NCBI GenBank assembly: GCA_945828095.1
Contig: CALZOZ010000008.1
Span: 1-46,901 of the forward strand
Origin: an uncultured Clostridia bacterium
Lineage (GTDB): Bacteria > Bacillota > Clostridia > Peptostreptococcales > Anaerovoracaceae
DNA: 46,901 bases
Reading direction: 5' to 3'
Of the stretch, positions 1 to 46,901 are shown one piece after another (position 1 is the first letter of the stretch; every line of letters starts with the position of its first letter). The translations under genes were made by a program, and so were the position numbers. The notes beneath the pieces were generated by a model. The model made no database searches, was not told where the DNA came from, and was given only the letters and a program-made list of their open reading frames with translations.

Positions 1-48
1 AAAAGAAAAATGAGAATTTTGAGAAAAATGAAAAGTTTTTGGTTGTAG
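1..48 (+). CDS. C-terminal end of a Tn916 ORF7-like sigma factor (partial)
   Basis: Only the last 15 codons and the stop are in the window. They encode a basic tail (KRKMRILRKMKSFWL) identical to the tail of the fragment that ends at 15104. In that longer copy the preceding residues form a sigma-70 region 4-like helix-turn-helix, so this is read as the end of a small sigma-factor-like regulator of the kind found near the recombination module of Tn916-type elements. The gene runs off the left edge, so whether it is intact cannot be seen. Confidence 0.5.
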   Translation, partial: KRKMRILRKMKSFWL

Positions 49-55
49 AATTCGG
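1..55. repeat. 55-bp direct repeat, left copy
   Basis: Bases 1-55 are identical to 15057-15111 and diverge at the next base. The repeat covers the last codons and stop of the sigma-like gene and ends in GAATTCGG. It may extend further left outside the window. The two copies bound the iron island. Confidence 0.95.
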
Positions 56-205
56 ATCTGAAGGAATAGATAAAAGGCAACAGAAGCAAAAGCGTTTTCT
101 GGATGGTAATAGCCTGGAAAACTGAGCAGGGGAAAGAATCTTCAACGAAAACAATGAATGCTGCGTTTGGCGGTTATTGGCCCTTGGGTATATAGAGAAG
201 CGGAG
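56..205. other. Non-coding stretch between repeat and DtxR gene
   Basis: I see no convincing gene, RNA motif or terminator with a T-tract here. It is the first sequence unique to the iron island after the 55-bp repeat. Confidence 0.5.
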
Positions 206-580
206 TTATTCATTCGCATATTTCTTAGCATGACGTTTCATCGCTTCAAAAGTTTTATCACTGATAACATGCTCAATACGGCACGCATCTTCTGTGGCTG
301 TTTTTTCATCAATCCCCATAGCTATCAGCATTCTTGAAATGACGGTGTGCCGCTCGAATATTTTCTCAGCGATTTTTTTACCCTCATCAGTAAGGGTAAT
401 ATAGCCGTCATTATCCATTTCAATACAACCTTGCTTTTTAAGCAGGCCAACGCCTCTGCTTACACTTGCTCTTGAAAAATTCATATACATTGCAATATCA
501 ATGGAACGAACTGAGGAATTAGACTCATATAAGATATATATTGTTTCGAGATACATCTCACCGGATTCTTTAAGGGACAT
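206..580 (-). CDS. DtxR-family iron-dependent repressor
   Basis: This 124-residue protein has an N-terminal winged helix (about residues 5-65, with the recognition segment around SRASVSRGV) followed by the metal-binding dimerisation helices of the DtxR/MntR family. The visible metal ligands are of the DtxR rather than the MntR type: Met9 in EMYLETIY, His78 in ERH, and Cys100, Glu103 and His104 in the segment DACRIEHVISD. DtxR itself uses Met10, Cys102, Glu105 and His106 and is iron-responsive, whereas MntR has Asp at the first position. There is no SH3-like C-terminal domain, so it is a short form. A GGAGG lies 8 bases before the ATG. It is divergent from feoA and is the obvious candidate to bind the TTAGCAATTGCTAA palindromes. 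Iron specificity is inferred from the ligands and context. Confidence 0.88.
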   Translation of the reverse strand: MSLKESGEMYLETIYILYESNSSVRSIDIAMYMNFSRASVSRGVGLLKKQGCIEMDNDGYITLTDEGKKIAEKIFERHTVISRMLIAMGIDEKTATEDACRIEHVISDKTFEAMKRHAKKYANE

Positions 581-695
581 AGATATTTGCCTCCATTTTA
601 CATAGGAAATTTGAATAAGTTATTTTTAATAATATATCACTTTCTTCGTTAAAAATCAATGATTTCGATTTTTTGGAAAATTATTAAAAAAGAGG

Positions 696-724
696 TTGAC
701 AAATAAGGTGTGAATTAATATAAT
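696..724 (+). promoter_or_regulatory. Consensus sigma-A promoter of feoA
   Basis: TTGACA at 696-701 and TATAAT at 719-724 are separated by exactly 17 bases, a perfect consensus promoter. The expected start near 731 lies at the edge of an imperfect DtxR-type palindrome, which fits iron-dependent repression of an otherwise strong promoter. Confidence 0.9.
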
Positions 725-731
725 AATATTC

Positions 732-749
732 GGTTAGACGTTGCTAACC
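732..749. promoter_or_regulatory. Imperfect DtxR-type operator at the feoA start site
   Basis: GGTTAG and CTAACC arms (6 bp each) flank a 6-base core. The site covers the predicted transcription start of feoA. The arms match the outer part of the perfect GTTAGCAATTGCTAAC palindromes nearby, but the core differs. Confidence 0.6.
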
Positions 750-766
750 ATTTTTTGAGATTTAAT

Positions 767-782
767 GTTAGCAATTGCTAAC
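767..782. promoter_or_regulatory. Perfect DtxR-type palindrome upstream of feoA
   Basis: GTTAGCAATTGCTAAC is a perfect 16-bp palindrome in the feoA leader, 35 bases from centre to centre after the first site. Two identical copies lie before feoB and before the DUF2325 gene. The TTAG/CTAA arms resemble the outer parts of DtxR/IdeR boxes. Confidence 0.75.
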
Positions 783-817
783 GAACTGATATTTTACTAA
801 AAACTATGGAGATAGTT

Positions 818-1030
818 ATGACACTGAAAGATGCAATTGAGGGAAATGAATACATAATTAAAGATATTGTTACCGATGACGAGGAACTGAATGCTTTTTT
901 ATTTTCTCTCGGATGTTACAGTGGCGAGGCGATAACTGTTGTTTCACACCTTAAAGGCGGTTGTGTTGTTTCCATTAAAGATGGCAGGTACAACATAGAC
1001 AATCAGTTGGCAGAGGCCATAGCAATATAA
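818..1030 (+). CDS. feoA: FeoA, ferrous iron transport accessory protein
   Basis: This 70-residue SH3-like FeoA protein (begins MTLKDAIEGNEYIIKDI; ends in a beta-rich segment) is thought to bind the FeoB G-domain and assist ferrous iron uptake at the cytoplasmic membrane. I place the start at 818 rather than the in-frame ATG at 806, because GGAG at 808-811 is correctly spaced only for 818 and FeoA proteins usually begin just before the LKD motif. It is the first gene of the island's feo operon, directly behind the consensus promoter and two palindromic operators. A short hairpin and a third palindrome separate it from feoB. Confidence 0.88.
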   Translation: MTLKDAIEGNEYIIKDIVTDDEELNAFLFSLGCYSGEAITVVSHLKGGCVVSIKDGRYNIDNQLAEAIAI

Positions 1031-1032
1031 TG

Positions 1033-1060
1033 AAAAGCTGATTTGAAGATCAGTTTTTTT
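1033..1060 (+). terminator. Weak intrinsic terminator or attenuator after feoA
   Basis: A short stem (CTGAT/ATCAG extended by A-T pairs) is followed by seven T residues at 1054-1060. It would partly stop transcription between feoA and feoB. The stem is short, so read-through is likely. Confidence 0.5.
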
Positions 1061-1070
1061 GAGACATGTT

Positions 1071-1086
1071 GTTAGCAATTGCTAAC
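1071..1086. promoter_or_regulatory. Perfect DtxR-type palindrome upstream of feoB
   Basis: GTTAGCAATTGCTAAC, extended to 18 bp by a flanking T/A pair, is identical to the site at 767. A TATAAT at 1123-1128 downstream could be the -10 of a separate feoB promoter, but I see no good -35. Confidence 0.72.
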
Positions 1087-1155
1087 AAGAAAGGCGGCAA
1101 CTTTATCCGCAAGGGATAATTATATAATTTAAGAAAGCAGAGGAGGAACTCCAAA

Positions 1156-3153
1156 ATGAGAATTGCATTAACAGGTAACCCGAATTCAGGCAAGACCACA
1201 ATGTATAATGCTCTGACAGGCCGGAATGAAAAGGTCGGAAACTGGGCAGGTGTTACCGTAGAAAAGAAAGAACACCCGATTAAGAAGGCATACTATGACG
1301 GAAGTGAACAGTTTATCGCTGTTGACCTCCCAGGCGCTTATTCTATGTCTCCGTTTACAAGCGAAGAAAGCATCACAAGCTCTTATGTGAAGAAAGAAAA
1401 TCCCGATGTAATCATAAACATCGTGGATGCTACTAATTTGAGCCGTAGCCTGTTCTTCACCACACAGCTTTTGGAACTTGGTATTCCTGTTGTTGTGGCA
1501 CTTAACAAGAGCGATATCAATAAGAAAAAGGATACGAAAATTGATGTTGAAAAGTTATCGGGAAAACTTGGCTGTGCAGTAATTGAGACTACATCTACTA
1601 CTACAGAAGGATTAAAGGATGTCGTTGAAAAGGCTGCATCTGCTGCAAACAGCTCGCAGCCTGCCCCTTATCATCAGGGTAATATTGATTTGACCGACAA
1701 ATCTGCTGTTGAAGCAGCCGATCGTGAGCGATTTGAGTTTGTAAACAAAATTGTGAAAGAAGTTGAAAGCCGCAAGGTTTTAACGAAAGACAAAAATGTC
1801 AGCGATAAAATCGACAAGGTACTGACTAATAAATGGCTCGGCATTCCGATTTTTGCTGTTGTCATGTTTTTGGTATTCCAGATTTCTCAGGTTTGGATCG
1901 GTACCCCTATTGCGGATTGGCTGGTAGGCATTTTGGAAAGCTTCCAGGGATGGGTCGGCGGACTCTTAGAAACTGCAAGCCCGCTTCTTACTGCACTGTT
2001 GGTTGACGGTGTTATCGGAGGTGTAATTGCCGTTATAGGCTTCTTGCCTCTCGTTATGGCAATGTACTTCCTTATTGCAATCCTTGAGGATTGCGGATAT
2101 ATGTCCCGCGTGGCTGTTGTGCTTGACCCTATCTTTAAAAAAGTAGGCCTTTCTGGCAAGTCGGTTATTCCGTTTGTAATCACGGTTGGTTGTGCTGTTC
2201 CCGGTATCATGGCAAGCCGTACTATTCGTAATGAGCGTGAGCGCAGAGCTACTGCGATGCTTGCACCTTTTATGCCTTGCGGTGCCAAGATTCCTGTAAT
2301 TGCACTTTTTGCCGGCGCATTCTTTGATGGCGCAGGTTGGGTAAGTACCTTGATGTACCTTTCAGGTATCGTACTGATTTTCCTCGGAGCGCTTCTTGTT
2401 AACAAGATTGCGGGCTATAAAGCAAGAAAATCATTTTTTATCATAGAACTTCCCGAATACAAAGCACCTTCTCTTTGGGGAGCGTTCAAGTCCATGTGCG
2501 CTCGCGGTTGGGCTTACATAGTTAAGGCTGCGACCATTATTCTTCTTTGCAATACGGTTGTTCAGGTTATGCAGACCTTTGACTGGAGCTTTGGCGTTGC
2601 AGAAACTGCTGACTCTTCAATCCTTGCATCTATTGCAGGCCCGTTTGCATATCTTCTTGTTCCTATTGTCGGTGTGCTCTCCTGGCAGCTTGCTGCGGCC
2701 GCAGTTACCGGCTTTATCGCAAAGGAAAATGTTGTAGGCACTTTGGCAGTTTGCTTCGTGGGACTTGAGAACCTTATTGATACTGAAGAACTAGCTCTTA
2801 TGGAGGGTGCCGGCGCAGAGGCTGCAGGTATTATGGCAATTACCAAAGTTGCCGCCCTTGCATACCTCATGTTTAATCTTTATACTCCTCCTTGCTTTGC
2901 CGCTATTGGTGCCATGAACTCCGAAATGAAGAGCGGCAAGTGGGTTTGGGGAGCTATCGGACTTCAGCTCGGCATTGGCTACACAGTCGGCTATTTGGTT
3001 TACACCGTCGGCACGCTTATCACTGCTTCGGCAACACTTAATGCAGGTGCGGCTATCGGTGGACTTATTGCTGTCCTTGTCTTTGCGGCAATTGTAATTG
3101 CTTTGATTAACAACACAAACAAGAAAATGAAGGCAGAGTACGCACTCAGTTAA
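1156..3153 (+). CDS. feoB: FeoB, ferrous iron transporter
   Basis: FeoB (665 residues) moves Fe2+ across the cytoplasmic membrane. The N-terminal G-protein domain shows the G1 loop GNPNSGKT at residues 7-14, a switch region NWAGVTVEKKE, G3 DLPG at 57-60 and G4 NKSD at 117-120. A helical spacer follows, then the membrane domain from about residue 225 with Gate-type segments, including a Cys-containing VGCAVPGIMASR and PFMPCGAKIPV, which are typical of FeoB pores. AGGAGG at 1141-1146 sets the start. The length is slightly short for the family but both domains are complete. It is followed after 5 bases by a small Cys-rich membrane peptide and then a strong terminator, so feoA-feoB-peptide form one unit under DtxR-type palindromes. 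Confidence 0.97.
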   Translation: MRIALTGNPNSGKTTMYNALTGRNEKVGNWAGVTVEKKEHPIKKAYYDGSEQFIAVDLPGAYSMSPFTSEESITSSYVKKENPDVIINIVDATNLSRSLFFTTQLLELGIPVVVALNKSDINKKKDTKIDVEKLSGKLGCAVIETTSTTTEGLKDVVEKAASAANSSQPAPYHQGNIDLTDKSAVEAADRERFEFVNKIVKEVESRKVLTKDKNVSDKIDKVLTNKWLGIPIFAVVMFLVFQISQVWIGTPIADWLVGILESFQGWVGGLLETASPLLTALLVDGVIGGVIAVIGFLPLVMAMYFLIAILEDCGYMSRVAVVLDPIFKKVGLSGKSVIPFVITVGCAVPGIMASRTIRNERERRATAMLAPFMPCGAKIPVIALFAGAFFDGAGWVSTLMYLSGIVLIFLGALLVNKIAGYKARKSFFIIELPEYKAPSLWGAFKSMCARGWAYIVKAATIILLCNTVVQVMQTFDWSFGVAETADSSILASIAGPFAYLLVPIVGVLSWQLAAAAVTGFIAKENVVGTLAVCFVGLENLIDTEELALMEGAGAEAAGIMAITKVAALAYLMFNLYTPPCFAAIGAMNSEMKSGKWVWGAIGLQLGIGYTVGYLVYTVGTLITASATLNAGAAIGGLIAVLVFAAIVIALINNTNKKMKAEYALS

Positions 3154-3158
3154 TAATT

Positions 3159-3317
3159 ATGGAAAACTATATTGTAGCCGGAATACTGATTGTGATTATT
3201 GTCGGTATCATTCTCTACCTTGTAAGGCAAAAGAAAAAAGGTGTGAAATGTGTTGGCTGTCCATACGCAAAACAATGTGGCGGTAACTGCAACCACGCAG
3301 ATAATCATCAGATGTAA
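3159..3317 (+). CDS. FeoB-associated Cys-rich membrane peptide
   Basis: This 52-residue protein has one N-terminal membrane segment (residues 5-21), a basic stretch RQKKK and a short cytoplasmic tail with four cysteines (C31, C34, C40, C44; spacing CxxC-x5-C-x3-C) and histidines. This is the layout of the FeoB-associated Cys-rich membrane protein family that commonly follows feoB in Firmicutes; its exact role, possibly metal relay or gating, is not established. It starts 5 bases after the feoB stop and is presumably translated from the same message. A perfect hairpin terminator follows directly. Confidence 0.85.
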   Translation: MENYIVAGILIVIIVGIILYLVRQKKKGVKCVGCPYAKQCGGNCNHADNHQM

Positions 3318-3324
3318 TTTTAGG

Positions 3325-3359
3325 GGAATGCGTTCGGCGCGAAACGCATTCCTTTTTTT
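3325..3359 (+). terminator. Intrinsic terminator of the feo operon
   Basis: A perfect 10-bp stem (3325-3334 with 3343-3352) with an 8-base loop is followed by seven T residues. Confidence 0.93.
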
Positions 3360-3379
3360 CAAAAAAGTGAGAATCAGCC

Positions 3380-3745
3380 ATGACGAATAATACAATTTTG
3401 ACTGCCGCCCATATCAGATATTTGTTGGCATTGAAACGACTCAGCGGCGAAGAGGGAATAAGAAGCGTAGATATAGCTAATGACTTAAACTTGTCAAAGG
3501 CGAGTGTTCATAATATGATGGACACATTTCTCGAATTAAAATACATAACCAAAGAATACGGCGGCAAAGTTTTTTTAACTGAATACGGGCTCAAGCGTGC
3601 AACTGAATTTGAGCGTTATCATAATAATTTGAAAAACCAACTTTTTTCTCAGGTAACTGTCGATGGTACAGCAGACAGCGCAATATATGCATTTTTGGCA
3701 GAACTTTCTGAAAACAGTTTAATGATGCTTGCCGGCATCGGATAG
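3380..3745 (+). CDS. DtxR-like winged-helix regulator lacking the metal site
   Basis: The 121-residue protein follows the DtxR fold in its first 75 residues (winged helix with VDIANDLNLSKASVHNMMD and a wing ending in LTEYG). The second half no longer carries the ligands: the helix that should hold Cys/Glu, x2, Glu-His reads SAIYAFLAELSE, and the first-helix Met/Asp position is not conserved. It therefore probably does not sense metal like the repressor at 206-580. It begins 63 bases after the feo terminator and 9 bases ahead of the HMA gene, so it may control the next transcription unit. It could also be called MarR-like; the DtxR relationship is inferred from the HTH and neighbours. Confidence 0.65.
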   Translation: MTNNTILTAAHIRYLLALKRLSGEEGIRSVDIANDLNLSKASVHNMMDTFLELKYITKEYGGKVFLTEYGLKRATEFERYHNNLKNQLFSQVTVDGTADSAIYAFLAELSENSLMMLAGIG

Positions 3746-3753
3746 GAGCTATT

Positions 3754-4110
3754 ATGCAAAACTATGTGATTATTGGATTCCTCGCAGTTGTTATCACAGT
3801 TGGTATAATCTATTCTGTGAAACATTTTAAAGGTGAGGGCGGCTGCTGCGGAGGCGGCAGTTACAAACCTAAACCCAAGAAACTATCAAATGTTCTTTAT
3901 AAGAAAACCTTTAAGATTGAAGGTATGCACTGCGAGCACTGCAAAAACAGGGTTGAAGAAGTTGTAAATGATATCAAAGGTGTGGCTGGAAAAGTAGATT
4001 TAAAAAAAGGCGAACTTACGGTTTCTTATGCTGAAGATGTCGATGACGAGGTTATCATATTTCGGATCGAACGAGCCGGTTATAGCGTTGCCGGCTATTT
4101 AGAGTCTTAA
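3754..4110 (+). CDS. Membrane-anchored heavy-metal-associated (HMA) domain protein
   Basis: The 118-residue protein begins with one membrane helix (about 4-23), then a Gly/Cys cluster (GGCCGGG at about 29-36), a basic linker, and a CopZ/HMA domain from about residue 50 with the metal motif MHCEHC. HMA domains bind Cu+, Zn2+ or related soft metals through the CxxC pair. The N-terminal half resembles FeoB-associated Cys-rich peptides, so this looks like that peptide fused to an HMA domain. It lies between a DtxR-like regulator and an ABC transporter pair with short spacings, suggesting one operon. The bound metal is not evident. Confidence 0.8.
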   Translation: MQNYVIIGFLAVVITVGIIYSVKHFKGEGGCCGGGSYKPKPKKLSNVLYKKTFKIEGMHCEHCKNRVEEVVNDIKGVAGKVDLKKGELTVSYAEDVDDEVIIFRIERAGYSVAGYLES

Positions 4111-4126
4111 AGAAAGGAAAAATTAC

Positions 4127-4828
4127 ATGCAGATTGTTGAATTTAAAGATGTCAGCCGCATTTATAAAAGCGGCGACCACGAATTGAAAGCACTTGATGG
4201 CGTGAACTTTTCACTTGACGAAGGTAAATTTGTTGTTATCTTAGGACCATCAGGTGCAGGGAAAAGCACATTGCTTAATCTGCTTGGAGGCCTTGACAGT
4301 CCGACGAGCGGAAAAATAATTGTTGAAGGAAAGGATATTTCCACTCTGTCAAATGATGAGCTTGCTGAATACAGAGCCGCTGCAGTTGGCTTTGTGTTTC
4401 AGTTTTATAACCTTGTTCCTACGCTTACGGTCAGGGAAAATGTGGCGCTTGTAAGGGAAATAGCAAAAGATTCACTTTCTCCTGAAGAAATGCTGGCAGA
4501 AGTTGGACTCTCCGACCATTTGAATAACTTCCCGTCTGAGCTTTCAGGCGGTGAACAGCAGAGAGTGTCTATTGCTCGTGCGCTTGCAAAGAATCCCAAA
4601 ATCCTGCTTTGCGATGAGCCGACGGGAGCGCTTGATTCAGAAACCGGTGTTCTTATATTAAAACTCTTGATGTCTATGGCAAAAGGTTACGGAAAAACCA
4701 TTGTCATTGTAACACACAATCAAAATATTGCAAAAATGGCGGATGTTGTGATTCGGGTAAAGAACGGAAAAATACGTTCTTTCGATGAACAGCAAAGTCC
4801 AATGAGTGCGGATGAAGTGGAGTGGTAA
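4127..4828 (+). CDS. ABC transporter ATPase (LolD/MacB type)
   Basis: This 233-residue nucleotide-binding subunit has a Walker [10 protein letters not shown]-loop region VFQFYN, signature LSGGEQQR, Walker B ILLCDEPT and switch histidine in THNQ. The sequence matches the MacB/LolD/FtsE class, which pairs with FtsX-fold permeases and powers extrusion or envelope mechanotransmission rather than classical import. The partner permease starts two bases after its stop. The genes sit in the iron island behind the HMA protein. The substrate is unknown. Confidence 0.93.
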
Positions 4829-4829
4829 T

Positions 4830-7109
4830 ATGCTGTTTCGCAAATTATGGAGAACAATGGGATTATATAAGGCGCAGTTTATTTCAATGGTTATTATGAT
4901 TGCGCTTGGAATCGGCATTTTTGTCGGCTTCAATATGGAATGGGTAAGTATAGACAAGAACACTAACGGCTTCTTAGAGCAAACCGGATTTGCGGATTAC
5001 CGCATCATTTCCGAAAACGGATTTTCAAAGGAAGATGTAGAAAGCATTGCCTCCCTTACCGGAATTGATAAGGCTGCCCGCTATCTGTCGGTACAGGCTG
5101 ATGTAAAAGAAAGGGATGGAGACACAATATCTTTTACTGTAACAGAAAATGCGGATGTTTCAGGCTTTGCTTTAATGGGCGGCGAACCATACGATGCAAA
5201 CAGCAGTGACGGAATATGGCTTTCCGATAAATATGCATCTGCAAACGGAATATCTCTTGGAGATGCTCTTACTTTCAGGTATAAGAATATTGAATTTAAA
5301 GGGAATGTTAAAGGACTTATCAAATCGGGCGAACATATGGTGTGTGTCCGTGATGAAACGCAGCTTATGCCTGATTATAAGACCCACGGCTTTGCTTATA
5401 TCTCTCCTGCCATGTATAAAGAAACGGCAGGCTTTGAGTATTATCCGCAAATCAATGTACTGTCCAAACTTGAAAAAAAGAAGTTTACAGACAAGGTTGA
5501 CAAGGCTTTGGATACAACCCTTATGATTCTGACAAAAGATGAAACTGTTTCATATGCAGGTCCACAGGGAGAGATTGACGAAGGAAAGACAATGGGAAGC
5601 ATTCTTCCTGTTCTGTTTTTGCTGATTGCCGTGCTTACTATGGTTACGACGATGCACAGAGTAGCCGCAAAAGAAAAAACGCAGATCGGCACGCTGAAAG
5701 CTCTTGGTTTTAAGGACAAAAGGATTTTGCGGCATTACACGTCCTATGCTTTTATGATTGGAATTATGGGAACGGCTTCAGGAATTGCTCTCGGCTATCT
5801 TGTAGCTTGGCTGGTACTGAATCCAAACGGTATGATGGCGACTTATATTGATATACCTGATTGGAAGCTGTATTTGCCGTGGTTCTGTGTTGTTATCCTC
5901 GTTCTGATTCTTGCTCTCATAACCCTTATCGGTTTTCTGTCTGTACGGCAGATGCTGAAAGGTAATGCGGCAGATGCACTTCGCCCTTATATACCGAAAA
6001 AGATGAAGAGATTGCTGCTTGAAAAAACTGTAATTTGGAAAAAGCTCAGCTTTGGTGCAAAGTGGAACCTGCGTGACAGCATGCGGCATAAATCAAGGAC
6101 GCTTATGAGCCTTATCGGCGTTGTCGGGTGCGCTTTGATTGTTGTGGCGGCACTGGGTATGGGAGATACTATGGATTCATTTTTGGATATGTACTACGGT
6201 GATGCGTTACATTACAATTCACGTATCAATCTCTCAGAACAGGTAACAACGGAAAAAACCAATGAACTGATAGAAAAATATGAAGGCGATTACAGCGCAT
6301 CGGTGGCTGTTCAGGTGGGCGAAAAAGCGGTTTCCCTCGATGTATATCACACACCGGGCGATTTTGTCAGGTTCCCCGACGAAAACAACAACTTCATCGA
6401 AATAGAAGATGACGGCGTGTACCTGTGTATGCGTTTAGCAAAGGAATTTGACCTTTCTGAGGGAGATACTTTTCGTGTAAGCCCATACGGCTCAGATAAA
6501 ACCTACACCCTAAAAGTGGCAGGTGTCATTCGTTCCGTATCGGAAAATATGGTGATTTCTCCTGAGTATGCTGATAGTATAGATTTGCCGTATACTATAA
6601 ATTCAATATATACTAAAACTGCGAAAACGGATATTTCATCTGACGATGCTGTTGCTTCGGTGCAATCCAAGCAAGCAATTATCGATTCTTTTGACAGCAT
6701 GATGGAACTGATGAATCTGATGATTCTGATTTTCATCATTGCCGCTATCGTGCTCGGCGTGGTCGTGCTTTATAACCTTGGTGTGATGAGTTATACGGAA
6801 CGATATCGTGAAATGGCTACATTAAAGGTAGTAGGCTTTAAGGACAGAAAAATCGGAGCCTTGCTGATAGGGCAGAATCTCTGGATTTCACTGATCGGCG
6901 TTATAATTGGTATTCCACTTGGTGCGGCGGTTCTGGACTACCTTATGAATGCTCTTGCGTCAGAATACGAAATGAAAACAGTAATTGATGTTTCCACCTA
7001 CATTGTAAACATTCTTCTTACTGTGGGAATGTCGGTTCTTGTAAGCCTTTTAGTGGCAAGAAAGAATAGGAAAATTGATATGGTAGAGGCATTGAAAGGT
7101 GTGGAATAA
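4830..7109 (+). CDS. FtsX-family ABC permease (two FtsX domains)
   Basis: The 759-residue protein has an N-terminal membrane helix (about 12-35), a large extracytoplasmic region, a triple-helix FtsX unit around residues 255-380, a second helix plus extracytoplasmic domain (about 420-640) and a final FtsX unit to the C-terminus, ending in RKIDMVEALKG. This duplicated layout is typical of Firmicute peptide or lipid exporters that pair with MacB-like ATPases. I chose ATG 4830 because GGAG at 4819-4822 is well placed; an in-frame GTG at 4806 would lie inside the ATPase gene. The next gene starts 8 bases downstream. The substrate is unknown. Confidence 0.9.
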   Translation: MLFRKLWRTMGLYKAQFISMVIMIALGIGIFVGFNMEWVSIDKNTNGFLEQTGFADYRIISENGFSKEDVESIASLTGIDKAARYLSVQADVKERDGDTISFTVTENADVSGFALMGGEPYDANSSDGIWLSDKYASANGISLGDALTFRYKNIEFKGNVKGLIKSGEHMVCVRDETQLMPDYKTHGFAYISPAMYKETAGFEYYPQINVLSKLEKKKFTDKVDKALDTTLMILTKDETVSYAGPQGEIDEGKTMGSILPVLFLLIAVLTMVTTMHRVAAKEKTQIGTLKALGFKDKRILRHYTSYAFMIGIMGTASGIALGYLVAWLVLNPNGMMATYIDIPDWKLYLPWFCVVILVLILALITLIGFLSVRQMLKGNAADALRPYIPKKMKRLLLEKTVIWKKLSFGAKWNLRDSMRHKSRTLMSLIGVVGCALIVVAALGMGDTMDSFLDMYYGDALHYNSRINLSEQVTTEKTNELIEKYEGDYSASVAVQVGEKAVSLDVYHTPGDFVRFPDENNNFIEIEDDGVYLCMRLAKEFDLSEGDTFRVSPYGSDKTYTLKVAGVIRSVSENMVISPEYADSIDLPYTINSIYTKTAKTDISSDDAVASVQSKQAIIDSFDSMMELMNLMILIFIIAAIVLGVVVLYNLGVMSYTERYREMATLKVVGFKDRKIGALLIGQNLWISLIGVIIGIPLGAAVLDYLMNALASEYEMKTVIDVSTYIVNILLTVGMSVLVSLLVARKNRKIDMVEALKGVE

Positions 7110-7117
7110 AGGCGATT

Positions 7118-8020
7118 ATGAAAACAAAATGTAACGAAATTGACAGTCGTATTCAAAGAACTTCATATCAGGTTTTTCCTGGAATAAAACTGGTTTATAA
7201 CAGCATCCATGTTCAAAGTATTGATGATACTGAAAAATCCGATGACGATGTCATTGAAATCTGTCATTGCCGTGAAGGGCGTATGGAGTTTAACTTACGA
7301 GACGAGTTCTGTTACATTACTCCAGGCGACATTATCATTGTGCGGTCAGGAGATATAACAGGAGCTTCCTATTTCCCAATTGGACATTATCACGGCATTT
7401 CAATTTTTATTGATATTGACCGGGCGCCAGGATGCCTGTCCTGCTTTTTGGGTGATGTAAAGGTTCAGCCCAAATTGCTCGCAGAGAAGTTTTGCAGTTC
7501 AAATAGATGTTTTGTTGCTCGCTCCAACCCTTCATTCGAACATATATTTTCAGAAATCTACTCAGTTCCTGAAAAAATAAGAAGGGGATATTTAAAAATA
7601 AAAACCTTGGAACTGCTGCTTTTTTTGAGTGCAATGGAACCTGAACAGGATGAATATCATACCCGCGCACTGTCCAAAACACAGGTAGCGCTTGCCAAAG
7701 AAATAAGCAGGTATCTGACCGAACATATGGATAATCGTATCACTCTTGACCAACTTTCAGATTTTTTTCATGTTTCAGGGACGCAGATAAAAACCGCATT
7801 TAAGGCGGTTTACGGAGTTTCCTTTTATGCCTACATTCGAACTCAAAAAATGGAGTCGGCCGCATATATGCTTGAGTATACCGATAAATCCATACTTGAA
7901 ATTGCTGGTGAACACGGATATGACAACGGCAGCAAATTTGCCAATGCCTTTAAAGCCGTAAAAGGATTGACACCAACCGAACACCGAAGCCGCAATCTAT
8001 TCCGGCAGCATGACGAATAA
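7118..8020 (+). CDS. AraC-family transcriptional regulator
   Basis: The 300-residue protein has an N-terminal sensor domain of cupin type (about 20-180, including the YITPGDIIIV strand pair) and a C-terminal AraC/XylS double helix-turn-helix (about 195-295, with LDQLSDFFHVSGTQIKTAF and the second helix segment SILEIAGEHGYDNGSKF). AraC regulators of this size often accompany siderophore-type ABC transporters such as YbtPQ, where they activate transcription when the siderophore is bound. The YbtPQ-like pair lies 3.3 kb downstream. Its promoter has a good -10 but no -35, which would suit an activator. That link is inference. Confidence 0.88.
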   Translation: MKTKCNEIDSRIQRTSYQVFPGIKLVYNSIHVQSIDDTEKSDDDVIEICHCREGRMEFNLRDEFCYITPGDIIIVRSGDITGASYFPIGHYHGISIFIDIDRAPGCLSCFLGDVKVQPKLLAEKFCSSNRCFVARSNPSFEHIFSEIYSVPEKIRRGYLKIKTLELLLFLSAMEPEQDEYHTRALSKTQVALAKEISRYLTEHMDNRITLDQLSDFFHVSGTQIKTAFKAVYGVSFYAYIRTQKMESAAYMLEYTDKSILEIAGEHGYDNGSKFANAFKAVKGLTPTEHRSRNLFRQHDE

Positions 8021-8033
8021 ACAGGAGACAGTT

Positions 8034-8960
8034 ATGAAATTGCAAAGAGAATACTTTTCCGTAATAAAAGACGGTTTTTTTGGAGCTTACTTTCAAAACA
8101 CGAAGCAGACAGAACGGTGCATAATCGCCATGCTGGGGGATGATACTGATGACTATATGGCACTGACCGGGGCAAAGTGGCTGATGCGGCACGGATGCAA
8201 TGTAATGACCATGGCCCCCTCGAAGAAAGACTATGGACATCACAGCTATCCGCTGGAACGTTTTGAGAAAGCCATTGCAGTAATCCGACAGAAAGGGAAT
8301 ACGAAAATTGGCATTGTGGGGGCTTCAACCACAGGAATGCTGGCCCTTGTGGCAGCCTCATATTATCACGATATCTCCCTTACCATCGCCATGACCCCGT
8401 GTGATTTCGTCATGGAGGGCTTTGTCCGGGACGGAAAAGATGGCATGAAGGAGCGGCCGGCAGACGGAGAATCCATCGTCACTGTAGGCGGAAAGCCGCT
8501 ACCGTATCTGCCCTATGCTTACCGACATCCCCGGTATTGGCAAATGATCCAAAAGGAATCCAAGAAAGGCGGAGATATGGTGGCATCTCGAAAAATGTTT
8601 GAGGAATCCGAGCGGCTGCATCCGGTTCAGGAAGAAGAAAAAATCAAAGTTGAGAATATCTGTGGAAAGATTCTTTTTGTAGGTGCGGAAGACGATGTCC
8701 TCTGGGATACCTGCAAATACATCCGCCGAATGGATGAGCGCCTGAAATCAATGCCCCACGAGAGTGAATATGAACTGGCACTTTATCCTCACGGGACACA
8801 TTTTGTCTTTCCGGAGGGAATGCTCCGCATGATGCTTCCGGTGGGATCCGGTCTGCTGGTACGCTGCGCTTTCCGTGCTGCAAAACTGCACCCAAAAGAG
8901 TGTCGTGCAACGCGTATGGATATTGATAACAAAGTGACTCGCATATTACAGGATTGGTAA
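8034..8960 (+). CDS. Alpha/beta hydrolase of BAAT/acyl-CoA thioesterase C-terminal type
   Basis: The 308-residue protein carries a nucleophile elbow GASTTG (about residue 102), a possible acid in VGAEDDVLWDT and a catalytic His in HGTHF near residue 260, which fits the BAAT C-terminal alpha/beta hydrolase family (acyl-CoA:amino acid N-acyltransferase-like and thioesterase-like proteins). The N-terminal Ig-like domain of full BAAT enzymes is absent. I place the start at 8034, 7 bases after AGGAGA at 8022-8027; an in-frame ATG at 8010 lies inside the AraC gene. Base composition is visibly more G+C-rich than the AraC gene before it. The substrate is not known; action on an acylated small molecule is plausible. 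Confidence 0.75.
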   Translation: MKLQREYFSVIKDGFFGAYFQNTKQTERCIIAMLGDDTDDYMALTGAKWLMRHGCNVMTMAPSKKDYGHHSYPLERFEKAIAVIRQKGNTKIGIVGASTTGMLALVAASYYHDISLTIAMTPCDFVMEGFVRDGKDGMKERPADGESIVTVGGKPLPYLPYAYRHPRYWQMIQKESKKGGDMVASRKMFEESERLHPVQEEEKIKVENICGKILFVGAEDDVLWDTCKYIRRMDERLKSMPHESEYELALYPHGTHFVFPEGMLRMMLPVGSGLLVRCAFRAAKLHPKECRATRMDIDNKVTRILQDW

Positions 8961-8977
8961 TACGGAGGAAATGTAGA

Positions 8978-9601
8978 ATGAAAGAAAAAGGAAATAAGCA
9001 ATTCTGGAATCGTTGGTCTGGATTCTATGACAGATTCATGCACAGCAATGAGCGCCTTTATGATGAGATTGCGACAAAGATGAAAGTCTCACTGAACCGT
9101 GAGATGTATGTGCTGGAGTTGGCCTGCGGCACAGGACTGATTTCCAGACGGATTGCAGGCAGAGTGAAAAGCCTTGAGGCCACCGACTTTTCGCCGGAAA
9201 TGATTGCCGAGGCAAAGAAAAAAGCATGCTCTGCCCGTTTGCATTTCAGTGTCCAGGATGCTGCTTCTCTGCCTTACGCACCTGAGAGCTTTGATGCGGT
9301 GGTGATCACCAATGCCCTGCACATCATGCCGGAGCCGGAAAAGGTGATGGAGGAAATCTATCGGGTGCTGAAACCGGACGGGCTGCTGTTAGCCCCCACC
9401 TTTGTTCACGGCGAAGGGATCGGATTCCGGATTCGTACTGGACTGATGAAGCTGATTGGATTCCGGGTTTATCAAAAATGGACGGCATCGAAATTTGCGG
9501 CATTTGTATCCAGGTGCGGTTTCACTGTGACAGAGCAGGCGGCAATGGGAAGTAATATCGCCCCTCTGTGTTATCTGGCGGCGAAGAAAAAAACATTTTG
9601 A
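8978..9601 (+). CDS. Class I SAM-dependent methyltransferase
   Basis: The 207-residue protein has a Rossmann methyltransferase core: motif I VLELACGTG, acidic ribose-binding loop ATDFSPEM, a motif IV-like segment SFDAVVITNALHIMPEP and post-motif RVLKPDGLL. It resembles UbiE-like and phosphatidylethanolamine N-methyltransferase-like enzymes, but the substrate cannot be read from sequence. The start at 8978 follows GGAGG at 8964-8968; an upstream TTG at 8954 overlaps the hydrolase stop and has no ribosome site. Like the hydrolase it is G+C-richer than the flanking genes, so the two may have entered the island as a pair. Confidence 0.85.
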   Translation: MKEKGNKQFWNRWSGFYDRFMHSNERLYDEIATKMKVSLNREMYVLELACGTGLISRRIAGRVKSLEATDFSPEMIAEAKKKACSARLHFSVQDAASLPYAPESFDAVVITNALHIMPEPEKVMEEIYRVLKPDGLLLAPTFVHGEGIGFRIRTGLMKLIGFRVYQKWTASKFAAFVSRCGFTVTEQAAMGSNIAPLCYLAAKKKTF

Positions 9602-9667
9602 ACGGACAACTGCAATTGGAGAATGTTTTCAGGAATTGTTCTTTGAAGTGATTTTGTCCAAATGGAG

Positions 9668-9697
9668 CCTTATTCCGCCTTTTCAGAGCGGATAAGG
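9668..9697 (+). terminator. Hairpin after the methyltransferase gene
   Basis: CCTTAT(T)CCGC at 9668-9678 pairs with GCGGATAAGG at 9688-9697 (10 pairs with one bulged T), followed by a T-rich but interrupted tail. It is probably a terminator separating the methyltransferase from the next promoter. A TATAAT at 9712-9717 lies just beyond it. Confidence 0.6.
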
Positions 9698-9761
9698 TTC
9701 TGTTCTTTAAGTATAATAATATACATAAGCCGCCAGGGGTGGCGTTTATTTTACACCCATT

Positions 9762-9777
9762 GTTAGCAATTGCTAAC
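9762..9777. promoter_or_regulatory. Perfect DtxR-type palindrome upstream of DUF2325 operon
   Basis: GTTAGCAATTGCTAAC, extended to 18 bp by T9761/A9778, is identical to the feoB site. It lies between a TATAAT (9712-9717) and the ribosome site of the DUF2325 gene, placing this operon in the same presumed iron regulon. Confidence 0.75.
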
Positions 9778-9797
9778 AATACGAAAGGAGATGCTGG

Positions 9798-10082
9798 ATG
9801 AGTGTTATTATTATAGGCGGAAATGAATGCATGACCCGTCAGTATATAGATCTATGCAGAGAGTACAAATGTAAAGCAAAGGTATATCCGAAAATGTCAG
9901 GTGGCCTGAAGAACATCGGAACACCTGATTTGCTTGTACTGTTTACCAATACGGTTTCACACAAAATGATACGGTGTGCACTAAGTGAAGTAAAGGGACA
10001 AAATGTAAAGGTTGCCCGTTCTCACACAAGCTCAATGAATGCACTTAAAAATATTTTGGAAGAACATATGACAAGCTGCTAA
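9798..10082 (+). CDS. DUF2325 domain protein
   Basis: The 94-residue protein has the DUF2325 layout: a first strand SVIIIGGNE, a central GTPDLLVLFTNTVSHKM and a terminal SHTSSMNALKNIL segment, suggesting a small Rossmann-like fold. Cysteines at residues 11, 19, 24, 60 and 94 are noticeable. The function is unknown; in other genomes the family turns up in redox or metal contexts. A GAAAGGAG ribosome site precedes the ATG, and DUF3793 follows after 15 bases. The upstream palindrome ties it to iron control. Confidence 0.8.
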   Translation: MSVIIIGGNECMTRQYIDLCREYKCKAKVYPKMSGGLKNIGTPDLLVLFTNTVSHKMIRCALSEVKGQNVKVARSHTSSMNALKNILEEHMTSC

Positions 10083-10097
10083 GAGGAGGAAGTAATA

Positions 10098-10649
10098 ATG
10101 TCAGAAGAAATGCTGGTACGCCACTGTTCTCCTACCCTTGCCGGAATGAAAACCGGTAATATGTTTACCTGCACCTTTGAGAATGCTGAGAATATGAGAG
10201 AAGCTTTGCGTAAGTTAAACTGCACTCTTGGCAAAAAAGGTCTTCGGGTTTTGCCCCTTCGTTTCCAGAACAGCCGAGCGCTAATATACGTATATCGCCC
10301 CGCCAGACTTTCACAGGATTTACAGGACGAAACCGCCTGTCGATTACTTGAAGAACGTGGATACCAATTCGAAACACCGGAACGCTGCATAGTCAGGTTA
10401 ATCCAAAGAATTCGCGAAAGTGAGGAGTTTCCTCACGAAATAGGACTGTTTCTCGGTTATCCGCCGGAGGATGTTTGCGGATTTATCGAAAACAAGGCGG
10501 ATGCATGCAAATGTACCGGTTGCTGGAAGGTTTATGGAGATGTTGATGCAGCACAAAAGCTCTTTGCAAAATACAAAAAGTGTACAGATATATATTGCAC
10601 AATGTTTGCAAAAGGAAGGTCTGTTGAACGGCTTACTGTTGCCGTTTAA
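10098..10649 (+). CDS. DUF3793 family protein
   Basis: The 183-residue protein shows the family's conserved core EIGLFLGYPPEDVCGFI followed by a Cys pair in CKCTGCWKVYG and a C-terminal Cys at residue 167. The N-terminal part begins with HCSPTLAGMKTGNMF, also typical. DUF3793 proteins are Firmicute proteins of unknown function often found beside flavodoxins and feo genes, as here. The cysteines could bind metal or a cluster, but this is not shown. It is cotranscribed with DUF2325 and the flavodoxin. Confidence 0.85.
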   Translation: MSEEMLVRHCSPTLAGMKTGNMFTCTFENAENMREALRKLNCTLGKKGLRVLPLRFQNSRALIYVYRPARLSQDLQDETACRLLEERGYQFETPERCIVRLIQRIRESEEFPHEIGLFLGYPPEDVCGFIENKADACKCTGCWKVYGDVDAAQKLFAKYKKCTDIYCTMFAKGRSVERLTVAV

Positions 10650-10687
10650 CATATATAAAATAATATCAGAAAGGTTGGAAACAGATT

Positions 10688-11110
10688 ATGAGCAAAATAG
10701 CAGTAGTATATTGGAGCGGAACCGGAAACACTGAAGCTATGGCAACGGCCGTTTGCGAGGGTGCGAAAGAAAAAGGAGCTGAAGCAGTCATGCTTACTGC
10801 GGCTGAATTTTCGGATTCTATGATGGACAGCTTTGATGCAGTGGCGCTCGGTTGTCCTTCAATGGGAGTAGAGCAATTGGAGGAGAGCCAGTTCAAGCCG
10901 ATGTTTAACTCTTGTGAAGCAAAGCTTAAGGGAAAGAGAATCGCATTGTTTGGCTCTTACGGATGGGAAGACGGCGAATGGATGCGTAATTGGGAAGAAA
11001 CTTGTATTTCTGATGGAGCAGTTCTTGCCTGTGACTATGTTATCTGCAATGATGCACCGGATGATGAGGCGATAACTTCTTGTAAAGCACTTGGCGCAGC
11101 ACTTACATAA
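10688..11110 (+). CDS. Flavodoxin
   Basis: The 140-residue protein has the FMN phosphate loop WSGTGNTEAMA near residue 10, the 50s segment LGCPSMGVEQLEE and the 90s segment FGSYGWEDGEWM with an aromatic residue, all in flavodoxin positions. Flavodoxin replaces ferredoxin as a low-potential electron carrier when iron is scarce, which fits control by the DtxR-type palindrome at 9762. It is the last gene of the DUF2325-DUF3793-flavodoxin unit. Confidence 0.93.
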   Translation: MSKIAVVYWSGTGNTEAMATAVCEGAKEKGAEAVMLTAAEFSDSMMDSFDAVALGCPSMGVEQLEESQFKPMFNSCEAKLKGKRIALFGSYGWEDGEWMRNWEETCISDGAVLACDYVICNDAPDDEAITSCKALGAALT

Positions 11111-11124
11111 ATTATTTAAGAAGG

Positions 11125-11293
11125 CATCTTATTAAGATGGCATGACATAGCGGTTGCTCATTACCAAAAGGGGTTGAGCAACCATTTGCTTTAAGTGACA
11201 CTTTAGGCTTCGTAAAAACTCGTCCAATCGGGACGTATTGTTCTGCATAGAGCAGAAATTCAATGACGTAAATACTATAATTTCATTGAAATT
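11125..11293 (+). promoter_or_regulatory. Hairpin-rich leader before the ABC transporter pair
   Basis: The 210-base gap holds consecutive stem-loops: CATCTT/AAGATG (11125-11139), a perfect 9-bp stem (11152-11160 with 11175-11183; likely the flavodoxin terminator, with a weak T-tract), CGTCC/GGACG (11221-11235) and TTCTGC/GCAGAA (11241-11257). It ends in a 15-bp palindrome AATTTCATTGAAATT at 11279-11293 overlapping a TATAAT (11276-11281). There is no recognisable -35, which suggests activator control, for example by the AraC protein. Confidence 0.5.
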
Positions 11294-11320
11294 GCTAAAA
11301 TAAAAAGGAGGGGATTAATT

Positions 11321-13096
11321 TTGAAAAAACAATCAAGCCTTTCGAAACTGATGGACTATGCCGGAAATTTCCGGTATTTAACCGTCGCATCGTGGGTACT
11401 CAGTGCTTTGAGTGCACTTGTTGCCTTACTGCCATTTGTTTATATCTGGATGGTTATCAAAGAGGTTCTCGATGCTGCTCCCGATTACTCAGCAGTAGAG
11501 AATTTAGCACATAACGGCTGGATGGCGGTTCTGTTTTCGGTTGTCTCGATGCTGATCTATGTTTCGGCGCTGCTCTGCTCTCATTTGGCGGCTTTCAGAG
11601 TACAGCGAAATATTCGTTCAAAAGCCATGCATCACATTGTAAAGCTGCCTGCCGGATTTATGGATGAAATCGGGAGCGGTAAAGTCCGTAAAATCATCTA
11701 TGAATCCAGTGCCGCAACGGAAACCTATCTTGCACATCAGCTTCCCGATAAAGCAAACGCACTTGCCACACCTGTGGGACTTTTGATATTATTGCTTGTA
11801 TTTGATTGGCATCTCGGACTTTTAAGTCTTGTTCCGATTGTGTTTGCCTTTATGATTATGAGTGCCATGACCGGAAAACGCATGGCGAAAAAAATGGAAG
11901 AATACAATAACGCCCTTGGTCAGATGTCCAATGAGGCGGTTGAGTATGTTCGCGGAATCGCAGTTGTTAAAACCTTCGGACAATCTGTGTTCTCCTTCAA
12001 ACGGTTCAAGGAATCCATTGATAACTATGAAAAGTGGGTTATTGCTTACACAAAAGATCTGCGGATGCCCATGGTGTTCTATACAACACTGGTAAATGCT
12101 ATATTTGCTGTTTTAATTGCAGCGGCTATGGTAATGGCATCCGATGGAGTAACCAATGAGTTCTTGCTGAATCTTCTTTATTACATAATCATTACTCCGA
12201 TTATTACGCTGACTCTTACAAGAATTATGTATGCCAGCGAAAACGAAATGATTGTTGATGATGCTATGAAACGAATCGACAGCATCATGAATTTGAAACC
12301 TCTTTCTGAGCCACTTGAGCCTCAGCATCCGAAGGACAATTCCATTGAACTTACAGATGTATTCTTCAAATACAGCGGTGCAAATAAAAACGTGCTTAAC
12401 GGAATTTCCATTTCTGTTAAACCCGGCGAGCACATCGCTCTGGTCGGCCCGTCAGGCGGCGGCAAGACGACCCTTGCAAGCATAGCAGCACGCTTTTGGG
12501 ATGTGGACAGCGGAACGGTAAAAATAGGCGAAGTTGATGTGAAAAACATTTCCAAAGAAGAACTCATGAACACAGTTTCCTTTGTTTTTCAGGATTCAAA
12601 ACTGTTCAAAACCTCTATTCTTGAAAATGTTCGCATGGCTGAACCTGATGCTTCGCGCGATGAGGTTTTACAGGCATTACATGACGCACAGTGCGATGAT
12701 ATTCTGGAAAAGCTTCCTTATGGCATCGATACCGTAGTAGGCACAAAAGGGGTATATCTTTCTGGCGGCGAACGGCAGCGCATATCGATTGCCCGTGTAA
12801 TGCTTAAAAATACGCCTATTCTGATTTTGGATGAAGCGACAGCATATGCTGACCCGGATAACGAGGCTAAGGTGCAGGCTGCATTTAATGCTCTTGCCAA
12901 GGGCAAGACGGTATTGATGATTGCCCACAGATTGTCAGCTGTCACAGGAGTTGACAGAATCTATGTCATCAAAGACGGAAATGTTGATGACCAGGGAACC
13001 CATTCAGAGTTAAAAGATAAGAACGGGCTTTATGCCGATATGTGGAATCAATATAACAATGCCGCAAAATGGAAGGTAGGTGCTGTAAATGATTAA
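11321..13096 (+). CDS. ABC exporter-fold transporter, subunit 1 (YbtP/IrtA-like)
   Basis: This 591-residue half-transporter has an N-terminal six-helix type IV (exporter-fold) membrane domain (about 15-320) and a C-terminal ATPase with Walker A GPSGGGKTT, signature LSGGERQRISIAR and Walker B ILILDEAT followed by AYADPDNE. This last motif resembles siderophore importers of the YbtPQ/IrtAB group. The start is TTG at 11321, set by AGGAGG at 11306-11311. It overlaps the next ABC gene by 8 bases, so the two probably form a heterodimer. Iron-siderophore uptake is inferred from family and neighbours; drug export cannot be excluded by sequence alone. Confidence 0.88.
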   Translation: MKKQSSLSKLMDYAGNFRYLTVASWVLSALSALVALLPFVYIWMVIKEVLDAAPDYSAVENLAHNGWMAVLFSVVSMLIYVSALLCSHLAAFRVQRNIRSKAMHHIVKLPAGFMDEIGSGKVRKIIYESSAATETYLAHQLPDKANALATPVGLLILLLVFDWHLGLLSLVPIVFAFMIMSAMTGKRMAKKMEEYNNALGQMSNEAVEYVRGIAVVKTFGQSVFSFKRFKESIDNYEKWVIAYTKDLRMPMVFYTTLVNAIFAVLIAAAMVMASDGVTNEFLLNLLYYIIITPIITLTLTRIMYASENEMIVDDAMKRIDSIMNLKPLSEPLEPQHPKDNSIELTDVFFKYSGANKNVLNGISISVKPGEHIALVGPSGGGKTTLASIAARFWDVDSGTVKIGEVDVKNISKEELMNTVSFVFQDSKLFKTSILENVRMAEPDASRDEVLQALHDAQCDDILEKLPYGIDTVVGTKGVYLSGGERQRISIARVMLKNTPILILDEATAYADPDNEAKVQAAFNALAKGKTVLMIAHRLSAVTGVDRIYVIKDGNVDDQGTHSELKDKNGLYADMWNQYNNAAKWKVGAVND

Positions 13097-14837
13097 CTAT
13101 TTAAAACGCACATTGGCACTCTCTGACAGGGGGGCAAAAGATATGGTGAAAGCTTTTGCTGCGTGCACAATATCGAATTTTGCACTGATGGTTCCAGTAA
13201 TACTGCTTTATAACTTTATCAGCGATATGCTGGACGGCGGTATCTCGCACGGCAAACAGATATTTTATATTATGGGAATCATCATCGCGCTGGTTCTCAT
13301 TGCCATGACCACCTATATTCAGTATAATGCAACTTTTTTGGCAACCTACAAGGAAAGTGGTGTGCGCCGTCTGACATTGGCAGAAAAGCTCCGCAGGCTT
13401 CCCCTTTCCTTTTTCGGTAAAAAAGATCTTTCCGACCTGACCACTGTCATTATGGCAGACTGTGCATTTGTGGAAAGCGGCAGCTCACATTGGATACCGG
13501 AGCTTGTGGGCTCGATTATATCAACGGTTGTCATTTGCGTAGGCATCTGCTTCTTTAACTGGCGTATGGCACTGGCTTCTCTTTGGGTGCTGCCGGTATC
13601 TTTTATCATCATGCTTGCCTCAATGGGCATTATGCGCAAAAAGCAGGAACGAACAACGAAAGCCTCTGTTGAATGCTCAGATGGAATACAGGAATGCCTG
13701 GAATCCGTGAAAGAATTAAGAGCAAATAACGCTGAGAAAGCGTATGTGAAAGAACTTGACGAAAAAATCAAAGCAGTAGAAAAGCATACAAGGATTGGTG
13801 AATATACGAATGCGGTATTTAACGCATCTGCTAAAATGGTGCTGAAGCTTGGTATTGCAACCACTGTATTAGTGGGTGGAAAATTGCTTGCTGCCGGTAA
13901 AATCGATTTACTTATGCTTTTCGCATTTCTGATTCTTGTGTCCAGAGTTTATGATCCTTTGATGGCGGCACTGGATAATTTAAGCGCTGTTATTCTGCTT
14001 AAGAATATTCAGTGTAAGCGTTTAAGCGAAGTGTTAAGTTATCCCGAACAGAACGGCACACCGAATTTGAGCAATGACGGCTGCGACATAGTTTTTGATC
14101 ATGTCGCTTTCTATTACGACAACGGAGAAAAGGTTTTGAAAGATGTTTCCTTTGTAGCAAAGCAGGGTGAAGTTACGGCACTTGTCGGGCCTTCAGGCGG
14201 GGGAAAAACAACCGTATCACGCCTCGCAGCACGTTTTTGGGATATTCAAAAGGGCAAAATAACAGTAGGCGGAATGGATGTATCAAAAATCGATCCGGAA
14301 GCCCTGATGTCACTGTATTCCATCGTATTTCAGGATGTAACTTTGTTTAACAATACGGTTATGGAAAATATCCGTTTGGGTAGAAAAGACGCAACGGATG
14401 AAGAAGTTCTTGCGGCGGCAAGACTTGCAAATGTAGATGAATTTGCTGAAAACCTTCCGGAAAAATGGGATACCAATATAGGTGAAAACGGTTGCGAGCT
14501 TTCAGGCAGAGAGCGACAGCGTATCTCTATTGCCCGTGCATTCTTAAAGGACGCACCCATCATTTTGCTTGATGAAGCAACGGCATCCCTTGATGTTGAA
14601 AACGAAACACAGATTCAAACGGCGCTTTCAAAGCTTATTAAAAATAAAACAGTTTTAATTATTGCACACCGTATGCGTACCGTAGCCGGTGCGGATAAGA
14701 TCATCGTTTTGTCAGATGGCAAGGTTGTCGAGCTGGGAGCCCCTGATGAGCTGTATCATCAGAATGGTATATACACTCGAATGGTTGACTTGCAAAACAA
14801 CTCTCAAGAATGGACGATAGGTCGTAATACGAATTAA
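13089..14837 (+). CDS. ABC exporter-fold transporter, subunit 2 (YbtQ/IrtB-like)
   Basis: The partner half-transporter (582 residues) has a six-helix membrane domain (about 15-305) and an ATPase domain with Walker A GPSGGGKTT, Walker B IILLDEAT and ASLDVENE. Its signature motif reads LSGRERQR, with Arg in place of the second Gly of LSGGE, so one composite ATP site of the heterodimer may be impaired, as in many asymmetric ABC heterodimers. It overlaps subunit 1 by 8 bases and ends just before a strong terminator. The presumed role is uptake of an iron chelate together with subunit 1. Confidence 0.87.
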   Translation: MINYLKRTLALSDRGAKDMVKAFAACTISNFALMVPVILLYNFISDMLDGGISHGKQIFYIMGIIIALVLIAMTTYIQYNATFLATYKESGVRRLTLAEKLRRLPLSFFGKKDLSDLTTVIMADCAFVESGSSHWIPELVGSIISTVVICVGICFFNWRMALASLWVLPVSFIIMLASMGIMRKKQERTTKASVECSDGIQECLESVKELRANNAEKAYVKELDEKIKAVEKHTRIGEYTNAVFNASAKMVLKLGIATTVLVGGKLLAAGKIDLLMLFAFLILVSRVYDPLMAALDNLSAVILLKNIQCKRLSEVLSYPEQNGTPNLSNDGCDIVFDHVAFYYDNGEKVLKDVSFVAKQGEVTALVGPSGGGKTTVSRLAARFWDIQKGKITVGGMDVSKIDPEALMSLYSIVFQDVTLFNNTVMENIRLGRKDATDEEVLAAARLANVDEFAENLPEKWDTNIGENGCELSGRERQRISIARAFLKDAPIILLDEATASLDVENETQIQTALSKLIKNKTVLIIAHRMRTVAGADKIIVLSDGKVVELGAPDELYHQNGIYTRMVDLQNNSQEWTIGRNTN

Positions 14838-14872
14838 AAGGTACTCTAAGTTAGTGTGTGGATACCAGATCG

Positions 14873-14924
14873 AAAAAAATGAGAACTAAAGGCTAGAGCC
14901 CTAGCCAATAGTGCTCATTTTTTT
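14873..14924. terminator. Bidirectional intrinsic terminator at the end of the iron island
   Basis: An 11-bp outer stem (14873-14883 with 14914-14924; A-run on one side, T-run on the other) encloses an inner GGCTAG/CTAGCC stem. It would stop transcription from either direction. Confidence 0.9.
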
Positions 14925-14927
14925 TAA

Positions 14928-15104
14928 TCGCACAATAGTTTAGAATCACTGGATGCGGAAGATAGAGAACTGATATACCTTTTGTATTTTTGCAGAGAAC
15001 CTCTGACGGAAAAACAGGCAGCCAGCGTATTACATATTTCCCAGCAGGCGGTAAATAAAAGAAAAATGAGAATTTTGAGAAAAATGAAAAGTTTTTGGTT
15101 GTAG
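14928..15104 (+). pseudogene. Truncated Tn916 ORF7-like sigma factor gene, 3' remnant
   Basis: An open frame of 58 codons without a start runs to the TAG at 15102. It encodes ...LESLDAEDRELIYLL then a helix-turn-helix (EKQAASVLHISQQAVNKR) and a basic tail. This is a sigma-70 region 4-like C-terminus as in ORF7 of Tn916-type elements. The frame is interrupted by a stop just upstream (14925-14927), exactly at the terminator, so the 5' part is missing. The last 16 codons are identical to bases 1-48. I read it as the copy created or left behind when the iron island entered next to the intact gene. Confidence 0.7.
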
Positions 15105-15111
15105 AATTCGG
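15057..15111. repeat. 55-bp direct repeat, right copy
   Basis: Identical to 1-55. The two copies lie 15,056 bases apart and enclose the iron island, so recombination between them would delete it precisely. Confidence 0.95.
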
Positions 15112-15239
15112 TTTTATTTCACAACAAATATAGTGAAGGACAATTCAAGATTCATTTCATCAGGTACCTTCCTGCTGCGGGGAGCAAGGCAGAATACACG
15201 CCAGGACCATGAAAATGCGAGCGATAAATGTATATCTGT

Positions 15240-15536
15240 AAAACCGGGATTGCATCCGGCTATGCCATGAGCCGCAGCGGGGTATAATGATACACCTGCA
15301 TAGCCATAGTCCGTGTGCCATAAGGCACCGCAGGCAATGGGTGCAGTCCGGACGGTGTCGGGAAGGTCAGATGCCTGTGAGGACGGTAGCAGCCGTCTGC
15401 CTGATTGAAATCCCGTGGCTTGGGGCGTGGTGGACAAATAAAGCCTAGATAATGAAGATAGAAAGAGCCTTTGCTTTCTTTTAAGACGGTGTATGGGGCA
15501 AATATGTCGTCACAGAGGGATGCGGAGGCTCTTTTA
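15240..15536 (+). ncRNA. Structured RNA upstream of pemK (possible pemK-type leader)
   Basis: No plausible protein is encoded on either strand, yet the stretch is dense in complementary segments. GGCTATGC (15258-15265) pairs with GCATAGCC (15298-15305) around an inner GGTAT/ATAC hairpin. GTCCG (15309-15313) pairs with CGGAC (15349-15353) around GTGCC/GGCAC. GACGG/CCGTC forms a hairpin near 15383-15396. AAAGAGCC (15463-15470) pairs with GGCTCTTT (15527-15534). The pemK-like gene begins 31 bases later. A conserved pemK RNA motif has been described upstream of such toxins in Firmicutes; a match to it is my inference from position and type. Confidence 0.55.
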
Positions 15537-15567
15537 CTGTTACATAAATTCAACTTGGAGGTGCGAG

Positions 15568-15921
15568 ATGCAAGTCAGAAGAGGTGATATCTTCATCGCC
15601 CGGCTACCGGAGGGCATCGGAAGTGAGCAGGGAGGAATAAGACCCGTAGTGGTTATACAGAATGATATTGGCAACAGATACAGCCCTTTGGTTATTGTTG
15701 CTGCTGTGACCGGTCAAAGGAAACAAAAAATGCCAACACATGTGGTTTTGAATGAGGAAGGACTGGCAAAGTCATCTCTGCTGCTTCTTGAATCCATATA
15801 TACTATAGACAAGGCACGTCTCATTAAGCGTATAGGCACACTAAGCGAAAGAACGCTTGCTAAGATGGATAAAGCAGCAGCAATAAGCATTGGAATATCG
15901 CCGAAATATTTTACAAAGTGA
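15568..15921 (+). CDS. PemK/MazF-family mRNA interferase
   Basis: The 117-residue protein matches PemK/MazF toxins: N-terminal RRGDIFIARL strand, a GGIRPVVVIQND segment, SPLVIVAAVTG, and the conserved SSLLLLESIYTIDKARL region before a C-terminal helix. MazF-type proteins cut mRNA at short motifs. The start at 15568 follows GGAGG at 15557-15561. No MazE-like antitoxin gene is adjacent; the only close neighbours are the structured RNA upstream and a 47-residue protein downstream. In an integrated element it may stabilise the element or respond to stress. Confidence 0.9.
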   Translation: MQVRRGDIFIARLPEGIGSEQGGIRPVVVIQNDIGNRYSPLVIVAAVTGQRKQKMPTHVVLNEEGLAKSSLLLLESIYTIDKARLIKRIGTLSERTLAKMDKAAAISIGISPKYFTK

Positions 15922-15989
15922 AGGTCATATTTCTGTATTCGTGACCATAAAATTGAAGAAAAAGGACAAGCTTAAGGGGGGAAAAGAAA

Positions 15990-16133
15990 ATGACTAAAAA
16001 GGGAAATCAGTATTACATATATGATCCGAATCCAAATAAAGATACCAGTGGGGAGCTGATTAAAATAATCGCCGAAGTAGCAGCACGAAAGGTAAAGGAA
16101 AAGTTGCATCACGAAAATACCGCCAATATTTAA
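15990..16133 (+). CDS. Small protein of unknown function between toxin and recombinase
   Basis: A 47-residue reading frame starts MTKKGNQYYIYDPNPN and ends in an amphipathic basic helix (LIKIIAEVAARKVKEKLH). A purine-rich AAGGGGGG lies just before the ATG. I do not recognise the family. Its place between a PemK toxin and the recombinase, and its charged helix, would suit a small antitoxin or recombination helper, but there is no direct evidence for either. Confidence 0.5.
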   Translation: MTKKGNQYYIYDPNPNKDTSGELIKIIAEVAARKVKEKLHHENTANI

Positions 16134-16201
16134 GATGAATGTGTCAAGTGTGCAGTTGCAGCAATTCACACATTATTCTATAGAAAGAAAATGTGATAGT
16201 A

Positions 16202-16221
16202 TTTCGTAAGAAAATACGAAA
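16202..16221. promoter_or_regulatory. Inverted repeat before the recombinase gene
   Basis: TTTCGTA and TACGAAA are separated by 6 bases and lie 14 bases ahead of the recombinase ATG. It could be an operator or a hairpin in the leader. Confidence 0.45.
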
Positions 16222-16235
16222 GCGAGGACAAAAGG

Positions 16236-17930
16236 ATGAATATTGCAGCTTATTGCAGAGTATCAACAGACAAAGAAGACCAGTTGAACAGTCTGGAAAC
16301 ACAAAAAGAGTTCTTTGGAGAATACTGCAACAGGACGGGTGACCGTCTTGTAAATGTATATGCCGACGAGGGAATTTCCGGCACAAAGACCAGAAACAGG
16401 ACTGCATTCCTGCAAATGATGGGGGATGCGGAAGAAGGGTTGTTTGAAGCGGTGGTTGTAAAGGATATATCGCGCCTTGCCCGTAATACTGTTGATTTGC
16501 TCCAGAGTGTGCGCAGACTGAAGGCACTGGGAATTGAAACGATTTTCCTTACAGCCAATATGACCAGCATGGGAAACAGTGAATTTGTACTGACCATTTT
16601 CGGGGCACTGGCACAAGAGGAAAGTGCGAACACTTCTAAACGAGTAAAGTTCGGAAAAAGGATGAACGCCGAAAAAGGCCGTGTGCCTAATATTGTATTT
16701 GGATACGATAAAATCGCAGGTGAGTACTTTTCTTTGAGAAAGAATGAGGCAGAGGCCGAATGGATTCGCCAGATTTATCGTTGGTATACCAAAGAAGGTT
16801 ATGGCGTGGCGGTAATATCTAAAATGCTAAACGATAAAGGTGTATTAACAAAGAGAGGGTGCCAGTGGAGCGGCAATGCCGTAGCAAGAATCTTGAAAAA
16901 CAGATTATACATAGGTGAGGTTATAAACGGACGACAGGAGGTTGCTGACTTTCTGACGGGGCAGCGAAAGGAAACACCTGAAGAAGACTGGATCGTTGTA
17001 AAGAGGCCTGAGCTGCAGATTATTGACAACGAACTGTTTGATGAGGCCCAGCGTATAATGAGCTCAAGGCATGATGCGTTCAAACTTGATAATGAACGGC
17101 ACAGCAACAAGTACACATTTTCTACATTGATAAAGTGTAAAGAATGTGGCTGGTCGTACACAAGGCAGGTTAAAACATATAAAAATACATATGTAAGATG
17201 GATTTGCTCGGGACATTCTATGCGAAAAGTATCAGAGTGTTCTAACATGGCCAAGATTGAGGAAGTAGAGCTCATAAATGTTCTGGAAAAGTATTTAAAA
17301 GATTTGCTCAGCCATGAAAAAGATGTAAAGCAGCAGGTTATCAGGGAATTTAATAAAATCTATAAACTAAACGGAGCCGATGTCAGCAGTGAAAAGGAAT
17401 TGAAAAGTAAGAAGACCAAACTGGAGCGGAAGAAATCGAAATACATGGATATGTACGCTGATGAACTCATCAGTCGTGATGAACTGAATGCAAAGCTCAA
17501 AGAGCTGAACAAAGACCTGAATTATCTTGAAAACGAGTTGAAACTTCTAACCAAGAACATGTCCAAGAGCGATGCGTTGGAAAAGGTTTTAGAAGATACT
17601 TTTAAGGATATTGAGAGCATGGTAAATGTAAGAGAAATGACCAATGCGGAGATAAAACAGATTGTGGACAAGATAGAAATAGATCATGATGGAAATGTTG
17701 AAATATACATGAAACCGTTAAAAAAAATCGGATTAAAATATCCGGTGACTATAGAGCAGAAACGGGTAAGTTTAGAGCTTCCGAAAGGGAAAAAGAACTC
17801 ACGGATTCGTATTCAACCACCTGCTGCGAACCCCAAAGCAGATAAGGCTGGAACCTTTCATGACTGTTACGACTATATGCACCGTAGACTTGCTGACGCG
17901 GAATTTTTTTGCGGCAGCTCTGACCGTTGA
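16236..17930 (+). CDS. Large serine recombinase (site-specific integrase)
   Basis: The 564-residue protein has a resolvase-type catalytic domain (1-150; nucleophile Ser10 in YCRVST, with SRLAR further on), a recombinase domain (about 155-270), a zinc ribbon starting CKECGW with distal cysteines around residues 304-345, and a long coiled-coil segment (about 385-450), as in TndX/TnpX and phage-type large serine recombinases. Such enzymes integrate and excise DNA between short att sites. The gene lies at the very end of the element, and its reading frame continues over the junction into antisense spoIIID, so about the last 16-18 residues are encoded by host DNA. The natural C-terminus in the excised circle would differ. 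Confidence 0.94.
   Translation: MNIAAYCRVSTDKEDQLNSLETQKEFFGEYCNRTGDRLVNVYADEGISGTKTRNRTAFLQMMGDAEEGLFEAVVVKDISRLARNTVDLLQSVRRLKALGIETIFLTANMTSMGNSEFVLTIFGALAQEESANTSKRVKFGKRMNAEKGRVPNIVFGYDKIAGEYFSLRKNEAEAEWIRQIYRWYTKEGYGVAVISKMLNDKGVLTKRGCQWSGNAVARILKNRLYIGEVINGRQEVADFLTGQRKETPEEDWIVVKRPELQIIDNELFDEAQRIMSSRHDAFKLDNERHSNKYTFSTLIKCKECGWSYTRQVKTYKNTYVRWICSGHSMRKVSECSNMAKIEEVELINVLEKYLKDLLSHEKDVKQQVIREFNKIYKLNGADVSSEKELKSKKTKLERKKSKYMDMYADELISRDELNAKLKELNKDLNYLENELKLLTKNMSKSDALEKVLEDTFKDIESMVNVREMTNAEIKQIVDKIEIDHDGNVEIYMKPLKKIGLKYPVTIEQKRVSLELPKGKKNSRIRIQPPAANPKADKAGTFHDCYDYMHRRLADAEFFCGSSDR
17865..17880. other. Probable attR junction of the element in spoIIID
   Basis: Reading from the right on the minus strand, similarity to SpoIIID is continuous through residue His38 (codon 17877-17879) and stops directly after. 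The recombinase is the first gene on the other side. The exact crossover dinucleotide cannot be fixed without the left end or an empty site. Confidence 0.7.
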
Positions 17931-17990
17931 TTTAGTATCGATTATGTAATGGGCCAGCTCTAAAACTCTTTCCTCAATATAGTCCTTCAT
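17877..17990 (-). pseudogene. spoIIID: spoIIID 5' fragment, interrupted by the element
   Basis: The minus strand encodes MKDYIEERVLELAHYIIDTK then STVRAAAKKFRVSKSTVH. This lines up with the start of Bacillus SpoIIID (MHDYIKER, YI..TK.TVR..AK.F.VSKSTVH). SpoIIID is the mother-cell transcription factor acting after sigma-E in sporulation. Only the first 38 of about 80-90 residues are present; the frame then runs into recombinase sequence. The C-terminal part, which should lie to the left, is not in the window. The ATG at 17990 has a GGAG 13 bases upstream, a little far. Unless the element excises, no functional SpoIIID can be made from this copy. Confidence 0.85.
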
Positions 17991-18024
17991 AGCAAGACAC
18001 ACACTCCTTAGCTTTGTTAAAACC

Positions 18025-18054
18025 AATATATGCCGATGCCTCAAGATTTATAAC
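18025..18054 (-). promoter_or_regulatory. Possible sigma-E-type promoter of spoIIID
   Basis: On the minus strand GTTATAAAT (18054-18046) is followed after 13 bases by CATATATT (18032-18025). This loosely resembles the sigma-E consensus (ATATT-like -35, CATACAAT-like -10). spoIIID is a sigma-E gene in Bacillus. The match is partial. Confidence 0.4.
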
Positions 18055-18061
18055 ACAATGC

Positions 18062-18090
18062 TTGATAATGGAACGGAAAGTCGCTATAAT
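18062..18090 (+). promoter_or_regulatory. Promoter of the MATE transporter gene
   Basis: TTGATA at 18062-18067 and TATAAT at 18085-18090 have a 17-base spacer. Transcription would begin near 18097, which rules out the upstream ATG at 18058 as the start. Confidence 0.85.
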
Positions 18091-18117
18091 AATCCTAGTG
18101 AAATAAGGGGATTTTTT

Positions 18118-19449
18118 ATGGACGAAAATTTGATTTATAATAAACCCATAACGGCGGCCAATATGCTGGCATTTGCGATTCCGACTACGGTGAGGATGGT
18201 GTTTATATCCCTGTATACTACTGTAGACGGAATTGTGGTTTCAAATTATGTGGGAAGCATGGGCTTGTCTGCTATAAATATTGTGTATCCTGTGCTGAAT
18301 GTGAACATGGCTTTAGCGTTTATGTTTGCCATGGGCAGCAATGCTCTCATAGGCAAGATGCTGGGCGAGGAGAGGCGGACAGAGGCCAACCGGTTTATGA
18401 CGCTGACGGTGCTGCTTAATGTGGCTCTGGTAATGGTAATCATGACGCTGTTCTTTACATGGGACGAAAGCATCTACATGATGCTGGGTTCCGATGAGGC
18501 TCTGCTGCCTTACTGCGTGGAATACGGAACCATTATGGTGGCTGTAGGACCTATATGGACCCTTCAGATACTGTTTCAGGGCTATCTTGTTACTGCAGAT
18601 AAGCCGGGAATGGGGCTGTGGCTTTCGGTTCTTGGCGGTGTGCTCAATGTGATACTGGATGTGGTATTGGTAGGCGTGCTGGATATGGGACTTACCGGTG
18701 CGGGCCTTGCATCGGGAGCGGGAATGTTTGTAGGCGGAATTCTGCCTTTGTTTGTATTTTTTAATAAAAAAAGTCTGCTTCATTTCGAAAAGCCTGCCAG
18801 GCCCGGCATGGATGTTCTGCGCGCTTTAGGGAACGGCACTTCGGAAATGGTAAGCAGTTTATCAAGTGCAGTTACTACGGCTATGTTCAATCTGCAGATG
18901 ATGAGCCTTGCCGGAGAAAAGGGAGTAGCTGCAATCAGCGCATTGTTTTACCTGCAGTTTTTGTTTGTCACCATATTTATAGGCTTTACTTCGGGGATTG
19001 CACCTGTTGTCAGCTACAACTATGGTGCGAATAATCGGGAAAACATAAAAAAGCTGTTTAACATTGCAGTGCGTGTTATTGCTATCGCTTCGGCGGTAAT
19101 GTTTTTGCTGGCAGAGCTGCTTGACAGACCGATGACAATGATCTTTGCATCCAATGACCCGGTGCTGGCAGAGCTGATGATTTCAGGCTTTAAGATACTG
19201 GCACTGAGCATCCTGCTGTGTGGTGTAAATATTTTTGCATCCGGGTATTTTACGGCTTTGAACAACGGCAGAGTCTCGGCGCTTATTTCTTTCCTGAGAA
19301 CCTTTGCATTTGAGGTGGGAGCACTGATTCTGCTGCCTGCTCTTATGGGCATTGACGGAGTCTGGTGGACCCTTCCTTGTGCTGAGCTTCTGTCAGCGGT
19401 GATTTCGGTGTCTTTGCTGATAAAATACAGGAAGGTGTACGGATACTGA
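18118..19449 (+). CDS. MATE-family multidrug/organic cation exporter
   Basis: This 443-residue integral membrane protein has twelve predicted helices in two halves. The MATE pattern is visible in the first half (ANMLAFAIPTTVRMVF, then YVGSMGLSAINIVYPV and ALAFMFAMGSNALIGKMLGE) and repeated in the second (FIGFTSGIAPVVSYNYGAN). MATE proteins export cationic compounds in exchange for Na+ or H+. The start at 18118 follows AAGGGG with 7 bases between, downstream of the predicted promoter. The gene is divergent from the spoIIID fragment and is the first intact host gene beyond the element. Confidence 0.93.
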   Translation: MDENLIYNKPITAANMLAFAIPTTVRMVFISLYTTVDGIVVSNYVGSMGLSAINIVYPVLNVNMALAFMFAMGSNALIGKMLGEERRTEANRFMTLTVLLNVALVMVIMTLFFTWDESIYMMLGSDEALLPYCVEYGTIMVAVGPIWTLQILFQGYLVTADKPGMGLWLSVLGGVLNVILDVVLVGVLDMGLTGAGLASGAGMFVGGILPLFVFFNKKSLLHFEKPARPGMDVLRALGNGTSEMVSSLSSAVTTAMFNLQMMSLAGEKGVAAISALFYLQFLFVTIFIGFTSGIAPVVSYNYGANNRENIKKLFNIAVRVIAIASAVMFLLAELLDRPMTMIFASNDPVLAELMISGFKILALSILLCGVNIFASGYFTALNNGRVSALISFLRTFAFEVGALILLPALMGIDGVWWTLPCAELLSAVISVSLLIKYRKVYGY

Positions 19450-19514
19450 GTGAAAGAATTTTGAAAGTGCAACTTAATTGAAAAAATGAATATACTAAAG
19501 GAGAAAAAAACGAT

Positions 19515-20423
19515 ATGAGGAAAAAGACATTTATGATTTGTTTTATTATAATATTAATCCTTTGCGCAGTCATCGTAATTGGCGGCTGCGGGGCACACCA
19601 GGCAATGCCGCCGGAGGGAGGTACTGACGGTGATGTGGTGACAGCATCCGGAGATGGGGAAAACGTGACCGATGCAAATACTGACGACAGCCAGACGGGA
19701 AAAGAAGATCCTGAACAGTCAGATGAACCTGAAGAGACTGAAAAACCTGCAGAAAAGCCTGCAGAAAAACCAGCCAAGGAGCCGGATGATGCCGATGCGC
19801 CTTCAAAGGGCAGCGATAAGTCTGTCCGCGGAATACCTGATGTAATCGATACACGGACAAAGGACGATGGAGACCTGCTGGTGGTAGTTAATAAGTACCA
19901 TGCGGTATCAAAAAACTATAAACCTAAAGACCTTGTCACCATAGACAATAAATACGGCACATGGAATAACATGGAGCTTAAATCCGAAGCGTATGATGCT
20001 TTCCTTAAACTGTATAAAGATGCTAAGAAACAGGGCTTTAACCTGAAGCTTTGTTCTGCCATGAGATCTTACAGCACACAGAAAAGCCTTTATGAAAACG
20101 CGGTTGCAACACGCGGCCGTGAAATGGCTAATATTCGCTCTGCATATCCGGGCAGGAGTGAACATCACACAGGCCTGGCCATCGATGTGACTTCGGCCAG
20201 CATGGGCTGGGGACTTACCCAGGATTTTGCCGACTATCCTGACGGACAGTGGATAAACGAACATTGTCAGGAATATGGCTTTATCATACGATATCCAAAA
20301 GGCAAAACAGACATAACCGGTTACGATTATGAACCTTGGCATCTGCGCTATGTGGGTGTTGATGCAGCAACATATATTATGGAAAACGGCCTGACTCTGG
20401 AAGAGTATGTGGGTGTTGAATAG
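19515..20423 (+). CDS. VanY-like D,D-carboxypeptidase lipoprotein (M15B)
   Basis: The 302-residue protein starts with a lipoprotein signal (hydrophobic 7-22, lipobox VIGGC with Cys25), then an acidic, low-complexity linker with PAEKPAEKP repeats (about 30-105) that spans the wall, and a VanY domain. The zinc motif is SEHHTGLAID with His217 and Asp224; EPWH supplies Glu273 and His276. These enzymes remove the terminal D-Ala from peptidoglycan pentapeptides. Neighbouring genes do not suggest vancomycin resistance; a housekeeping wall role is more likely. Confidence 0.92.
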   Translation: MRKKTFMICFIIILILCAVIVIGGCGAHQAMPPEGGTDGDVVTASGDGENVTDANTDDSQTGKEDPEQSDEPEETEKPAEKPAEKPAKEPDDADAPSKGSDKSVRGIPDVIDTRTKDDGDLLVVVNKYHAVSKNYKPKDLVTIDNKYGTWNNMELKSEAYDAFLKLYKDAKKQGFNLKLCSAMRSYSTQKSLYENAVATRGREMANIRSAYPGRSEHHTGLAIDVTSASMGWGLTQDFADYPDGQWINEHCQEYGFIIRYPKGKTDITGYDYEPWHLRYVGVDAATYIMENGLTLEEYVGVE

Positions 20424-20433
20424 GAGGAAAATA

Positions 20434-20479
20434 TTGATTTAATCCCATAATTATGATATAATTATACCATAATTATGGG
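20434..20479 (+). promoter_or_regulatory. Self-regulated promoter of the toxin-antitoxin pair
   Basis: TTGATT (20434-20439) and TATAAT (20457-20462) with 17-base spacing form the promoter. The -10 lies between two 12-bp inverted arms (20444-20455 and 20468-20479), each containing the palindrome CATAATTATG. This is a typical arrangement for operator binding by an antitoxin or toxin-antitoxin complex. Confidence 0.82.
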
Positions 20480-20492
20480 AGGGGGAGAACTG

Positions 20493-20750
20493 ATGCAGAT
20501 TATTCCTATTAAAGATTTAAAGAATACTTCGGATATTTCCGAAATGTGCCATAGGGTTGCTGAACCGGTTTATGTGACAAAGAACGGGTATGGTGACATG
20601 GTTATCATGGGTATGGAAGTTTATGAGGGCATGCTCGAAAAATTGAATATGTATCGTGAACTTGAAATCTCGGAAAGGCAGATTTGTGAAGGAAGGACCA
20701 AAGACGCTGCAGAGTCATTGAAAGATCTGAGGAACAAATATGGCCTATAG
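20493..20750 (+). CDS. Phd/YefM-type antitoxin
   Basis: The 85-residue protein begins MQIIPIKDLKNTSDISEMC and contains PVYVTKNGYGDMVIMGMEVYE, the Phd/YefM N-terminal DNA-binding fold, followed by a charged C-terminal tail that would wrap the toxin. The start at 20493 follows GGAGGGGGAG; an in-frame ATG at 20475 is part of the operator arm. It overlaps the toxin gene by 11 bases, as is usual for such pairs. Confidence 0.9.
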   Translation: MQIIPIKDLKNTSDISEMCHRVAEPVYVTKNGYGDMVIMGMEVYEGMLEKLNMYRELEISERQICEGRTKDAAESLKDLRNKYGL

Positions 20751-21054
20751 CTTGATAATTACTGATAGAGCTGAAGAACAGCTGGATAATATTGTTTTTT
20801 ATATGTTGGACAGTCTGAGAAGCAGGCAAGGAGCAGTGCATTTTCTCAATTGTGTAGACGATATATATGAACGACTTTTAGATAATCCATACCAGTTCCC
20901 AATAAGTAATGACGGCTTTTTGTGTTCTAAGGGATACAGGGAAGCTATTATGGTAGAGATGCAGTATAAAATGATTTTCAAAGTTGATGATGAAAATATT
21001 TTTATACTTGGAATCTTTCACGACAGAGAAAATTACATAGATAAGATAAAGTAA
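20740..21054 (+). CDS. RelE/ParE-superfamily toxin
   Basis: The 104-residue protein has the RelE/ParE pattern: SLIITDRAEEQLDNIVFYM first helix, a central helix ending in DNPYQFPIS, and C-terminal strands REAIMVEMQYKMIFKV with ILGIFHDRENY. RelE members cleave mRNA on the ribosome; ParE members poison gyrase. Which applies here cannot be told by eye. It is translationally coupled to the YefM-type antitoxin and followed by a terminator. Confidence 0.88.
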   Translation: MAYSLIITDRAEEQLDNIVFYMLDSLRSRQGAVHFLNCVDDIYERLLDNPYQFPISNDGFLCSKGYREAIMVEMQYKMIFKVDDENIFILGIFHDRENYIDKIK

Positions 21055-21061
21055 TGGTAAT

Positions 21062-21100
21062 GGCGTGCTTCATAAGATTGAGAGGCACGCCTGTTTGTTT
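21062..21100. terminator. Terminator after the toxin gene
   Basis: A 7-bp GGCGTGC/GCACGCC stem (21062-21068 with 21085-21091) is followed by a T-rich tail. It lies between convergent genes. Confidence 0.7.
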
Positions 21101-21143
21101 GTACGAATAGCCTTTGACAGCTATACTGCCTATGGTGATTCTT

Positions 21144-22127
21144 TTACAGAATAGCACCGATAACAGGAAGCCAGACAGGCACCACGAATGTCAGAATAGT
21201 TCCGCTGATAAGTGCCACCATGCCCAGCTCAGGACCTACCGCTCTGGTAACCGGAACAAGCATTGTATCCATACAACCGGCAGCTCCCGAAGCGATGGGG
21301 CTGCCTTTGCTTATTTTTGAGAGAAGTGGAAGAAGTGCCACCGTAAAAACATCTCTTGAAACATTGACTATGAAGCCGTAGGTGCCTGCCTCAATACCGA
21401 AGGTTTCCGTCATAAAGGCTCCTGTAAGGCTGTAGTAGCCCATGCCTGAAGCCGAGATTACGGAATAGCTGTAGGGCAGATGCAGCAAAAGCCCGCTTAT
21501 GAAGCCCCCAGCAATGCAGCCTGCAAAAATAGCTGCCGGCATGAAGAGAACACGTGCTCCGAGACGTTTTATGTATTGAAATACTTTTTTATTTTCTCCA
21601 AGGCTGACTCCAACTCCTGTGTAGAGGAATATCAGTGAAACTGTCAGTGCGGTATCCAGAATGCTTCGGCGCATACCCTGCAGCCAGAAATATCCTGCTA
21701 TGATCCCGATGACAATGCATGCGGGCATAAGGATGATGAGGGGTGAAAAACCTGTTTTTGATTGTTCATCTGCGCCTCGAATCACCGCATCCTGATTCTC
21801 TGCACTTTCTTCTGCGGTGTGAGCGTTTTCCTCGACCAGCTGCAGACGAATCTTTTCCAGAGGCATAACTGTGACCTCAGCAAGGCGCACTAAAATAACA
21901 CTTCCTATAATTGCTGAAAGCGAGATAATAAGGCAGTTCAGTCCGATAGTGCCAAGATTGTCCATTACCTGAGGGCTGATTCCAATGTTGAGTCCAATGA
22001 CTGCCATGAGAAGGATCAGTGCTGCATTTGTTGCTATGTCGAAGAACTTCAGCACTTTGGCGGGCAGACCGCGCCAGTTTACAGCCGCCCCGAAGGCGAG
22101 GCAGATGAAGGGGATAAGTGTGTTCAT
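21144..22127 (-). CDS. lysO: LysO-family (DUF340) amino acid exporter
   Basis: The 327-residue membrane protein has two blocks of helices joined by a hydrophilic loop (about 95-125). The second block contains the conserved SGMGYYSLTG and GFIVNVSRDVFT plus an acidic and Gly-rich end (PVTRAVGPELGMVALISGTILTF is the region), as in YbjE/LysO lysine exporters. The first block corresponds to the small membrane domain often encoded in the same chain. It is coupled to the upstream GNAT gene through a TAATG stop-start overlap. Lysine is the known substrate in E. coli; here the substrate is inferred. Confidence 0.82.
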   Translation of the reverse strand: MNTLIPFICLAFGAAVNWRGLPAKVLKFFDIATNAALILLMAVIGLNIGISPQVMDNLGTIGLNCLIISLSAIIGSVILVRLAEVTVMPLEKIRLQLVEENAHTAEESAENQDAVIRGADEQSKTGFSPLIILMPACIVIGIIAGYFWLQGMRRSILDTALTVSLIFLYTGVGVSLGENKKVFQYIKRLGARVLFMPAAIFAGCIAGGFISGLLLHLPYSYSVISASGMGYYSLTGAFMTETFGIEAGTYGFIVNVSRDVFTVALLPLLSKISKGSPIASGAAGCMDTMLVPVTRAVGPELGMVALISGTILTFVVPVWLPVIGAIL

Positions 22128-22627
22128 TATTTACCTTCCTTTTTTAATTCCATTGCCATGTCATACCATATGGCGTTTCCGTGTTCTGACTTGGATCTTC
22201 CGACTTCATGGAAACCAAGGTTACTGTAGAAATGGAACTTTTCTTCTTTACATGCAAGTACCGCATGATGCATACCGAGTTTCACGGCTCTGTTAAGACC
22301 TTCCCGGATGAGTGCTCCGGCAATACCGCGGCGCTGAAATTCAGGGTTGGTTCCTACTGCCAGAATTGCAAGGGTGTCTCCTTCCGGAAAAGGTTCAGCC
22401 TCATACATTTCATCGTCTATGTAGCCCACATTTACAGGTATACAGGTCAGATAGGACTGGACAATTCCGTCTGTTTCTGCTACTAAGAAAAAATAGGGAT
22501 ATTTTCTTAGCCTGTAATCAAACTTTTCCATAGAAGCCGCCTCGGCAGGGGGGAATGTCATCCGTTCAAGTTCGTATATTCTATCTATGTCACTATACAC
22601 TGCCTGCCGGATGACGATATTGTTCAT
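22127..22627 (-). CDS. GNAT-family N-acetyltransferase
   Basis: The 166-residue protein has the GNAT fold: N-terminal VIRQAVYSDIDRIYELE, a central LAILAVGTNPEFQRRGIAGAL with the acetyl-CoA pyrophosphate motif (QRRGIAG), and a C-terminal EEKFHFYSNLGFHEVG motif B. The start at 22627 follows AAAGGAG at good spacing; a longer frame upstream runs through the promoter and a repeat and is not used. It is cotranscribed with the LysO-like exporter, so it might acetylate an amino acid or amine handled by that exporter; this is speculation. Confidence 0.88.
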   Translation of the reverse strand: MNNIVIRQAVYSDIDRIYELERMTFPPAEAASMEKFDYRLRKYPYFFLVAETDGIVQSYLTCIPVNVGYIDDEMYEAEPFPEGDTLAILAVGTNPEFQRRGIAGALIREGLNRAVKLGMHHAVLACKEEKFHFYSNLGFHEVGRSKSEHGNAIWYDMAMELKKEGK

Positions 22628-22664
22628 GATTAACTCCTTTTTAAGACGATGGTTGGATAATTCG

Positions 22665-22693
22665 ATTATATCATAGTATATGGCAGGTGAAAA
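22665..22693 (-). promoter_or_regulatory. Promoter of the GNAT-lysO operon
   Basis: On the minus strand TTTTCA (22693-22688) and TATAAT (22670-22665) are 17 bases apart. The -10 is perfect and the -35 matches 4 of 6. Confidence 0.6.
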
Positions 22694-22733
22694 AGAGTGT
22701 TTTTTGATGGATGGAAATTTATTACTTGCGACG

Positions 22734-22792
22734 GTTTTCCAAAATGGGCGAAAGGTTTTCAAAAAGAAAACAAAACGGGGTATTTGGAAAAC
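22734..22792. repeat. 59-bp palindromic repeat, copy 1
   Basis: Matches 22910-22968 with three substitutions. The ends GTTTTCCAAA and TTTGGAAAAC are inverted repeats, and an inner GTTTTC-AAAAA-GAAAAC hairpin is nested inside. Confidence 0.85.
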
Positions 22793-22909
22793 ATTTTTAC
22801 GAATCAGGCGATTTTGCTGCAGAAAAAAGGAGATTTTAATGGTGTCATCTCCATTTTTCATGTAAAATAATTAAATTTAGCACATATAATGGAAGGTATC
22901 AGGGACAAA
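22793..22909. other. A+T-rich spacer between the two repeats
   Basis: I see no gene here. A short GGAGAT...ATCTCC hairpin lies around 22830-22853. Nothing else stands out. Confidence 0.4.
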
Positions 22910-22968
22910 GTTTTCCAAAATAGGCGAAAGGTTTTAAAAAAGAAAACAAAACAGGGTATTTGGAAAAC
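22910..22968. repeat. 59-bp palindromic repeat, copy 2
   Basis: Same unit as 22734-22792. One of the three differences weakens the inner hairpin. Both copies are in the same orientation. Confidence 0.85.
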
Positions 22969-23057
22969 CACTGGAAAACCCAGCGGCCTACAGAGGGCAT
23001 GAAGAAGGTGACATTGTGATAAATTATAAAATCCAACAAAAAAACCGAAGAAAACTA

Positions 23058-23086
23058 TTGACAATCCACAAAAACCATGGTAAACT
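23058..23086 (+). promoter_or_regulatory. Promoter of the trpXYZ operon
   Basis: TTGACA (23058-23063) and TAAACT (23081-23086) are 17 bases apart, and the T-box leader starts shortly after the expected start point near 23093. Confidence 0.8.
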
Positions 23087-23107
23087 CATCACAACTTAAA
23101 AAAATAA

Positions 23108-23361
23108 ACCTTTGAGGGAGAAGTAAAACTAGTTTACGGTCTCACAGCGAGCCCGGGGCGGTGGAAGCCGGGCAGATGCAGGATTAGAATAATGGGCTCC
23201 TGAGGGCGAGGGGAAAGCTAAGGCGAGTATCTGAGACGCGGTTCCGGCGTTACGGGAAAGGAGTGTGTTGGCACTCTGCAGAGAGGGCTCCCGGGAGAAG
23301 GGGTCAAACAAGGTGGCACCGCAGATACAATCTGTCCTTGAATTGAGGACGGATTTTTTTG
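23108..23361 (+). promoter_or_regulatory. T-box riboswitch, tryptophan specificity
   Basis: The leader has a long stem I whose distal part includes CCCGG/CCGGG arms (around 23150-23173), the T-box sequence AGGTGGCACCGC (23311-23322) and a 9-bp terminator stem (23330-23338 with 23346-23354) followed by seven T residues. The likely specifier codon is TGG at 23193-23195, on the 3' side of stem I. The variable base after UGG in the T-box bulge is C, which pairs with the G discriminator of bacterial tRNA-Trp. Uncharged tRNA-Trp would favour the antiterminator and turn on the transporter genes. Confidence 0.9.
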
Positions 23362-23437
23362 TTGGGAAACCGGATTAAACAGCAGAGACACTTCAATCAT
23401 TTATATTTAATTCTTAGAAAGAAAAGGAGAAAAGAAA

Positions 23438-24418
23438 ATGAAGAAGGTATTGACAGTATTATTGGTATTGATTATGGCGATGGGCCTCTTTGCAGGCTGC
23501 GGCTCAAAGGGCGGAGATGGAGAAGAAACCGTAAAGGTGGGAATTCTTCAGCTTATGGAGCATCCGTCACTCAACACTATAAGAGAAAGCATCATCGAAG
23601 GTCTGGCAGATGCAGGATATGTTGACGGAGAAAATATGACCATCGACTATCAGAACGGCCAGAACGATTTGACAATAATGAAGACTGCTGCGCAGACTTT
23701 TGTGGCCAACGGATGCGACGTTATAATAGCCATCGCAACTCCGGCAGCACAGGCAGTGCTTAGTGAAACAACAGAAATTCCAATCGTTTTCGCAGCAGTT
23801 ACTGATCCGGTAGATGCAGGACTTGTGGACAGCCTTGAGCAGCCGGGCGGAAATGTTACAGGAACTTCAGACGAAGTATCTGCAGAGATGATTATGAATC
23901 TGGCAGAGGAAATTACACCGGGATTCAAGACAATCGGCGCACTTTACAGCTCCGGAGAGGATAACTCGGCTTCCGTAATTGCAGGACTTAAGGAATATGC
24001 AGATGCAAAGGGACTTAAGGTAGTAGAGTCTGCTGTAACAAACAGCAGTGAGGTTCAGCAGGCAGCACAGTATCTGGCAGACAAGGTGGATGTTGTTTAC
24101 TCACCAATAGACAACACAGTAGCATCAGCTATGGCAGTGGCCACAGAGATTTTTAACGGACAGAAGATTCCTTTCTATGTAAGTGCTGACTCTATGGTAC
24201 AGGATGGTGGATTGGCTACATACGGTATCGACTACACAGTTTTAGGAAAAGAGACAGGAGCTATGGCTGCTCAGGTTCTCGGCGGAGAAACACCGTCAAA
24301 CATTTCTGTAAAGAAAATGAGCGATATGAGCGTATACATCAACCAGAAAACAGCAGATGCAATCGGCGTTGAATTCCCGCAGGCTGTTTTGGACAGAGCA
24401 CAGGTTCTTGGTGAGTAA
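23438..24418 (+). CDS. trpX: Tryptophan ABC transporter substrate-binding lipoprotein
   Basis: The 326-residue protein begins with a lipoprotein signal (LMAMGLFAGC, Cys21). The mature part belongs to the ABC_sub_bind (TrpX-like) family: VKVGILQLMEHPSLNTIRE, then ANGCDVIIAIATPAAQA and IPIVFAAVTDPVDAGLV, a two-lobed periplasmic-binding fold. TrpX proteins with T-box control have been assigned to tryptophan uptake in Firmicutes. The T-box directly upstream with a UGG specifier supports tryptophan here. It is the first gene of trpX-trpY-trpZ. Confidence 0.9.
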   Translation: MKKVLTVLLVLIMAMGLFAGCGSKGGDGEETVKVGILQLMEHPSLNTIRESIIEGLADAGYVDGENMTIDYQNGQNDLTIMKTAAQTFVANGCDVIIAIATPAAQAVLSETTEIPIVFAAVTDPVDAGLVDSLEQPGGNVTGTSDEVSAEMIMNLAEEITPGFKTIGALYSSGEDNSASVIAGLKEYADAKGLKVVESAVTNSSEVQQAAQYLADKVDVVYSPIDNTVASAMAVATEIFNGQKIPFYVSADSMVQDGGLATYGIDYTVLGKETGAMAAQVLGGETPSNISVKKMSDMSVYINQKTADAIGVEFPQAVLDRAQVLGE

Positions 24419-24443
24419 AAAAGTTTAGGAGAGAATAGAAACA

Positions 24444-25364
24444 ATGATTATGACATTTGCGGCCTTTCTGGGGTCACTGGAGCTTGGAATGATATATGCG
24501 GTTCTGGCACTGGGAGTTTTTCTTTCATTCAGAACCCTCAATATGCCGGACCTGACGGTGGACGGCTCCATCGTCACAGGAATGGCCATTTCGGCAGTAA
24601 TATGTGCAGGAGGAGGAAATCCTTTCCTGGCTCTTATAGGAGCGGCCCTGGGCGGGGCAGCTGCAGGACTGATTACGGGACTGCTTCATACCAAACTTAA
24701 AATTCAGGCTATACTGGCCGGCATTTTAGTAATGCTGGCCGCTTACTCTGTTAATTTGAGAATTATGGGTAAGACGCCGAACATTCCATTGACAAAAAGC
24801 ACCACAGTATATAAAATTGCCGATGGCATTTTGCCGCCTAAGTATGCGGGAATCGTTCTCGGGCTGGTCATACTGATTATAATAATCGCACTGCTGTATA
24901 TGTTCCTTGAGACCCGTCTGGGATTTGTTTTCAGGGCAACCGGAGATAATGAGGATATGGTAAAGGCATGCGGAGTATCATGTGATAACATGAAGCTTCT
25001 GGGGCTGGCTCTTTCCAACGGACTGGTAGGACTTGCCGGAGGCCTTCTGGCGCAGAATCAGGCCTTTGCGGATATAAACAGCGGTACAGGAATGATGGTT
25101 ATAGGATTGGCATCGGTAATTCTGGGAGAGGTGATTTTCGGAACAAAGACCCTTATGAGAAGACTGGTGGCCGCATCTCTTGGAGCAATACTATATAGAA
25201 TTCTGCTGGCGCAGGCCCTTTATGTGGGCATGGAATCCACCGATATGAAGCTGGTGTCGGCAATTATCGTAGTTATTGCCCTGACTCTGGGGCTTCTGGG
25301 TGAAAAGAGTTCCAAGCTGACGAGATTTTCGGCGAAATTCATAAAAAGGAGGGTTCAGAGATGA
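24444..25364 (+). CDS. trpY: Tryptophan ABC transporter permease
   Basis: The 306-residue membrane protein resembles branched-chain amino acid-type permeases (BPD_transp_2): the segment FRTLNMPDLTVDGSIVTG, several helices, and the coupling region RATGDNEDMVKACGVS that contacts the ATPase. It lies 25 bases after trpX and overlaps trpZ by 4 bases (ATGA). Confidence 0.9.
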   Translation: MIMTFAAFLGSLELGMIYAVLALGVFLSFRTLNMPDLTVDGSIVTGMAISAVICAGGGNPFLALIGAALGGAAAGLITGLLHTKLKIQAILAGILVMLAAYSVNLRIMGKTPNIPLTKSTTVYKIADGILPPKYAGIVLGLVILIIIIALLYMFLETRLGFVFRATGDNEDMVKACGVSCDNMKLLGLALSNGLVGLAGGLLAQNQAFADINSGTGMMVIGLASVILGEVIFGTKTLMRRLVAASLGAILYRILLAQALYVGMESTDMKLVSAIIVVIALTLGLLGEKSSKLTRFSAKFIKRRVQR

Positions 25365-26143
25365 AAAACCTGCTTGAGATAAAGGACATTACCAAGGTTT
25401 TTGGTGAGGGCACCGTCAATGAAAAGGTGGCACTCAATTCTGTGAGCCTTACACTGAGAGAAGGGGATTTTGTCACGGTTATAGGAAACAACGGTGCCGG
25501 AAAGTCGACACTTCTCAACTGCATCGCCGGAGTTTATGCTATCGACAAGGGCAGCATTGTTCTCGACGATAAGGACATCACCAAACTGCCGGAGCACAAG
25601 CGTGCCCGCTGGATGGGAAGAGTTTTTCAGGACCCACTGAAGGGCACAGCCTTTGATATGACTATTGAGGAAAACCTGGCAATCGCTTATTATAAAAACA
25701 GATCCCGCGGCCTGAGCCCGGGAATTACATCTAAGGACAGGGAGCTTTTCCGCGAAAAGCTTTCCATGCTGGAAATGGGTCTGGAAGACAAGATGACTCA
25801 GAAGGTGAAACTGCTTTCCGGCGGTCAGAGACAGGCTTTGACCTTGTTTATGGCAGCCATAACGGAGCCTAAGCTTTTGCTCCTTGATGAGCATACGGCG
25901 GCACTTGATCCGGCGGCGGCATCAAAGGTTCTGGCCCTCACCGACAGATGTGCCGAAGACCCGAAGCTCTGTACCCTGATGATCACCCATAACATGAAAG
26001 ACGCGCTGAAGCACGGAAACAGAACCATCCTGATGAAGGACGGACGGATTGTAATGGACATCAGCGGAGAGGAAAGGGAGCAGATGACTGTGGAAAAGCT
26101 CATAGAAAAGTTCAGCATTGATAATGACAGGATGCTGCTTTAA
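25361..26143 (+). CDS. trpZ: Tryptophan ABC transporter ATPase
   Basis: The 260-residue ATPase has Walker A GNNGAGKST, signature LSGGQRQALTL, Walker B LLLLDEHTAALDP (His in place of the usual Pro after Glu, common in this subgroup) and switch His in THNMKDA. It energises the TrpXY importer and is translationally coupled to trpY. The operon ends here, facing the convergent DUF1836 gene 10 bases away without an obvious terminator. Confidence 0.92.
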   Translation: MKNLLEIKDITKVFGEGTVNEKVALNSVSLTLREGDFVTVIGNNGAGKSTLLNCIAGVYAIDKGSIVLDDKDITKLPEHKRARWMGRVFQDPLKGTAFDMTIEENLAIAYYKNRSRGLSPGITSKDRELFREKLSMLEMGLEDKMTQKVKLLSGGQRQALTLFMAAITEPKLLLLDEHTAALDPAAASKVLALTDRCAEDPKLCTLMITHNMKDALKHGNRTILMKDGRIVMDISGEEREQMTVEKLIEKFSIDNDRMLL

Positions 26144-26153
26144 GATGCGTTCC

Positions 26154-26660
26154 TTACAGTACTTTTGAATTGAGAAATGTCTGCTGCACGTAGAATTTGC
26201 ATGCAAATGACAGTGCAAAATTGTCCATAAGGTACTTATCAGGCCTTTCGGAGAGGTGTTCGTTGCGAATGTGAATTTCGCCGGAAAAAACCTCACGGAG
26301 GGCCTTTTCTATAGCCTCGCAGAATCTGTCGTAAGTTAGAGCAGGGTCACCGAGAGAAAGCCCCAGTCTGATAAGCCGGCCGATTTCCTCTGTAGTATAA
26401 CAGTTTTTAAGAATGCAGACCACAATTATCATGGCGGTGGACATCCTTGGGTATTTCTTGTTGACTGGTGCGTCCACTATCCTTGCTTTAACGTAATTGT
26501 TAATCATGCTTTTGGTCAGAGGGAACCCGTCGTGATGGCATAAAATAGGTGCCAGACTGTTATCTATGAGTGTAATTATCTGATCAATGTAAAGATCTAT
26601 AGAAGGCAGCTCGTTCCAGCGAGGAATGTGAAAGTTTTCGATTTTTAATTCTTCAGTCAT
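26154..26660 (-). CDS. DUF1836 protein, probable MerR-like DNA-binding regulator
   Basis: The 168-residue protein begins near the family hallmark IPRWNELPSIDLYIDQII and continues with LTKSMINNYVKARIVDAPVNKKY, a helix-turn-helix-like segment, then a helical C-terminal part. DUF1836 proteins are thought to be MerR-like HTH proteins. The ATG at 26660 has AGGTGA at good spacing. The gene is divergent from an acyl-CoA synthetase gene and the shared promoter region holds a perfect palindrome, so it is a good candidate regulator of that gene or of itself. Confidence 0.8.
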   Translation of the reverse strand: MTEELKIENFHIPRWNELPSIDLYIDQIITLIDNSLAPILCHHDGFPLTKSMINNYVKARIVDAPVNKKYPRMSTAMIIVVCILKNCYTTEEIGRLIRLGLSLGDPALTYDRFCEAIEKALREVFSGEIHIRNEHLSERPDKYLMDNFALSFACKFYVQQTFLNSKVL

Positions 26661-26690
26661 AATTTCACCTCAAGATTTCTTCTGATTGCT

Positions 26691-26719
26691 AATATACCAT
26701 AGTATACAGGCGGTGTAAA
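26691..26719 (-). promoter_or_regulatory. Promoter of the DUF1836 gene
   Basis: Minus-strand TTTACA (26719-26714) and TATATT (26696-26691) are 17 bases apart, back to back with the promoter of the acyl-CoA synthetase. Confidence 0.7.
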
Positions 26720-26722
26720 GGG

Positions 26723-26751
26723 TTGACATTATATCACACAAGTGGTAATCT
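26723..26751 (+). promoter_or_regulatory. Promoter of the acyl-CoA synthetase gene
   Basis: TTGACA (26723-26728) and TAATCT (26746-26751) are separated by 17 bases. The -10 overlaps the left arm of a palindrome. Confidence 0.8.
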
Positions 26752-26768
26752 AGTATTCGATACTAGAT
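26748..26768. promoter_or_regulatory. Perfect inverted repeat overlapping the -10 and start site
   Basis: ATCTAGTAT and ATACTAGAT (9 bp each) are separated by TCG. The placement over -10 and +1 is that of a repressor operator. Confidence 0.75.
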
Positions 26769-26802
26769 GGATTAAAGACAAATTAAAAAGGAGTTAAAGA
26801 TT

Positions 26803-28617
26803 ATGGAATATAGAGAACTTAAAGAAATGGAGATGAAGAGGGCCGAAGCTGTTATTGAAGCACTCAATACGAGCAAAGACCCTTATGTTGTTTACAAAAC
26901 TTCAAGGCCTATTACGGATCTGAAACATATGCTCAATACCAGTGTAGAGCTTTATGCCGATAATGTGGCCTTCAGACAGAGATTCGTAAAGGATGAACCT
27001 TTCAGAGAAATAATCTACCGCGAAGCACTGGACACTGTAAACGGACTGGGAACAGCCCTCATAGCCCACGGACTTAAGGGAAAGAGAATTTCTGTAATAG
27101 GGGAAAACTGCTATCAGTGGGCAACCAGTTATCTGGCAGCAGTTTGCGGCACCGGAGTGGTGGTTCCTCTGGATAAGGAGCTTTCTGCTCAGGAGCTTAA
27201 GCAGCTTGTCATAGAAGCAGATGTTGCTGCTGTACTATTTACAAAGAAATATGAGGAAATGTTCAAGGATATGATGGCTTCAGGTGACACTAAGCTGGAA
27301 TTACTGGTAAACCTGAACGGCTCAGCCGGAGATGAGGCGGAAGGCATCCTTTCATGGGAAGGCCTTGTTGAAGAAGGAAAGAAGCTTGTAGAAGGCGGAG
27401 ACAGAAGCTTTATAGATGCTGAGATTTATGCTGATGAAATGAGCGTGTTGCTGTTCACATCAGGCACAACAGGAATTGCAAAGGGCGTTATGCTCTCCCA
27501 CAGAAACATCTGTGAGGACCTTATGAGCGCACCGACTATACTTAACGTAAATACCTGGGATATTTTCTTCTCGGTACTTCCGGTGCATCACACATACGAG
27601 TGCACCTGCGGTTTCCTTATGCCTCTGTACAAGGGCGCATCCATCGCTTACTGCGAAGGTCTCAAGTACATTGTAAAGAATCTGGCAGAGGTAAGACCTA
27701 CTATGCTTCTTGCCGTTCCTCTTATCTTTGAAAACCTGTATAATAATATAATGAAAAATGTGAGAAAGCAGGGAAAGGAAGGGCTGGTACGCAAAGTTCT
27801 GGCTATCAATAAGGTGACCAAAAAGATCGGCTTGGATCTGAACAAACTGCTTCTCAAGGATATTTTAAAGGTCTTCGGCGGCAGAATGAGAGTGCTTATT
27901 TCCGGCGGCGCTGCCATCGATCCGGCAATCCTGCAGTTCTTTAATGATCTGGGATTTATCGCTGTACAGGGCTACGGACTTACTGAGTGTGCACCTATGG
28001 CGGCTCTCAATCCTGACCAGCATAAGAACATGAGAAATTCTTCAGTAGGTCATCTGCTTCCGGGTATGGAAGTTAAAATTGAAGACAAGAATGAGGACGG
28101 CATTGGAGAAATCTGTGTAAAGGGTCCGAACGTAATGATGGGCTACTACAACATGCCGGAGGAAACTGCAAAGGTTATCCGGGACGGCTGGTTCCATACC
28201 GGAGACCTGGGTTACGTTGACGATAAGGACTTCATATATATCACAGGCAGAAAGAAAAATGTAATAATCACTGCTAACGGAAAGAATGTATTCCCTGAAG
28301 AACTGGAGTATTATCTGGGCAGAAGCAATCTGGTCAGCGAGTCTATGGTATGGGCTCAGGAAGACGAAGCCGGACAGGATACAGTTATCGTGGCAACTAT
28401 AAAGCCTGATATGGAGGAGGTTGAGGCTGTCATCGGAAAAGAGGCTGCATCAGATACAGCACAGGTGGAAAAGCTTCTCTGGGCAGAGGTAGACAAGATT
28501 AACGAGGACCTTCCGTTCTTCAAGAAGATTAAGAAGGTTACGGTTCGCCGCGAGGAATTTGAAAAGACCACAGGCAAGAAGATAAAGCGATTTGTGGAAA
28601 GCAATAAGGCGGAATAA
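26803..28617 (+). CDS. AMP-dependent acyl-CoA synthetase/ligase
   Basis: The 604-residue enzyme has the adenylate-forming motifs: LLFTSGTTGIAKGVMLSH (P-loop, about residue 216), GYGLTE, GWFHTGDLGY and the C-terminal lysine region ending GKKIKRF. It activates a carboxylic acid, probably a long-chain fatty acid given the overall FadD-like layout, to the acyl-adenylate and then the CoA thioester. The start follows AAAGGAG. Its promoter carries a 9-bp inverted repeat and it is divergent from a DUF1836 regulator. Confidence 0.92.
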   Translation: MEYRELKEMEMKRAEAVIEALNTSKDPYVVYKTSRPITDLKHMLNTSVELYADNVAFRQRFVKDEPFREIIYREALDTVNGLGTALIAHGLKGKRISVIGENCYQWATSYLAAVCGTGVVVPLDKELSAQELKQLVIEADVAAVLFTKKYEEMFKDMMASGDTKLELLVNLNGSAGDEAEGILSWEGLVEEGKKLVEGGDRSFIDAEIYADEMSVLLFTSGTTGIAKGVMLSHRNICEDLMSAPTILNVNTWDIFFSVLPVHHTYECTCGFLMPLYKGASIAYCEGLKYIVKNLAEVRPTMLLAVPLIFENLYNNIMKNVRKQGKEGLVRKVLAINKVTKKIGLDLNKLLLKDILKVFGGRMRVLISGGAAIDPAILQFFNDLGFIAVQGYGLTECAPMAALNPDQHKNMRNSSVGHLLPGMEVKIEDKNEDGIGEICVKGPNVMMGYYNMPEETAKVIRDGWFHTGDLGYVDDKDFIYITGRKKNVIITANGKNVFPEELEYYLGRSNLVSESMVWAQEDEAGQDTVIVATIKPDMEEVEAVIGKEAASDTAQVEKLLWAEVDKINEDLPFFKKIKKVTVRREEFEKTTGKKIKRFVESNKAE

Positions 28618-28642
28618 CCCGATTGGTATGATATTTATGGCG

Positions 28643-28668
28643 GAGGCGTGCAGTGCGCCTCTGTTTTT
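28643..28668 (+). terminator. Terminator after the acyl-CoA synthetase gene
   Basis: GAGGCG (28643-28648) pairs with CGCCTC (28656-28661), followed by TGTTTTT. Confidence 0.75.
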
Positions 28669-28718
28669 CTTTGGTATAAATCCTGCAAGCGTGTGATCCG
28701 GACTCTACGGAGCGTTTA

Positions 28719-28747
28719 TTGCAGATGTCAGCTGATTGCTGTATAAT
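28719..28747 (+). promoter_or_regulatory. Promoter of the HTH-desulfoferrodoxin gene
   Basis: TTGCAG (28719-28724) and TATAAT (28742-28747) are 17 bases apart. This supports the internal ATG at 28811 as the start. Confidence 0.72.
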
Positions 28748-28810
28748 GTGAGCATGTTGAAAATGCGTGCGCTCATGCGCTGCGGCTCCGATAAGATAAG
28801 GAGGAAATCC

Positions 28811-29395
28811 ATGGATAATGTGAAGATAGGAAATCTTATTAATAAATTGAGGAAAGAAAAAGGCATGACTCAGCTTCAGCTGGCGGAAAAACTCCACATA
28901 AGCGACAAGACTGTTTCCAAGTGGGAGAGGGGTCTGGGCTGTCCGGATGTTTCTCTTCTGACGGACTTGTCCGGGGTTTTCGGTGTGGATCTGGAAAAGC
29001 TTCTGTCCGGCCAGCTGGATGCCAATGAGGAAAGAGGAGGCAATATGAAAAAACTGAATTTCTATGTATGCCCGGAATGCGGCAATGTGATAACAGCAAT
29101 GACTGATGCGGGAGTTTCCTGCTGCGGAAAGAAGCTCAAGGCTCTCGAGCCTGTGAAGGCATCGGAGGAGGAAAAGCTTTCCGTAGAAGTTATCGAAAAC
29201 GATTACTACATTTCGTCTAACCATCCTATGGTCAAGGAACATTATATTTCATTCGTCGCGCTTCTGACAGGTGACAGCCTGACGCTGAAGAAGCAGTATC
29301 CCGAGTGGGACCTTCAGGTGAGAATACCGGGAAGGACCCACGGAAAGCTTATCTGGTACTGCACAGATCACGGACTGTTTTATCAGCTGGTGTAG
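28811..29395 (+). CDS. XRE-type HTH regulator fused to a desulfoferrodoxin-like domain
   Basis: The 194-residue protein has an XRE helix-turn-helix (5-65; MTQLQLAEKLHISDKTVSKW), then a desulfoferrodoxin-like part. Domain I has the Fe(Cys)4 pattern C87-x2-C90 and C104-C105 as in desulforedoxin. Domain II resembles the superoxide reductase centre: HP at H138, EHY at H144, and YCTDHG with C184 and H187. The EKHVPVI histidine of classical enzymes is not seen (EKLSVEVI instead), so one of the usual four histidine ligands seems to be missing. This suggests an iron-based redox or superoxide sensor rather than an enzyme. AAGGAGG at 28798-28804 sets the start. Confidence 0.85.
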   Translation: MDNVKIGNLINKLRKEKGMTQLQLAEKLHISDKTVSKWERGLGCPDVSLLTDLSGVFGVDLEKLLSGQLDANEERGGNMKKLNFYVCPECGNVITAMTDAGVSCCGKKLKALEPVKASEEEKLSVEVIENDYYISSNHPMVKEHYISFVALLTGDSLTLKKQYPEWDLQVRIPGRTHGKLIWYCTDHGLFYQLV

Positions 29396-29423
29396 TAGGC
29401 CTATGAAGCCCTTTTCGGCGGTC

Positions 29424-29468
29424 AACTCCACCATTTTTTGAAAAAACATCAAAAATGGTGGAGTTTTT
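29424..29468 (+). terminator. Terminator of the HTH-desulfoferrodoxin gene
   Basis: A perfect 15-bp stem (29424-29438 with 29451-29465) ends in a T-tract on the plus strand. Confidence 0.93.
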
Positions 29469-29521
29469 GTTGTAGAATGAGCGGCTTAAGGCTGTGAGGA
29501 AATAGCATGGCTGAACATAAT

Positions 29522-29537
29522 CGTTGAAATTTCAACG
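29522..29537. repeat. Perfect 16-bp palindrome between two terminators
   Basis: CGTTGAAATTTCAACG is self-complementary. It lies between convergent transcription units, so its role is unclear. Confidence 0.6.
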
Positions 29538-29584
29538 TTTAACATAAATTTACAGGCATGGTGTTATGGATTCGGCGCTCAAAA

Positions 29585-29624
29585 ACTCCACCAAAATCAC
29601 AAAAAATCGCAAAAATGGTGGAGT
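29585..29624 (-). terminator. Terminator of the convergent envelope operon
   Basis: ACTCCACCA (29585-29593) pairs with TGGTGGAGT (29616-29624), and the minus strand ends in a T-run (complement of A81-85). The stem sequence is the same as in the opposing terminator at 29424. Confidence 0.85.
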
Positions 29625-29638
29625 ATCAGTTGCAACTG

Positions 29639-30775
29639 TCAGAACGTTAGCTGCTTTTTATGGCGGATGCTCCTTTTATGCCGACTGCCCAGAAGGAAAG
29701 TGCTCAGCCCGCTGGCCACAAGGGGCAGCGCAAAGCTGACGAAGCGGCTGAGAATGATTGCAACGCCCATAAGCTCTGCAGGAATCAGTGAGGCAAACAA
29801 TAATGCGAAGCCGCCTTCAGTTACGCCTACTGCACCGGGAAGAGGCAGAGCGGACACGGCCACATAAAGGGCCGCCTGATTCAATGTGATGTCAGACCAT
29901 AAAATGCCTGTTATTCCAAGACTTTTGCAGACGCAGAAGGTTATGGAAAAATAGGCAAGAAGCTGAATAATTGAAGTGAGGAAAATCTCTGCCATGGCGC
30001 GGGGATTTTTTGTTATGTATTGTGAAGCCCGTCGGTACTCGCAAATGCCTCTTAAAAACCGGACTCTCAATATCGAAGCGTTTTGAGAGTTAAACTTGTC
30101 GATTATCCATAGAACAGGTGAGGCGATAATTCTTGCAGCCGCCGGTGAAAAAATGGTGAACAAAAGGACTGCCAGCACAGCAGTGCTGATGAGCACGCCG
30201 GCAGCGAGAATTGCTAGGGTTACTGTGCCGCCGCCCCCGCCGCCCCCAGCCCCGATCCAAAATCCCGCCGAGCCGGGGCCGGGGCCGGTGCTTGCGCCTG
30301 TGACTGCATTGGTGCCTGCCGCAAGCACCGGGCTGTCCTGGCAGGCAAGTCCGGCAAGGGCCAGGGCAGCGGCGGCGGCCTGAAAGGACGTGAGCTCCGT
30401 CAGAAGAGCCAGAGACGAATGAGACAGAGGCAGCCCGTCTTTGTGCATAAAGTAAAGCTGCATAGGCTGTCCACCGGAGGCTGATGGCGTAATGGAACTG
30501 AAAAAGAAACCTGCCATGGAATATTTCAGCTGCCCTGGGAAGGAGACACGATGGCCAGCCAGACGGAGACACCTGCCTATGTTGGCGCCCTCGCATACAA
30601 AGAACAATCCCATTGCCAGTATACCGGGAAGGAGCCAAAGGGGGTCAGCTGTTTTTATGGATGAAAGGACAGAGGACAGACTGTACTCGCGATGGAGAAA
30701 TAACACCGTAAGTCCGGCCAAAGCAACAAAGAGCAATCCCCACATTATCAGTTTTTCTGAAGAAGGTTTTTTCAT
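29639..30775 (-). CDS. Lysylphosphatidylglycerol synthase-type flippase domain protein
   Basis: The 378-residue membrane protein belongs to the LPG_synthase_TM/YbhN-type family: N-terminal helix, the motif GANIGRCLRLAGH followed by SMAGFFFSSITPSASGGQPMQ (conserved TP..GG.P loop), and a C-terminal SALPLPGAVGVTEGGFALLF (conserved PG..G..EG). Such domains act in lipid synthesis or flipping. Residues about 161-184 hold an unusual Gly-rich insert encoded by extremely G+C-rich DNA. It overlaps the upstream glycosyltransferase-deacetylase gene by 4 bases, so both probably act on one envelope glycolipid. Confidence 0.85.
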   Translation of the reverse strand: MKKPSSEKLIMWGLLFVALAGLTVLFLHREYSLSSVLSSIKTADPLWLLPGILAMGLFFVCEGANIGRCLRLAGHRVSFPGQLKYSMAGFFFSSITPSASGGQPMQLYFMHKDGLPLSHSSLALLTELTSFQAAAAALALAGLACQDSPVLAAGTNAVTGASTGPGPGSAGFWIGAGGGGGGGTVTLAILAAGVLISTAVLAVLLFTIFSPAAARIIASPVLWIIDKFNSQNASILRVRFLRGICEYRRASQYITKNPRAMAEIFLTSIIQLLAYFSITFCVCKSLGITGILWSDITLNQAALYVAVSALPLPGAVGVTEGGFALLFASLIPAELMGVAIILSRFVSFALPLVASGLSTFLLGSRHKRSIRHKKQLTF

Positions 30776-32466
30776 TGACCATACACCTCCTCGGGCCTCA
30801 CAAAACGATAGCCCTTATCTATCCATACGGGCAGTACCTTTTCAAGCGCTGCAATAGTTCTCAGCGGTGCGCAGTTCCTGCCCCTGCCGTCGTGAAGACA
30901 GATTATACTTCCCGGCGATGTCCTTTTAAGCAGCCGGGAAGCGATTTCATCGGCACTAATGTTCCCTTGCCAGTCCTGCGCCATGACATTCCAGTAAACG
31001 GGCATAAGACAACGGCTTTTGGCTGAATTAACCAGAGCCTGGGTAGTATGACCCCAGGGCGGCCTGTAGAAGCGAGGATTGATTCCAAGTCTCTGTAGTG
31101 CTGTGACAGATTGATTCAGGTCACTGCTGACCTGGGCGGCCGACATTAAATATGCACTCCTGTGAGAATATGAATGTATGCCCACAGTATGTCCTGATGC
31201 AGCTATGCGCTGAATAAGTTCAGGATTGGCGGAGGCAAAGCTTCCCACTGTAAAAAAGGCAGCTTTTATGCCATGAGCATCCAGAAGGTCAAGCAGCTGC
31301 CCGGTATAGGATGGGTCGGGGCCGTCATCAAAGGTAAGCATTATGGCAGGCCCCTTTTTTTCTGCAGACGAGTTGACTGACAGGATCCTTAAAGGATCAG
31401 GTGAGGCAAGTGAGGCAGATAGTTTCTTCATATTATCTTTCATGGTTTCAAGAAGAATCCTGTTCCCTGCGATTTTTATGAGATCGGCAGCAATATCTGT
31501 TTCATTGCTGTTTACCACGCGCCCGATGTTTTTGCTTTCAATAAAGCGGGCGTTGCCCATTTCCTGCTCCAGAAACGGATCTACTATGTACATAGGTGTC
31601 CGGGACGCAATGGCCTCGAAGGTGGTGATGCCACCCGGCTTTGTTATAATAAGGTCGGCCTTTGCCATGTAATCGGCAACTTTGTCAGTGTAGCCGATTA
31701 CATCAATGTTTTCGTATTTCCTGCGTGCACGCTTTTCAAGGCGGTGATTTTTACCGGCGATGAGAGTTACACCGAGTTTGTCTTCATTATTGAGAATTTT
31801 GAGAAGCCTGTCGCCTCCGGGAATAAGCCCCAGGCCTCCGCCCATTATAAGCAGCTGAACCTTTTCGCTACCTTTTTTCTCTGCACCGCTGCCATGGTTC
31901 TGCGGATAATCAGCATTGCAGGTTTCCGACTTAAACACCCGACTTACCGGAATACCTGACACTATAATTTTTTCCGCAGGCACGCCTTTAGATACGAGCG
32001 CATTTTTCGTAGTTTCGTCCCCAACAAAATACAGATCTGTTTTGTCTGCAATCCATTCTTCATGGACGGTAATATCGGTGATGTATGTAAAAAGCGGCTG
32101 AGTACAGATGCGCAGTTCTTTATACGCGGAAATGTATTTGCTGCACACAGGCAAGTTGGAAATGATAAGATCGGGCTCAGTCTGTGCCATGAGCTTGTCC
32201 AGCTTTGAGGCGATGGTCCTTTTCATAGGCACTCCTGCATGCTTTCCTGCGGCATGGTTGAGGTGGTTGTACATACCAGGAAGTCTGGTCACCAGAAGTG
32301 AGAATCCTTTGTAAATTGCTTTGCTGAAATGAGGAAAAAGATAATCCATAACGTCTACAGTGGTGATGGATGCATCGGCATTTGAAGCATGAATCTCCTC
32401 GGAGATTGCTTCGGCACATTTCACATGTCCCATGCCGAACTTTCCCGTAAGAATTAAGATATTCAT
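30772..32466 (-). CDS. Glycosyltransferase (MGDG synthase/GT28-like) fused to polysaccharide deacetylase
   Basis: The 564-residue protein joins two enzymes. Residues 1-370 form a GT-B glycosyltransferase of the MGDG synthase/UgtP type (N-terminal GKFGMGHVKCAEAI, C-terminal LIITKPGGITTFEA), which adds sugars to diacylglycerol. Residues about 375-560 form a NodB-type deacetylase with MLTFDDGPD, HSYSHRS and RPPWGH. The start at 32466 follows a GGGGG ribosome site; an ATG 30 bases upstream is less well placed. It is translationally coupled to a flippase-like protein. The likely product is a modified, perhaps de-N-acetylated, glycolipid or anchored polymer; this is inference. Confidence 0.87.
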   Translation of the reverse strand: MNILILTGKFGMGHVKCAEAISEEIHASNADASITTVDVMDYLFPHFSKAIYKGFSLLVTRLPGMYNHLNHAAGKHAGVPMKRTIASKLDKLMAQTEPDLIISNLPVCSKYISAYKELRICTQPLFTYITDITVHEEWIADKTDLYFVGDETTKNALVSKGVPAEKIIVSGIPVSRVFKSETCNADYPQNHGSGAEKKGSEKVQLLIMGGGLGLIPGGDRLLKILNNEDKLGVTLIAGKNHRLEKRARRKYENIDVIGYTDKVADYMAKADLIITKPGGITTFEAIASRTPMYIVDPFLEQEMGNARFIESKNIGRVVNSNETDIAADLIKIAGNRILLETMKDNMKKLSASLASPDPLRILSVNSSAEKKGPAIMLTFDDGPDPSYTGQLLDLLDAHGIKAAFFTVGSFASANPELIQRIAASGHTVGIHSYSHRSAYLMSAAQVSSDLNQSVTALQRLGINPRFYRPPWGHTTQALVNSAKSRCLMPVYWNVMAQDWQGNISADEIASRLLKRTSPGSIICLHDGRGRNCAPLRTIAALEKVLPVWIDKGYRFVRPEEVYGQ

Positions 32467-32563
32467 TTGAAAACCCCCTTTTGATAACATAATCATACAA
32501 CAGGGAAATTAAGGAGTAATTAACGATTTATTAAGATTTCTTAAGAATTGGAAAAACTTAGCG

Positions 32564-32591
32564 AAATTTTTTGCTGCAAATTTTTTGCTGC
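32564..32591. repeat. Tandem 14-bp duplication
   Basis: The 14-base unit AAATTTTTTGCTGC occurs twice head to tail upstream of the mreB promoter. Confidence 0.9.
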
Positions 32592-32604
32592 AACCTTTTC
32601 CATC

Positions 32605-32633
32605 TTGAAAAAATCCCCAAAATTAGATATAAT
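32605..32633 (+). promoter_or_regulatory. Promoter of mreB
   Basis: TTGAAA (32605-32610) and TATAAT (32628-32633) are separated by 17 bases. The leader of about 95 bases after it shows no clear structure. Confidence 0.82.
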
Positions 32634-32734
32634 AAAATGTAATTATGCTTACGACACGTTCTGCGTGTGACAATAATTCATATTTTAATAAAAAATGCAA
32701 ATGATAGAAATATCATTAGAAAAGGAGATGGACT

Positions 32735-33757
32735 ATGGGATTTGCTTCAGAAGTCGGTATAGACCTAGGTACAGCCAATGTGCTGGTATATATAAAAGGA
32801 AAAGGAATTGTGCTTAATGAGCCTTCAGTTGTGGCTATAAATAACGATACGGATGAGATTCTGGCTGTAGGTGAGGAAGCTCGTCAGATGCTGGGAAGAA
32901 CACCGGCCAATATTGTTGCCGTGAGACCTCTTCGTGACGGCGTAATTTCGGACTATGATATTACCGAAAGAATGTTAAAATATTTCATCAGAAAGACCTG
33001 CGGCTCAGGGCGCTTTTTCAAACCTAAAATTATGGTTTGCGTGCCAAGCGGTGTAACAGAGGTTGAAAAAAGAGCAGTCAGAGAGGCTGCTACTCAGGCA
33101 GGCGGCAAGGATGTGTACCTGATGGAAGAACCTGTTGCTGCAGCTATCGGTGCAGGAATTGACATCGCTAATCCTGACGGAGTAATGGTAATCGACATAG
33201 GCGGCGGCACCACTGATATTGCCGTAATTTCGCTGGGCGGTATTGTAGCAAGCACTTCTGTAAAGATTGCCGGTGATAAATTCGACGAGGCGATTATAAA
33301 ATATATGAGAAAGGCCCACAAGCTGTATATCGGTGAAAGAACTGCAGAGGAGCTGAAAACGACTATCGGAACTGCTTTCCCTAGGGACGAGGTTGTCACC
33401 AAGGAATGCAGAGGCCGAGACCTTGTTACGGGTCTGCCGAAGAGTGTAGATGTAACCTCAGATGAAATGATGGATGCGCTTGAGGAACCTTTGTGTGCAA
33501 TAAGCGAGGCAGTACACAATGTGTTGGAGAGAACTCCGCCTGAACTTGCTGCTGATATCAGTAATTCCGGTATCATTATCACCGGAGGCGGTGCGCTGCT
33601 TTACGGAATCGACAGAAGAATTGAGGACAGAACAGGAATAAAAGTAGTTATAGCTGAGGACCCTAAATCCTGTGTTGCAATCGGCACAGGTAAAGCTCTT
33701 GATGAGCTTGATAAGCTTGAAGGAAATTCACTTAACAAAAGGGCGCCTTATCTGTAG
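32735..33757 (+). CDS. mreB: MreB/Mbl rod-shape actin homolog
   Basis: This 340-residue bacterial actin shows phosphate-1 VGIDLGTANVLVY, MVCVPSGVTEVEKRA, the second phosphate motif VIDIGGGTTDIAVIS and the adenosine motif IIITGGGALLYGID. MreB filaments guide cell-wall synthesis in rod-shaped cells. It stands alone, without mreC/mreD, so it may be the Mbl-type paralog that lies beside spoIIID in Bacillus; here spoIIID is about 15 kb away. AAAGGAG sets the start and a short terminator follows. Confidence 0.93.
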   Translation: MGFASEVGIDLGTANVLVYIKGKGIVLNEPSVVAINNDTDEILAVGEEARQMLGRTPANIVAVRPLRDGVISDYDITERMLKYFIRKTCGSGRFFKPKIMVCVPSGVTEVEKRAVREAATQAGGKDVYLMEEPVAAAIGAGIDIANPDGVMVIDIGGGTTDIAVISLGGIVASTSVKIAGDKFDEAIIKYMRKAHKLYIGERTAEELKTTIGTAFPRDEVVTKECRGRDLVTGLPKSVDVTSDEMMDALEEPLCAISEAVHNVLERTPPELAADISNSGIIITGGGALLYGIDRRIEDRTGIKVVIAEDPKSCVAIGTGKALDELDKLEGNSLNKRAPYL

Positions 33758-33764
33758 AAATTTC

Positions 33765-33790
33765 AAGCGCTCTTAACGGGGCGCTTTTTT
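33765..33790 (+). terminator. Terminator of mreB
   Basis: An AAGCGCTC/GGGCGCTT stem (33765-33772 with 33779-33786, one wobble pair) is followed by a run of T residues. Confidence 0.85.
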
Positions 33791-33816
33791 GATGACATGA
33801 AAGGAACTGGTTAGAA

Positions 33817-34944
33817 TTGAAGCTTGAAATCATTGCGGCCGTAACCTTCGGCCTTGAAGCAGTAGTGAAAAGAGAAATACAGCAGCTTGGATATAAAATA
33901 CTTAAATCGGAAGACGGCAAGATAACCTTTCTGGGAGACGAGAGAGCTGTGGTAAAAGCCAACCTGTGGCTGAGAAGTGCCGACAGGGTTCAGATCAAGA
34001 TGGGCGAATTCATGGCCTATGAGTTTGAGGACCTTTTTCAGCAGGTTAAGGCCATCGCCTGGGAGGAATGGATTCCAATAGACGGAAAATTTATCGTAAA
34101 CGGCTCATCGGTAAAATCAAAGCTTTCCAGCGTGCCTGCCTGCCAGTCGGTTGCAGAAAAGGCCATAGTGGAAAGGCTGAAGGAAACCTACGGTGTGGAG
34201 CACTTTGAAAAAACAGGAGCTCTTTACGACATTAAAATCACCTTGCTTAAGGACAGGGTGACTGTAACTCTGGACACTACCGGCCCGGGACTTCACAAAC
34301 GAGGTTATCGTAAATACAGTGTAGAAGCCCCTATCAAAGAAACTATAGCGGCGGCACTGGTGCAGCTTTCCTTCTGGAAAAAAGACCGGATTCTGGTTGA
34401 CCCTTGCTGCGGCTCCGGCACTATTCCCATAGAGGCGGCTCTCATTGGAAGAAACATCGCACCCGGAATATCAAGAGAATTTGCAGCGGAGGGGTGGGAG
34501 GCCATACCTGCCCATCTGTGGAAGGAAGAAAGAAAGGCGGCCTTTGAGGCTATCGACAACGACTGCAGCCTTAAAATCTACGGTTCCGACATCAACCCGG
34601 CAGCTATAAAGGCTGCAAAAGCCAATGCTGAGGAGGCAGGGGTGGACGACTGCATTAAATTCAATGTGGCAGATGTGTCAGCACTGAGAACCAAAGCGCT
34701 TTCGGGAGTCATGGTGACAAATCCGCCATACGGTGAGCGTATAGGTGACCGTGAAGCAATAGAAAAAATATATGACACTTATAGAAAATTCTTTACCGAA
34801 CATCCGACATGGTCACTTTTTGTGGTGACTTCCGATAAGACCATAGAAAAAAAGGCCATGGGGCGGCCTGCAGACAGAAGGCGCAAGCTTTATAACGGCA
34901 GGCTTGAAATTTGCTATTATCAGTTCCACGGAGAAAAAGTATGA
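33817..34944 (+). CDS. THUMP-domain class I RNA methyltransferase (RlmL/YpsC-like)
   Basis: The 375-residue protein has an N-terminal ferredoxin-like/THUMP region (1-160) and a Rossmann methyltransferase domain with motif I DPCCGSGTIPIEAAL (about 192) and catalytic NPPYGERIGD (about 305). RlmL-type enzymes make N2-methylguanosine in 23S rRNA. The start is TTG at 33817 with AAGGA 11 bases upstream. The stop overlaps the MocR start by 4 bases. The C-terminal RlmK domain of the E. coli fusion is absent, as in most Firmicutes. Confidence 0.9.
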   Translation: MKLEIIAAVTFGLEAVVKREIQQLGYKILKSEDGKITFLGDERAVVKANLWLRSADRVQIKMGEFMAYEFEDLFQQVKAIAWEEWIPIDGKFIVNGSSVKSKLSSVPACQSVAEKAIVERLKETYGVEHFEKTGALYDIKITLLKDRVTVTLDTTGPGLHKRGYRKYSVEAPIKETIAAALVQLSFWKKDRILVDPCCGSGTIPIEAALIGRNIAPGISREFAAEGWEAIPAHLWKEERKAAFEAIDNDCSLKIYGSDINPAAIKAAKANAEEAGVDDCIKFNVADVSALRTKALSGVMVTNPPYGERIGDREAIEKIYDTYRKFFTEHPTWSLFVVTSDKTIEKKAMGRPADRRRKLYNGRLEICYYQFHGEKV

Positions 34945-36443
34945 ATGTAAGGATTGACAAGGAATCTAAGACATCGATATATCTTCAGATTGCAGCTCAG
35001 CTGAAAAGAGAAATCCTTTCCGGAGAGCTCAATCAGGGCAGCACTTTGCCCTCTGAGAGAGCCATGGCAAGTATCCTCGGAGTACACAGGAATACGGTGG
35101 TGAAGGCATACAATGAGCTGAAAGCAGAGGAACTGATTGAATCCAGGCAAGGAGTAGGCTATATTGTGGCTTTGGGAGAAAGAAATGATCAGGATGCCGC
35201 AGTGGAGGACGAGCGGCAGCATAGAGCCAATAACAAAAAAGTAAACTGGGTAAACCAGATAAAGCCCGGCTATCTTGACATGGAGATAACATTTGACGAC
35301 CTGTTTCAGCGGTTCGGTTCCGAAGATAAATATTCTCTGGGAAGCGGTATTTCTGCTGCAGGCATTTATGACAACAAAAAGGTAGCTCAGGATATTGCGC
35401 AGATTATTACTGAAGAGGGAAGAAATCAGTATTTTTACAGCCCGTATAAAGGAGATAAGTTGCTGAGGCAGAAGATTGTCAGTTTTCTCAGCACCAAAGG
35501 CATCAAGGCCTCCACAGGGCAGATTCAGATTTTGACAGAAACAAATCAGGCTCTTGATTTTCTTGTAATGCTTTTGATTAAACCGGGGGATACTGTAATA
35601 ATGGAGGAACCGGTGTCGCCTGATGCATACCGGGCTATGGAACTGGCGGAGGCGGTCATAAGAACTGTTCCAATAGACGATGACGGTATTAAGTGCGAGA
35701 TGCTGGAAAATCTGGTGGTGAAGCATAACCCTCGCTTTATTTACATCAATTCCAGCTTCCACGACCCTACCGGGACAATACTTTCTTTGGAAAGACGAAA
35801 AAAAATCATAGAGATTTCCAATAAATATCGTGTGCCGATTATTGAGGAGGATGCGGCCTCGGAGCTTGTTTACCGAGGGGAAAAACTGCCGCCCCTCAAG
35901 GCCTTTGATACTTTAAACAATGTAATTTATATTTACTCTTTTTCTCTGACTTTCGTACCGGGTCTCAGCCTTGCATTCGTAGTGGCAGACAAGGAACTGA
36001 TACGAAGCCTCAGCTATCTGGTATCCGTGCGCATGGTTGCCACTGACTGGATGAGCCAGAAGCTTGTGGCCAGATATCTGGATGATGGGACGTATTATGG
36101 CGTTCTGGAAGAATTCCGTAAGAATTACGGCCGCAAGCAGGACATAATATGCAGAAAACTAGATGAAATGAAGGCTGCCGGCATTGATATCGACTACGTC
36201 AGGCCTCGGGGCGGCGTATACATATGGTGCAGACTGCCTGCGGGCATGGACTGTAAAGACTTTATCGGCAAAGCCTACAATCGGGGTGTTGCTCTGCTTC
36301 CCGGCTATGTTTTCTACCCGTTTAAAAACGGCGGCAGGGATCATGTCAGGATCAACTACTCCTTTGAGACAGAGGAAAGGCTGGAGAAAGGTCTCGAGGT
36401 ATTCAAACAGGCCATGGAGGAGGAACTGGCACACAAAAAATAG
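34941..36443 (+). CDS. MocR-type GntR regulator with a degenerate aminotransferase domain
   Basis: The 500-residue protein has a GntR winged helix (8-75; TLPSERAMASILGVHRNTVVKAY) joined to a fold-type I aminotransferase-like domain (about 130-495). At the position of the PLP Schiff-base lysine (family FSKT) it has Leu336 (YSFSLTFVPGL), and the family Asp-Tyr of DDYDSE reads EDAASE. The NPTG-like motif is HDPTG. It therefore probably does not bind PLP in the usual covalent way and may sense another ligand, or none. It overlaps the methyltransferase gene by 4 bases and lies ahead of the arc genes, which makes control of arginine catabolism possible but unproven. Confidence 0.85.
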   Translation: MNVRIDKESKTSIYLQIAAQLKREILSGELNQGSTLPSERAMASILGVHRNTVVKAYNELKAEELIESRQGVGYIVALGERNDQDAAVEDERQHRANNKKVNWVNQIKPGYLDMEITFDDLFQRFGSEDKYSLGSGISAAGIYDNKKVAQDIAQIITEEGRNQYFYSPYKGDKLLRQKIVSFLSTKGIKASTGQIQILTETNQALDFLVMLLIKPGDTVIMEEPVSPDAYRAMELAEAVIRTVPIDDDGIKCEMLENLVVKHNPRFIYINSSFHDPTGTILSLERRKKIIEISNKYRVPIIEEDAASELVYRGEKLPPLKAFDTLNNVIYIYSFSLTFVPGLSLAFVVADKELIRSLSYLVSVRMVATDWMSQKLVARYLDDGTYYGVLEEFRKNYGRKQDIICRKLDEMKAAGIDIDYVRPRGGVYIWCRLPAGMDCKDFIGKAYNRGVALLPGYVFYPFKNGGRDHVRINYSFETEERLEKGLEVFKQAMEEELAHKK

Positions 36444-36551
36444 AATGGCCTGGTACTTCCCTTTTTGACACCATATAGTAAAATTTCATTAAGATAAAAA
36501 AACCTTAAATGCGAATGTATTACTAAGTAAAAAAGAAAAGGAGAAAAAACA

Positions 36552-37547
36552 ATGGCAGTAAACTTAAAAGGAAGAAATTTCTTAACACTTATGGATTTCA
36601 CACCTGAAGAAATCAGATACATGCTTGACTTAGCTCATGACTTAAAGGCTAAGAAGAGAGCAGGAATCCATAACGAAGTATTAAAGGGAAAGAACATCGT
36701 TCTTTTATTCGAAAAGACTTCAACAAGAACAAGATGTGCTTTCGAAGTAGCAGCACTTGACGAAGGTGCACATGTAACTTTCTTAGACTCAAAGTCATCC
36801 CAGATGGGTAAGAAGGAAACAATCGCTGACACTGCTAAGGTTCTCGGCAGATTCTATGATGGTATCGAATACAGAGGATTCAAGCAGTCTGTAGTAGAAG
36901 AATTAGCAGCTAACGCTGGAGTTCCTGTATGGAACGGCTTAACTGACGTTGACCATCCTACTCAGATTTTAGCTGACATGCTCACTATCGAAGAACATGT
37001 TGCTAAGCCTTTAAACAAGGTTAAAGTAGTTTTCTGCGGAGACATCAGAAACAACATGGCTTACGCATGGATGTACGGATGCGCTAAGATGGGTATGCAC
37101 TTCGTTGCTTACGGTCCTCAGGAATTAGCAGACCAGATCGATCAGGATGTTCTCAAGAGAGCAAGAGAAGTTGCTGAATACACAGGAGCAGTTATCGAAG
37201 TATCTTCAGACGAAGCTTGCCTGAAGGGTGCAGATGTTCTTTACACTGACATTTGGGCATCCATGGGTGAAGAAGACCAGATTCCTGAAAGAGTTAGAAT
37301 GTTAACTCCATTCAAGGTAACTAAGGAAATGCTTGATAAGACAGAAAACGATGACGTTATCTTCTTACACTGCTTACCTTCATTCCACGACTTCGATACA
37401 ACAATGGCAGCTGAACAGAAAGAATTAGGATACGACATCCGTGAAGTAACCGACGAAGTATTCTTATCAAGACACTCCAAAGTATTCGACGAAGCAGAAA
37501 ACAGAATGCACACCATCAAGGCAGTTATGGTTGCAACAATGGGCTAA
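36552..37547 (+). CDS. arcB: Ornithine carbamoyltransferase, catabolic
   Basis: The 331-residue enzyme has the carbamoyl phosphate motif STRTR (57-61), HPTQ (about 139) and the ornithine loop FLHCLPSFHD (about 273). In the arginine deiminase pathway it splits citrulline with phosphate into ornithine and carbamoyl phosphate. Length and neighbours (arcA, arcC) favour the catabolic role over argF. AAAGGAG precedes the ATG. Codon use is strongly biased, as in highly expressed genes, and differs from the MocR gene upstream. A TTGACA at 36465-36470 may belong to its promoter, but I see no well-spaced -10. Confidence 0.94.
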   Translation: MAVNLKGRNFLTLMDFTPEEIRYMLDLAHDLKAKKRAGIHNEVLKGKNIVLLFEKTSTRTRCAFEVAALDEGAHVTFLDSKSSQMGKKETIADTAKVLGRFYDGIEYRGFKQSVVEELAANAGVPVWNGLTDVDHPTQILADMLTIEEHVAKPLNKVKVVFCGDIRNNMAYAWMYGCAKMGMHFVAYGPQELADQIDQDVLKRAREVAEYTGAVIEVSSDEACLKGADVLYTDIWASMGEEDQIPERVRMLTPFKVTKEMLDKTENDDVIFLHCLPSFHDFDTTMAAEQKELGYDIREVTDEVFLSRHSKVFDEAENRMHTIKAVMVATMG

Positions 37548-37575
37548 TCTGCGGAAAGAAAATAATCGTGAATTA

Positions 37576-37607
37576 AGGGCGGCGGACATATAACGCTCTT
37601 CCGCCCT
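37576..37607 (+). other. Intercistronic hairpin between arcB and arcA
   Basis: AGGGCGG (37576-37582) pairs with CCGCCCT (37601-37607). No T-tract follows, so it is more likely a processing or stability element than a terminator. Confidence 0.6.
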
Positions 37608-37631
37608 CATTAAAAGAAAGGGAGGACAATT

Positions 37632-38849
37632 ATGTATCCTGGAATTCATAATTTTTCCGAAATAGGAAAGTTAAACAAAGTTCTTCTCCACAGACCTGGA
37701 AAGGAACTGGAAAAGCTTACACCTAACAACTTTGAAAGATTGTTATTTGATGACATTCCTTATCTTCAGGTTGCACAGGCTGAGCACGACAGATTTGCAG
37801 AGGTTCTTAAAGAAAACGGTGTTGAAGTTTGCTACTACCAGCAGGAAACTGCCAAGGCTTTAGCTGACATCGAAGTTAGAAGAAACTTTGTAAATGAATT
37901 TGTAAATATGACAAAGGACTTCTCAGAAAGCATCAGAGAAGCAGTTGTTGAATTCTTAATGGCTAAGGAACCGGAAGACCTGGTTGCTACATGCATCGCA
38001 GGTGTATTCTCAGATGAGATCAAGGCAAGTGCAGGTTCACTCTTTGACATCGTTAAGTCTGAGGATGTATTTGCTCTGGACCCAATGCCAAATCTGTATT
38101 TCACAAGAGACCCGGGTGCATGCGTTGGTAACGGTATCAACATTCACCACATGAGCACACCTGCTAGAAGAAGAGAATCACTCCTTCTTGAATATATGAC
38201 TAAGTACAACAGAGACTTTGCCGTAGAAAACACACCTATGTGGTATGAAATCGGCGGTAAGTACTCAATCGAAGGCGGAGACGTTCTGGTTCTTTCAAAG
38301 GACATCGTGGCAATCGGCTTCTCCCAGAGAACTACTCTGGCAGGTATCGAATGCTTTGCTGAAAACCTTCTCAGAAACTCCGAATTCAAGAAAGTGCTTG
38401 TTTTCGATATTCCTAAGTGCAGAGCTTTCATGCATCTGGATACAGTATTTACAATGGTAGACTACGATAAGTTTACAATTCATCCTGAAATTGAGGGGCC
38501 TCTTGGCGTTTACGAAATTACTCTGGGAGCAGACGGACAGTTAAAGTACAACGCTATGATGGATGAACTTGCAAATATCCTGGCTCTGGAATTAAAGCTC
38601 CCTGCAGTTGATCTTATCAGATGCGGCGGCGGAGACCTTATCGCAGCTCAGAGAGAACAGTGGAATGACGGTTCCAACACTCTTTGTATCGCACCGGGAA
38701 CAGTAGTAACCTACGAAAGAAACTATGTAACTAACGATTTACTTGACAAGAGAGGCATCAAGGTTCTTTCAATCCCTTCAGCCGAGTTATCAAGAGGCAG
38801 AGGCGGCCCTAGATGCATGTCATGTCCTGTAAACAGAGATGATCTTTAA
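37632..38849 (+). CDS. arcA: Arginine deiminase
   Basis: The 405-residue enzyme hydrolyses arginine to citrulline and ammonia. Visible hallmarks are NKVLLHRPGKELE near the N-terminus, FTRDPGA (about 157), HLDTVF (about 273) and the catalytic Cys395 in GGPRCMSCP at the C-terminus. It lies between arcB and arcC on the same strand, 84 and 23 bases from its neighbours, and shares their high-expression codon bias. Confidence 0.97.
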   Translation: MYPGIHNFSEIGKLNKVLLHRPGKELEKLTPNNFERLLFDDIPYLQVAQAEHDRFAEVLKENGVEVCYYQQETAKALADIEVRRNFVNEFVNMTKDFSESIREAVVEFLMAKEPEDLVATCIAGVFSDEIKASAGSLFDIVKSEDVFALDPMPNLYFTRDPGACVGNGINIHHMSTPARRRESLLLEYMTKYNRDFAVENTPMWYEIGGKYSIEGGDVLVLSKDIVAIGFSQRTTLAGIECFAENLLRNSEFKKVLVFDIPKCRAFMHLDTVFTMVDYDKFTIHPEIEGPLGVYEITLGADGQLKYNAMMDELANILALELKLPAVDLIRCGGGDLIAAQREQWNDGSNTLCIAPGTVVTYERNYVTNDLLDKRGIKVLSIPSAELSRGRGGPRCMSCPVNRDDL

Positions 38850-38872
38850 TTTTTAAAGGAGAACAAACACCA

Positions 38873-39817
38873 ATGGCAGAAAAAATTGTTGTCGCTTTAG
38901 GCGGAAACGCACTGCAGTCAGGCAAGAGCGAAGCTACAGCAGAAGCTCAGCTTGCAGTTGTTAAGGAAACATGCGAAAGAATCGCAGACCTTTCAGAAAA
39001 AGGATATGAAGTTGCAGTTGTACACGGAAATGGTCCACAGGTAGGAAGAATCCTTCTTGCTTCAGAAACAGCTAAGGATGTAACTCCTGCAATGCCGTTC
39101 GACGTATGCGGAGCAATGTCACAGGGATATATCGGATATCACCTTCAGCAGGCTTTAAGATTTGCCCTTGCTAAGAGAGGCAAGGACATTCCTGTAGTAA
39201 CACTTCTCACTCAGATGGTAGTAGACCAGAAGGACCCTGCATTCCAGAACCCTACAAAGCCGATCGGACCTTTCTATTCAGAAGCTGAGGCTAAGGAACT
39301 TGCAGAAACTAAGGGATATTCCATGAAGGAAGACGCAGGAAGAGGCTGGAGAAGAGTAGTACCTTCCCCGATCCCTACAAGGATTGTAGAGCTTGATTCT
39401 GTAAAGAAGCTTTGGGATTCCACAATCGTAATCACTTGCGGAGGCGGCGGTATTCCTGTTCTTGAAACTGAGAACGGAGACCTTGAAGGAACTGCAGCAG
39501 TAATCGATAAGGACTTCGCAGCAGAACTTCTTGCTGAGAACGTTGAAGCAGACGCTCTTATGATTCTTACAGAAGTAGAGAAGGTAGCAATCAACTTCAA
39601 CAAGCTAAACCAGGAAAACCTTGGCCACATGACATATGCAGAAGCAGAAAAGCACTGTGCAGACGGTCAGTTCGCTCCTGGAAGCATGCTTCCTAAGGTT
39701 CAGGCAGCTATGAAATTCGTAAAGGCTAACCCTGACAAGAAAGCCATCATCACTTCTCTTGCGAAGGCAATCGACGCATTAGAAGGCAAGACTGGTACAG
39801 TAATCACATTTGCATAA
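38873..39817 (+). CDS. arcC: Carbamate kinase
   Basis: The 314-residue amino acid kinase family enzyme begins KIVVALGGNALQSG and contains VVHGNGPQVGR, RRVVPSPIPTRIVE, ITCGGGGIPV and GSMLPKVQAAM, all typical of carbamate kinase. It makes ATP from carbamoyl phosphate and ADP, the energy-yielding step of arginine fermentation. It ends the arcBAC set, before a terminator and a new promoter. Confidence 0.96.
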   Translation: MAEKIVVALGGNALQSGKSEATAEAQLAVVKETCERIADLSEKGYEVAVVHGNGPQVGRILLASETAKDVTPAMPFDVCGAMSQGYIGYHLQQALRFALAKRGKDIPVVTLLTQMVVDQKDPAFQNPTKPIGPFYSEAEAKELAETKGYSMKEDAGRGWRRVVPSPIPTRIVELDSVKKLWDSTIVITCGGGGIPVLETENGDLEGTAAVIDKDFAAELLAENVEADALMILTEVEKVAINFNKLNQENLGHMTYAEAEKHCADGQFAPGSMLPKVQAAMKFVKANPDKKAIITSLAKAIDALEGKTGTVITFA

Positions 39818-39834
39818 CAATATACAACTTACTA

Positions 39835-39870
39835 AAAATGCCGCTCTGTGAGAAAGCAGGGCGGTATTTT
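39835..39870 (+). terminator. Terminator of the arc genes
   Basis: CCGCTCTG (39841-39848) pairs with CAGGGCGG (39857-39864), with flanking A-T pairs and a TTTT tail. Confidence 0.82.
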
Positions 39871-39871
39871 G

Positions 39872-39900
39872 TTGACAAAAAAAGGCGAAAGTGATAGAAT
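39872..39900 (+). promoter_or_regulatory. Promoter of the NhaC-family antiporter gene
   Basis: TTGACA (39872-39877) and TAGAAT (39895-39900) are 17 bases apart, directly after the arc terminator. Confidence 0.82.
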
Positions 39901-39976
39901 GGCAAAGGCGTGTTGCCTGATGGCAGCGCTGAAATTACTAGATTCGGTAGACTTAAATTTGAAAGGAAAAGAAGAA

Positions 39977-41479
39977 ATGAGTAAAGAAAAGAAAGCTGTT
40001 CGTTTGCCGAGCAAGATTGAAGCTTTGCTTCCAATTATTGTTCTGCTTGCAATCATGATTTCCAACTATGTTCTTGGATGGGGTCAGGATCCTCACATCC
40101 CTGTATTAATCGCATGTGCTGTAGCAATGGGCGTTGGCGTTGCTTGCGGCGTAAGCTATAAAGACATGCTGGCAGGAGCACTTGATGCTGTAAGCCAGTC
40201 ACTGGAAGCAATTATCATTATCCTTTGCGTAGGATGCATGATCGGTTCCTTCACATGGTGCGGCACAATGCCGGCTGTAGTATACTACGGACTTAAACTT
40301 TTAAGCCCTGCAGTATTTCTGCCTATCGTTACAATTCTTTGTGCGATTGTAGGTATTTCACTTGGTTCAGCATGGACTGTAACTGCAACTTTGGGTGTTG
40401 CTTTCATGGCAATCGGAACTACTATGGGACTTAACCCTGGACTTATTGCCGGTGCTGTTATTTCCGGCGCATGCTGCGGAGACAAATTCTCCCCGATGTC
40501 TGACTCAACAAACCTGGCTGCAGGTTCTGCACAGACAGGCCTGTTCGACCATGTATTTGCAATGGTTACAACTACTTTCCCATCCCTTGTGATTGCAATC
40601 GTTCTTTATGCTGTTCTGGGTATGCAGGCAACTTCCAACTACGACCCTCAGCTTGCCAACGACCTTTCACAGGCCATCGTTGACCACTACGACTATATGA
40701 GCCCGGTACTCTTAATTCCAATTCTCTTAATCATCGTAGTGGCACTGCTTAAGATTCCTGCAATTCCAAGCGTACTGCTTGTTTCCGTTGTAGGATGTAT
40801 ATTTGCAGTTATTTTCCAGGGAGCAAACTTCTCTGACTGTATCACAATGGCACACTACGGCTATGAAGCAGAAACAGGAAATGAACTGTGCGACAAGCTG
40901 ATAAACCGTGGGGGTATGGACTCCATGCTGTGGACAAACAACCTGGTAATTCTAGCTGTAGGTTTCGGCGGTATTCTTCAGAAAATCGGAATGGTTGAAT
41001 CACTTCTCGGCGGACTTATCAAGAAGGTTAAGACACCTTTCCAGCTCGTTCTGGTTACTATGGTTACAGGTGCATTCTGTATTACAACTATGTGCGACCA
41101 GTATCTGGGACTTATTATCCCTGCTTCAATGTACAAGGATAAGTATGATGAAATGGGTCTTGGAAGAAATATGCTTTCAAGAACTCTGGAAGACTGCGGC
41201 ACTCTGTGGTCACCACTGGTTCCTTGGTCATCCTGCGGTGCATACCACTCAGGCGTTCTGGGCGTATCAACATTAACATACTTACCGTACACATTCATGA
41301 ATATCATCAACCCTCTTTTTGCACTGATAACTGTTGCTTTAGGAAGAAATATCATTTATGCTGACGGAAGCAGAAAGAACATTTTCGGTAAGCTTAAAAA
41401 GGGAAGCCCGGCAGGAGCACCTGAAGAAGCACACGAAAAGGCTATGGCAGCTCTTGAAGAGATGAGGAAAGCTCAGTAA
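39977..41479 (+). CDS. NhaC-family Na+/H+ antiporter-type transporter
   Basis: The 500-residue membrane protein contains the NhaC family signature CCGDKFSPMSDSTNLAAG and a second conserved block CDQYLGLIIPASMYKD with RTLEDCGTLWSPLVPWSSCGA. The family includes Na+/H+ and amino acid or dicarboxylate exchangers. The start at 39977 follows a purine-rich ribosome site and lies within the transcript predicted from 39900; an open frame upstream to 39848 crosses the promoter. Next to arcBAC it may exchange arginine and ornithine or export sodium; this is inference from position. Confidence 0.88.
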   Translation: MSKEKKAVRLPSKIEALLPIIVLLAIMISNYVLGWGQDPHIPVLIACAVAMGVGVACGVSYKDMLAGALDAVSQSLEAIIIILCVGCMIGSFTWCGTMPAVVYYGLKLLSPAVFLPIVTILCAIVGISLGSAWTVTATLGVAFMAIGTTMGLNPGLIAGAVISGACCGDKFSPMSDSTNLAAGSAQTGLFDHVFAMVTTTFPSLVIAIVLYAVLGMQATSNYDPQLANDLSQAIVDHYDYMSPVLLIPILLIIVVALLKIPAIPSVLLVSVVGCIFAVIFQGANFSDCITMAHYGYEAETGNELCDKLINRGGMDSMLWTNNLVILAVGFGGILQKIGMVESLLGGLIKKVKTPFQLVLVTMVTGAFCITTMCDQYLGLIIPASMYKDKYDEMGLGRNMLSRTLEDCGTLWSPLVPWSSCGAYHSGVLGVSTLTYLPYTFMNIINPLFALITVALGRNIIYADGSRKNIFGKLKKGSPAGAPEEAHEKAMAALEEMRKAQ

Positions 41480-41868
41480 TGAAGTACAAGGGTATTCTGC
41501 GTCAACGCGAACCATGGCTTAAAATTGCTATAATTATTGCAGCGGCTTTTATGCTTTATCTGTCAATTACAGGCGGTTACATAACCTACGCAGCTCTTGC
41601 TGTGGTAGTAATACTGGCGGTATTTTTCAAGAAAGAGCACATAATTTCGGAAGAAGGGGTAGATATTAAGTACGACCTCCTTGGCATTACCCACGTAAAT
41701 CGCTGGGAGTGGCAGGATATTACTGCCATCAAGCCGGATTATCAAAAGGCCTATCCTAATGTCCTTCTGCATATCTGCAAGGATGTAAATATCCGTGACT
41801 TTGTATTCAAGTCCACAGAGATAGAGGGCATTAAAGAGCTGGCGAAAAAAATGAATCCAGAATTGTAA
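41479..41868 (+). CDS. Small membrane protein with PH-like domain, unknown function
   Basis: The 129-residue protein has two closely spaced membrane helices (about 15-50) and a C-terminal beta-rich region (HIISEEGVDIKYDLLGITHVNRWEWQDITAI) like bacterial PH-type domains. It starts at a TAATG overlap with the transporter stop and is therefore translationally coupled to it. It could be an accessory subunit of the antiporter; no function is known to me. Confidence 0.7.
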   Translation: MKYKGILRQREPWLKIAIIIAAAFMLYLSITGGYITYAALAVVVILAVFFKKEHIISEEGVDIKYDLLGITHVNRWEWQDITAIKPDYQKAYPNVLLHICKDVNIRDFVFKSTEIEGIKELAKKMNPEL

Positions 41869-41895
41869 TAGAGCCAAGCTTAATTTGATGACAAG

Positions 41896-41920
41896 AGGGA
41901 GCAAGAGATTGCTCCCTTTT
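41896..41920. terminator. Terminator between convergent genes
   Basis: A perfect 9-bp stem AGGGAGCAA/TTGCTCCCT (41896-41904 with 41909-41917) ends in TTTT on the plus strand and touches the stop of the convergent PerM-like gene. Confidence 0.88.
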
Positions 41921-42952
41921 CTATTCCCGGCTATAGGCCCAATTGCATACAAGCACCTGTATTATTCCTGCAGCAGGGACAGCCAGCAGCATACCCGCTA
42001 TGCCGAAAAAATATCCGGAAATACTCACAGCCATGAGTACAAAAAGAGGGTGCAGCCCCGTAGTTGAACCAACAATCTTAGGATAGATGTAGTTTGAATC
42101 CAGCTGCTGTACTAAAAAAAGCCCAAGAACCACGATTAGCCCATGTGCAGGTCCGTTTTCAAAAAAAGCTACAAGAAATGCCGGGACCATTCCAAAGAAA
42201 GGGCCAAAATAAGGTATTATATTTAAAATACCGCCGATTATTCCTATTATAACGGCGAACTTAACATGAAGCATGGTCAGTACTAGGGAAGAAAGAAACG
42301 CCACAATAAGGCTGTCCACCAGTGCACCCTTAATGAAGGTAGCAACAACTGAGTTTATCTGACTCATGGTTTCGCTGATGATTCCGTGAGGTTTTTGCTT
42401 CAATGTCAGCACCATCAGTTTTTCCCACATATTAATAAAATGTTCCTTATCCTTCAAGAGATAAACCGATGCCGCAGCCCCTATAAAAAAGCTGACAAGA
42501 CCTCCGGTTACAGCGGAAAGGGTTTTGATAAGAGAGGAAATGGAAAACCGTGACATAAGATCGCTGCTTAGAGTTCTTATGACGGCCTCAGCATCTTTAC
42601 GCCCCTCGATTATAGGGGAAAGATGCTTGGCGGCAAAGTCGCTTACAGCAGATACTGCATCCTCAAAATAGGCTGCAACAAGTTCAGCGGTATAGCCCAG
42701 ACCGCCTGAAGGCAAAGCACCTACGATGAGAACCACGAACCCGTAAAACAGACCGAAAAGTCCTGCAGCAGCAAGTCCGTAGGTGATGAAAATAGAAAAC
42801 CCGCGGCTCTTTATCCTTTCTTCGAACCAGCTTACCACGGGGTTGAGAAGATAGGCTATGATCAGACCGATAATGAGGGGTGAAAGAGCCTTTGCGAAAG
42901 TGCCCAAAAGCCCTGCAATGGCAGATGCCATTTCAAACAAAAAATTATCCAT
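41921..42952 (-). CDS. AI-2E/PerM-family membrane transporter
   Basis: The 343-residue protein has about eight membrane helices in the AI-2E (PerM/YtvI) pattern: N-terminal LSPLIIGLIIAYLLNPVV, a central cytoplasmic or amphipathic region, and the conserved GGILNIIPYFGPFFGMVPA and DSNYIYPKIVG motifs. Members include AI-2 exporters and Na+/H+ antiporters, so the substrate is uncertain. I prefer ATG 42952; a TTG at 42961 is only 2 bases from the AGGAG. Confidence 0.87.
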   Translation of the reverse strand: MDNFLFEMASAIAGLLGTFAKALSPLIIGLIIAYLLNPVVSWFEERIKSRGFSIFITYGLAAAGLFGLFYGFVVLIVGALPSGGLGYTAELVAAYFEDAVSAVSDFAAKHLSPIIEGRKDAEAVIRTLSSDLMSRFSISSLIKTLSAVTGGLVSFFIGAAASVYLLKDKEHFINMWEKLMVLTLKQKPHGIISETMSQINSVVATFIKGALVDSLIVAFLSSLVLTMLHVKFAVIIGIIGGILNIIPYFGPFFGMVPAFLVAFFENGPAHGLIVVLGLFLVQQLDSNYIYPKIVGSTTGLHPLFVLMAVSISGYFFGIAGMLLAVPAAGIIQVLVCNWAYSRE

Positions 42953-43272
42953 AATGCTCAATTCTCCTAAAATTAGTATTGTATAAATAGCAAAAATTAT
43001 GAGGACAGGCAGGTGACATAAACGGACCGCTTTACAATTCCCCGTTTTGCTTGAAAACAGGGCGTTTCAGGGACTTTGATGTATTAAAAAAAGTGCAAGA
43101 AAAATAGAAAAAAATGTTTGACTATACAGTATACACGGTATATTATGAATGTGTGAGATTAATGTAGAAATTGCGGCTGATATTCCTGAGGGAATAATTT
43201 TTTCGGCCAAAAATGTATACATTATACATATATCAAATCACTATTGTTTTATTTTTAGGAGGAACACAGACA
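42953..43272. other. Intergenic region between perM-like gene and pflB
   Basis: About 320 bases between divergent genes. Besides the pflB promoter (43118-43146) and its AGGAGG (43257-43262), I see only A+T-rich leader sequence and no clear RNA element. Confidence 0.5.
43118..43146 (+). promoter_or_regulatory. Promoter of pflB with palindrome in the spacer
   Basis: TTGACT (43118-43123) and TATTAT (43141-43146) are 17 bases apart. A perfect 11-bp palindrome TATACAGTATA (43123-43133) occupies the spacer and could be a regulator site. The leader of about 120 bases is long. Confidence 0.75.
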
Positions 43273-45504
43273 ATGCGCAAAGAGTGGGAAGGATTTGTAC
43301 CTGGCTCATGGACAGAACAAATCGATGTGGAAGAATTCATCAGACTTAACTATCATCCGTACGACGGGGATGACAGCTTCCTTGCGGGAGCAACTGAAAG
43401 AACTAAGGAATGCTACCAGAGAGTACAGGAACTTCTGGTTGCAGAGAGAAAGGCTGGCGGAACTTTAAAGGTTGACGCAAGCAGAATCATGAGAATTAAC
43501 GCTTTCGAGCCTGGATATATCGTACCTGGTAAGGACATCATCGTTGGTCTTCAGACAGATGAACCTCTTAAGAGAGGTATCTGCCCGTTTGGCGGAATCA
43601 AGATGGTAAGAGAGGAAGTTGCTGAATATGGTGAAAAACTTCCTGAAGAAATCGACAGAATGTTCGATTACGTTACTACACACAATGACGGTGTATTCAA
43701 GGCATATTCAAAGGAAATGAAGCAGGTAAGACACCTTGGCTTCATCACAGGACTTCCTGATGCTTACGGCAGAGGAAGAATCATCGGCGACTACAGAAGA
43801 GCTGCTCTTTACGGCATTGACCACCTCATCGCTGAAAAGGAAAAGGATCATGAGATGATCGCCTCAAGACACGTAATGAATGAAGAAAACATCAGAACTG
43901 CTGAGGAAGTAACAAACGAAATTATCGCCTTAAAGGAAATCAAGAAGATGGCTGCAAGCTACGGCTATGACATCTCCGGACCGGCTAAGGACGTTAAAGA
44001 AGCAATACAGTGGACATATTTTGCATACCTTGCAGGTATCAAGGAAGAAAACGGTGCTGCAATGTCAATCGGCAGAACCTCCACTTTCATCGACATCTAT
44101 GCTGAAAGAGACCTTGCAAACGGAGTATACACTGAAGAGCAGATTCAGGAATTCGTTGACGACTACATCCTGAAGCTGAGAGTTGCAAGACACTTAAGAA
44201 CAAACGAGTACAATGAATTATTCGGCGGAGACCCTATGTGGATTACAGAAGGTATCGGCGGCGTAGGAATGGACGGAAGACACAAGGTAACCAAGAACTC
44301 CTACAGAGTACTCCAGACATTATACAATTTAGGACCTGCACCGGAACCAAATCTGACAGTTTTATGGTCAGAAAAGCTTCCTGAACCTTTCAAGAAGTTC
44401 TGTGCACAGGTTTCAATCGATACTGACTCTATTCAGTACGAAAACGATGACAAGATGAGACCTACATACGGCGAAGACTACTCCATAGCATGCTGCGTAT
44501 CAGCTATTCAGATGGGACAGCAGATGCAGTTCTTTGGAGCAAGATGCAACCTGGCTAAAATCCTTCTTTTAGGATTAAACGGCGGTATAGATGAGAGAAC
44601 AGGAGAGCACGTTGGTCCTCAGATGGAATCTGTCGGAGACGGCCCTATCGACTACGAAGATGCATGGAATAGATTCAACATTTATCTTGAATGGCTCTGC
44701 GAATTATATGTAAACATCATGAATATCATTCACTTCATGCACGATAAGTATGACTTCGAAAGATCACAGATGGCATTCCTTAACTCAGAAGTTAAGAGAC
44801 TTATGGCATTTGGTGTTGCAGGCTTCTCCGTAGCTGCTGACTCCTTATCCGCTATCAAGTATGCAAAGGTTTACCCTATCAGAGATGAAAACGGTGTAAT
44901 TGTTGACTTCAGAACTGAAGGTGAATTCCCTAAGTATGGTAACGATGATGACAGAGTAGACGAAATCGCTGTAAGAATTTCAGAGAGAACAATTGAAGAA
45001 TTAAGAAAGCACCCTACATACAGAAATGCAGTTCATACTTTATCAGTATTAACAATCACTTCAAACGTAATGTACGGCAAGAAGACCGGCAATACTCCTG
45101 ACGGAAGAAGAGCAGGTACTCCGTTTGCTCCTGGTGCTAACCCGATGCACGAAAGAGACAGCCACGGTGCGGTTGCTTCATTAAACTCTGTATCAAAGAT
45201 TGACTGGGATACCTGCCAGGACGGCGTTTCCAACACATTCTCCATCACACCTGAAGCATTAGGTAAGGATAGAGAGTCAAGAAAGGAAACATTGGTTGGA
45301 TTATTAACCGGTTACTTCAACAGAGGTGCACACCATCTGAATGTAAACGTTCTCAACAGAAGTCTGCTTGAAGACGCTTACGAAAACCCTGAAAAGTACC
45401 CTAACTTAACAGTCAGAGTATCAGGCTATGCAGTAAGATTCAACGCACTATCAAAGAATCATCAGAAGGAAGTTATCGCAAGAACCTTCCACCAGGGAGT
45501 TTAA
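43273..45504 (+). CDS. pflB: Pyruvate formate-lyase (formate C-acetyltransferase)
   Basis: This 743-residue glycyl radical enzyme cleaves pyruvate with CoA to acetyl-CoA and formate in anaerobic cells. The active-site cysteine pair is C407-C408 in SIACCVS and the radical glycine is G718 in RVSGYAVRF, near the C-terminus. The ACCVS motif and length are those of true PFL rather than glycerol dehydratase-type relatives. The start at 43273 follows AGGAGG at 43257-43262; the frame is open 60 bases further up but lacks a ribosome site there. Codon bias suggests high expression. The activase gene follows. Confidence 0.96.
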
Positions 45505-45552
45505 TTCATAAGCGTTTAATTCAATTCCTTGATAAAATATAAAATGTAAACC

Positions 45553-45587
45553 GTACGAGGTGCTTGCAGGATGTGAGCACCTCGTAC
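45553..45587 (+). other. Strong hairpin between pflB and pflA
   Basis: A perfect 12-bp stem (45553-45564 with 45576-45587) with an 11-base loop. No T-tract follows, so it probably protects the abundant pflB message or sets the pflB:pflA ratio rather than fully terminating. Confidence 0.7.
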
Positions 45588-45628
45588 ACTATCCAGCAAA
45601 TAATTTATTAGATGACGGAGTGTAAAGC

Positions 45629-46372
45629 ATGAAAGGAAGAATTCATTCAATCGAAACATTTGGTGCTGTTGACGGACCGGGAATAAGGACCGTGTTCTTT
45701 ATGCAGGGATGTCCGGCAAGGTGCCTTTACTGCCACAACCCGGATTCATGGGATATAAACCGAGGAGAGGATATAGAAATTGATGAAATCGTGCACTGGG
45801 CCGTAAGAGGTATGCCGTATTATGGAAGCAAAGGCGGTGTGACCTTCAGTGGAGGGGAGCCTCTCATGCAGGGCGAATTCCTTGTTGAGGCTATGAAGGC
45901 TCTTCACGAAACGGGAATAAACTGCGCCATAGATACAAGTGGGACTTATTTGGACTGTCACAGCGAAGAGGCCATAGCCAACTGTGATCTGGTTCTCTTG
46001 GACATAAAGCACCCTGACCCGGAAAGATTTAAAATCATTACGGCAAGAGAGCAGGATACACTCTTCGAAATTATCGATCTCATAAACGGCTATGATAAGC
46101 ATGTATGGATAAGGAATGTTGTGGTGCCTGATATTAACGATACAGAGGCGGATATAGAGGCTCTAAATGCCTTTATAAGGCGCATAAAGCATGTTGATAA
46201 GGTTGAACTGCTAGGATACCACACAATGGCTGTTGATAAATACGGGAAGCTGGGTATAACATACAGACTCAAAGGGGTTCCTCCTATGGGCGGAGAAAAA
46301 CTTAATAAACTTCGAGAACTTGTATGTCTTCCTGCTGATGCAGTCAGTCAGGTTACAATCGATAAAAAGTAA
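45629..46372 (+). CDS. pflA: Pyruvate formate-lyase activating enzyme
   Basis: This 247-residue radical SAM enzyme makes the glycyl radical on PFL. The [4Fe-4S] motif CPARCLYC (C28, C32, C35) lies near the N-terminus after VDGPGIRTVFFMQG, and GGVTFSGGEPLMQ binds SAM. It lies 124 bases downstream of pflB, separated by a hairpin, and ends at a strong terminator. Confidence 0.96.
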   Translation: MKGRIHSIETFGAVDGPGIRTVFFMQGCPARCLYCHNPDSWDINRGEDIEIDEIVHWAVRGMPYYGSKGGVTFSGGEPLMQGEFLVEAMKALHETGINCAIDTSGTYLDCHSEEAIANCDLVLLDIKHPDPERFKIITAREQDTLFEIIDLINGYDKHVWIRNVVVPDINDTEADIEALNAFIRRIKHVDKVELLGYHTMAVDKYGKLGITYRLKGVPPMGGEKLNKLRELVCLPADAVSQVTIDKK

Positions 46373-46394
46373 TTATGAGATAAACAGTGATGTA

Positions 46395-46423
46395 AAAAGC
46401 CTCCGGATAAACCGGAGGCTTTT
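46395..46423. terminator. Bidirectional terminator after pflA
   Basis: A perfect 12-bp stem (AAAAGCCTCCGG with CCGGAGGCTTTT; 46395-46406 and 46412-46423) around a 5-base loop serves both pflA and the convergent antiporter gene. Confidence 0.95.
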
Positions 46424-46468
46424 GAATTCTTTATTTAACTTATAGATTTTTATTTTCTCAGATATAGA

Positions 46469-46901
46469 TTAAGCTTCCATAGCCTTTAATGCGGCCTGCT
46501 TTTCAGCTTCTCTTTCTTCTAAGATTCTTGCATATTCTTCGTCTGTCATCTTAACCATTGAAATTCCTGTGAAGCCGTAGAAGATTGATACTAACGGATT
46601 CAGCCAGTTAAGGATTGCAAACGGAGCATATCCTCCCTTGCCCCACTGAGGGCACTGTAAGAACTTGCTCATTGTAGCACCGCAGGTGTTCCAAGGAATG
46701 AAGTTTGAAGTGATTGTACCGGAGTCTTCCAGACATCTTGACAGGTTCTTCGGAGCCAGCCTGAGGTCTTCGAATGCTTCCTTGTACATTCTTCCCGGAA
46801 GAATGATTGCCAGGTACTGGTCGGAGCAGAGTGCATTTACGAGGATGCAGGAAACGATAGTTACTAATACCAGACCGCCTCTTGTTCCTCTTGCGAGTTT
46901 A
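46469..46901 (-). CDS. NhaC-family antiporter, C-terminal part (partial)
   Basis: About 143 C-terminal residues are visible; the gene runs off the right edge. The segment CSDQYLAIILPGRMYKEAF and SRCLEDSGTITSNFIPWNTCGA matches the second conserved block of the transporter at 39977-41479 (CDQYLGLIIPASMYKD, RTLEDCGTLWSPLVPWSSCGA), so it is a diverged paralog. It ends with a charged tail (EEREAEKQAALKAMEA). The substrate is unknown. Confidence 0.88.
   Translation of the reverse strand, partial: KLARGTRGGLVLVTIVSCILVNALCSDQYLAIILPGRMYKEAFEDLRLAPKNLSRCLEDSGTITSNFIPWNTCGATMSKFLQCPQWGKGGYAPFAILNWLNPLVSIFYGFTGISMVKMTDEEYARILEEREAEKQAALKAMEA

Follow-up and report, generated by a model that had tools for sequence, protein, structure and literature searches.

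The gene described here combines a helix-turn-helix (HTH) DNA-binding domain with a desulfoferrodoxin (Dfx) module. It lies in the window, by which we mean the whole 46,901-nt stretch of DNA that was analysed. The gene, its predicted control elements and the codons of its candidate metal ligands are as follows.

28702-28721, + strand: operator ACTCTACGGAGCGTTTATTG, an imperfect palindrome TCTACG-GAG-CGTTTA plus the TTG of the -35 element (EM motif, exact in the window)
28719-28724, + strand: predicted -35 element TTGCAG, which overlaps the operator (its position holds across 150 aligned promoters)
28742-28747, + strand: predicted -10 element TATAAT, 17 bp from the -35 element (TAnnnT stands at exactly the same place in the aligned promoters)
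28800-28804, + strand: ribosome-binding site GGAGG ahead of the ATG (from the sequence)
28811-29395, + strand: HTH-Dfx regulator gene, 194 aa (open reading frame, domain matches, AlphaFold model)
28841-29002, + strand: HTH_3/XRE DNA-binding domain, residues 11-64 (Pfam HTH_3, E 1.3e-15)
29069-29125, + strand: centre I, Cys87, Cys90, Cys104 and Cys105, CX2C-X13-CC (conserved in relatives)
29165-29173, + strand: Glu119-Glu120-Glu121, standing where superoxide reductase has Glu47-Lys48-His49 (L-INS-i alignment and hhalign)
29222-29242, + strand: centre II, His138 (29222-29224) and His144 (29240-29242) (conserved in relatives)
29360-29371, + strand: centre II, Cys184 (29360-29362) and His187 (29369-29371) (conserved in relatives)
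29426-29468, no strand assigned: possible terminator, a 13-bp inverted repeat CTCCACCATTTTT...AAAAATGGTGGAG followed by T5 (from sequence alone; its loop exceeds the limit of the terminator scan)

A second, similar inverted repeat is present at 29584-29625, also 3' of the gene, and both repeats have the form ACTCCACC...GGTGGAGT, the first of them then spanning 29424-29469.

Along the 194-aa protein, the XRE/HTH_3 domain comes first and is joined by a short linker to the desulfoferrodoxin (2Fe-superoxide reductase, 2Fe-SOR) module. The HTH_3 domain passes the Pfam cut-off (57.6 versus 23 bits), and all of the first 106 relatives to be aligned share the SKWE of residues 36-39. The second module is divergent: it is borderline against PF01880 (21.5 bits for the whole protein and 23.1 for the domain alone, with a cut-off of 22.2) and scores well under the cut-off of the curated dfx_rbo model (TIGR00320; 33.8 versus 146.9 bits). 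Its homology to solved 2Fe-SORs is clear by sequence (2ji2/2ji1, E 7e-7), and the AlphaFold model (pLDDT 90.6) has as its top PDB matches 2ji2, 2ji1 and 1y07, at target-normalised TM values of 0.71-0.77, which places the module in the desulfoferrodoxin fold. No solved structure of an HTH-Dfx fusion was found among the structure matches of this model. A sequence-only reading of this DNA had described an HTH protein fused to a desulfoferrodoxin-like module, with four Cys of centre I and His, His, Cys and His of centre II, and had proposed structure prediction as a check. The HTH_3 match, the 2Fe-SOR homology and the confident model bear out the fusion, and the residues it listed are Cys87, Cys90, Cys104 and Cys105 and His138, His144, Cys184 and His187.

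With the 2Fe-superoxide reductases (2ji1, 1dfx; TIGR00320, PF01880) the window protein shares the fold, the Cys4 centre I and four of the five centre-II ligands. It differs from them in the added HTH domain, in EEE for EKH, in a YPEW motif, in a shorter loop ahead of His138, and in a centre-I spacing that falls two residues short of the SOR pattern CX2C-X15-CC. More than 200 full-length relatives have an essentially invariant Cys4 set, and the architecture is therefore more than chance: among 213 HTH-fused relatives, Cys87, Cys90 and Cys104 are each present in all 213 and Cys105 in 207.

Centre II in the window protein departs from the SOR pattern at one ligand. It had been noted earlier that the His of EKHVPVI is absent; there is indeed no His at the His49 position, but the implied register, in which EKL is read as EKH and Leu123 replaces the His, was two residues off. 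That register was ruled out by hhalign and by an L-INS-i alignment that took in stand-alone SORs of related genomes, including intermediate 'LYPEQ' forms (for example L173-L178). The profile-profile alignment by hhalign paired Glu119-Glu120-Glu121 with Glu47-Lys48-His49 (EEE against EKH). Consistent with this, all 22 sequences in which no HTH was detected have a His aligned with Glu121 of the window protein in the L-INS-i alignment; 19 of the 22 are true stand-alone SORs and three are fusion-type domains from short frames (L166, L171, L186). The L173-L178 forms belong to a subtype of stand-alone SOR that has EKHVP, LYPEQ and, ahead of the next His, a short loop (mainly VNHVM); this subtype falls between the fused modules and the canonical SORs. 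In the window protein, Glu121 could serve as a metal ligand in place of His49.

A survey of the fusions for the same loss, also proposed in the sequence-only reading, found it in part of the family: position 121 is other than His in 99 of the 213 fused relatives (Glu in 60 and Asp in 16), but His in 114. The other centre-II ligands are present in 213 (His138), 186 (His144), 185 (Cys184) and 164 (His187) of the 213. All five are retained in 90 fusions (42%), and Glu or Asp at 121 is combined with the other four in 59. Cys184 is lost in 0/114 members with His121 versus 28/99 without it, and its loss is usually accompanied by loss of His144 and His187. Because 90 fusions keep every centre-II ligand, loss of His49 did not make the regulator. 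The earlier proposal that one ligand was lost so that signalling replaces catalysis is not supported by these counts, nor by the operator described below, whose use is alike across centre-II states. In a tree of the domain, built from few columns by a quick method, the fusion requires one change, and the branch that sets the stand-alone SORs apart has an SH-aLRT of 100. The simplest reading of these sequences is an ancestral fusion with a complete SOR-type centre II, followed by replacement of His49 with Glu or Asp in the lineage of the window protein and by disappearance of the site from other lineages. The loss of His49 appears to have come later, in a regulator family that already existed. 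The invariant His138, together with Met140 (209/213), is kept even in members without the remaining centre-II ligands, and this HxM pair may have a role beyond binding the centre-II metal.

The retention of all five ligands in many fusions, and a Glu121 that could stand in for His49 in the window protein, would both fit a trigger enzyme, that is, a protein that is mainly a superoxide reductase and whose HTH merely puts the enzyme under its own control. We regard this as very unlikely. Lys48 of SOR hydrogen-bonds the peroxo intermediate (PMC2824530), but the equivalent residue is not conserved here, being Lys in only 16/213 fusions and Glu120 in the window protein. Most of the 28 fusions without Cys184 still have the operator, and the operator is common to other genes. 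Moreover, the window's genome encodes a separate canonical SOR of 122 aa with EKHVP intact, and superoxide reductase activity is therefore already covered.

To describe the operator, we counted palindromes in 177 non-redundant upstream regions of the family and found CTAC-N5-GTAG in 31, versus 0.25 expected. EM refinement gave ACTCTACGgagCGTttATTG, present in 159/177 regions; the operator scores above 14 bits in 150/177, versus a shuffled mean of 0.25. A matrix trained solely on His121 members recovered the operator in 49/52 Glu/Asp121 members and in 18/22 members without Cys184, with 0 in shuffled sequence. When 150 promoters were aligned on the motif, TTG stood at motif positions 18-20 and TAnnnT at 41-46, so that the predicted -35 element is fused to the operator and is followed by a 17-bp spacer and the -10 element. 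The TTGCAG of the window matches the sigma-70 consensus at 3/6 positions, a weak match, and is hence absent from the promoter-scan listing. A conserved palindromic operator at the gene's own promoter is the pattern of an XRE/HTH_3 regulator. The promoter geometry was considered as a guide to the sign of control and set aside: a site near -43 fits both repression and class II activation, with a weak -35 element and a good -10 element and spacing. The operator is also retained beside broken HTH-Dfx genes in two genomes (L334 in G134 and L370 in G168), as if the regulator were decaying there.

To find other genes bearing the operator, 297 genomes of the order were searched for it with at most one mismatch, and the genes downstream were then read. 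Three families recurred: an FMN_red protein, GIY-YIG-like proteins and a CatA-like acetyltransferase. The FMN_red target (223 aa, PF03358) has CX2CX2CX7C in 15/15 homologs examined. The motif of iron-sulfur flavoproteins is CX2CX2CX5-7C (PMC3164229), and in FMN_red fold and Cys motif the targets are predicted to resemble that group. The GIY-YIG-like targets, 113-121 aa long, carry that label from weak, sub-cut-off matches to TIGR01453; a DUF6530 or DUF2087 gene follows some of them. In 20/24 target promoters the distance between the operator's TTGNNN and a -10 element, which lay outside the search pattern, is exactly 17 bp. A search that left out the -35 bases (TCTACGNNNCGTAGA, exact, in 17 genomes) returned nine sites, all at family or target promoters. 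These shared sites, together with the operator-promoter conserved at the family's own genes, support the earlier suggestion of a transcription factor. Neighbouring genes were tried as a clue to function and rejected, as they vary almost everywhere and a close same-strand downstream gene is present for just 7/68 genes.

The distribution of the sites follows that of the regulator. The fusion is found in 33/36 genomes with exact sites versus 97/297 overall (p 4e-15, shared ancestry ignored), and in 20/21 genomes with target sites versus the same 97/297 (p 7e-10, shared ancestry ignored); the latter is the fairer test because the exact-site count includes self-sites. GIY-YIG-like homologs bear the operator in 13/17 genomes with the fusion versus 1/13 without it, and no operator was found at the FMN_red homologs of four genomes without the fusion. 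In one genome (G242), an FMN_red homolog lies directly behind the fusion gene. Two genomes (G225 and G113) have target sites, yet the fusion gene was undetected in them. These patterns bear on a different assignment, in which another XRE-type regulator owns the operator and has the HTH-Dfx gene among its targets. One other XRE gene (L344) likewise has the operator upstream, so that related XRE proteins might share the site, and XRE proteins often have similar recognition helices, as seen in the many HTH-only matches. However, operator presence tracks the fusion gene across the 297 genomes, at other genes included, and in G134 the operator is kept beside a truncated HTH fragment, as expected of a decaying autoregulated gene. 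We consider ownership by another regulator improbable, and take the operator to be that of the HTH-Dfx protein.

In the window's own genome, where operator sites were sought by pattern and not by matrix, the self-site was the only good operator found, and no close homolog of the FMN_red or GIY-YIG-like targets was found. Further targets there were sought among inexact sites with up to 3 mismatches and rejected, the sites being at background (25 versus 43 in the control). The canonical SOR gene (L001) was likewise considered as a target and has no site, its best score being 3.9 bits. For the window's organism, the promoter sequence supports autoregulation, and wider targets are suggested solely by relatives.

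We consider it probable that the window protein is a one-component redox-responsive transcription regulator, with the 2Fe-SOR module as its dimerisation and sensor domain, acting via an operator fused to the -35 element. The sequences themselves show the domain architecture, the conservation of the operator-promoter, the presence of the site at other genes and its joint occurrence with the regulator; binding of the operator by the protein, iron in the centres, dimerisation and redox sensing we infer. The XRE domain would recognise ACTCTACG-N3-CGTxxATTG, an imperfect palindrome that is fused with the -35 element of the gene's own promoter. It would bind in the same way, in relatives having them, at the promoters of the FMN reductase (iron-sulfur-flavoprotein-type), small GIY-YIG-like and CatA-like acetyltransferase genes. 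2Fe-SORs are homodimers, and a dimer would sit on the operator beside the -35 element, probably held together by the SOR-type module. A change at the iron centres, whether in redox state or by binding of superoxide, O2, peroxide, NO or a redox-cycling compound, would then alter DNA binding; the sensing of superoxide or iron, as suggested earlier, is compatible with this scheme. Of the two centres, centre I is likelier to be the indispensable sensor core: it is invariant, and some members have dropped centre II but still carry the operator. The part of centre II would be to tune this sensor.

The same loss of centre II can be taken differently. If centre I held a structural zinc, as in other zinc-ribbon proteins, the module would bind a small molecule or partner with no redox sensing. 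The X13 spacing of centre I, two residues under that of SORs, and the dispensability of centre II in 28 members would agree with this, and the CatA-like targets, together with natural fusions to acetyltransferase-like and methyltransferase-like domains (recognised by eye), would fit a drug or metabolite sensor. On the other hand, the centre-II ligands are retained together or lost together, a pattern that speaks for a functional metal site in the majority of members, and the FMN_red targets have the Cys motif of iron-sulfur flavoproteins. We judge a structural zinc unlikely.

SoxR is a MerR-type regulator with a 2Fe-2S cluster that acts from the promoter spacer. The HTH-Dfx protein would resemble it in joining a metal centre to a DNA-binding domain and in controlling a small redox/detoxification regulon, but differs in being XRE-type, in using a SOR module and in a site at about -43, and it is outside the SoxR family. 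By analogy, a SoxR-like role in chemical stress is plausible given the acetyltransferase and flavoprotein targets and the two natural fusions. More tentatively, a single recruitment of a SOR in anaerobic Bacillota may have supplied the sensor for a new class of iron-based regulator. Such a regulator would control its own gene and a small redox/detoxification regulon by way of a dedicated operator-promoter and would work in a SoxR-like manner, with the superoxide site drifting from intact to Glu-substituted to absent and the Cys4 iron centre left as the core sensor. Graded centre-II states within one family would then show a transition from enzyme to sensor.

The architecture itself is already known. 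As described in the available part of its paper, SORGOdb (PMC3116461, 2011) has a class HTH-Dx-SOR of 19 proteins with an HTH before the Dx-SOR module, a sequence class whose members are listed with at least the SOR active centre. On that description, the window protein is alike in its N-terminal HTH, followed by a Dx (Cys4) domain and then a SOR domain, but differs in a Dx spacing of 13 instead of 15 and in having 4/5 centre-II (His4Cys) ligands, with Glu121 at position 49; because it lacks the complete His4Cys centre, it is a variant of the class and not a full member. The available part of the SORGOdb paper contains neither the operator nor the candidate targets, and a literature search with subscription journals mostly outside its scope found no experiment on HTH-Dx-SOR fusions. 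What is newly found is the operator and the candidate regulon. With the promoter geometry, they make HTH-SOR fusions a directly testable regulator family in anaerobes, and the candidate targets link the family to an anaerobe-specific flavoprotein group. TrtA of Treponema denticola was considered as a relative and rejected, being a protein of 104 aa with no Dfx module described.

Two relatives extend the fusion at its C terminus, both extensions being judged by eye. One (L416, MT835563.1 16718-27296), filed as 'Bacteriophage sp.', is an HTH-Dfx gene with the operator upstream and a GNAT-acetyltransferase-like extension. The other (L163, ORF from 1267, + strand) encodes a 481-aa HTH-Dfx protein whose extension is methyltransferase-like. 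A phage origin of the fusion was rejected, as MT835563, the best match in the phage collection, has bacterial-looking genes around the fusion; MT835563.1 is probably a bacterial contig. Finally, in the assembly of the window's genome (G000), many contig ends contain the string TCTACGTCTCGTGGG / CCCACGAGACGTAGA (for example at C9:7-21, C65:8-22 and C14:31800-31814), which looks like leftover sequencing adapter, Nextera-type, in the MAG.
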